Assembly (NCBI RefSeq): GCF_000001735.4
Contig: NC_003070.9
Coordinates: forward strand, 23,917,971 to 23,981,970
DNA length: 64,000 bases
Direction of reading: 5' to 3'
DNA from: Arabidopsis thaliana
Lineage: Eukaryota; Streptophyta; Magnoliopsida; Brassicales; Brassicaceae
Made by a program: the position numbers and the translations under genes. Below the pieces are notes generated by a model that was not told where the DNA came from, did no database searches, and saw only the letters and a list, made by a program, of their open reading frames with translations. Positions within the stretch are counted from its first letter, which is position 1. Each line of letters opens with the position of its first letter. This document shows positions 1-64,000 of this stretch, one piece after another.

Positions 1-929
1 TTTTGATAATTCTGATGTTAAAGTAGAATAAAAATATGATTTTCTTACTAGCTTCAAGAATTGGTCCCATGAATATATTGTTAATCTGTGCCTCTCAGCT
101 TCTACTCTCTGATTATTTGTAACCTCACCAAAGCTCACAATATCTATTCCAAACAGAAAATAAAAATCATTCGTTGGACTTTTATCAAAGAATCAAACAC
201 AAGAAGAGCTTGCTTACACTTCAAATATTTAGTTGATTTTGGAGCTGTCTTCAATAACTGAAACATAAAAAATCGCCTTGTTTTAGTGGTTAGAAACTCC
301 CAAATGTGAAGTAAGATAGTATAAAAAAGATGTAAATTAATCCACTTATTGTGAAGTTAGTCTTGAATTGGAATCTCATAGAAGCATAAAATTCAGCTAA
401 TGATCAACTCAAGAGATTTGACATATGCTCATTTATCTTTCTCTTGTACAACATTTGTCTGATAAGAAATTACCTCAGAAATCTTGTTCTCCTCAGCAAA
501 AGCAAGTGAGACCTCAGCATGACAAATGATGAATTCTATTGCTCCAGCACCTAAACAAATGCATCAGCCAAACTATTATACATACATGAATATGATTGTA
601 ACCAAAAAAACAATCAATGGAGTAGACAAATGGTACACACCTAGAGTGTCATATAAAGGTACACAGTAGAGTCCATGAGCATTGCAAGCCTGAAACATGA
701 AAATTTGATAATTACTATAAAATGATTAAAATTAGTGAATGTGAAGAACAATGGTACATCATTTCATCACCATATATAATTATGCTAATCAATATGATGT
801 CACTCTTATATTATTACCTCCATGCTTATAATCCATTCAGGACTATTGGCGCCATAAATACCGCATTTATCTCCCTGGTCCACAAATTGTTGAAATCTTA
901 GATGCATCACTATAAAATGGAGTATGGTT

Positions 930-967
<38 letters not shown>

Positions 968-1711
968 GGGACAAAAATGGAGTATGGTTTAAACGTAGAA
1001 AAAAACATTGTTTTAGGACATAACTTACTTTTCCAACTCCAATAGTTCTGATAGAGTTTCCAAGCTTAATCACTACATTATGTACTTCTTTGTAAGTTTG
1101 CCATACATATTTCCCAGCCTGTTGAAAGGAAATAGAAATCATAATCACAGAAAACACATATTTGTTTAGTTAACTATTTTTTGATTAAGGTTGATAATTT
1201 AGTTGGTGATTGCTTACTTTTCCATCAACTATTTCTCTACGACCAAGCATAGGATTATTTGGAGATTTCTCCACAGATAAACTGTAATCAAAACGGAACA
1301 TCCACAACAACAAAAAAATCATATCAATGTTTTTGTTATTATCAATCAATAGCGTCATGAACATTTGACACAAAAGCAACATGCTTGATTCTTAGCTGAA
1401 ATCATATGAGGATAATTACCTACTTTTTTATATATTAAATCTTCATATGAATGTCAAAGTCAAAGACTATAGACTTTTGCAATAATAATTTGACTTTTCT
1501 AAAGGAAAATCTAATGTTCCTCTGAGAGAAGAGAGGTAATTAAAGAGATATCTAACCGGAAAATATCCCATGCACTGACGAGATCATCAGGCGGTTCAGG
1601 AAAACCGTCTTTAGCATAGATACTCCGGTACACTGGACCGACCGATGGACTTCCTCCATCAACGCCTTGCTTTCCCTTCTCAACCTCAACGATGTATCGA
1701 CCAGTCGCCAT
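1..1711 (-). CDS. LACS3: Long-chain acyl-CoA synthetase LACS3, 5' part (runs off the left edge)
   Basis: Activates fatty acids to acyl-CoA using ATP; family members sit on the ER or plasma membrane and feed lipid and cuticle pathways. I rebuilt eight exons: 1557-1711, 1218-1281, 1029-1118, 818-874, 641-689, 474-550, 218-257 and 49-143. Each has GT-AG borders, and together they give 209 in-frame codons starting MATGRYIVEVEKGKQG. Recognisable family stretches include GDKCGIYGANSPEWI and YCVPLYDTLGAGAIEF. The AMP-binding core (TSGTTGDPKG) lies beyond position 1 and is not in the window. The start is the first ATG after the AT-rich leader. The intron at 875-1028 holds a 35-nt poly-T tract. Paralogue choice (LACS3 rather than LACS4 or 5) is from memory of the sequence and the neighbouring genes. 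Confidence 0.93.
932..966. repeat. Poly(T)35 tract flanked by a 17-bp direct repeat
   Basis: Thirty-five consecutive T lie in the LACS3 intron. The copies AAAATGGAGTATGGTTT at 914-930 and 974-990 are identical and bracket the tract plus a few bases (ggggaca). On the minus strand this reads as a very short body followed by a poly(A) tail, both inside a target-site-like duplication. Confidence 0.85.
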
Positions 1712-4700
1712 TTATTATATCTGCGTATTTGCGTTTCTTTCTATGTATACATGTGTTTTGTTCGTTGAAATGTAAAAGGAGCAAGTAGAGAGAAATTTAA
1801 AATGGGGTGTGAATGTTATAATGATGATTGAGGAACAAAACATTTCAAGGACACGAGGGTAGCTGACCAATCCTCAATATTGGGTGGTATTTATAAGAAA
1901 ATTAAATATTATTTTTTTTTCCCTCAATGAAGCTAATTAAATTTTGTCTATTTATCAACTAACAAAATGGAAATAATTTGACAAAAAATAAAAAAGAAGA
2001 CATAATAAAGTGTTAATACACTTTTGATTTTATTACCTTTCCGTATTTTATGATCAGAATGACTATTCTCGACTAGTTACAGTGATATAAACTTATAAAG
2101 TTTGACTTTTCTCCACATTTGTTAAAACATTTTGAATGATATAACAATTGATTTAAATGTAAATTAATGTGGAAACATAAAATATATATTGGGTCTTGTA
2201 TCATTGTTCTACTGCTTTTAGGATATGTTAACATTTTGGGATCTAATAACTGGTGTACATGTTAGTCACATATTTCTAATGACCCAGACCTCTAAGTAAT
2301 TAAGTACTATACGAAAATTAAAAAAAAAAAAAAAATCAAATTATTAAATTACCACTTTCTATTGACAGCACACAAGTGTAAGATCGTTGCTTATAATATT
2401 GAGATTTGACTTATAAAAACAGTAATAATATATTGCTAACCAAATATTATAGAGGCCATATGAGTATATGACATTTTAAAATATAATCAATATACAAATA
2501 AACACTTTATCAGAAATATATACCATACATAGTGGTTAACCATAACCATAAAAACCCTTGTTGACTAAAAATATGTTGCCAACATCTGGAAGCGGCATGA
2601 AGTTAAGTAATGAAACATTTGGTCTGATTTTGATTTTTACTTGAGATTCGGGATAAGAGCAAGACAAATATATGACAGAAACATGAATTCATCCGACTAT
2701 ATTTTTTTTTCCTTTGTGTCACGAATTATCTTTATATTATCCATTGACTACATTTTCATTAAATTGTGGTGTCTTTGTTTTTTCCGTTTTCCTTTAAACG
2801 GATTTCAAAGTTTGTTATAATCAGCTACGACAAACACTCCAATTCATTCAGAAGGTTCGAGCTAAGAGGTTTATTGGAGCACAAGTGAGTCACCTAGAAT
2901 CGTCAATCGATCAAATTTTTTTTGTGTGTGTGAGATTGATTGGAATAAACTCCATTGAAGAGTGTTTAAGAATACATTTTCGTAGAGGACCAACGTAACC
3001 GAGAATGATGAAGGCATGCAAGATAAAATGGAATGGTACTTTTGTTCCATGATAACAAAACTTAAACTCTGATTAAGATTAAATCTTTGATGTATATTTT
3101 ATTCTACCATAATTATTTTAAAATTGATAAAGTTATATAACTTTATGAAGTAAGTAGATCCCTAGTATCATTATCATCTGAATAGAGATCAATATATTTC
3201 TTTTCGCACCGCCATTATGTTCATTAGGTGTTAGTTGAAATAGAAAAAAAGTTTACGAACTTATTTATAATCTTGGCATTTTTCGTGGACAACATTATAG
3301 GATATAAAGTTAAAAACGAAATTTATGGATACGGGCCACTATCATTTTTTCCATCACGTCGCATTTGGATTAGTTCGTACCTAACTAGGCAATTGAAGTT
3401 TGATCAATAACGGACCACTCTTATTAATTAGTTATTCTACATCATTGATCCATATTTATGAACTTAGTCGCCCTTCAATTTCCATGTCTAATGTATATAT
3501 GCGATTCTATTTCCATTTTATTATAATTAATATATGTACAAATAGAAATTCATCAATTCTTATTCATGATAACCTTGCTTTGTCACGGTCACTATGTTGC
3601 TTTTTAATTTATAAATAAGCTTAGTGAGTATTGACTAATCAAGAAAACTAAAATCCATAGATTTCCTCTGCATATTTTTTTTTCTGACATAAGTTATGAG
3701 TTCAGACTAGTTATATAATGAGAAATATTCAAATTTAACGTTATTAACAAATCAAAATTTGTTTGTTCTAAAGCAAATGAAATTTGAACTAAATTTAAAA
3801 TTCTTGTTACATGATTTAGTTTAAGGATAAATGAAACATAAAGGTGGGATTCATGTCAATAGTCAAGAACGAAAGTCCGTACGAAAAACTGATTATAGAA
3901 AATTACAGAGTTGATTTCGTCACCAATTCCTTAATGTAAATAGATGCAACCAAAACTAGTACGACGGCTTATTTGTCGTTTTGGCGAAGTTTCATACCGT
4001 TGACTTTGAATTCTTCTAAATGAAGACTTGTGAGCATTTGTTTTGTTTATAACAAAGAAAAAGTCGTATGATCTTTTGAATGTTTCAAACCACATCCTTA
4101 AGATTCTTGGTACCTTTATATAAATATATTGACTTGGATTACGAAGCTATATATGCAGTTCAACCACAACAAGTCGTTGCATATAAGGGAACAAGTCGTT
4201 ATAGATAAGATAAGGGAAGAAGTTAACTAACGGATTTGAAAATCTTGGAAGTTTTTTTTTGTACGAACAAATATGAAAGAACCCAAACCTTGTACTTCGT
4301 GGTCTTGATTTGTATCTCATGGTTTTCAAGTGTTATACATTCGAACCCTATTAGAAAATAACTATATTCAGCAATAGTTTAAAAGGTTGGTTTTTAGTTC
4401 TTCTTGTCATGCTAGTGCAACCGTTGAATTGAAAATTTGTATAGTCCTGAAAAACAAAAAATATGTTAATGCTGTGCCAGTTTACATCATTGTATGATAC
4501 AATTTGTATGGGCCAGTTTGATGTTCTATGTAATATCATTGTATGGGTCAGTTTCATTTCACAAATAGGGCTTTAGTTTAGGCTTATAAGTTACATTTGT
4601 AGCCCATTAGATTCACTTATATGTCAGAGGCGGCCTTGGATACTTTACGTTACAGACGTCTGTATGTCCTGTATCCAGCTTCAAATCCAACTTACATTTT

Positions 4701-5829
4701 CTGTTGTCGAACCGAACCAAAATGAGATTGAGGTTGGTTTCAGTTTCGGTTGCATAACTCAACTAATCAAGCAACTAGGGGTTGATTTTGGATACTTGAT
4801 CCCAACCAAATCTGATTTATAACAATCCATTAACTGAACATCATAAATCTAACAAAACCGGAGATTGATTAAACCTAAGCTGAAATAGAAATGTAGAGCT
4901 TGTTATGTTTAAGAACCAATCAAAAATTAAGATTTTTTAAAACATTCCTATATTCTACTTGTATATGTAATGACATCAGGCTATTTAATTACTCAATAAT
5001 GTCCTGAAAGTCATACCTAAAATCTGGCACTTGTCTCCCGACATTTCATTAATTTCCGGGGACATATGAGAACGATCTATACAGTATTTGTTTGAGCCAA
5101 AAAAAAAAAAAAAAGTGCTACGGATATATTAGTGTTCACATCTGGTCCAAGCACGTGAATAGGAAATTTCTACGTACTGACGAAAACAAATCATAAAACA
5201 TGAAAAAAGTCACCGAGATTGAAATTAAAATTTGTGGTTTATTTGGTTTTGAATAAAAAACAAAACATTGTAGTAATTAATCTATATCACTTTAATGTTA
5301 ATTTAATAGCCGCTTCTTAAAAGTCTTTGCACTGTGTCCGTGACACTGTCGGGCAATAGGTTCCGAGCGGTTGATGTCGACATTAACCTAACGGTTGTCT
5401 TTTTATGGGAACTATTCAATAAAAATATTATTCTAAAGTATTTAATATTTCTCAGACCATTTGATGGATCAACAATACGATACTTTAAATGGTGTGTTGA
5501 TTATTAAAAGAAAAAATAATTTACGCACCATGCAGAAATAATTCATAAAGTTTTAACGTATACTCATATATACTCTTTATTACATTGTTGAATTTAAAAA
5601 AATCTTAATTATGTCACTTTCTCTTAGAATAATTACGAGAGTCGTTGGGAAATTTCAAAGGCTTTTAAAAGACAAATCCGTAAAAAAAGATTTGATTGAT
5701 ATTTTGCTAATTAATTGACCCTCTATATATATATTCACACTCATGTCAATCACTTATTTTCAAAGAAAATAAACAAATCCGTGGTTTTCTTTTCATTTCT
5801 TAAGATTTTACATTTTTTTTTGGGAATTG
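1712..5829. other. Intergenic, AT-rich; no gene supported
   Basis: The left end is the LACS3 leader and promoter; the right end is the leader of the MGNC gene. Six-frame reading gives only short frames with no recognisable domain (for example 3228-3618). Homopolymer A tracts occur near 2320 and 5100. I see no RNA gene. Confidence 0.6.
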
Positions 5830-6186
5830 ATGGGCAATTGCATGGAGAGATGGATGCAAGGAGAAGGGGAAGAAGGAAAGATAGAGGTGACAGAAAGAGC
5901 AAAAGAGTCCTTCAAACTTGATGGTGATGACAATGAAGATGGTCATGGTGGGATGAAGGTAAAGATCGTGCTTACAAGACATGAATTGGACATGTTTTTG
6001 CTTCAGATGAATAGGAGTCATGATGGAAACTTGATGATTACCAAAGACGTTATGGTAGAGCTAGAGAAGAGGATCATAAGAGCTTCGTCATTCTCATCAC
6101 TATCATCATCACCTTCATCGATAGCATGGGAACCGGCTTTAGAGAGCATCCTGGAGTGTCCAGAAGTCCAGGAAATGGATAGATAA
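5830..6186 (+). CDS. Small acidic plant protein with MGNC N-terminus (putatively acylated)
   Basis: Single-exon 118-residue protein. The first true ATG is at 5830, one codon after an in-frame TTG. It begins MGNCMERWMQ: Gly2 is a candidate for N-myristoylation and Cys4 for palmitoylation, which would place it on a membrane. A basic and hydrophobic segment (GGMKVKIVLTRHELDMFLLQ) around residues 39-58 follows an acidic stretch. The C-terminal half is serine-rich and then acidic. No catalytic motif is seen. Short MGNC-type proteins with a KIVLTRxEL core form a small plant family of unknown function; I do not assign a role. Position and sequence suggest At1g64405. Confidence 0.8.
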   Translation: MGNCMERWMQGEGEEGKIEVTERAKESFKLDGDDNEDGHGGMKVKIVLTRHELDMFLLQMNRSHDGNLMITKDVMVELEKRIIRASSFSSLSSSPSSIAWEPALESILECPEVQEMDR

Positions 6187-7247
6187 AGATGCTAAAGATG
6201 TGATTTATGATAAAAATGAGTTTGATCATGATGATCATCATATATTGGTTCTAGAGCATTTTTTTTAATCTCATGATGATCGGAACTATATAACATTTTT
6301 GCTCATTACATTTTCAGATAAATATTTTCTTGGTTAGATTAGTTTGAGGTCGATGTAATACCATTGTACCATATATTTCATATATACTTTGAAAAATTAT
6401 TACGCTTTAATATTTTTTCTTTCTTAGTAACTAGATTATTAAAGAATAAGAATCTTTATCAAGGAATTCTACTTTCTGATCATGCTAAAATCAATAGTCA
6501 AGACACACACATAATCGATGGAACTTATGATCATGTGGCATAATTAATAAACATTTTTGGATATCGACCTAGCAAGGGCCAAGGGTATCATCGGAATGAA
6601 TCGGTATAAGATTGATATTTGTGTTTTGGACGATGTTCTTTAACTTATGAGCTTTATTTTCCACATAAAATGCTTTGACCACTTAGACACCATAAGAAGC
6701 GGTCCACATGTAGGCGAATGAGATATTCCTCGCTATGGCTACTATGCGTGAATGTAACAATCTCTCTTAACAAACCGATATAAATCCATAACAGAAAAAG
6801 GGATTAGTCTTCTAGTTAGGATTCAAGGTATCGAATTAGCGAATTTATTTACAATTGACATGGAGATCGCTTCTTTATCCATGGATATGAATATGAAGGT
6901 GACCAAGTTGTGAATATCTTGCCAATGATTACATCATCTGGTAAAGAAAAAACACCTAGAAATGCTTTCATTAGCATATGTCACCAAATATACAGTAATG
7001 GTGATGATAATATAATCCTTGTATTACTTTTGGTTTTATTTTTCTCTTGTATAATTACATGCATTTGCTGCTCGAGATTCATATTTTTGTTTTTTATACG
7101 TTTTATTTTGCATAAGTTCCTGCATTTGATGTTCAAGATATTTATTTTCTCTTTTTATCATTACTTTTTTTTTTGCATTTGTTGCTTCCTATTCTTTCTC
7201 TCCATTTTAGATTTTAAAGATTTTGTGTCATCTCTTTTAGATAATGA
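6187..7247. other. Intergenic between MGNC gene and Helitron 3' end
   Basis: AT-rich. The only longer frame (6910-7251) is a low-complexity Phe/Ile/Cys-rich reading of T-rich DNA and is not treated as a gene. Nothing else is recognisable. Confidence 0.6.
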
Positions 7248-7259
7248 CTAGATCATAAC

Positions 7260-7277
7260 CCGTGCTATATAGCACGG
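7260..7277 (-). other. Helitron 3' terminal hairpin
   Basis: Perfect 18-nt palindrome of two 9-nt arms (CCGTGCTAT / ATAGCACGG), just inside the CTAG terminus. In Helitrons this subterminal hairpin acts as the rolling-circle termination signal. Confidence 0.85.
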
Positions 7278-8619
7278 ACATTAATATTTTTCATGAATAA
7301 AATTGAATACTTTGTTTTAATTATCTAAGTGTAAAAGTGATGTTATAATATGTTTTAATTTTATTACTATTTGAATATAATGATTAATGTTGCATTAGAT
7401 TGTCTTTGTTTTAAAAAATCATATTTATACGAAATACATAATATTTAGTTTATATTAAATGTGAAAATTTTGTATCCAAGCTATATTACGTATTTTATTT
7501 GGAAAGAAAAATGATTTGTTTGTTTGAGAACATATAGTTTTTGGCCCAACTTTGAATTTGTTTATGTATTGTGTGTTGGTTTTAGTCGTGGGCCTAATAT
7601 GGTCCAATGAAGATATATACGCTCTAGATTCTATTATGTCTGATTTAATTATTTATAAATTTAATAAATAAAAAACTATACCTAAAACTGAATGGAATGC
7701 TGACAAAAAAAAATTGTTTGGAAATTACATGACTTCCTATGACTGCGGCTTCTTACGACCATCAAAATCCAATAGCTCTATTTAAAGATTATACATGAAA
7801 GCTAAGTAGTATATTATATATTGCTGTTCGAGAATCCAATAGCTCTATTTAAAGATTGAAAAAGCTAGTTAAGACAGCTTAAGGTTTAACTTGTTATATT
7901 ATCAAGTAAGTTCTCTTAAGAAGAACTCTAATCTGTTACAAATTTAAATGCAGGTTTGCACCAGCTGAAGCTTTTGGATTAGTGTAAATCTATATAAGAA
8001 GGACAAACTAAACATGAAGTAGCAGGCGACATCAACTTCAGATCCTAATATGTGTATAAAGGTTAGCACCTGATTCCTAAAATCTTATTTTGAATGGATG
8101 ATGTTGACTGCGTCATGTATTTATATAGTAAAGAAATATTCAATCTCATATTCGAATATTAGACATAATCAGAGTAATAAAGAAATTAAAAACCCATAAG
8201 TTTCTTTCGAACTATAACATAGTTAAGAAAATCCAACAAATTTTTTTTACTAACTCTTATTCCATTTAACACGTCCTGACAGTGCTTGAGCATCTTTATT
8301 CCTTGATTTGATGCAACTAAATCTGAAAGATAGAATTTGTTAAATAATTTCATTAGTGCCAAATATTACGTTGAATGTAATTCTATAAAAAAACTGAAAA
8401 ACGTTTTTGATTTCTTAACTTATTAACCTGGTTGAATAGGAATCCCATAACTTTCTTTCCATGACTGTCTTAGTGTAGGTTTTGAAACACTTCTTTAAAA
8501 ACAACATTCATTGTGTTTTTTTTGTGGTTTTACTTTCTTGTCTGTTATAAGAATCTTCAAACCTGATATAAATGGAAGATTAATAATCGTATACATATTA
8601 TAGTAATTAAAATGGTGGC

Positions 8620-11600
8620 TTAAAAAAACTTCGTACCAGTTTTTGACGTCACTCTAGAGATTGCCACGTATAGTTGCCCATGTGAAAACACAGGCCTAGG
8701 CAAATAAAGTCCAACAGACTCTAGTGTCTGCCCTTGACTCTTATTTATGGTCATGGCAAAAGCTACAGATAGAGGAAATTGCCTACGCCTCATTTTGAAA
8801 GGTAATCTTGTATCTGATGGTGTGATTAACATCCTAGGAATCAAAACAATCTTACCAACTCTATTACCTGTAATAAATCTAGCTTGTATTACAGTATCTG
8901 CCATTTGAGTGACCTGTAATCTTGTCCCATTGCATAAACCTTTATTAGGATCCATGTTTCTCAACAACATGATCGGACAACCAACTTTCAAGCGCAAGCA
9001 ATGGTTCGGCAATCCAGAAACTCTGACACTGTTTAAAAAATCAGCTGAATAAGCATCATTATTCGCAGAACTTGTGTCAGCAGGGTCTATACTATCAGAA
9101 CTTAAGTAGATTCTTTCTTCACCTACAAACATAATGAATACCAAATTTTAGTAAAACGCTATTTGAGATTAAGTAATTTCAGCGAAAATACAATAGTTTT
9201 TGGTTAAAGTTTAACATACCATCTAACATACTCATCATATGCTCGTTTTATGGAATTCACATCCTCATTAGTAGGACAAAGAATCGCTCTTCCTTGAAAG
9301 AACTTTGGGTCTTTCTCCTCCATAAAAGTATTTCCGTAAACTGCCACTATGATTGATTCCACCGTATCATTATCCCCATTAATAAGAAATTCTTCTGGGA
9401 TCAATCAAAGCAATTCCATCATTGGGCTGTGAAATTTTCCCATCCCCAACATCTAGTATCCACTTGGAAAAATACTCGATATCTCGCTTTTCATGCTCAC
9501 TAATGTTTGCAAGAAGTCTCATGTTTTTTGTTAGCTCCAAAACTTTGCAGTGCTCCCAGATATAAGAAGAATTTAGTGCAGCAAAAACAATCTCTTCTCT
9601 ACCAGCACCATTTATCACCGATAACACTTGTCTGAAATCACCTCCAAAAACTATAACCTTACCACCAAAAGGCTTGTCTCCTGGATTATTCATAATATCT
9701 CTTAAAGTTCTATCCAAAGACTCAAAGCAATGCTTACTCATCATATGAGCTTCATCCCAAATAATTAGATTTGCTTCTTTGACCAACTCACCAAAATCTA
9801 AACCACGTGAAATGTTACATGTAGAGGATTCATTGGGGTTTATAGGAATACCAAACCTAGAGTGTGCTGTTCTGCCGCCATCTAAAAGTAGAGCAGCAAT
9901 ACCGCTAGATGCGACGTTTAATGATATATCTCCTTTTGATCTAATGGCAGCAGATAATAATTTCCATAGAAAAGTTTTTCCGGTGCCTCCAAAACCGTAA
10001 ACAAAAAACACTCCGCCTCTGTCATGTAACACAACATCCATAATCTCATCATATATCTTCTTTTGCTCTAAAGTCACCATAGTCAACCATTCTTCATGCT
10101 TCTCTGTCAAATATGCACGGTCGTACTTGCGTTCATCTAATATAAAATGGTTGCATTTTTCAACGTGTTCATCTGAAATTTGTGGCATCTGTTTCCATTT
10201 TGAAAGTGAAACTCCGTTTTTGGTAAGTAGCCTAGCTATCTCTTGCAAACAATATTGTTGTCTTTCCTCATCACTTAGTTGAAGATCTGCAAAATTTATA
10301 AAAACATTGAACGTTAGTCACACAACCAATATAAATGTCTATGAATCGTTAATGCCATATAATCTGATTTTTATATAATTAAATATATATATTGAATAGA
10401 CAGACCTGGTCGCTTCCATTCTTTTCTTTTTTTGCGCTCAATATCCTCAGATAGAATCTTCCAAGTTTCGTCCCATACCATCTCTGGTTTGGTTAAACTT
10501 TCTGAAAGTAGCATGATGACAAATAGCCTACGAACATACTTGGCAGAGCACCAAAAATTTGCATCTTTAATCTCGTTGATGTACTCTTTGTCATCGTCAA
10601 GCAAGCCTAAAGCAAAAACCGCATCTCTGAATGATTTGTAAACTACAGCTTTCACAGTTTTTAGATCTTTAGAACTTGTAACACCTCTTTTGATGTTTAA
10701 GAGAATTCTCAAATAATAAGCATCTTCTATTGTCCGTGGAACAAAGTTAATCCTTCCAATAGCAAATCCCCTTTCTCTGATCATGAATTTCTTTTCTTTG
10801 CTGTTTCAAGTGAAGTGATTTGGAATTTCTTCAAATAAGAGCTTTGTTGGATCTGGAGCTGCTTTTGGTAGTTTTTTGGCATTAGCACGAACTGTTCTAC
10901 TTGGAGGCTTCTTGTTAAGCTGAAACCATGCCAAAAATTGTGTTGCTTCACTACTTAATCGATCCATTACACTCTCCGTTGTTTCACCTGGAATATAACA
11001 ATATCTTAGTTACACGTACATAGGTTATGATAATTTCTATCTAAACAGAATGATTCCATCATGCGCATGCTACAACAACATTATATACTGTATCATGTTT
11101 CTATTTTTATGAAGTGGTGACGGTAAAATGATTACATGCACGTACATTTTTTAATAATATTTCGCATGCTACAATAACAATATCTTAGTTACACGTACAT
11201 AAGTTATGATAGTTTATATCTAAACAAAATGATTCCTTTAAAATGATTCCATTATGCGTATGCTACACCAACATTATCTTAATTTCATGTACATAGTTTA
11301 TGATAATTTCGAACTAAACAAAATGATTCCATGTTTAACACAATAGTAATATAAACTATTCTACACAACCAAATAAAAATTCATTCTATGTATAATGTGA
11401 TAATAAAATAATAGCTTTACTATTCGGGTAACACAATTCATCTCCTAATTCTGTAGAAGTATATAAAGTCATTATAATCTCACACGTCTAATAGAATAAA
11501 ACTCTATATGTGTCATCATACTTCCCAAATAATGGACGTCAATATAATATATATGTCTGACCTGGTTTATAATAAACTGGTTGTTTTCCTTCTTCATGAA

Positions 11601-21948: not shown

Positions 21949-22972
21949 TGTTTGTTTCATCATTTAGCATTTTCATTCAAATGATCCATTTACATTTGTT
22001 TGATCATTTGATATTTAAACTAAATGATGTACTTAAATGAATCTTTATTTGTTTGATCATTTTGTAGTTCATCCACATTCTCATTTCATTTATATAAAAA
22101 TGACTAAAATACCCATATTTTTATTTTGACATGTTTTCATTCTAACAAATGATAAATAATTTTGCTTTTATCGTTTTAGTGGGTAAAAATAATTTTACGG
22201 TTTTGCCGAAAAAATATTTTGCGGTTTTGGCGTGAAAACATGATATTACGGTTTTGACGGGAAAACATGATTTTGAAGTTTTGGCGGGAAAACATGATTT
22301 TACGGTTTTGGCGGGAAAAATATTTTACGGTTTTGGCTAGAAAATATGATATTAAGGTTTTGGCGGAAAAACATGATTTTGAAGTTTTGGTGGGAAAAAA
22401 TATTTTACGGTTTTGGCGGGAAAAAATATTTTACGATTTTGGCGAGAAAACATGATATTACGGTTTTGGCGGAAAAACATGATTTTACGGTTTTGGCGGG
22501 AAAAAATATATTACGGTTTTGGCAGGAAACATGATTTTGCAGTTTTAGTGAAAAAATATGATTAACGGTTTTGGAGGAAAACATGATTTTAGGATGTTGA
22601 CGGGAAAATATGATTTTGCGGTTTTGGCGGGAAAATGAATACAATTTTGACGTAAAATAATAGTCCGTGATTTCCAAATTTTTAATTTTTTTTGGTGCAA
22701 TATGTAATTTAAAAAAAATATTAAATAAAAATTTTATAGAAAATTAGTATTATTACAAATGTTATATTTGTCATTTATTTTTTTTACTAAACCATCTTCA
22801 TATAAATGGTCCAATCAAGTTCATCCAAATGAGTTTTAAAATTTTGCCTAAACTTACAAAGTCATTTAGATGGATCATCCAAGTGATTCATCCAAATGAT
22901 ATGTTAAATTGTCAAAAACAAACATCATTTTTTTCTTCGTCTAGATGATTCATCTGGATGGAGAAACAAACA
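21949..22972. mobile_element. Non-autonomous DNA transposon-like element (about 1.0 kb) with 10-bp TIRs
   Basis: TGTTTGTTTC (21949-21958) is matched by its exact inverse GAAACAAACA (22963-22972). Both subterminal regions are rich in related short motifs (ATTCAAATGATCC, TTCATCCAAATGA, GATTCATCC) in both orientations, typical of hAT-like non-autonomous elements. There is no transposase frame. The centre is a 17-unit minisatellite (separate entry). A target-site duplication is not clear to me, so the exact borders are uncertain. Confidence 0.6.
22190..22640. repeat. Minisatellite, 17 units of about 26 bp, core TTTTGGCGGGAAAA (E2F-like)
   Basis: Seventeen diverged units with spacing of about 25-28 bp follow the pattern (A/G)GTTTTGGCGGGAAAAcatgattttac. 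Five units keep the core TTTTGGCGGGAAAA exactly (for example 22279-22292 and 22306-22319), which contains TTGGCGGGAA, a perfect match to the plant E2F consensus TTSSCGSSAA. The others carry one to three changes. Confidence 0.9.
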
Positions 22973-23787
22973 TGGTCTTCTTCTGCTAACAAGGGAGTGT
23001 GCTCTTAACTTCTTATGATAATGATTCATGACCCATGAGCAAAGTAAAAAGGCCCAATTACAATTGCAGTCCACAAATTGTCTTTTCACTTTCAAGTACT
23101 AGTGTAAGCTAACCTAACTGTTGAAATGAAGAAAAATTACAAAGAAAAAGGACAAACAGATATTGAAGAAAAATACACAAATCTCAAGGATAGTGGGAGC
23201 TCTCCAATGATGTGACTTCACTTTCTCTTTTATTATTTTCTTCTTTCTCCTTTGTTTAACTTCTTGAAACTACAAAAGTGTCGAGATCTATTCAAATACA
23301 TAAACACTACAAATTCAAAACGTATTTACTTTTTTTTTGGTATATTCTCTTGCTTTATGAACATTTAACACTTTTTCTTTACATCCGAATGCATGCAAAC
23401 AAAACATTTTGTGAAATGGAACATGTAACGTAAAAAAAAACATACTCCCACTTTCAACTTAACTAAAACTAAAACAAAATAAAGGTTCAGCCATATTCTC
23501 AGGAAACACAGCATTTTTGGGCTTAATTGAAGGAGAGAACTTGACCATTTGTGTAAAAGAAAATTAATAAACTACAGAAAATTTAATTAAGCTAAGGATG
23601 TGATGTATTGCTAATTTAAGTAACCTATAAACTTTATTCTTTTTAGTAGAAAAATAAATAATTTATACAATTACTAATTAATTTCCTCAAACTTAAACAT
23701 GGGCTACAACAAAAAATTAGTGAAAAAGGGGAAAAAACTAAATAAAACATCAAAAATGGAGAAGATAATAATAATACGGGAATTAAA
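22973..23787. other. Intergenic, 3' flank of the collagen-like LEA gene
   Basis: AT-rich, without coding frames or repeats I can support. Confidence 0.5.
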
Positions 23788-24816
23788 TTAGCAATGGAAA
23801 CCCAAGACGGAACCATCGGCAATAGAGACGGTGACTCGACAATCCGATTTAGCAACCACGTGATGTGTGAACACGTGCAGCACTTTGACCCGACCCGCTA
23901 ACTCCATCTTCGACTCTATCTCCATTGTTGGTCCGACCCGATTCCCATACCCGAAACCCGGATTCGCATATCCATCTCCTAGCGTTGGCCCCGTCCCTCC
24001 TCCGCCGAATGGCGTACCCGGAAATCCCGGCGGACCTCCGATTCCAGGAAACCCCGGTGGACCCATGCTTCTCGGGTTACCTGGAAAAACCGGTGGATTT
24101 GGGTTTCTCGGAATCACCGGAGCACCTGGATTTCTCGGTGGATTTATTGGAAATTCCGGCGAGCCTGGATTTCTCGGTATAATCGGAGCTCCTGGGTTTC
24201 CTGGAAACTCCGGCGAGCCTGGATTTCTCGGGAAACTCGGAGGACCCGGATTCCCAGAAAAATCCGGTGAACCTGGATTTCCCGGTAAATCCGGCGATTC
24301 TGGATATCCTGGAAAATACGGTGAATCTGGGTTTCTTGGAGTTACAGTGAAATCCGGTGGACCGGGAATAATCGGAGAGTCTGGAATAACGGCGGCAGAG
24401 ACGGTGGAGATAGCGGAGGAGGAAGGAGGAGAAATAGGGAAAGAATGAACGGTAAAAGTGGCGGCCATGTATTGAATCCGACCCGAATCAATTTTACCGG
24501 CGGGTATGAACATAAACCCGACTTGATTACCCGAATAAAGAAGCTGAATAGAGCTGTCGTAATGAGAGAAAACGGCACGGTTAGGGTTTCTAACGGCGAC
24601 GTACTGAGAGAAGGAGAAGTTAGCGGTATTGTTTGAGACGGCGAATGAGGGGAGTTGGACGGCGTTAACGGAGATCTTGGGGTCTTTTGGTTTGAAGACT
24701 GTGAAGTAAACGACAAGGAGAACAACGAGTAAGATGAGTAAGAAGACGGTGGCGACGGCGCAAGAAGCTAAATTAGTTCTGCCGGAAGAACGGCGACGAT
24801 CGTGAGGCTTGGCCAT
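23788..24816 (-). CDS. LEA_2/NHL-type membrane protein with collagen-like Pro/Gly insert
   Basis: Single-exon 342-residue protein. An Arg-rich cytosolic N-terminus (MAKPHDRRRSSGRT) is followed by one membrane span (about residues 19-42, VATVFLLILLVVLLVVYFTVF). Then comes a LEA_2-like half domain (DPKISVNAVQLPSFAVSNN, VAVRNPNRAVFSHYDSSIQL). At about residues 140-285 the domain is interrupted by repeats of the form P-x-x-P-G-N-P-G-x-P. It then resumes with the typical terminal strand (MELAGRVKVLHVFTHHVVAKSDCRVTVSIADGS). Family members (late embryogenesis abundant hydroxyproline-rich glycoproteins) are about 200-260 residues and lack this insert. The span suggests plasma membrane or secretory location with the repeat outside. 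Likely At1g64450 ('proline-rich'). Confidence 0.85.
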   Translation of the reverse strand: MAKPHDRRRSSGRTNLASCAVATVFLLILLVVLLVVYFTVFKPKDPKISVNAVQLPSFAVSNNTANFSFSQYVAVRNPNRAVFSHYDSSIQLLYSGNQVGFMFIPAGKIDSGRIQYMAATFTVHSFPISPPSSSAISTVSAAVIPDSPIIPGPPDFTVTPRNPDSPYFPGYPESPDLPGNPGSPDFSGNPGPPSFPRNPGSPEFPGNPGAPIIPRNPGSPEFPINPPRNPGAPVIPRNPNPPVFPGNPRSMGPPGFPGIGGPPGFPGTPFGGGGTGPTLGDGYANPGFGYGNRVGPTMEIESKMELAGRVKVLHVFTHHVVAKSDCRVTVSIADGSVLGFHC

Positions 24817-25717
24817 TGTCGAGATCGAAGAGTGTTTGGAGACGACGATAGCGTTGAAACCGAGACACTGTGAGAGTGTGAGTGAGAAAGTAGAGTAGAG
24901 AGGGTACAGTACTTCAAACTAAAAGCGAGAGAGCATTTATTAATTGTCTGTACGACAAACAAATCATCAAATCCTTCCTTCACTTCATTACCATTTTATT
25001 AATAGACTTAACTATAAAAGTTTCAGTAAATTTGTAGATTAGATTGTTTTGACAAATGATATTGTCGAGTTGATTAATTTCACCACTCAGCTTATTGCAT
25101 TAATCAAGAATGTTTTTCTTTTTCGTATTTAATGAGAAAGATATTCAAAATTAGAAATACAAGGTTCCAAAGTCACATGATCCCTTTTTTTGTGTATTTT
25201 TCCACATGAGTGGGTGAAAGCTGTTTAAAGTCCAATTCAGTGAGATTTGCTCTTTTATTGCAAGCCTTGTATTAGAGAAATTGTTTTATTGCACACTGCA
25301 GTAAGTTTGGTTTGATCCCACTTGCAAAAATTATCACTAAAGCGAAAATGACACAAATGCCCATCCGGGGACATTGAAAACAGGCCAGAGATAGGCCCGC
25401 GGTCATTGAATACAGGCCCGATTTAGGCCCATTATATGTCATTCTTAATTTGTAATTTGGTTTCATAATGAACAAGAATGTCTTAACATCTTCCTTACCA
25501 CAGCACAATTGGATGATACGAACAAATTAGCAACAACGTTTAATTTATGGTTTAGGGAAAAAAACACAAAAGCTTAAAGGCTTCTTTCATGGAAGGAAAA
25601 AATTATCCAAGAAGAGCCTATCAACGTTTTTCTCAACGAAAACAAACATAATAGATACATTACATCATATACATATACATACCATAAAACCAAACTTTAT
25701 TATGTACTTAAGACTGG
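24817..25717. other. Intergenic: LEA-gene promoter and PI4K-gamma 3' flank
   Basis: The upstream leader of the minus-strand LEA gene is CT/GA-rich (24850-24910). Paired GGCCCG/GGCCCA motifs occur at 25397-25430. No gene is supported. Confidence 0.5.
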
Positions 25718-26818
25718 TTACTTAGTTAGCTCGTCCAGACGACGATCCATGGCCACAGATACTGCTTCAAGAAACGTAGCCTCGCTTGACGCAGGCAACA
25801 CCGAGTTATGAGCTTCTCTCACTATCTCTTCAATCGCTGAGTCTTTGTTCACCGTTTCTCTGCACATTACGCTTCCTATTTGATATGGCGTCAGGTTTCT
25901 CTCAACGCCTTTCTTCAGCAGCATCGTGGAGATACGTAGAGTGCGTGAGACAGCTTCAGGAACATTCCAGCCATGGAGTTGCAGAAGCGCAATGTCTTGT
26001 TCGGAGTCTAGAGAGTTTATGTAGTCAATGGTGTCTGCAGAAAACGGGAGTTTCGCTTGCGGCCAGTAGAGCCACTCAAATGTGCAATCTTCAAACTGCA
26101 AACCCACTTCAATAAATAAGTTTCACTTCTATATTTATTGGAGGGGTCAGTAAATGTTGAAAGAATTGTGAGAGAAACTTACATTCTCGGGCAAACAATA
26201 ACCATGATCGATGGGAATAAGAAGAGTTTTTCCTTCTTCGCTTTTCCCGGTCAATATGTTTCCAGCATGTCGATCTGCATTTGCCATTCTTATGTCAAAG
26301 ACACAGATTTTGTGCACTTCCTCAACAGGAAACGCTCCAGGGCCGATGTCTTCGCAGCTTCCATTGTTCTTCATGAACATTTGCAAAGAACCAACTTTGG
26401 CATCTTTTGTAGCACAGCTGCTGAACCCATTTGGGTAGTTATACACTTTGTGTGAGCTTCTGACCATAGCAGTTGGTGGCACACCGGCAAAACCCATAAC
26501 TTCTTTAGACACAGATCTTAGTCCGCTCTTTGGATGATCTAACAAGTAAGCTGCAACTTCTCTTGTTGCCCCTTCTCCTACTCTAGTTCCTCTCTTCAAT
26601 CCCTGACCGTCTGATGACACAGGAAGCTGCTGAGGATTGTTCACAGCCATTGGTTCTTCATCCATAGGCTTGAACACAGATACATAGTTGAGACCTGAAG
26701 AATCTTGCATCAGATATGTCCCTCCTGTCCCTTCAGCTGATCTCACTGGTGGACTACCTTTGTTCAACCCATCAACCGTCCGGTCAATCATATCCTCGAG
26801 AACCTCAGGTAATTTCAC
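25718..26818 (-). CDS. PI4K-gamma catalytic region (C-terminal part of the split gene)
   Basis: Two exons (26183-26818 and 25718-26095), in frame across the intron (CLPEN|FEDCTFEWLYWPQAK). All conserved motifs I know for the family are present, so the kinase domain itself is not decayed. No ATG precedes KLPEVLEDM in this frame before the frameshift. If translated separately it would begin at the Met of LEDMIDRTVDG or need another leader. Plant PI4K-gamma proteins have been reported to act as protein kinases on ubiquitin-pathway partners. Confidence 0.75.
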
Positions 26819-27456
26819 ATCGGGGTTAAGAACAACGGCTCTAACAAGGAGTCTTTACCAGTAGCAGTGTCTTCTTCTCTTTTCACCGTGTCTTCCACCG
26901 ATTTCTTAACCAGCAAATGGATTACAGAGTTTCCATCTTTACAAATCCCATCAATGATTCTGTTGTCATCAAGCTTCTCTCCTTTAAACAAGATCTCTTG
27001 ATCATCAACCTCAGGAAACCCTTTACCCTCTTTAGAGATCCGTTTCTTCAAATACCCAACATTTCTACGACGATCCACATGAAACTGAAAGACCTTGCCG
27101 CAAGTAGTAATCACAGTAACAAGCAAAGGATCATAGAGCTTAAGCACCAAATGCAACACACTACCACCAGTCACACCATAGTCCTTCACACGTGAGGCAT
27201 TCCTGGCAAGCTCTCGACCACTGAAAACAAGTTTCTGTCTTCTAACCCTAAAACCATTACAAGTCTGGATCCTAAGTTTAACCTCAGCAATAGAATCAGA
27301 CTCCAAGATGAGCATAGGCATCGTAGAACCAGAAACACTAAGGAACACCAAAACCGATTTAACAGAGTAATGCGTCGTCGTCGATTGTCCGAAACCACCA
27401 ACAGCAAACGCCGATCCTCTATGAATCGGGCTTAAAGCAACATCAGCAACAGACAT
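26816..27456 (-). CDS. Tandem ubiquitin-like domain protein (N-terminal part of the split PI4K-gamma)
   Basis: Intact ATG-initiated frame of 213 residues, starting MSVADVALSPIHRGSAF like PI4K-gamma proteins. The first ubiquitin-like domain includes SVSGSTMPMLILESDSIAEV and RRQKLVFSGREL. The second includes FQFHVDRRRNVGYLKKRI and LFKGEKLDDNRIIDG. It ends after LEPLFLTPM because of the frameshift. It would lack any kinase activity, and whether it is a stable protein is unknown. Confidence 0.75.
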
Positions 27457-30057
27457 TTCCTATTGAAACAAAAAAAACCTAGCTCTAATCCAAATCTAAA
27501 CAATAATCTTCTCGTACGGGTATCAATAAGAGACACCCTTCCATGAAAAGAATCGATCCAAATCCTAACAACAACAACTAGATCAACCCCTCCCTCACGA
27601 ACCTAACAGAGACGAACCCAAATAAGTACACCTATAAATTCATGAATCTCCTCTTAAGCAACAACAATCAAACGAAGATCGAGGAAATGGTGATGAAATT
27701 GAAGATCTTTAGATCTCAAAACCACAGATTTCTGGAAAGATCGTTGTAGATTTTTCGGATCGATGATTTTTTTTTTCCTGAGGAATGAATTGAAAAAAAA
27801 TCGCTAAAAGAAAGGCAAAGTCTAGATTTTTTTTTTTGGAAGAAGGAGAGAGCTCTTTCTTTAAATAGACGCGCTTCTTAGCCTTTTCCGGATTTTGTAT
27901 ATTCTTAACGCCGTTACTTTTCACATCTACGACCGTTTCTTTGCATTCATTTTATTTTTTATCCATCAAATTTGTTTTATAAAATAAGTCATCGAATATT
28001 CCCTTTATTTTTATACTTTAAATTGAATTTCATTTATTTTAATATCTCCTAAAAGTTTAAAATTTATGGATTGATAAGTACCATTTATAATTTCTCCATT
28101 TAGAAAAATTAATTGTTTTGATTTACCCATTCTTATGATCTTATCTGATAAACGGAATAAGGGAGACTATGTAACGTGGTGATGTTGCCGTCATTAATCT
28201 AACGGGAATGTTAACGTGGCTTTTGGCTTGCAGGCTAACGACGGTATTGTGAGTCATTCTTGCAATGATATCTTGCCACGTGTGATTCTTTGTAAAGGGA
28301 ACAAAAACTAACCATTAATTAAAGTGATTAATCATTTTCTTTAAAAGAGATTGGAGGGATTAATCAGAGACTTAAAATACTAACATTTAGGAAACTTGAA
28401 CTGGTCTGAAAACCGAGATTATTGCCGTTGCACATGGATGGGTCCTCTTTCTACAAAAATTCATATCTCAAAAGCCTAAATCATCATTATACATTAGTAT
28501 ATCTTTATAATATTGTATGATTTGAAAAATATCTAAATGCATTATGAGTACTAATGAATCATGTAGGTTCGTAGAATCCTCCTCCTATATTACGATTACC
28601 CCCATTCAACAAGTACCATTCACGAAATCTTTACATTTCTAGCTTTGAATTATTTAATACACCATTAACATAATACTAATATATTACATAATCTCATGAT
28701 AATTATATATATAATTTTCATTTCACCATTGATGACAAAGAATTTTGAAATTGTTTTATGAACTTTCAATAATGCGAACGTTTCAAGGGAGTTGTACCAC
28801 GAAAGAAGGTTCAAAGGAAAAGTGAGTCATAACATAACATAACATTAAAGATACAACAAACGTTTCTTTCGACAAGATTTCTTGACCAGTTCATGCATCT
28901 ACCATCCGTAGCTAAATTTCTGATCCTTTTTTAAGTAATACAATATCTTTTTGATGTTGTTGTCAATATATGATTAAATAGAATTATAAATTATTTGATG
29001 AAACGAGTTGTGTTCAAAATTAGACTCTGATCGATATGCATCACCAAAAATTAGCTTAACCAGAATTAAAATATGGTAAAAATCTTAGAGCATCCCCAGC
29101 GTATATCTTAGCCTAATCTTAGCAAACATCTTAGCATTAAAAGCAATTATAATTAATCAAACCAATTAAGATATGTATTTTAACTAAGATGTTTTTCTTA
29201 AGGTAAGAATGACACATGTGTCATTGGAATAGTAATTTGTTAACCAAAACAATGTTTTGCAATAATTTGATTTTTATCTTCTTAAGAAGGGATTCTTAAT
29301 CATTGGAATAGTAATTTGTTAAAATCTTCTCTAATTTTTCTTACCTTCAAAACAGTGAAATTTTAATTTAAAATAACGTTAATATTCAAGGTTAAGAAGT
29401 AATTGGTTCTTAACTATTAGAGATGATCTTACATTATTACTATATTTTATACGAAATCAACCAAGTATCATCTAAGCTTTAATAAGAGTAGTTGATAACA
29501 TCTGGTATGGCCGGTGGTTTTCATCTGACAATAAAATAATATGACCTGACGTATTTATATACATTTCAATATTTGTAAGAAGATAAGTTAATGTTGTCAC
29601 GATTATTGTTGGTACATGAATACAACAACATCAAAAGATAACTATTTAAAATTCAAAACCAATTGGCCGCACATATATCGACAGTTCGACACACGTGTGG
29701 ACCCGACGTTGCTACTGCAGTGGCTCCTCCTATAGCCGTTGCTCACCAGTGACCGTTAAGAGTTCACTTTTCTTTATATTTTGAGATTATTGTCCACAAC
29801 GCCATTTTTCTAAAAAGCCATTTAAATGATAAAACCTTAAAGAAAATTGTTATTTCATTGTAAAAAAATTCCCTTAGAAATAGATTATCAACAAGTAACT
29901 AAACGACCGAGAGACATAATCGAAACAAAAAGAATTGCAAATTGTTTCAGCCTTGTACCATATAATGTCGAATGAATTCCGAATTATACATAAAAAGGAT
30001 TAAAAGACCTCAAACGTATAATTCGAAAAAGCCTCTAGCTTCTTCTAAAGATTTCCT
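27457..30057. other. Intergenic: PI4K-gamma leader/promoter, MITE-like element, CBL8 3' flank
   Basis: 27457-27900 is the leader side of the ubiquitin-like gene. A G-box-containing stretch (GCCACGTGTG near 28275) lies in the middle. A MITE-like element is listed separately at 29086-29432. No coding frame is supported. Confidence 0.5.
29086..29432. mobile_element. MITE-like element (AGAGCATC... imperfect terminal inverted repeats)
   Basis: The left end TTAGAGCATCCCCAGCG and the inverted right end TAAGATCATCTCTAATAG are imperfect inverses. They resemble the common Brassicaceae 'gagcatctccaa' MITE ends. Inside, CATTGGAATAGTAATTTGTT occurs twice (29222 and 29301). It has no coding capacity. Confidence 0.5.
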
Positions 30058-31781
30058 CTAGTCTTCAACTTCAGAGTCGAGTACAAAGCTTGGAAATGCT
30101 AAAGTCACTTCCCTATAAATCATAGAAACGACGACGTACTTACTTTATATGTCAATAAAAACAAGAAAGAGAAATATTTTTGAAATAAAAGTCTACTTGA
30201 GGTAAGGCAGAGTCATGTTCTTGAGGATTGAAGGATTCTTAGCAACGAGCTCTTTCCACTCTTCTTCATCAATCTTCCCATCTTTGTTTGTATCAACCTC
30301 GAGCATCGTCTGTTTGTAAAAATCGATTCACAAATTCAACATCATTAAGATATTAAATATATATCTTTAACAAAAAAAAGATATTAAATATATAGGAATA
30401 TTAATGTCATAATAAGAAAGATAAATAGATTAAAATTAGGTATAATGTTGCGTGACCTGTTCCACGATAGCTTCAATAGATTCTTCCGAGAGTTCTAAGT
30501 CTGTTTCACCAAGTAGTGCGCCAACCATCTTCTTCAGCTAATTTCCAACCAAAACATTTTACACATCAAAATGTTTGTGTATGCATCTCCAAACATCCAA
30601 AGACATATATGATAATATATATATGCACATATTTTGATATGGAAAGAATAATTTTGTGGTTTTGGAAGGTTGCAATCTATGTTCTACAACTTTGCAATCT
30701 GAACCAAAAAATGAAAATTTGAAGGTAAGATTTTTCAATTACTATTTACTTGTTCGTATAAAGATTTCACCGTTTTATTCAAAATTCTTTTTTAATTTCT
30801 CCATTTTTTTAATAGTAGAATTGATGAGATCTATAGCATTTTATCAGTACCTCATGGGGCTCGATGAAGCCGGTTCCATGGAGGTCAAAAAGCTTGAACA
30901 TAACTACAACATTACAAGCGATTTACTTCATCTATTAGACACGTAAATAAACACGTATATTTTCATGATCCTAAAGTGTAAATAACGTACATGCAGATTT
31001 TTCATGTTCGGGAGTGTATGGATGGAATATGCTAAGGGAACGAACAAATTCTCCAAACTCAATCACACCGTTGCGTTTCCTATCAAACATATAAAACACC
31101 TGCATGCACCACTTTTTCCGAATTATTTAGCTAAACACCTTTTTTATTTTTCTTGACGTCAATAATATTCATTGAAATATGTAATTAAACAAAAAATATG
31201 TTTATATATAATTAATTATGCAAGTATAGAACAGATATACGAACCCTGTCCGCAAATAGATTTTGCATACTGCCGTTTCTGAACAAAGCCAGAAGAAACT
31301 CTTCCTGCTCATAAAATATTAGGTCATGCATGTAGATGCAAATCAAATCCCAAAAAAAATGTGATTTTTAGATTTAATATACAATTTTTTTTTTGTATAA
31401 ATGAAAAACCATTTAAGAAATAAATGTTACCTTATGGATTAGACCATCATTGATAATAGATGTACTTAGCTTCTTGAATAAATCGTGTAAAGCCTCAATC
31501 TCATTCACGGTGACTGCATACATCAATTATACATAAACTCTATAAATAGCTTCATAAAATGCATCTATATACAGCTCATATTCGTTTATAGATGATCGTT
31601 TATTAACTCTTCTTTATCTTTCGTAATTAATTATGTTATTCAATTTTTACATAGAGATGTTGCGGTTTTTGTTTGTTTGGTTTGACTTACAGGGAGTTTC
31701 GGATGCAAGAACATGAGGATCCTCATATCCACGAGGATGCTTTGCTCGCTTCAACGAGAAGCATTTCACGAATGCCAACAT
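30058..31781 (-). CDS. CBL8: Calcineurin B-like calcium sensor CBL8
   Basis: EF-hand calcium sensor that binds and targets CIPK protein kinases. Eight exons: 31691-31781, 31431-31513, 31245-31304, 30991-31099, 30851-30903, 30457-30537, 30197-30309 and 30058-30112. They total 645 nt (214 residues). It starts [18 protein letters not shown], so unlike CBL1/4/5/8-9 group members with MGC it has no N-terminal glycine. EF-hand loops include [26 protein letters not shown] and [13 protein letters not shown]. The last exon adds [18 protein letters not shown], which carries the FPSF motif phosphorylated by CIPKs. That exon is easily missed because the upstream frame meets a stop at 30193-30195 if the donor at 30195-30196 is not used. 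Confidence 0.93.
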
Positions 31782-32835
31782 TCAACAACTTTGGTAAATA
31801 TAGAATAATTTTTTGTGCTGCTAAAATAACCAATAAAAAAAAAAAAGTTTCAGGCTCCTGATCTTGATTCAATGATCCGTTGGAATTCGCAATGGTAGAT
31901 AAGAGGAAATGATAGTTACGGTGGACTAACAAATAATTAAAAGATTTATATGAATCTGGTTTAGATCTTTATGATCCGATCATCTTATGTTAAAAATGAC
32001 GACAAGGAACGAATCAAGAACATGCATATGATGAGATCATAACAATTAATTAAGAAGAAGACTTGAAATTAATTAAGATCGATACATGGATGGGCAAACC
32101 TAGTAACAATTTAGAGGTTCTCATAAATTCCTCATAAAACCTATATGATCATCATATAGTAATCCCCAAGAAAGAGGCCAAGATCTTAATTAAGAACAAT
32201 AGGCTCAATTAATTACAAAATTAAAATCTTATTTGGCAGGAAAATAAAACCCAAATAATCAAGAAAGATTCGATTCAAATGATAAAAGTCTAAAAGTGAA
32301 AATACCTGGATGATCGATCTTGTGTTACAAATTGGTTGTATTTAGAGGGTTGTTGTTCTTCCAATATTTCTAGAGAAGACTTTAGATATACGGAAATGCC
32401 TTATGTGATATCGACGGAAAACAAAAAGCTTACTGTATACTTCATTAAAAATTCAGCAATCATTAAAAATAAAATAAATTAAAGAATAAGTTGTGACTGT
32501 ACGATCTTTTTATTTGACAATTTTTTTTTTTTCGGTTTCAATTTCATAAACAGATAATTTGATAGGTGTTCAGAAAAAAAGAGAAAATTTGATTTTATTC
32601 TTCTTAATTCGTTTTTATAATAATAATAAAAATTAAAACAAGAAAAAATAACACGTAAAAAGAGTATTGTTAGTTGTTATTCACGCGCTTTGTTCTTATT
32701 AAAATAAAAAACCGTTGGATTATTCTTCTTTTTCTTTACTTTCTTTCCTAATTTTCTAGGGATTCATTAGAAAAATTCTTTTAGGTTTTACAATCTTTGA
32801 AAGAGAGAAGATAGTGCGTGCGCGCGCGCGACGCC
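31782..32835. other. CBL8 upstream region
   Basis: AT-rich leader and promoter DNA, probably with a 5' UTR intron. No coding frame is supported. An alternating purine/pyrimidine run TGCGTGCGCGCGCGCGACG lies at about 32815-32833. Confidence 0.5.
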
Positions 32836-33247
32836 ATGGATGGGAAGAGTAATAATCATCATGATCTTTTTGCGAATGAGAACGAAGAGAAAGAGGTATT
32901 CTTGAGTCTTGAACCCTAATTTTGTTGGAAAGAATGATGTGCGATGTGGTGCGATACTTTCTCTCTCAAGTAAGACCATTGATCGAGGGAGATTTTCGCA
33001 AATCCCAGCGTCACCTTCACTTGGTGAAAGGGGAAAAATCGAAGATCCTCGTAAAATTGATGCTCAGAAATTAGATTCTCCACAAGCAAATTGGTGTAGT
33101 CATTGTAGAAAAAACGTTATCATGACCGAAGGCGAAAACACATATGATAAACCATTTAGTTCTGATTGTTCTGATTTAAACTCAAACATAGTTCTGATTG
33201 TTTATCGTGAAACGAAAAAACATAGGATAAAACAATGGTCAAAATAG
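32836..33247 (+). pseudogene. Possible relic of an unidentified plant gene (Cys-pair containing)
   Basis: From ATG 32836 the frame reads MDGKSNNHHDLFANENEEKE... and stops after FLSLEP. The continuation is in another frame and includes SPSLGERGKIEDPRK and NWCSHCRKNVIMTEGEN, then ends at 33247. The frame change and the lack of clean splice sites suggest decay. The CSHC pair with a later DCSD is reminiscent of a small zinc ribbon, but I do not recognise the family. Confidence 0.35.
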
Positions 33248-33727
33248 TGCCGACTATTCATACTAACATGGTTCATTTCTTGTATTGTGGGGACTCCTTA
33301 TGTCAAAACAATGTTACGAGGTTCTTCTTGATGACACTATTGAATCCAAGAATTATGAAAAGCTTCTTGATCTTTCAATATCACGTGCTCAGAGACAAAT
33401 ATTGTAAGATATGATTAGATGCGGATAACTATTATCATAGACAAGTGGAAAGATTATGATTCACATGTATATATTATAGATCATGAATTTGATCATCAAG
33501 ATATAGATTTTTCAAAAGTAATTTGGTGTGTTTTAGAAAGAATGATCACATAAAGCGCACTTATAATGGTCCAACAACTTGATATGCTAACTGATAAGGA
33601 TAATGGGTGAATGAATTGGTAAATACGATCTGCCAAAACAACAACAACAAAAACCAAAAATGTCAAAAACAGAAAGACTTACTTTATTATATATGTAACC
33701 TGAGTGAGTTGATGAAAAATTCTGATC

Positions 33728-34060
33728 CTAGAACGTAAGGAGAGTATACAGGTAGTTTCTGTATCTCGCTATGGCATGATTCACCCAAAATAGGCTGAAA
33801 CAGGTCGCTAACAATTCATCCCTTATCACTTGAGGTGATGCTTCACCAGCTTCTTGTTCAAAGAGAGACTTCCACAGGTTAGAAATGTTAAAGACTCGAT
33901 GGTCTCCCTCACAAAACCATTAATTAGCCTTTGTAACATCCTCTGCAGACCTCAGTTTATCCTCTAGCTTCATCAGCACTTGCTTGTACTTTGCAATAAG
34001 CCAACGATAATAGTCGATCATCAAAATAAGAGCTATCATTTCTTCTGAGAACTAAAACAT
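33728..34060 (-). pseudogene. Coding-like segment with one in-frame stop, unidentified
   Basis: The minus strand reads SEEMIALILMIDYYRWLIAK ... LEDKLRSAEDVTKAN, a stop at 33920-33922, then WFCEGDHRVFNISNLWKSLF ... LFWVNHAIARYRNYLYTLL up to TAG at 33728-33730. The composition over about 110 codons looks protein-like and helical, so a decayed gene fragment is likely. Family not recognised. Confidence 0.35.
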
Positions 34061-34195
34061 GATATCTATTAAGACAAACTGTCGGCCCATTTGTCGGCCC
34101 ATTCACAACAGAGATTTTGAATTTTCTCTTTGAAACCCTCAAGTGTGTTTTTCTTAGGCTTGGTCGATCTTTAGCCGTCTTCAACATCAAAATCA

Positions 34196-34570
34196 ATGGA
34201 GGAAGAAGAAGCGAGACAAGTGGTGATCGACAATGATCTGAAGAAGAAGATCAAGGAAACGGTGAAGAAGATCCTGAAACGGTCGAGTTTACTTGAGATT
34301 ACAGAGATTAAGGCCCGAGAAGAAGCTTCATCTGAGTTGAATCTCGATCTTTCGCGAGATCCGTACAAAATCATCGTCAGAGAAGCCGTCGATAGTTTCA
34401 TCGAGAAGGCGATTATGACAATCGATACTGAGATGGGAAAGCTTCATACTCAGATTGTAGAAGATGTTGATGGAGAAGTAACCGAGAATGCCACGAAGAC
34501 GACTACGAAGAAGAAAAAGAAGAAGAAGGCAAAGAAGAAGGTGGAAGAAGAAGAGTCATCACCTGCTTAG
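34196..34570 (+). CDS. DEK C-terminal domain protein (chromatin-associated type)
   Basis: Single-exon 124-residue protein. Residues about 14-72 (DLKKKIKETVKKILKRSSLL, DLSRDPYKIIVREAVDSFI) match the DEK_C fold, a small helical DNA/chromatin-binding module. The C-terminus is a lysine block (KKKKKKKAKKK), a likely nuclear localisation signal, followed by an acidic tail. It lacks the SAP box of full-length DEK, so it is a DEK_C-only protein. Likely At1g64490. Confidence 0.85.
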   Translation: MEEEEARQVVIDNDLKKKIKETVKKILKRSSLLEITEIKAREEASSELNLDLSRDPYKIIVREAVDSFIEKAIMTIDTEMGKLHTQIVEDVDGEVTENATKTTTKKKKKKKAKKKVEEEESSPA

Positions 34571-35299
34571 GTAAATTTTATCATCTCAGATAAATTTCAT
34601 CTTTGCTCAGGTTTTTGTGTAATTTCAACGATGAATGATGTCTTTAGTTGAAATTAGTGTTTTAGCCATTGATACTACACTTCAAGTCAAAGTGTATCAG
34701 ACTCTGTAACATGCTCCATCAATAGTTATATGTTTTGTTACTTAAAAAATTGATGATTGTCTAATTCATTAGGACATTTAATTTGCCAAAGAAAAACTTG
34801 GTTTTGGTGAAATTGTGATACTCAAAAGATTCAAGTATATCAAAATGAAACCTCTTTTTCCAATGCTATATATTCTCTTTGTGTTATGAAATGCATTATT
34901 TTTGTATCGACCCTTCAAATGATAATGACATTTGCATATCTTTCTTCGGTAGAGTTTGACATATTTGCATTTAGGAGAGACGACAATTAGAAGATTGAAT
35001 TGTCAAGAATATGATTGACTCACCACGTAGATTACACTGAAGCCACAAGCACACTTTGTGGTGGTCGTCATTCTAATTCTTATTATGATCGTTTCACAAA
35101 TATTCATGGACTCGAATAAATCCACAATTGTATACTAAGCATTATTCTAGGAAGGATACAAATTGATGCAAAAAATATTTAGATAAGAGAATGCTCTTAG
35201 ACCACACAAAATGCTACCCATCATTTTCTTGTTTTCTTCATATAGTAAACACAAAAACATATACAAAGAAAACTGAACAAAATTTGAAGAGTTATTAAA
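34571..35299. other. Intergenic between DEK_C gene and THRUMIN1
   Basis: 3' flank and promoter DNA. Nothing beyond AT-rich sequence is recognisable. Confidence 0.5.
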
Positions 35300-36406
35300 A
35301 TGGGGTGTACATCTTCCAAGCAAGCAAAAGCTAACGTCGTCGCCGACGTTTACAAACCACCGCCGTCTAGTTTCGCGGTGTTTGATGTCAACGCCATCCA
35401 AGAGCCATGGCTAAAATTTGAACATGAAGATGATGAGAAACCGCCACGCTCCACCGTCTTCGACCGTCTCGACGAGGATGATGATGATGATGATGATGAT
35501 GGTGATGACGCTCCTAAAACATGGGAAGAAGTCAGCAAATCTCTAGAAACTAAACTTAAACCTGCCGCCGTTAAACCGCCGGAAGTAGACTCTGTTAAAC
35601 CTCCGGCGACTCCTCCACGGCGGCTTCCGCGGAAGAGCGCATCGTTCCACACACTGGACGAGCTTGAAGTGAGGGCCAAAAGAAGCATCGCCGCGCAAAT
35701 CCCGACGACAATGGTTAAGCTTAAGAGAACCGAGTCGATGTCCAAGCTAAGACCCGAGTCAGATGATCGAACCGAGTCCACTCAGTCGTCCTACTCGGGG
35801 CCTCGGTCAGTGAAGGAGAACATATTCGTCAAGAGAGACAGAGAACGGAGGGAGAAAGAAGGGAACAAGAAGCCGGTGATGAACTGGGACCCACTTAGGG
35901 AGTTCCCGGAGAAGTGTCCGCCGGGAGGAGGGGAAGGTTTGATTGTCTACACGACGTCGTTGCAAGGAGTGCGTCGCACGTACGAGGATTGTATGCGTGT
36001 GAGGGCCATCATGGAGCAGCAAGGAGTTGTGGTGGACGAGAGGGACGTGTCTTTAGACGCCGGAGTCTTGAGCGAGCTTAAGGAGCTTCTCCAAGACGAA
36101 GCATCAGTGGCGCCGCCGCGAGTGTTTGTGAAAGGGAGGTACTTGGGAGGAGCAGCGGAAGTGACAGCGATGAATGAGAACGGGAAGTTAGGGAGGGTGT
36201 TGCGGTGGGCACGTGTGGAGAGAGTAGGGGAGGAAGGGAGGCTCACGTGTGAAGGGTGCGGAGGAGCGAGGTGGTTGCCTTGTTTCGAGTGCGGCGGAAG
36301 CTGTAAGGTGGCGGCGGTTGGGGCGGCCAAAGGTGAAAGGTGGGAGAGGTGTGTCAAGTGTAATGAGAATGGATTGATTCGTTGTCCCGTGTGTTTTGTT
36401 AATTAA
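35300..36406 (+). CDS. THRUMIN1: THRUMIN1: membrane-anchored glutaredoxin-like actin-bundling protein
   Basis: Single-exon 368-residue protein. MGCTSSKQ gives a dual acylation site (Gly2 myristoyl, Cys3 palmitoyl). The first 200 residues are low complexity with an acidic run (EDDDDDDDDGDD). A glutaredoxin-like domain (about residues 212-310: GLIVYTTSLQGVRRTYEDC, PPRVFVKGRYLGGAAEV) lacks the CxxC redox pair: the expected site reads TSLQGVRRT, so redox catalysis is unlikely. Four CxxC pairs follow (CEGCGG, CFECGG, CVKCNE, CPVC), a zinc-binding module. THRUMIN1 is described as a light-regulated actin-bundling protein at the plasma membrane needed for chloroplast movement; the assignment by gene order is from memory (At1g64500). 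Confidence 0.88.
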   Translation: MGCTSSKQAKANVVADVYKPPPSSFAVFDVNAIQEPWLKFEHEDDEKPPRSTVFDRLDEDDDDDDDDGDDAPKTWEEVSKSLETKLKPAAVKPPEVDSVKPPATPPRRLPRKSASFHTLDELEVRAKRSIAAQIPTTMVKLKRTESMSKLRPESDDRTESTQSSYSGPRSVKENIFVKRDRERREKEGNKKPVMNWDPLREFPEKCPPGGGEGLIVYTTSLQGVRRTYEDCMRVRAIMEQQGVVVDERDVSLDAGVLSELKELLQDEASVAPPRVFVKGRYLGGAAEVTAMNENGKLGRVLRWARVERVGEEGRLTCEGCGGARWLPCFECGGSCKVAAVGAAKGERWERCVKCNENGLIRCPVCFVN

Positions 36407-37022
36407 GAACATTATTAGTTTACACAAGCAAATAGAGGTGTGTCAAATATACTTTGTCCCGTTTGTTTTGTTATATGTATGTGACACGTTTGATTTTGTG
36501 GAATTGAAAATGATTTGAAACTATGCTAGGATTTTCATAAAATGTTAAAGCATGAACGTGAACCATTATAATGCTAAGCTTGCAAGGTCTCTCACTCGTA
36601 TATGTTGATGGTTTTGATCAATTACGTAAAGGAGTTCAACAATCTCACTAATTTAAGTTTGGATCGTCAGAAGGTAAAAGCTGGCAAACAAAGTCACTTC
36701 TGCCTGAATACTTTACAAATTTGTTCTTTGTTGCTATTTTGTTTGATTGTTATGCATCCGTTGAGGATTTTGTGCTATGAAACAGAGTAATATGAATTCC
36801 ATCATTATAGTAACTATGGCAAGTTAGTGTTAGTTAAAATCTTTTAATGAAAATGCATACAAGTATGCTTCTCAAACTTAGCTTTAAGAGTTTCTCACAG
36901 TTACATAAGAAAGCAGAGCAATGCACAAAAAAAGATACAAAAAAGATAGATTTACTTTTGTTCTTACAAAGAAACAAAAAAAGAATCTGACATTTTTCTC
37001 ACATACACAATGTTCATGGTCT
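36407..37022. other. Intergenic between convergent THRUMIN1 and plastid S6 genes
   Basis: 3' flanks only; the 36602-36790 frame has no recognisable content. Confidence 0.5.
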
Positions 37023-38235
37023 TCAGTTGTACTTCCTCTTCTTTATCTTGAAGGAAGATGATCGGATAATGTCATCGTCGGCAGTGAGAACGGTCTCGAG
37101 TGGAACTATTGATTCGGGTTTGGTGAAGTAAGTGAAGAGAAGGTAGATTCCATCCAAGTAAGTGTTGGTTTCTCCAGCTTTGTTCTTCTTTCTTATGCTG
37201 TAAGCCAACGGAATCACTCCTCTGTTAAACACTTCCACATACATTCCACCTCCTGCCACAAGCAACTGCCACACACACCAAAAAGAAATCCCAGCAACAT
37301 AATGAATCTTTCAGAGTCTGCACCAACTAAAAACTTCCACTACTCCGAACATAAATTTCAGAATTCCTCATTAGATTAAACATGTGATATAGCGTAAAAG
37401 AACCCACGCGTAAACCACAAATGATAACTGTGTATTAGCTCGTTTCGAGCATCAAAGGACATTTCAAGAATTGAGTTAAAATGTTATGGTAAAACATGAC
37501 TAAAAAACTAAGAAGTGCACTAAGGGCTCCTATCTTGTTTCAAATGGTTGAGACTTAAAGAATTCACAGCCCACAGAAGGATGAGATTTGCTCTTAGAAA
37601 GTTAAACTCTTTACTTCAATTTTAACAAGGAGTCGTCACAAACATTCAATTGATAGCTGCAAGTTACACAACTCTACATTGAAACCATTTTCTCTTGCTT
37701 TGTCATTAACGTGTAAGAACAGACACAAGATACAACTTTTAGTGATCTCTTACTCAACTTCTAATTGAATCCTAAAATCTCTTTCTCTCTCAAATAATCA
37801 AATTTCCCTCTGACATGAAACAGAAAACAGGTAAAGTTGGAGACTTTTACTTACCTCTTCGTATTTCTGGGTAAGACCAAGCCGTTCATCTTCAGACATG
37901 TCTGGTCTCAAAACCGCCATTGTTTCGTACTGCCTGAGCCCAGGTGGGCACTGAGGTTCCGGTTTGTCTTCAAGGGCAGTTGAGACTCCCGACCCGGAAG
38001 GAGAAGTCGGGTCATCATCCGACCCGAATCCACCTTCAAAGAAAGTTCCAGAGAAGTCAAGAGCCTGAGATTTCACCACAAATTGAGAGCCATCTCTCTT
38101 CTGTATCGAGGCACACATAGGTTTCGACTTGGAAATGAATGGCCTGAGAGAGTGGGAGAATGATAGCAGCGGCTGCGAAGATACATTAGGCAGAGGGCAA
38201 ATTGTGGAATTTGATACACACAGCGAAGACGCCAT
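37023..38235 (-). CDS. Plastid ribosomal protein bS6c
   Basis: 30S subunit protein bS6 of the chloroplast ribosome, nuclear encoded. Two exons (37855-38235 and 37023-37265) give 207 residues. The N-terminus MASSLCVSNSTICPLPNVSS is a Ser-rich plastid transit peptide. The mature part has the S6 start YETMAVLRPDMSEDERLGLTQKYEE and the core strand GGGMYVEVFNRGVIPLAYSI with YLDGIYLLFTYFTKPESI. I chose ATG 38233-38235. An in-frame ATG 24 codons upstream (38305-38307) would add a non-transit-like extension and is less likely. Divergent from RPN12. Confidence 0.9.
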
Positions 38236-38488
38236 TGTTGTGAGATTGTGAAAGCAAAGAGGAGATGAGAGAGTAAAATTTGGATAAGAGATGATGATGG
38301 TACACATTAGTCAGAATTCTATTGTACACCATGGGCCTTTTTAGGTTATTGGGCCTGTTAAAGGCCCGTTTTGTAAAGACAATTATTTCTATCTGTATTA
38401 TTTGTCTTCGCGATCAAGCCAGTTCTCGGAGCAATCAAATCTATAAGAAAAGAATCGTCGCCGGTGAAGAGAAAAAACCATAGAAGCG
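38236..38488. promoter_or_regulatory. Bidirectional promoter with three GGGCC (site II-type) boxes
   Basis: The 253-bp interval between the start codons of bS6c (minus) and RPN12 (plus) contains TGGGCC at 38332-38337, TGGGCC at 38350-38355 and an inverted copy (AGGCCCG) around 38362-38368. TGGGCC/T 'site II' elements are bound by TCP factors and are typical of ribosomal, proteasomal and other growth-linked genes. Confidence 0.7.
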
Positions 38489-40150
38489 ATGGATCCGCAG
38501 CTAACTGAAGTTTCACAGCAGTTCGAGAGATTCAAGGCGGCGTTTGCGAGGAAGGATTACAATACCTGTAGCGATCTGTTGTCTCAGCTTAAGGTCTACA
38601 TCTCTCTCTCTTCTTTGAACCCTAATTTGTTTCAATTCACTTCTTTGCATATCTGCTTATTGAACCAACTTTGGGAAAATTGATGGGTTATGTCGCGAGA
38701 GTTTAAATCTATGAGAGCTTTGATTTATTGAAGTGAGAATTTTTAGCATATAAGTGTGTTAAGGATCTTTTAGAAGAGCTAAGTGCTATGAAATTTTTAA
38801 CTTTCTACTTTAAGGGATTGTTGGGATTGGTTTAGATTTACAATTTACTGGTGCGAGTCTCTGATGTCGCTGGGGTTTTGTTGTGTTCTTCAGGTTCTTC
38901 TTACCAAATTCACAAGTCTTCCTCCATTGTTCGAGAATTCACCTAATGCAGCCAAGGAATTGACTATTGCAAGTAAGTTTCTCTTTTTCATTATTGGTTT
39001 TACATGAGCTATTTGCTAGTAAGTTTAGAGTTTTGCTTTCAATTGCATGGAGTGTTTTGGATTTGTCTATTCTCATGAGTTATTTGTTAACTATACTTAA
39101 ATACCACTGAAGAGTGTCTGAGGGATTGTACTGCTTTAGTTTGTCTGTCTATCCCTATATGTATACATTAATCGTTGAATGCTGCATTGGTTTGGATTGA
39201 GTTATTGGTAATTTTTGTTCTTATTGATTATCCGTTTCTAAAACTTTGACAATTGGTGTATTCTAGGGGACATTTATGAGCATGCTGTTGTTCTAAGCGT
39301 CAAAACCGAGGATCAAGATGCTTTTGAGAGAGATTTCTTCCAGCTGAAACCTTACTATGTGGATGCCAGGTAAAGAAAGAACCAACTGTCTGAACATTAT
39401 CTTTTTCATTTTCTTTTGGTCTAACATATCTTCTTTTCCTCTGCACCAGGAACCGTATTCCTCAGTCTCCACAGGAGAATCTTATCCTGGGTCTTAACCT
39501 TCTGAGGCTGCTGGTACAAAATAGAATTGCTGAATTCCACACCGAGCTTGAATTACTTTCATCAGCTACACTAGAGGATCCTTGCATCAAGCATGCAGTA
39601 GAGCTTGAGCAATCCTTCATGGAGGGTGCCTATAACCGTGTGTTGAGTGCTAGACAGACCGCGCCTGATGCAACTTACGTCTATTTCATGGATCTCTTGG
39701 CAAAGACCATAAGGTAGCATCAATGAGTCTGTCCTTCTCTGAATTAGTTCAGTCTTATGTCTTCTCGCGTGTTATCTCACCTTTTTATTGTTATGACTGA
39801 ATTCACAGAGATGAAATAGCTGGATGCAGCGAGAAAGCTTATGATTATGTCTCTATCAGCGATGCCCGGCAGATGTTGTTGTTCTCTTCTGATCAAGAAC
39901 TCTTAACCTATGTCACAGATGTAAGAGAAAAAACATTTTGTGCAAAGTTTAGAATCTTTTTTAGTTTCATGAACCATTGACGCGATTTAGGTTTTATCAA
40001 ATCTTATAGGAGCATCCTGAGTGGGAAGTGAAGGAAGGGTTTGTTGTCTTCCAGAAAGCCAAAGAAACTGCACCGTGCAAAGAGATTCCGTCTCTGCAAC
40101 TCATCAACCAGACTCTAAGCTACGCCAGAGAGCTGGAGCGTATCGTGTAA
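38489..40150 (+). CDS. RPN12A: 26S proteasome lid subunit RPN12a
   Basis: Non-ATPase lid component of the 19S regulatory particle (PCI/CSN8-type helical repeat fold), cytosol and nucleus. Six exons: 38489-38593, 38894-38972, 39267-39369, 39450-39713, 39809-39920 and 40010-40150. They total 804 nt and 267 residues, the expected length. It starts MDPQLTEVSQQFERFKAAF. Conserved pieces include DFFQLKPYYVDARNRIPQSP, ENLILGLNLLRLLVQNRIAEF and SFMEGAYNRVLSAR. The C-terminus is SYARELERIV. No lesions. It shares its promoter with the plastid S6 gene. Confidence 0.94.
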
Positions 40151-41849
40151 GATTCGACTTTTCTCACTGCTTGTCTCTTCTCTTCTGTTATGTTCCTGGA
40201 AATCTCTGGGTCAGAAAACTTTGTTATCATGTAATGACCGATATTGAGCGACTCAGTATTTTCTCCGGGTCAATGAGACTTTGTTGTGATATCAATCTGT
40301 TTTTCCATATCCTTTTACGTTATATTCTATTGTTTAGTGTTCACTCGTTTTCAATTGGAGACTCTGTCCTCCTCACTTTGATGCTTTGCTTGAACATGAT
40401 GTCCATAATTCTAGGGGTGTTCAAAACTAGGTATAGTTTGGAATTCAGAGTTACCGTGGTCCGGGATACTCAATTTCGGTTTGGTTTGCGGTGGAATGTT
40501 TTAGTTCAGTTTGGTTATTTGAATTTGGGTTTGGTTTAGTTGTGGATGAAAAGGACAGATTTGGAGAGCCTCTAACGTAGTGTAGCCGGGGCCTTCCTTC
40601 CTTTGATGAACAACCTAGTCCAAATATGGAAGAAGGAAGGAAGGATTGTCATTACAGAACAAGGGACACACAATTGTCAATTGCCAAACACTCATCAACT
40701 TGAAACAAGTGGGGATTTACGTTGCAAGCATTTCTTCTCCTTGGGGTTAAAATATTGATTAACAGCTAAATAACAAATTAGGGAAGTTATTATAACATTA
40801 AAAGAAAGAATAATCACGATTAGATGTCCCCACTAGGAAAACAAGTTACTGTTAATAAAAATTTTATGTATTGCAAAAGGGCTTAAGTAAGGATCCACTT
40901 TGGGTAAGTAGTTGAAAATGGCTGAGTAAGAATAATCACGATTAGATGTCCTCGCTTTTTTATTCATCTCCCAAAGCGAGATTCGTTTTTTTCATTGTCG
41001 TCAATTATTGCATTGTTTATCATAATTATTTGCTAAGAACATCATTATTATTGAATAAATTATAGTAGTCGTTGTTATTCTACTCACCCACAACACGCAC
41101 TTAGTGCCTAATTACGTCTTAATTTAATATTTTTTAAAGCTTTTAGGCGCATAAAATATGCTATGACAACTTTGTTCATGGTGGTGGACGTGTAAGAAAC
41201 GTCTAAAGATCTACTCTATATAACATAATCAATTCGTTTTTTGAAATGTGATAAAAACAAACCTTTACCATATATTCGCCTCTGGCAGAAACAATGCATT
41301 TGGAATAAAATAGAATCGTATCACAGCATTTAAAAACGATTATTCAAATAGTCTAATAGTATTTATTCACACCTTTATGTTTTATGTATATCGAATTTTG
41401 TCAAAGCCAATATTCTAGAGATGGTCAATCAATATCAATACAGTTTTTTTTTTTGGCCAATGTTCTAATATTCAAGTTTGTTAGTATTAATAGAAAAACA
41501 AAATTTCGATGCCTTTTGTCTCATAAAAATATTAAAGAAAATAATACAAAGAATAAAGAATTTGCATGAAATGGGAGATATTCTAGTGGTTGGGGTAAAA
41601 TGGTACAGCGTGGAATCAAATGTCTTCAACAAAATCAAATTATTTTATCTCAAAAAGATTTAAATCCCAATTTAAATAATATTACAACTTGTCTTCTCCT
41701 CTTATTTCTTCTCTCTCTCTTTCTGTTGAAGAAGCTGAATCAGAAGAGTTTTTTTTTGCTTCAAAAGGAGCTCCGGCGAAACTTCCGGAGATATTAACAC
41801 TTACTCTGACGAGTTTTTGTCTCGTCTTACGTCTTTGCTGCTGCTGTTG
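40151..41849. other. RPN12 3' flank and NLP6 promoter/leader
   Basis: No gene. Contains an exact 24-bp direct repeat (40806-40829 and 40928-40951). A CT-rich leader (41690-41830) lies just before the NLP6 start. Confidence 0.5.
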
Positions 41850-44800
41850 ATGGAACTTGACGACTTGGATCTCAGCGGTTCTTGGCCGTTAGATCAGATC
41901 ACTTTTGCTTCAAATTTCAAGTCTCCTGTCATTTTCTCTTCCTCCGAACAACCTTTCTCTCCTCTCTGGTCCTTCTCCGAAACTTCTGGAGATGTCGGCG
42001 GCGAGCTTTACTCCGCCGCAGTAGCTCCCACTCGCTTCACCGATTATTCCGTCTTACTCGCTAGTAAGTCTTCATGCAAAGTTTAGATTCTAGAATCCAA
42101 TTCAGATAATGTAGTGAATATGCTTCAATCTCTGGATAGTAATATTCTCCTTCATTGGAATCTTATTGGAACTTCACGGATTAGTAGAATTTAGATCTGG
42201 AATTTATAGAATCAAATGAAATGCAGGTTCTGAATCTGAAACCACGACCAAGGAGAATAATCAGGTTCCTTCTCCGTCATGGGGTATAATGCCTTTGGAG
42301 AATCCAGATAGTTACTGTGCCATCAAAGCCAAGATGACTCAAGCGCTTAGATACTTCAAGGAATCTACTGGACAACAACATGTTCTTGCTCAGGTTTGGG
42401 CGCCTGTCAAAAACCGTGGTCGATATGTTCTTACAACTTCAGGACAGCCATTTGTTCTTGGTCCCAATAGTAATGGCCTTAATCAATACAGGATGGTTTC
42501 ATTGACGTATATGTTTTCCCTTGATGGTGAACGGGACGGAGAGCTCGGGCTTCCTGGTCGCGTTTTCAGGAAAAAGTTACCTGAGTGGACTCCTAATGTG
42601 CAGTATTACTCCAGCAAAGAGTTTTCAAGGCTTGGTCACGCCTTGCACTATAATGTTCAGGGAACTTTGGCTTTGCCTGTTTTTGAACCATCCAGGCAAC
42701 TCTGTGTAGGAGTTGTCGAGCTTATTATGACTTCTCCGAAGATTAACTATGCTCCTGAGGTTGAAAAAGTTTGTAAAGCGCTTGAGGTTTGCCCTTGTTT
42801 TCTCCTTCTTTTTTTAGGGTTCTTTATCAGTTTCCTTTGATCTTCCCGTGACATTGTTGTTTTCTCTTGTGTTGCAGGCCGTGAATCTGAAAACTTCGGA
42901 AATATTGAACCACGAGACTACTCAGGTTATCTGCGAGTCCAATGTCAAAAATCTCGAGTATTCTTTCAGAAACTTTCAAGAACTGTCTTGAGTTCATTTA
43001 GTGCTGTTCCTTCTCGTTTTGACTCCATTTCTTTTTGACTTCTCCTATACCAGATCTGCAACGAGGGTCGCCAAAATGCGTTAGCTGAGATTTTGGAGAT
43101 ACTGACAGTGGTGTGCGAGACCTACAAACTGCCTTTAGCCCAGACATGGGTCCCTTGCAGGCATCGCAGTGTTCTAGCCTTTGGAGGTGGTTTTAAGAAA
43201 AGCTGTTCGAGCTTCGATGGAAGCTGTATGGGGAAAGTCTGTATGTCTACTAGTGATTTAGCGGTTTATGTTGTTGATGCTCATGTTTGGGGTTTCCGAG
43301 ACGCCTGTGCTGAACACCATCTGCAGAAGGGACAAGGTGTTGCTGGGAGGGCGTTTCAGTCTGGAAATCTATGCTTCTGTAGAGATGTTACTCGGTTCTG
43401 CAAAACCGACTACCCATTAGTACACTATGCACGGATGTTCAAGTTGACGAGCTGTTTCGCGGTCTGCTTAAAGAGCACATATACAGGGGATGATGAGTAC
43501 GTTCTTGAATTCTTTCTTCCTCCAGCCATCACAGACAAGAGTGAGCAAGATTGTCTATTGGGTTCTCTGCTTCAGACAATGAAGCAGCACTATTCGAGTC
43601 TCAAGGTTGTCTCTGAAACTGAACTCTGTGAAAACAACATGTCTCTTGAAGTCGTGGAAGCTTCGGAGGACGGAATGGTTTACTCGAAACTTGAACCAAT
43701 CAGGATACATCATCCAGCACAAATCTCTAAGGATTACCTTGAGCTCAACGCACCCGAACAGAAGGTGAGCTTAAACTCTGACTTTATGGAGAATAATGAA
43801 GTTGATGATGGGGTTGAGAGGTTCCAAACGCTTGATCCTATACCAGAGGCCAAAACAGTGAAAAAATCAGAAAGGAAGCGTGGGAAAACAGAGAAAACGA
43901 TCAGTCTAGAAGTGCTTCAACAATATTTTGCTGGTAGTCTAAAAGATGCAGCAAAGAGCCTCGGAGGTATGTTCTTAACTCTGTGTACTAATTGTAATTG
44001 TTGATAACAAACTCTAAAAATTTTGTGCTACTTTTTTCCAGTTTGCCCAACAACAATGAAACGCATTTGCCGACAACACGGGATCTCACGGTGGCCATCT
44101 CGAAAAATCAACAAGGTGAACCGATCTCTCACACGACTTAAACATGTTATAGACTCGGTTCAAGGTGCTGATGGATCACTCAACTTGACGTCCCTCTCTC
44201 CTCGCCCTTGGCCTCACCAAATCCCTCCAATCGATATCCAATTAGCAAAGAACTGCCCTCCAACTTCTACATCTCCCCTAAGTAATCTCCAAGATGTCAA
44301 AATCGAAAACAGAGATGCAGAAGACAGTGCAGGTTCATCAACATCGCGTGCTTCTTGCAAAGGTAAAGTAAAGCCTTTTATCATCATCATCATTTCTGCA
44401 TATTGCCAAATCTCAATATCCATCACCATTGATCTCATCTGTCTCGTGTTTCACAGTGAATCCTATTTGCGAGACGCGTTTTCGGCTTCCTACACACAAC
44501 CAAGAACCATCCAGACAAGTGGCCTTGGACGATTCGGATAGTAGCTCTAAAAACATGACAAATTTTTGGGCACACTTAACCTGCCAAGATACAGCTTCTC
44601 CAACAATTCTCCAACATAAGCTCGTGAGTATAAAGGCAACGTACAGAGAAGACATCATCAGGTTCAAGATCTCACCAGAGTCGGTAAGCATTACGGAACT
44701 TAAGCAGCAAGTGGCCAAAAGGCTGAAGCTCGAAACGGCAGCCTTTGAGCTCAAGTATCTAGACGACGATAGAGAATGGGTCTCCGTCTCATGCGATGCT

Positions 44801-44926
44801 GACCTCAGCGAATGCCTCGACACGTCTGCAGCAAAAGCGAACACACTGAGGCTCTCAGTACATGACGTGACTTTTAACTTTGGGAGCTCATGCGAAAGCT
44901 CAGAGGAAACTATGATGTGCTTGTGA
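41850..44926 (+). CDS. NLP6: NIN-like protein NLP6 (RWP-RK/PB1 nitrate-response transcription factor)
   Basis: Nuclear transcription factor that binds nitrate-responsive elements. Six exons: 41850-42063, 42227-42786, 42878-42925, 43054-43966, 44042-44362 and 44457-44926. They total 2526 nt (841 residues). It starts [16 protein letters not shown]. The N-terminal GAF-like region holds [20 protein letters not shown] and the [14 protein letters not shown] segment, with a second half from [14 protein letters not shown]. The RWP-RK DNA-binding domain spans exons 4-5 ([20 protein letters not shown] then [20 protein letters not shown]). The C-terminal PB1 domain shows the acidic OPCA-type motif [19 protein letters not shown] and the basic lysine in [11 protein letters not shown]. 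The NLP6 call (versus NLP7) rests on memory and gene order. Confidence 0.93.
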
Positions 44927-45352
44927 CAATGCTTCACTTGTATACAACTTTCTTGTATGGATCTGAGAGTTTTGTTTCTTATTTTTCTCTGGAAACATGT
45001 CTTCTTTAGAAGAAGGTTTTAGTGTTCTATTTTTTTATAAGATGTATAAAAGCACACTTCTCCACATCAATAGATGTTGATTGGAATAATGATATATAAT
45101 TGTTATTATTTACCTATGTGACTTAGCCTATTACTTGGATTGAATTGATTTCAAAATTAACATAAGTGACCAAATTTATACAAGTGACCAGTTTTGAGTA
45201 ATTTAGGGGAATGGCCAACTTTATGGAGGTTTTGAACTCCCAAACCTACTCGCTGCTTTCCCTTCTTATTTCGTGAGCTTTTGGGCTAAAAGTTTCTTAT
45301 TAGTTGTGTAATTGTGTTAGTATATTTTCTCATTGGTGGAAGAAGCAAAGAA

Positions 45353-45526
45353 ATGGCATGTATGACAAATTCAATGCCGTTCATTTTAGTGGTATTGTTC
45401 CAAGTGGGGCTAGCAGCAGTGGACATTCTCACAAAGGATGTCCTAAACAAAGGCATGTACAATTACGTCCTTCCCGTGTACCGTCATCATCACGCTACTA
45501 TTTTTATGACACTTAAATGTCAATGA
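45353..45526 (+). pseudogene. WAT1/MtN21-type (EamA transporter) first-exon relic
   Basis: The frame reads MACMTNSMPFILVVLFQVGL then AAVDILTKDVLNKGMYNYVL and PVYRHHHATIFM, which follows the start of plant WAT1-related transporters (first membrane span, then LNKGM..YV..VYRH..AT). It stops after about 58 codons, with no further exon found downstream. Confidence 0.6.
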
Positions 45527-45595
45527 CTTAAAATCAATATCTCACATGATAAAACCTTAATTTATATGCATGCATACATATCTTTTTCTTTTATA

Positions 45596-45644
45596 ACTTT
45601 AATATTTCCCTTTTGCACAAAAAAAAAAAACTTTAATATTTCCC
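45596..45644. repeat. Short poly(A) insertion inside a 15-16 bp direct repeat
   Basis: ACTTTAATATTTCCC at 45596-45610 recurs at 45630-45644. Between the copies are only TTTTGCAC and an A run. This is the same layout as the tract at 914-990. Confidence 0.75.
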
Positions 45645-45765
45645 AAAAGCTTGGTCCATTACATCATATATGTATGCATGATTTTTTCCACGTACAAAAA
45701 GCATATTGGTAAAAATAGTATATATACGTTTATGGATTATTTTTTGAATTGGTTTAAGTTAACTT

Positions 45766-46295
45766 TTATGGTCTTCCTTTCCCTGGTTCATGATCTTGAT
45801 TGGCTCCTGTTCTTGCATAGTCTAGATGAAACTCCACAAGCTCTCTCTCCTTTATTTTGACATCCTCCTTAAAAACAATACCCTTTTTTTTATTCAAAAA
45901 GTTAATAAACCGATGTTAAAACTTTCTAATCACTATCATAAAGTGTTGAAAATTGGCATGGAAAGTAGGGTAAAGATTGGTGTTTACTTTATCTCACACA
46001 GCAACACAACGTTAACACGCCATTAAGTAACCATTTTTTATAATCTATTAATGTTTATCTCAAACTAAGTTTCTATACATATGATCAACTTATGAACTGT
46101 GGTACGCGAATCATGATATCATGATATAAGATACAAAAGTTGAGTATATTGTATATTATAAAACGGAAAGGAAAGAAATTTTACCTTCTCCGACCTGAGA
46201 TTCACAAAATGACGAGGGGTGGCGTTTGATACATCAGTGGAGGTGATAGTGAAAAGAAGAAAAATGAGAACTACTAACTTTGTATTATAGCTCAT
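45766..46295 (-). CDS. PSY-family tyrosine-sulfated peptide precursor (two exons, 70 residues)
   Basis: Exon 1 (46185-46295) encodes MSYNTKLVVLIFLLFTITST DVSNATPRHFVNLRSEK, with a clear signal peptide and probable cleavage after SNA. A donor GTAAAATT follows. Exon 2 (45766-45867, acceptor TTTTTAAG) encodes EDVKIKERELVEFHL and then the C-terminal 18 residues DYARTGANQDHEPGKGRP, stop TAA. These align position for position with mature PSY1: Asp1-Tyr2, Ala7-Asn8, His11, Pro13, Gly14. PSY peptides are secreted, sulfated on Tyr2 by TPST and sensed by PSYR receptor kinases in the growth/stress trade-off. The exons join in frame with no lesion. A TATAAAA box lies at 46356-46362, about 60 bp upstream of the ATG. 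The gene is convergent with NLP6. Confidence 0.85.
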
Positions 46296-46355
46296 ATTTG
46301 TTTTTTGTTTTTCCTTAAAAAACTTAAGATTAGCAAGACATAAAATTTAGTGGGA

Positions 46356-46362
46356 TTTTATA
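46356..46362 (-). promoter_or_regulatory. TATA box of the PSY-type gene
   Basis: TATAAAA on the minus strand, about 60 bp before the ATG at 46295. The spacing fits a transcription start near 46330 and a short leader. Confidence 0.55.
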
Positions 46363-47960
46363 GAGACATATGAGATGAGTTATATAGAAGCAAGAGGTGG
46401 AGATGACATTGTGATAAAAGGTTTGTTATTCATTTTGGAAACACAATGAAAAGCTATGGATAATTATAATTGTAAATTTCTAGGAATATTATAATTAGTC
46501 ACATAAAATAAGATAATAGTTTTTTCAACAAATGAATTATCAAAGTCAACTAGGTGCACTATGGATCCTCTTTATTCTCCTCAATTCATCATGTCTCAAT
46601 TTGCTTTAGTTTGCTCATAATTTAACAAATATATACGAAAGTACAATATACATTTTGCTTGTTTATATTGGTACTATTTGACATGGACCTTTACTTGATT
46701 TCAACATAAAAGTCTTTTATCTTTATTGCTAATTTAATCATTACCTATTGGAACCATGATATCACCACATAGATCAAACTTTAATAGGAAATAAATATAA
46801 ATGGACTGAATGGTACATGGGGGAGGCTGGTTAGGGTAGTGGCCGTGATAATGGAGAAGAGCACCGTATAATTTGATATATTCCTAATAAAAAGTTGAGT
46901 GATTGATTCATATCTCGCCTCTTTGTTTATATCTCTTTCAAAACCTTTACCAAACCCATAAAGCCTAATTCATTCGTCTTTTTTTCTTTAATCTTTATGT
47001 ACCCACAAGCACTCATCACATATTCTACAAATTTCTTAAAGCAAAATACTATCACTGATTTTTTTCTAAAAATGATTCGATCTTATCAAACAAAAATGAG
47101 GATTATGATGGGCAACAATGAATGGGTTATATGGCCATACAATTTATTCTATTGGGCTTTAGAAATAAGAAGGTCTTCTATCTCCATGCCACTCAAAATT
47201 TCTTTTCTCTGGTCTTGGTGCCCTTCTTCTTATGTTCCCAAATCTGGAGTAAGTTGATGAGATAAAAATCATAAGTTTATATATCTTCACTGTTTTTGCT
47301 CAAAATTCCCTTTAATGCTTCTCTTAAAGACATAGCTTAATTGTGTCCTTCATTCATAGGCATTTGTTGAAAGATAAGTAATTAATGGTTAAGAAGACCA
47401 TTCCTCTGTCACTTGGCTTCTTATCTTGTCTTTATGGATCAAGTACTACTGGCTCAGAGAAAACTGCATACATGAAGATTTGAAGAAAAATGAGACTCTG
47501 AATTGTCTACTTCAAGGAATGTTCAAAGTGTCGAAAGCAAAGATGAGAAGCATTTCAGAATCAGACTCTCCTTGGAAATGGATCATCATCGTGATTACTT
47601 TAACCTTCAGTCCTTGTAAATTTTAATCTTCTCTATGACGAGTCTTCAGAAAAGTAAAGACTCAGCTAGCCTGCGTACAAGTAATAAGGAGAATTCTTGG
47701 CCCCATATATTCTGGTCTCAATCGATAAGATGACTTCAATATCTGTTAGTTCATATAAATACCCATGTAAGGGAAGCATTCTGTGCTCAGATTGGTATCT
47801 TCCTATAGCATATCTTCTTGTCATCCAGACTCTATCGGAAACGACAGCTGAAGTTATGGTAGCTGTTGACGTTACCAGTGAGTTTTTCTAGTTTTCTTTG
47901 CCTGCTGATTGATCAGCTTGATCATCCAAATAAATGCGTCAAGGTTAACAAACCGGTCAT
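46363..47960. other. Intergenic region with no clear gene
   Basis: Frames at 46997-47257, 47426-47626 and 47697-47891 show partly protein-like composition, but I recognise no domain. Parts may belong to the ATR-like relic immediately downstream. Confidence 0.45.
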
Positions 47961-48240
47961 GTGAAAGGGGGATTTGCAACTCTACTTTCAAGAGCTGCTC
48001 ATATTCAAAATGAGTTGTTTGATAATCTATCTGTCAGGCTGACCAGACGTCCAAATGTGGTAAGAAAATTTGCAGAAGCTGTTTTGGGCGTTGAAACTGA
48101 AAAACTTGTTAGGAAAATGGTCCCTGTTGTTCTTCTTCCTAAGCTCTTGGTATATTGGCATTTGGCAGGATACTGCTCAAGCTGCCAAAAAAACCGTCTT
48201 CTTTTCTTCTATGTATGTTATGACGAAGGAATGTTTTAAA
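47961..48240 (+). pseudogene. ATR-like PI3K-related kinase fragment (helical repeat / UME region)
   Basis: About 75 codons read KGGFATLLSRAAHIQNELFD, NLSVRLTRRPNVVRKFAEAV, LGVETEKLVRKMVPVV and LLPKLLVYW, which I recognise as the plant ATR checkpoint kinase region. After VYW the homologous continuation (QDTAQAA) lies in the next frame, so the copy is frameshifted. It has no flanking ATR exons and is a dispersed gene fragment. The assignment is from memory. Confidence 0.55.
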
Positions 48241-48938
48241 AATTTTCAAATAGGGATAGATTCTCTATTTTTACATGGTATGTTTGGGATTACTAAACTC
48301 TTTTTCATACACAAAAAAGTTTTAAAGATTTAAGGATTTCTTCCCAAAGAAACGGTTTCGTTGTTTGTCACTTTGTTAGTTTTGGGAATTGTGACCATCG
48401 GAGCTTCCTTATATTTTTGTATATATATCCTTGGAAAAACCATTTGATTCTCGCTAGTAAAAGCATGGGAGGATTTTATAGAAAATCTAAAATAAAGTTT
48501 TAAGGGTATTTTACATTAGACTAAAAAAAATCTAACCTTAGGTAAAAAAGAAAAACATAAAAGAAAGGTTGATTAAAAAAAAAAAGTTGAATAAATTAGC
48601 TAATGGCTGGTGAATTAATCAACTATCCAATAACGATTCACTGAGAGGAAAGGTATAAAATTAAAAACAAGACATGGGTGAACTCAAATCTTCTGTCTAG
48701 TCGAAAAAAGAGATAATTCCACCTCCATCTTCCTGTTACACCAAGCCTCCTGGCTCCTGCTTCATTTCTCCCAAGGTTTGTGTGTTGTGTCTGTCCTGAA
48801 TCATATTTGACCAACCTAATTTTGTTCCCCTTTGATTTATTTAGTTTAGATTAATTAGGGTTTATGAGTAACTCTGGCTATATATGTTAGAGAGGACTTG
48901 ATATCTAAAACTGTGATCCAGAATTTGCATGCGATTCG
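48241..48938. other. Spacer and F-box gene leader
   Basis: AT-rich. A CCTCC/CTCC-rich leader (48720-48775), possibly ending in a 5' UTR intron (CCCAAG|GTTTGTG at 48770-48778), precedes the F-box ATG. Confidence 0.5.
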
Positions 48939-50455
48939 ATGAATCCTAGAGAGTTCATCAGCAATCTGCCAGATGAGATTCTTGGCAAAATCCTGTCTTT
49001 ACTTCCGACAAAACTTGGTGTTTCCACATCTGTTCTGTCCAAGAGGTGGAGGAATCTGATCCTTCTCGTAGACAACTTCGATTTGGAAGACTCATCAACT
49101 AGTGGCTTCTCTGCTTTCTTGGAGCAAACTGTTGCTCGCTTAAACACTTGTCCCATCAAGAGACTCTCTCTCAATGGCCGCCACTATCGATTCTCTTCTG
49201 CTGACAGTTGGATTAGCACTGCTTTCGAACGCGGCTGCTTGGAACTACACTTGCAATCCCAATATCTTGATACAGGAATCTTGTCTAGTAACACATTGGT
49301 TAAACTCACACTATCCGATCAAATTTATCTTCAAGGGCTTGTTCCCCATGATGGCACTGTGTTTTTCCCAGCGCTCAAGACTCTTTCTCTCGGTGCAGTT
49401 GTGGCTGATCGAGATGTATATGAGTCGCTCATCTCTGGTTGCCCTGTGCTCGATGAGTTATCCATACGTGATGGTTGTGATGACCCACCAACTTGGAAGA
49501 AGTCAGTGGTTAATAAATCCGTCAAACGGCTCACGGTTTCTTTCCATCATCCTATGTCCGCATGGGCTTATGAAGACAATGTTTGGTTCAAGACACAGAG
49601 TCTTGTGTTTCTTGACTATTCTGCTTTTGTCTCCCAAGGCTATACTATTGTTGATCGTATGGATTCTCTCGTTGAAGCTAGACTAGATCTTCGATTGTGG
49701 GTGTCAACTGATTCTTATGATAGTGATTATGAAGACAAAGATTTTGATGTCTATCGTCCATATGATGTTTTTGGTGATGTTACAAGCCTGGTTTCAGGGA
49801 TACGCAAAGTTAAGACCCTTCACCTGTCTCCTGATTCTCTTGAGGTCAGTTCTGTTCTGCTACTGCTGACTGATGGGTGGTTTTATCGGTTTTGTATCAT
49901 GTCTATATGTGTTTACTGGTTGTGATTATAAACCAGGCGTTTTTCTTCTGCTGCAATCACATGCCGGTCTTCAACAACCTCCGTAATCTATCTCTTGAGA
50001 GCGACGAAGAAAAAGGATGGCAAGCATTGCCTCTTCTGCTCAATAATTCTCTAAATCTTCATACTCTATCTATCAAAGTATGACATGTTTTTGAGAAATT
50101 AATACACAATGTTCTTTTTGGCTCTTATGTAAAAGAAGTTTGTCTGATTTGTTGTTATGGTTTTTAGGGTCTTGTGCACAGAGTTACTAGTAGATGTGGA
50201 GACGCATGCGCCTGCATTAGCGAGAGGAAGACAGGAATGTGTTGTTTATCGGCATGTCGAATCAAGGTGCTAGAGATTACAGGGTATGGAGGAAGTTTTA
50301 TAGAGCTGAAACAAATGAGGCATTTTTTGGGAAAACTGCAATGTCTTGAAACTGTGAGAATTGGTGTTGAAAGGGACGGCAACAACGAGCACCTGCGAGC
50401 CAATCTAAGCTCTCTTCATAGAGCTTCATCAGAGTGCAACATCCAGTTCATTTGA
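48939..50455 (+). CDS. F-box/LRR/FBD-type protein
   Basis: Substrate-recognition subunit type for SCF ubiquitin ligases. Three exons (48939-49844, 49937-50077, 50168-50455) give 444 residues. The F-box is at the very N-terminus ([37 protein letters not shown]). Leucine-rich strands follow ([36 protein letters not shown]), then an FBD-like C-terminus ([36 protein letters not shown]). The reading frame is intact. It belongs to the large, fast-evolving Arabidopsis F-box family; the target is unknown. Likely At1g64540. Confidence 0.9.
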
Positions 50456-50879
50456 TCTCTCTTTAAACAAGTTATAGATAATATGAGTTTGTTAGTAATA
50501 AAAATATGACATTTTGTTTAATTTGGTAAAGTTTTGCACTGATTGGCGAAACAATTAAGAGGTCTAGTTTTGGTAAAATCCAAATTGCTAATCTATCATC
50601 TCTCAAACATGTGTTAACAAAAACAAAATTGAGGACTTTTGATTTCACAATGGCCTTGAGCCATGTTAAGAGGGAACAACGTTAACCGGATTAAATCATA
50701 ATATTTGGTTTGGTTTAGTAAATTAGAAAACGTACTGTATACTCTCTCTGCCTGAGGGAGAAGGTTCCAAATAGCCCTAAAAAGCTTCGCCTTCTCTCCT
50801 TGCCTTCATTTCGGGTGTGGAGGAAAGTTATCAAATCAGTTTTTGTGGAATTTTGAATCTCGTCGCTTCTGTGTTGGCT
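50456..50879. other. F-box 3' flank and ABCF3 promoter/leader
   Basis: No gene. The leader (50750-50879) is CT-rich near 50785-50810. The frame upstream of ATG 50880 is open but has no ATG. Confidence 0.5.
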
Positions 50880-53800
50880 ATGACTGAAGTTGCGAGCTCA
50901 GTGGTGTATGAAGTGCTCGGACGCAGAGCTCAGGATGTGGACGAGCCGATTATGGACTACATCATTAATGTCCTCGCTGATGAGGATTTCGACTTCGGTG
51001 AGGAAGGTGAAGGCGCCTTTGATGCCGTCGGTGAGCTCCTCGTCGCTGCTGAATGCGTTTCCGATTTCGAAGAGTGCCGTTTGGTAAGTAACCATTCGCA
51101 GCTTGTTGCTTGGCTTTCTTCATTTCAATTATCGTAATTCTAGATTCGTTTTATCTTTGCTTGTTTGTATTTATGGGATTTTTTCGTTAGGGCCTCTGTG
51201 ACTGTTGAAATGGTTTCAATAAGGTCTCGCTTTTGAATGAGCTGAGATATTTAATTGGATGTGGTGTGTGTAGGTTTGTAGCAAACTGTCGGATAAGTTT
51301 GGAAAGCATGGATTGGTGAAGCCTACACCTACTGTGAGGAGTCTTGCTATGCCTGTGCGGATGAACGATGGGATGGATGATGGACCTGTTAAGAAGAAGA
51401 AGCCAGAGCCTGTGGATGGGCCTTTGCTCACTGAACGTGACTTGGCTAAGATTGAAAGGAGAAAGAAAAAGGATGATCGCCAAAGAGAGGTATACAGTAA
51501 TGGCAGTTTTTTTACCGGTTTTGAACTGAGAATTTGTTTCTTATCTTGTGTTTATTTACTGGTTTCTTGTTTATGCAGCTACAATATCAGCAGCATGTTG
51601 CTGAAATGGAAGCCGCTAAAGCAGGGATGCCTACTGTTAGTGTCAATCATGACACTGGTGGTGGCTCTGCTATCAGAGATATTCATATGGATAACTTTAA
51701 TGTTTCTGTTGGAGGCCGTGATCTCATTGTCGATGGATCAATCACCCTCTCTTTTGGACGTCATTACGGTGGGTTTGATCTTCGTTTTTATTTGTTTTAG
51801 CTGTCTGTTTAATCCAAGGAATAGACGGTATGGAAAATCTACCTTACAAATGGGTATTTGCTCTCTTTGGATGACTTTACAGGTCTTGTAGGACGTAATG
51901 GTACCGGAAAAACAACTTTTTTGAGGTATATGGCTATGCATGCTATAGAGGGTATTCCTACTAATTGCCAGATATTGCATGTTGAACAAGAAGTCGTTGG
52001 TGACAAGACAACAGCCTTACAGTGCGTTCTTAACACTGATATTGAAAGAACCAAACTGTTGGAAGAAGAGATTCAAATACTAGCAAAGCAGGTTAGACAC
52101 AAGCTACTTTACTAATATGTATTAGCATTTACTCACTCAGGTGTTTTACCTTTTCGTATAATCTGTCTTTGGTGGTAATGTTGACTTTTGTTTGGTTATC
52201 TGAAGAGAGAAACGGAAGAACCCACAGCTAAGGATGGAATGCCTACCAAAGACACAGTTGAAGGAGATCTTATGTCTCAAAGGCTTGAAGAAATATACAA
52301 AAGGCTTGATGCAATTGATGCTTATACTGCTGAGGCTCGGGCAGCTAGTATCCTTGCTGTAAGTTGCTCTTTACCATTATAAATTTTCTGTAGCCCTTTA
52401 GAGTTTTCATTTGATAGCATAGATATAAACGATATCTGGACCCAAGTCGTGACCCATCACTACATAAATCATATAAAATGCTAGATTTGGGTGATATCTC
52501 CTGTTGAAATCGTTGCATGTTCTTTTGTTACCTTCAACTTCTGAGTACTGCTAACTTGCAAACGTTCGCTGTGCAATATTTTCAGGGTCTAAGTTTCACT
52601 CCAGAAATGCAGCTGAAAGCTACAAATACTTTTTCAGGAGGATGGAGAATGCGAATTGCACTTGCTCGTGCACTATTTATAGAGCCTGATTTGTTGTTGC
52701 TTGATGAACCTACGGTGTGTTTTCTTTGTAAGGTTTCCCTTATTAGATCAATATATTTTCAGGTTTCTGACATTCTTTTCCTCTCTTTTGGTAGAACCAT
52801 CTTGATCTCCATGCTGTCTTATGGTTAGAAACATATCTAACGAAGTGGCCAAAAACATTTATAGTCGTTTCCCATGCTAGGGAATTCTTGAACACGGTAC
52901 ATTTTTTTCTCTAGTGATCTCCTTGCAGTTATTGTTTCCCCAATATCTCCGGATATGTGTAAACCATATGTTTGGTTGCAGGTGGTCACGGACATCATCC
53001 ATTTGCAAAACCAAAAACTAAGTACCTATAAAGGAAATTATGATATCTTCGAAAGAACACGGGAAGAACAAGTGAAAAATCAGCAAAAAGCTTTTGAATC
53101 AAGTGAACGATCACGGTCACATATGCAGGTTTCTTTTCTTCTTCTGGAAAATGAACTCATAAATTCTGTTTCCAACTCGTCTCTGGTTTGTTTAATAATA
53201 TTCCAACATGGGATGTAAGTTTGATGCTTGATATCTTGTTTTCTGCTACAGGCGTTCATTGATAAATTTCGTTACAATGCAAAGAGGGCGTCTCTTGTTC
53301 AGTCAAGAATCAAGGTGTCAACTGTTACAACTATTTATGTGATTAAATTTTGGCCATCAGCGGTGCTCTAATATTATTGTGTCTATGATTCAGGCATTGG
53401 ACCGACTGGCTCATGTGGATCAAGTTATTAATGATCCTGAGTAAGCGAGCCCCTCTTATATATATGCTTAACTACTTTCAAATGATATTAGGAATGATGC
53501 TATAATCTGATATTTGATAAATTTGCTACAGTACGATTCGATGCTTACTCTCAGCTCCAGCCTTTTATGCATTAACCTCTTGTCTTATTTTTGCAGCTAT
53601 AAATTTGAATTCCCAACTCCTGACGATAAGCCTGGACCTCCCATCATCAGTTTTAGGTTTGTCATCTTCCTGAAATCAGCTGTGTGAATCTGACAGAAAC
53701 TTCTCTAATTTTGGTATGGGGAGGATCCAGATATTAGCATGCTAAATTTTCTTGCTCGTTTATTTTTTCTACAGTGATGCATCATTTGGCTACCCTGGTG

Positions 53801-55399
53801 GTCCGTTGTTGTTTAGGAACCTAAATTTCGGAATAGATCTGGACAGCCGTATTGCAAGTAAGAAGGCTCCCCCCCTCTCCCTTGATTATGAGATCACACA
53901 GATGATACATGTTTATAAACCTTCATCTATCATATGTGGAAACAACAAGTGCAGCATCAAAGAACATGTAGAACTTAAACTTTTGATGTTCTCCCCAGAA
54001 TTTTAACCTCTATATATGGTTTTCTCGTCGATTTGCAGTGGTGGGACCCAATGGTATTGGTAAATCAACAATACTCAAACTTATTTCTGGCGATCTGCAA
54101 CCAAGCTCTGGAACAGTTTTCCGTTCTGCTAAGGTATGGCAGAAGACTTCTCTTTTACCTGAACAACAAATTGATCACTGTCACTCTGGAACATATGGGA
54201 TGACCTTTTATTAAACCTCAAATAATGGGGACCCCTTCTATATTCTTACGAAGCATTGATATTTTGAAAGTTTCTTTGACAGTAATATTATTAAATCTTG
54301 GTTTTCATTACCTATAGCTTGTTTTCCTGCTCTGTTAAGTGTTAATGCTAAATTTGGTGGCTCTGATATGGTGTATTGATATCTTTATACAGGTTCGAGT
54401 TGCAGTCTTTAGTCAGCACCATGTGGATGGACTAGACCTTTCATCGAATCCTCTTCTATATATGATGAGATGCTACCCAGTAAGTTCCCACACCTGTAAT
54501 ATCCCTCTTATTTGCAGGTTTCAGTTAACATGAGATCAAAATTGAGCTAAATGTTTCTTGTATTAGAGTTTACAGTCTTGTCTACTTCTTACAAGTTATA
54601 TGCACAATTTAAGTAAGCAAAATGTACATACCCTCGGCTTCTCAATATGTCTTAACTGGTATGTTATTTGATGTGGCAGGGAGTACCAGAACAAAAGCTG
54701 AGAAGTCACTTGGGTTCTCTTGGGGTAACTGGAAATCTTGCACTGCAGCCCATGTACACTTTATCAGGTATACTTCGGGTATTTGGAGTTGTATAACCAC
54801 AATATTCTAGATGCAGGCCCTAGAATGAAATTGGAACTAGTCAATTTTTATGTGTTGTGGCTTGTTACGTTCACTAATGTGTTTTATGTTTTGGGGTGTG
54901 AATGGGAAATTAGGTGGTCAGAAAAGCAGAGTTGCATTTGCGAAGATAACATTCAAGAAACCACACTTGCTATTGCTTGATGAGCCGTCCAATCATCTTG
55001 TAAGCTAGACATATGTATTCATGCATGGATCTTTTTAATAAGGAAGGATTTCAGTTTGCTAAAAGTAGGAAGTATAATAAATAATGTCTCAGGATTTGGA
55101 TGCCGTGGAAGCTTTGATTCAAGGACTTGTCTTATTCCAAGGCGGTATTTGCATGGTACTCACTCAATCCTCTTAATTGGTTTTCAAGATTAGATATAAA
55201 TCTGTGTACCGGGTTGGGTTTATTGATTCATACACAAGTAAGAAGCAATCTTTGTTGTTGTTTGTTTGTGCAGGTGAGTCACGACGAGCATCTGATATCG
55301 GGAAGCGTGGACGAGTTGTGGGTTGTGTCAGACGGCAGGATTGCACCATTCCATGGAACCTTCCATGACTACAAGAAGCTTCTCCAGTCTTCAACTTAA
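50880..55399 (+). CDS. ABCF3: ABCF3 (GCN3/GCN20-like) soluble ABC ATPase
   Basis: Twin-cassette ABC protein without membrane spans, related to yeast GCN20, which acts on ribosomes in translation control and stress signalling. Eighteen exons: 50880-51083, 51274-51489, 51579-51768, 51883-52091, 52206-52358, 52586-52714, 52795-52896, 52982-53128, 53252-53314, 53394-53440, 53597-53656, 53775-53857, 54039-54133, 54393-54479, 54680-54767, 54914-54999, 55093-55155 and 55274-55399. They total 2148 nt and 715 residues. Cassette 1: Walker [10 protein letters not shown], signature FSGGWRMR, Walker [14 protein letters not shown] charged linker ([20 protein letters not shown]) follows. Cassette 2: Walker [10 protein letters not shown], signature LSGGQKSR, Walker [13 protein letters not shown]. 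The N-terminal HEAT-binding-like region matches GCN20 relatives. Intact. Confidence 0.95.
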
Positions 55400-58339
55400 G
55401 CTGCGCCGCATTTCTTGTATTCCCCAAATCCATGTTGCGTTTTTGTTTACCCTCAATACGACACAAGAGTCCTTTATACCTGAGAATTTGGCGACAGTAT
55501 TTTGCTTTATGTATTAAGGTTGAAACTAAAAAGAAATACTGTAAAATCATACACTTGGTGGAGCACGAAAGGATTCATATCCAATGTGAATCATCCGTAA
55601 AATTGTAAACGAGCCAAATTAGAATAAAAGAGCATGTTTCGCAGAAATTTATGGCAACTAAAATTCATTGTACAGGTACAGGAATAGCAAAAAAAGAACA
55701 TGTAGGCCCAAAGACAAGATTACAAGTTGTGTTTTTTTTTTCCCACATATGTTTAACCGAAAGAAAAACCCAAATCTTCGAATCGAGCACCGTCGAACCA
55801 TTACCGAGGAGGAATATCATTCCACAAATCGATATCCTTAAGAACCTCTGCTTGTGGATTCGATTGTTCAGAAGAACTACAAGACTCTTCAGGCCGTACT
55901 AGCGTCGTTGCAAAACAATGGAGATGCTGCTGCTTTAAACAACTCCGCCATAGATCTTGGTGCAGAGCGTGGGAATGGAAGATGATGACGACAACAAAAT
56001 GGATGACGATGATATAGAGATGGATGGGGGTGAAGGAGAAAGTTATAGATGTGTTGAAGGAATGTGGTTTCGAGGAGAAGAGATCTTTAAAGCTATCACA
56101 ACAAGTCAACAAGAGTTTTTGTATCGTCTTTCCTTGTTCAACAAGTCTGGTATTCACTTCACGTAGTAGTTTTGTGATGGGAACGTTTTGACCTTTATTT
56201 TTATTATACAGATGTGTACCCTGTTTTCGATTCAAGTTTTAACACCAATCACCAGAAGGAAGCGTGAAAGCAGTGCCCTTTTTGATGTTCCTTTGAAAAT
56301 TTCACACCATCTGTCTTCCTCAGATGTGGTATTCTTTTCAATTTCTTCTCGGTTCGCCGCAACAACAGTGACCGGTGCACCCGAAGATACTTTGAGACGC
56401 TTTTACTTCCCCATAAGGAGGGGAGGGCCTAGTGATTAAGTAGGAAGGAGTAGTAGCCGGCGCTGTTGCAAACACCGAAGGTTGGCTGGGAAAGAAACCA
56501 CTTTTCACCCTGTAGGGAGAGAATTGTTTATGTTTGTCTTTAGTGTATGTGTTTACTTTTGTGTATATGTTTTTGTTGGAGTTAAGTGTATCTTCGTGTG
56601 TATGTGTTTTTGTTTGCTTTCTTTAATCCTAGAGCAAACAATCAACCATAAAAAAAAAAAACATGTCTAAGAAGCAACCATTAGAAAGACCAAACCTTTG
56701 CTTTTCTGAAGATGGAAATATCTGAAAAATGCATGCATTTGATGTATTAGCAAACTTAGAGTTCAAATGCATGCATTTTCAAGACATTTTAAGGCTTGCA
56801 TCCCAAAAGCTCCACCTCCTACCTTTGATTAAAAGATTAAAGGGCTCGAAATTTTAACGAAAGCTGGAAAAAAATTCAAGATGAAATTGTTTATAGGCAA
56901 TACCTTTGGTTTGAAAGAAGTCGAGAAGTTTGTATACAACAAATGGATGACAAAGTCAGTAGTCCCTTTGCATCACTAGGACTTGGGGAGAGAATAAAGT
57001 TGATTCCTGCAAGTTTGATACAAACCCTTAATGAGTAAAGCCAAGAAGAAACCATAGGATGTTGAGAAATCTTGAGATATAAATACGAGTCACAACTTTG
57101 AACGAGGATAAACAAATTTTTACCTCATCGAAATTGGCTGAATTTCCTGGATTAAGAATCAGCTCTGCCTACCACTACAATTAAAACAAAAGCAACAACA
57201 TTATGATATTGAAAGCAGAGAAAAAGAACATGTGCCTAAGATAAGAACATTATGGATGAGAATACCCCTTGAAAGCAGAGAAAAAGAACATTATGCCAAA
57301 TACCCCTTGGATAAGAATTTTGCTGCCTTGACATTAGATGGATTCTCTGGATTTTTCTCAGCTACGTCCTTGTCACCTGTATCCCTGTAAACAAAAACTT
57401 TTATTAAACAATAAACTGGATTTTCTGCAGTATCCCTGTTAAAAACGAGTCACCAAAAGATGTGGTTAGAATACAATGAGGGCAGAGGTTGATTTATTCT
57501 TTAATGATCTAACATTTGTAAGAGATGTACATAAGAAAAAACTTACCATTAGACCAATACCAAGTTGATGTAACATCTGGTAATAAGTAGACAGACAAAT
57601 CTAATTGGAGATGAGATGCATACCTCTTCATTAGACGTGAGATTCTTGTAGTATCCAAAGATGGAAGTGTTATATTCTTCCTCTCATCTCTCTCTTACTC
57701 TTCTGTACTTACTCGAGCCTCTAACCCATCAAGCGTTGCACAGTGATGTGCCTTCGCTAATAAGAAGAGCTTCAAGAGCTAGTCACAGAACATTATCCAT
57801 AAAGGCAACAAGCCTTTTCCAAGGCAAATCTAAGCAGAATAATGAATTTATATCATGATGTCCCACCAACACTACAAGGTGTATATACTTTATGCAGACA
57901 CTTGAATTTCTCTGTCCCAACCTAGTAAGAAATAGAGCTTATGCAGAATAATGAATTTTCTCATCTGAGAACATCAATATGCAGAAGATAGAATATTGCT
58001 CCCTCATGTTGGCCCAGTCCAACAAGTTATGAACATTCCACAACAATATATAAAACTGTTTCACAAGTCTTGTTAAACACAACTTGCTTGCTTTTTCGTG
58101 CTGCCCAGCCAGCATTATTGAATATCATATCTCAGTGAGATGTATAATGATGTGCCTCATTTCTATCTTTTTCCTTCGTGCTTTGCTCGAGCCTCGACCT
58201 ATCAAGCGTTGCTCAATGATGTACCTTCGCTAACAGGAAGAGCTTCAAGAGCTAGGCACAAAGGATTAACAGAAGTTGAAGTTTTCTTTATAGCAGAATA
58301 TTGAATTTTAATGCTGCCCAGCTCCAGCAACATATCTTC
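55400..58339. other. Spacer with duplicated segments
   Basis: Holds the ABCF3 3' flank, the uncertain ORF above, a copy (55702-55772) of sequence found again near 60468-60592, and a roughly 75-bp segment (57712-57786) repeated at 58186-58260. Short duplicates of TTGAAAGCAGAGAAAAAGAA lie near 57210-57290. No convincing gene. Confidence 0.5.
55801..56235 (-). CDS. Uncertain ORF of 144 codons, function unknown
   Basis: The frame starts MNRKQGTHLYNKNKGQNVPI and ends QAEVLKDIDLWNDIPPR. The middle is hydrophobic (IHLYIIVIHFVVVIIFHSH). The opposite strand is also open in two frames over part of this stretch (for example an acidic frame from 55957), so coding status is doubtful. No family is recognised. 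It may be a degenerate copy or a non-coding transcript. Confidence 0.25.
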   Translation of the reverse strand: MNRKQGTHLYNKNKGQNVPITKLLREVNTRLVEQGKTIQKLLLTCCDSFKDLFSSKPHSFNTSITFSFTPIHLYIIVIHFVVVIIFHSHALHQDLWRSCLKQQHLHCFATTLVRPEESCSSSEQSNPQAEVLKDIDLWNDIPPR

Positions 58340-59370
58340 CAATTGTCCATCAATTTGCAGTTCTCCATATGAGCAGATCATTGAATTTATCCCCATCAAT
58401 ATGCAGATCATTGAGTTATTAAGCAGATAATTGAATTTCTAACACGCTGCCCAGCCAGCAATATATAGATCTCTTACTGTTAAACAAGTCTTACAGTGTT
58501 ATAATCACACAGCTTGCCCAATCGGACATCATAGACAAGTCTTACAAAAGGCAATTTATCCCCATCAATAATAAGCAGATCATTGAGTTTTTATGCAGAT
58601 CACTGAATTTTTTCCCATCAATAAGCAGATCATTGAATTTATCCCCATCTATATAAGCAGATCATTGAATTTATCCCCATCTATAAAAGCAGATCATTGA
58701 GCTTTTAAGCAGATCACTGAATTTATCCCCATCTATAAGCAGACCATTGAGCTTCTTTTAAGCAGATCATTGAATTTATCCCCATCTATATAAGCAGATC
58801 ACTGAATTTATCCCCATCTATAAGCAGATCATTGAGCTTTTAAGCAGATCATAGAGCTTCTTTTAAGCAGATAATTGAATTTATCCCCATCTATAAGCAG
58901 ATCATTGAATTTATCCTCATCTATATAAGCAGATCATTGAGCTTCTTTTAAGCAGATCATTGAAATTATACCCATCTATATAAGCAGATCATTGAATTTT
59001 CCCCATCTATATAAGCAGATCATTGAATTTATCCCCATCTATAAGCAGATCATTGAATTTATCCCCATCTATATAAGCAGATCATTGAGCTTCTTTTAAG
59101 CAGATCATTGAATTTATCCCCATCTATAAGCAGATCATTGAATTTATCCCCATCTATATAAGCAGATCATTGAGCTTCTTTTAAGCAGATAATTGAATTT
59201 ATCCCCATCTATAAGCAGATCATTGAATTTATCCCCATCTATATAAGCAGATCATTGAGCTTCTTTTAAGCAGATCATTGAAATTATCCCCATCTATATA
59301 AGCAGATCATTGAATTTATCCCCATCTGTATAATCAGATCATTGAGCTTTTAAGCAGATCATTGAAGTTT
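58340..59370. repeat. Satellite-like array, 30-32 bp monomer with 85-bp higher-order period
   Basis: The monomer is TAAGCAGATCATTGAATTTA plus TCCCCATCTATA. A variant monomer ends ATTGAGCTTCTTTT. The variant recurs at 58856 and 58941, and at 59089, 59174 and 59259, i.e. exactly 85 bp apart within each run. The array is sparse and diverged before 58610 and dense from 58610 to 59370. Confidence 0.9.
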
Positions 59371-59430
59371 ATATAATGCTGCCCAGCCAGCAATATATAT
59401 AGAAGATAATCGCAAAGATTTGATCTTTGA

Positions 59431-59690
59431 ACATAACAAGACTTACAATGTTTAATCACAGCTTCTTACGATTCAATTATCCAATCTTTGTGCATAATTT
59501 GTCAAGACTTACAGTGTTTAATCACAGCTTGCCAGCCTTACGATTCAATTATCTAATATTTGAACATAATTTGACAAGACTTACAGTTTTTGATCACAGC
59601 TTGCCTGTCTTACGATTCAATTATCCGATATTTGAACATAAATCTGACAAGACTTACAGTGTTTAATCACAGCTTGCCCCTGCCTTACTT
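59431..59690. repeat. Four-copy tandem repeat (66-73 bp)
   Basis: The AAGACTTACA...TTTAATCACAGCTT...TTACGATTCAATTATC unit starts at about 59438, 59504, 59576 and 59649; the last copy is partial. Fragments of the same unit occur near 58470-58560. Confidence 0.85.
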
Positions 59691-60897
59691 AGGCAACATC
59701 GGGACAAATTTTCCCAAGTTAGAAACCGGACAAACACAATCATATAATGTGTAGTTCCCTTTCTTTTGGGTTTGAACAAAACATAAAACTTTCTTTGAAA
59801 CGAAAACAGAGAATCGATGATGGGGTTTCTAATCCAGAAAAACGAAAAACAAAATCTTTAAAACACGATCCGTATTAGAAACCCAAACAATCTTTCACAA
59901 ACGTATAATAAGAAATCGCAGATTTTAAAAGAGGGTTTCTGATTTAAAACAGACCAAAAACAAAAGAATAGAAACCCTAATTGGTAACCACAAATATGTA
60001 TAATTTTTGAAGAGGAATACAAGATTGAAATTAGAAACCCTAAGACAAAAGACGGTTTTTTTCTTAGATTAGCGATATAAAAGAAATCAATTGAAACTAT
60101 GATTCTGAATTACAAGTTTTTGGAAAATCAAGAACCTCAAAAATCAGATCTAAAAGAGGGTTTTTTCGATTTGCACAAAAAAAACAAACATAAAATCGAA
60201 ACGCAATTTGGAAATTAAAGAGAGAGAACTTTTGGATAAAAATTCAAAATCGAAGTAGTGAATCTGGAAAAAGGGAGTTTCAAAATCTAAGAAAACGCAA
60301 ACAAAAGTCTCCCCAAATCAAAAGAAACACACGAAATCAAAAGAATATAAAAGAACAAACGAAGAATCAGACAAATAAAAGAAGTAAGCATGGCGACGAG
60401 CGAGTATAAATAACCGTTGTGAAATAGAAGAAAGACGGTGGTCTCTGTGTTGGGCCTAAATGAATATGTAAGCCCAAATACAAGTTGTGTTGTTTTTTCC
60501 CTCATCGTAATATAAGGCCCACATATGTTTTTTTTTGTCGTCGAAATATTTTATAAAGCCCAAACGAAGGCCCACATATGTTTAACTGAAAGTTATGGAT
60601 TTTCCAAAGAGAAAAAGAAATACAAAAATTAGGATCCGACCCGGCTGAACCCGAGTGGTTTGTTCTTGTTCCCACGGAGAAAAACTTTGCTCTCCCTTTC
60701 CTTTGTCAATCGGAATCTGTCCCATTTATCGATTCTTCACAGACACGTTTTCTTCAATCTTTCTCCATTGGTTTCGTTCTCAAGGTTTGTTTGTGTCGAT
60801 CGAATTTAGTTTCAGGACATTGATCGTAATTGGTTCTGTTGCAGTTTGAGAATTGCAATTGTTGTCATGTTTAGATAGTGGAACCCTAATTTGAGTC
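59691..60897. other. DUO3 promoter and leader
   Basis: AT-rich DNA with several GGGCC/GGCCC boxes (60452, 60516, 60569). The 15-bp GGCCCACATATGTTT is present twice. A minimal uORF (ATG TTT AGA TAG, 60867-60878) precedes the DUO3 ATG at 60898. Confidence 0.55.
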
Positions 60898-63800
60898 ATG
60901 AAATCTCTGGATCAAGTAGAAACCCTAATTTCAGGGCCTCCCTCTGAACCGTCGTCCCCTAATAGAGACCTAGATAAAGATGAAGAAGAAGAAGAAGAGT
61001 GCGAGTATGATGACGAGGAAGAAGATGTTGATTTCAATCCCTTTCTTAAGGATTCTCCTTCTCGTGAAGCTTCTTCCAGTTTGAGCTCTGAAGTTGAGAC
61101 TCTTGATGGTGAAATTGTTAATAGCATTACTACGGTTCCCCAAACCTTAGAGGGCAGACAAGGAAAGGAGGATATTGCAATGCCAAGTAATGATGTCTCG
61201 TGCCAAGAACCACCAATCCCTGATGAGAGGACAGTTGGGGCCGCAAATGAAAACGGAGAACAATTGGTGATCCAAACTCAGAAGCAAGATTTGATGTCAA
61301 CTGAGGAAGATGATGCAATCTGCAAACGGACTAGAGCTCGCTATTCGCTTGCGAGTTTCACCCTTGATGATCTTGAGGCTTTTCTCCAGGAGACTGATGA
61401 TGAGGATGATATTCCTAATGTCGATGATGAGGAAGAATACCGCAAGTTTCTCGCTGCTGTTTTACATAGTGGTGATACTGAGGTTCCCTTGGCACAGACT
61501 GGAACTAATGATGACGATGATGATGATGATGAGGATAACGATTTAGACTTCGAGATAGAACTTGAGGAAGCGCTGGAGACTGATGACGAGGAAATTATAC
61601 CTGAAAAGGTCACTACAGGTGACAACATAAGCACTAAGCGACGTCCTGTGACTAGGCAGAAGAGACGGCAAAATATCTCCATTCATCACAAAAACAATTC
61701 TCCTGAACAGGCTGGCAGATTGTTACGCCCTCTTGTACCTATCTTACCCATTGCACCACCTGGGAGAAGGGTTTCTGCTACTGAAGCAGTTGCTTCGTCA
61801 GAAAACAGGACAATAAATGGCTTCACTCAAGCCCAAATGGGAGAACTGCATTCTTTGATTCATGATCACCTTCAACTTCTTATCCAAGTGTACTCTCTTT
61901 GTGCACTTGATCATTCACGGCAAAGCATTGGAACCCACGTCCAAGGACTTCTATCTGAGATGCTCAAACAACACCAAGGATATATCTCACGCCGAAGTCA
62001 TCTTCTTGTCACTGGTTCAGCATCATCGGTTCTTGATGTTGTGGGTCTAGCTGGAAGATATCTAGTTGATGTTTCTGACGGTATGTTATTAGTGAAATAG
62101 GGTGCTATATCTCCATGTTTTCTTATCTGTTTATACAATATAATTCTCTTGATTATTGAATCATTGTAGCTGTGCAAGATTATCGACGGTGTCAAGTGGA
62201 ATCCGGTTTTGATACTTCGTCTCAAAGAGTGCCATTATTTACACTTCCTCACCAAGAAGTTGGCGGTGAGATTGTAAACTATCCTCTTTCATCCCCTAGT
62301 TCAAGTAAGTCACCATCAGGTCAGCAGCAGGCTAAGAAGACGTTAGCTGCTACACTGGTTGAATCAGCCCAGAAGCAATCTGTTGCCTTGGTCCATAAGG
62401 ATATTGCCAAGTTAGCTAAAAGATTTATGCCATTGTTCAAAGTATCGCTATATCCCCACAAGCCACCTCATGCAGCTGTCGCCAATCGGGTCCTTTTCAC
62501 TGATGCTGAGGATGAGTAAGTTCCTTCCTTTTTCTTGGTCTACTCTACTAATTTTGTCGAAAATTTATTCCTAGTGCTGTTTGAATGCAGATTACTAGCT
62601 CTTGGAATAATGGAATATAACTCAGACTGGAAGGCAATAAAGCAGCGGTTTCTTCCTAGTAAAGGCGAGCATCAGGTAATCATCACTGGATTCCTGCAGA
62701 ACTAGGAATGGTTTTTCGGTTACTAAGTAATCAGTTGGTGTTTTATTGGATTGCTCTCATTATCGTAGTTCGCGTAAGGGTTATTCTGACCACAGTCTCT
62801 GAAGTATTTAGATAAAAATATGAAGATTTTAAAATTCAGCTGCTATCTTGACAAAAACTTCTCGTCCATGCAATTCCTGTTGCAGATGATGTAGTTCTTT
62901 CAGTTTTCTGCTTTCATGCCAGAAACTTATGGATTGGTGTACTGATGTTTTCAATATTTTAAACATATTAAGTTTTATGTAGACATGTCCAAGTGTTCAT
63001 CAACCAGGCTGATGATCAAGGAATAAAAGACTTGTCTCTTCTAATACTTTCGACTTGTATTTGTTTCAGATTTATGTTAGGCAAAAAAACCGGAGATCAT
63101 CTAAAGCCCCAGAAAATCCAATTAAGGTCTGTTATATGCTTGAGTTGGTTTATCACCTTTTTTATTTGTATACTTATATTTCTATCTATCAGCTCCATAA
63201 ATTCAGTTGCCTGAACTTGTTTGTTGACAAATAAGCACTGTGAAACCATTACGTCTATATGAGCTCTACCATGCACGCAAAATAAATCAGTTTACGAACT
63301 CATTGTCATAAATGATAACGTTGGATGACCATCTTGTATGCTTTTATACCGAACATGCATTATGCAAATGAACATTACATGTTTAAGGTGGACACCGACT
63401 GTCCCCAGTAAGATGCCTCAACCATAATTTTAAGGTTATGCAGGATATTTCCCCTAACTCGTGTGTATGTGTATATTTTGCCACACAGGCAGTTCTGAGG
63501 ATGAAAAGCTCTCCCCTGACACCACAAGAGATACTACGAATACAAGAGGTAATTTGACAAGCGCACCCTTTTGCAATTCTGATTGGAAATTGTTCTTGGG
63601 TGCTCAATATAAGTTTGAATCCTCAGGGACTTAAGTACTTCAAATATGATTGGACGTCTGTGTGGAAATTCGTCGTGCCTTACCGAGACCCATCATTACT
63701 GCCTCGGCAATGGCGCACTGCCCTTGGAATTCAGAAATCATATAAGCTAGATGCTGTAAAAAAGGAGAAACGGAGATTATATGATACAAATAGAAAATTC

Positions 63801-64000
63801 AGAGAGCAGCAGGCATCTGCAAAAGAGGTCTGTCTTTCATATCTCTGGTTATCTCTCAAATCATACAACTCATCCATACTGAATATGTTAGTTTTTCGCT
63901 TTTTCGTAAAAAATGTAATTTAGCTTTACTCATCTTTTCATCGCATGTTGCAGGATCGTTATGGGGCTTCTAAAGCCAATGAATATCATGTTGGTGGTGA
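60898..64000 (+). CDS. DUO3: DUO3 (GON-4-like/Myb-like nuclear regulator), 5' part
   Basis: Nuclear protein known for male germline division and sperm-cell specification in Arabidopsis, related to animal GON-4. Exons seen: 60898-62080, 62170-62515, 62591-62675, 63070-63126, 63489-63548, 63627-63827, and 63954 to the right edge. The N-terminus carries long acidic runs (DKDEEEEEECEYDDEEEDVD, TNDDDDDDDEDNDLDFEIEL). Central conserved segments include FTLDDLEAFLQETDDEDD, GRLLRPLVPILPIAPPGRRV and FTQAQMGELHSLIHDHLQLL. The Myb/SANT-like region starts at FTDAEDELLALGIMEYNSDW with KAIKQRFLPSK. Later comes YFKYDWTSVWKFVVPYRDPS and LLPRQWRTALG. The frame is open to the window end. Confidence 0.93.

Follow-up and report, generated by a model that had tools for sequence, protein, structure and literature searches.

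PSYs are plant peptides that contain a sulfated tyrosine. Their precursors are described by a motif, DYxxxx[AP]NxxHxP, by a length of 60-200 residues and by the position of the motif in the second half of the precursor, and an SBT6.1 site is present in PSY1-5 (PMC7913133, Tost et al. 2021). PSYR1-3 signal stress unless a PSY is bound, and hence signal when ligands are absent (PMC10519359), so every PSY ligand is worth knowing. The family was extended partly by motif scans of annotated proteins (PMC7913133). Nine members, PSY1-PSY9, make up the list in PMC11534595, which has no gene of the region considered here, and nine PSY genes are also counted in PMC12642490.

The locus described here lies on the minus strand of Arabidopsis thaliana chromosome 1, at Chr1:23963736-23964265 (~23.964 Mb), and may in effect hold a tenth Arabidopsis PSY. 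The features read from its sequence suggest, with a probability of roughly 0.7, an intact protein-coding gene for a small precursor of the PSY family. A preliminary description had proposed a PSY-type precursor outside the named set, and that proposal is supported by the motif, the precursor layout, the phase-0 last intron, the spacing of the RxLx motif and the absence of the candidate from the PSY1-PSY9 list.

Gene structure and predicted precursor

The window, that is, the whole 64,000-nucleotide stretch of DNA analysed (chromosome 1, 23917971-23981970), contains the candidate at 46295-45766. The extent 45766..46295 given for it in the preliminary description proved exact, and the strand, which had been left unstated, is minus. 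Upstream in the window, GAF_NLP and PB1 domains mark NLP-type exons on the plus strand, and an F-box/LRR gene lies downstream; the NLP gene is called NLP6 in the preliminary description, and we take the neighbours to be AT1G64530/AT1G64540. The surroundings of the candidate hold two further stretches of note, in neither of which a Pfam domain was found. Between the NLP gene and the candidate, an open stretch at window 45347-45508 (+) shares 67% identity over 54 residues with chromosome 2 (C2:15724696-15724857) and has eight further, weaker matches elsewhere; in appearance it is a first exon standing alone, presumably that of a transporter of the WAT1/nodulin-21 type. At window 47958-48167 (+), a fragment of 70 residues shares 87% identity with a section of a longer frame on chromosome 5 (C5:16349829-16350035), which is probably the ATR kinase gene. 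This fragment seems to be a duplicated piece, since the chromosome 5 frame is its sole non-self match at E up to 0.01.

Table. Features of the candidate PSY-type gene, in window positions
Feature	Position	Strand	Basis or remark
TATA-like sites	46356..46386	-	TATATAA at 46386 (-91 from ATG), TATAAAA at 46362 (-67)
Exon 1	46185..46295	-	37 codons: ATG, hydrophobic likely signal peptide, start of pro-region; phase 0 end, AAG/GTAAAA
Likely signal peptide, MSYNTKLVVLIFLLFTITSTDVSNA	46221..46295	-	hydropathy; cleavage probably after SNA
Intron	45868..46184	-	317 nt, GT-AG, phase 0; GC 0.278, T 0.388
Branch-like TTAAC	in intron, 38 nt before exon 2	-	sequence reading
Tandem acceptor AAGGAG	45865-45870	-	second AG 3 nt downstream; intron end would then be 45865
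Exon 2	45766..45867	-	33 codons and stop: end of pro-region, mature peptide
RELV, an SBT6.1-type (site-1 protease) RxLx motif	45835..45846	-	read from translation; R lies 8 residues ahead of the D in DY
Predicted mature peptide, DYARTGANQDHEPGKGRP	45769..45822	-	carries the PSY motif; mature ends predicted
Poly(A)-like AATAAT	45736..45741	-	25 nt past stop; weak

Two short exons, found by translation and splice enumeration, combine into one reading frame when the GT-AG intron between them is removed. Their product is MSYNTKLVVLIFLLFTITSTDVSNATPRHFVNLRSEK(E)DVKIKERELVEFHLDYARTGANQDHEPGKGRP, where the bracketed residue depends on the choice of acceptor: either AG of the tandem keeps the frame, and one Glu is added or removed at the start of exon 2, for a precursor of 70 or 69 residues. 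The enumeration thus agrees with the two exons and the 70-residue precursor of the preliminary description and adds the 69-residue form that arises through the second acceptor. Rough splice scores, computed with self-written weights drawn from general knowledge, are 5.3 for the donor and 3.6 and 3.9 for the two acceptors. Base composition changes across the exon boundaries, GC being 0.396 in exon 1 and 0.422 in exon 2 as against 0.278 in the intron; of the 105-nt segments in 45051-47705, 10.7% reach the GC content of exon 1 and 2.6% that of exon 2. The TATA box that had been ascribed to the gene fares less well. TATA-like sites do stand ahead of the ATG, yet they are weak evidence because the AT-rich spacer carries about 5 copies of TATAWA per kb.

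The precursor opens with a stretch whose hydropathy maximum over 10 residues is 3.4, compared with 3.0 for PSY1 and 2.8 for PSY2, hydropathy alone having been computed; signal cleavage is placed after SNA by the small-residue rule. The published motif DYxxxx[AP]NxxHxP occupies residues 53-65 of 70, and both precursor length, at 70 or 69 residues, and position of the motif in the second half agree with the description of PSYs. As had been claimed, the C-terminus is DYARTGANQDHEPGKGRP followed directly by the stop codon. The RxLx feature upstream of DY, which the preliminary description does not list, is likewise present as RELV, a site predicted from sequence. Its counterparts in the translated loci of PSY1-5 are RSLL, RFLM, RSLM, RSLM and RKLM, each lying 8 or 9 residues ahead of the Asp. 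A Pfam search with the candidate precursor returned a best E of 0.19, to something unrelated, and a PDB search returned nothing useful.

Relationship to the named PSYs

For the comparison of intron layout, published peptides served to locate PSY1-PSY6 and PSY8 in this genome, and PSY7 and PSY9 were located in a stretch of chromosome 3; gene models were then enumerated with each precursor fixed at its published length (Table 1 of PMC11534595), and the best-scoring were kept. Plausible models resulted for seven of the nine PSYs, with none for PSY4 and PSY5 at the thresholds used. Those of PSY1, PSY2 and PSY3 each contain a single intron, of phase 1; in those of PSY6, 7, 8 and 9 (one model each) a phase-1 intron is followed by one of phase 0, after which comes the peptide exon, the three-exon model of PSY6 having appeared only after the donor threshold was lowered. 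Models set aside were the two-exon versions of PSY4, PSY7 and PSY9, five lower-scoring ones of PSY3 and early ones of PSY4 and PSY6; for PSY6, PSY7 and PSY9 the three-exon models superseded them. The last intron of the candidate is phase 0 and lies right before the mature-peptide exon, as in the models of PSY6, 7, 8 and 9 (four of the seven), and the candidate has no phase-1 intron after the signal peptide, which all seven reconstructed PSYs have; both features of layout were derived in this analysis and are not a published criterion for PSYs.

A tblastn search with exon 2, against a set of 17 loci built around the PSYs and with filters and composition correction off, found PSY8, 3, 7, 9, 4, 1 and 6 (E 0.016 to 0.21) ahead of the first non-PSY match (E 1.5); within these 17 loci PSY2 (E 2.1) fell below this first noise and PSY5 was not found. 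A search with the full precursor puts PSY3, 4, 8, 7 and 9 at the top, but PSY1, PSY6 and PSY2 (E 0.52, 0.98 and 9.0) among or below non-PSY matches. Shuffle comparisons of exon 2, which covered six of the nine PSYs (PSY4, 5 and 7 being the three outside the set), gave alignment scores above 2000 of 2000 shuffles for PSY8 and likewise for PSY3. For PSY1, PSY2, PSY6 and PSY9 the scores exceeded all but 2, 6, 8 and 2 of 2000, the PSY9 value resting on the two-exon model that was later replaced. The pro-region alone showed no significant likeness to that of PSY8, 2364 of 20000 shuffles scoring as well. Identity over the whole precursor is only 22-29% to the seven PSYs aligned. The criterion of similarity for PSYs is an E of up to 20 to PSY1 in a database search; pairwise BLASTP of the candidate against PSY1 gave E 7e-4, as a single comparison and not a database search.

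Searches of the genome revealed no second copy of the candidate at E up to 10 for protein or up to 0.01 for DNA. The protein searches exclude close copies only, since the known PSYs were likewise not recovered by them. Recent capture of a copy of a different PSY was considered as an origin, and the absence of a close second copy speaks against it. Nor did a relaxed motif pattern find a syntenic PSY relic near NLP7 in 18.6 kb of chromosome 4 around the best match to NLP6, where tblastn gave matches at E 1.5 or worse only; the two regions are putative duplicates.

Chance and alternative readings

Could a chance open frame simply happen to end like a PSY? Over its two strands the 64 kb window holds a single occurrence of the motif, that of the candidate. 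A second-order Markov model trained on the window produced 1 match in 400 Mb of single strand, which corresponds to ~3e-4 per window and ~0.6 per genome, an expectation that rests on one simulated match and is imprecise. Since the motif is expected about 0.6 times per genome, it is no proof by itself on a genome-wide scale, and to this extent the idea of coincidence is favoured. Against it, none of 3000 dinucleotide shuffles of the upstream 1 kb supplied a spliceable, in-frame signal-peptide exon at either a loose or a strict threshold, and the real sequence passes both; the test kept the peptide fixed, and its thresholds were chosen with the gene in view. Together, the rarity of the motif and the outcome of the shuffles make chance unlikely even genome-wide. 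Given further that intron phase and place match four PSY models and that an RxLx site is present, a coincidental frame is very improbable. More improbable still is membership of another family of sulfated peptides, RGF/GLV, CIF/TWS1 or PSK. RGF and CIF/TWS1 peptides also start with Asp-Tyr, bar one member of the EY type, but the C-terminal residue is N in RGF/GLV peptides and either N or H in CIF/TWS1 peptides, and PSK has the sequence YIYT[QH] (Table 1 of PMC11534595). The candidate peptide ends in GRP, without the C-terminal N of RGF/GLV or the N or H of CIF, and has the PSY spacing of A7, N8, H11 and P13.

Of more weight, though unlikely, is a formerly functional PSY gene that has fallen silent or lately escaped constraint and has stayed intact by luck. 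The spacer does hold apparent pieces of other genes, with the 67%-identical relative on chromosome 2 and the 87%-identical part on chromosome 5, but the candidate has an intact start and stop, intact splice sites at both ends of its intron, and an unbroken frame and motif. At 0.05, 0.1 and 0.15 substitutions per site, simulated neutral decay, which assumed 0.1 indel per substitution and two thirds of indels disabling, left 14%, 1.8% and 0.3% of copies intact with the motif. As the intact, motif-bearing state so rarely survives, any loss of function would probably be recent. A different kind of alternative, possible if rather doubtful, is that the locus is already annotated under some locus number and is in that sense ordinary, which would be compatible with a tenth PSY. 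Repeated re-annotation of this Arabidopsis region speaks for it. What speaks against it is the silence of the open-licence literature, in its main texts, which holds no mention of four locus numbers between those of the neighbours (AT1G64535, AT1G64533, 64537 and 64538) or of fragments of the candidate protein and no sulfated peptide called 'PSY10'.

Proposed action and comparison with individual PSYs

If the gene encodes a PSY, its precursor would enter the ER, and, by analogy with the PSYs, TPST may sulfate Tyr2 of the mature peptide. An SBT6.1-like protease might cleave at RELV, and a subtilase might free the N-terminus of the peptide between Leu and Asp-Tyr; the C-terminus would need little or no trimming, given that the predicted peptide ends at the stop. 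Once secreted, and without the hydroxyproline-arabinose of PSY1, the peptide could bind PSYR1-3 and hold back stress signalling by these receptors, such that growth proceeds. Whether the locus yields a tenth functional PSY ligand that was overlooked in the reference annotation, one that ends at the stop and is without the arabinosylation site of PSY1, is a more tentative matter, to which we give somewhat less than an even chance; the PSY-PSYR ligand set would in that case be incomplete. If so, a missed PSY could mask the phenotypes of multiple psy mutants and could extend the map by a cell type or condition. More broadly, motif scans of annotated proteins would then be able to overlook members with exons so short that they elude gene finders.

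PSY1 (AT5G58650), with the peptide DYGDPSANPKHDPGVPPS, shares D1, Y2, A7, N8, H11, P13 and G14 with the candidate, which upholds the hallmark positions that had been named, and its precursor has a similar N-terminus. It differs by its phase-1 intron, by a further tail past the mature peptide and by Pro16 and Pro17, which we take to be its hydroxylated prolines. The preliminary description had placed Lys15 and Gly16 of the candidate in their stead; the ungapped alignment with PSY1 corrects this to Gly16 and Arg17. Two prolines of PSY1 are hydroxylated, PSY2-8 do not fully retain them, and proton pumping by PSY1 is independent of hydroxylation or glycosylation (PMC7913133). Consequently, the missing prolines do not exclude the candidate.

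PSY7 (AT3G49305) and PSY9 (AT3G49300), which are tandem genes, resemble the candidate in their phase-0 last intron, and PSY7 does so as well in the KLVVL of its signal peptide and in a tail PGYGRP to compare with PGKGRP. Both depart from it in having GP and not GA in the motif, a long Pro-rich tail and an extra phase-1 intron, and PSY9 has D where the motif has N. Beside these two genes, at about 18282422-18283009 of Chr3 (minus), lies a possible third tandem relative. It begins like a signal peptide, with MKLVVLFSFLLMFSLCSS, and ~0.6 kb further on has an open stretch that contains MDYPGPNEPGRRYPGRP, without the N..H.P spacing. In PSY3 (AT2G29995) and PSY4 (AT1G07175) an RxLx motif, there RSLM, likewise stands 8 residues before DY, and both share AN..H.P and a basic Gly/Pro-rich tail with the candidate. 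They have DP or EP at positions 4-5, where the candidate has RT, and PSY3 in its best model has just one intron, of phase 1.

PSY8 (AT3G47510) is unlike the candidate in its extra phase-1 intron, its 85-residue precursor and its Cys-containing tail after the motif, and the SBT6.1 site is given for PSY1-5 only (PMC7913133). Its last exon, however, follows a phase-0 intron and opens with DVK, as that of the candidate does with E-DVK; this exon begins EDVKIKERELVEFHL-DY in the candidate and DVKKEVEERMVMELN-DY in PSY8. Likewise, the peptides of both carry GAN..H.P, and PSY8 is the best tblastn match of exon 2, at 45% identity over 29 positions.
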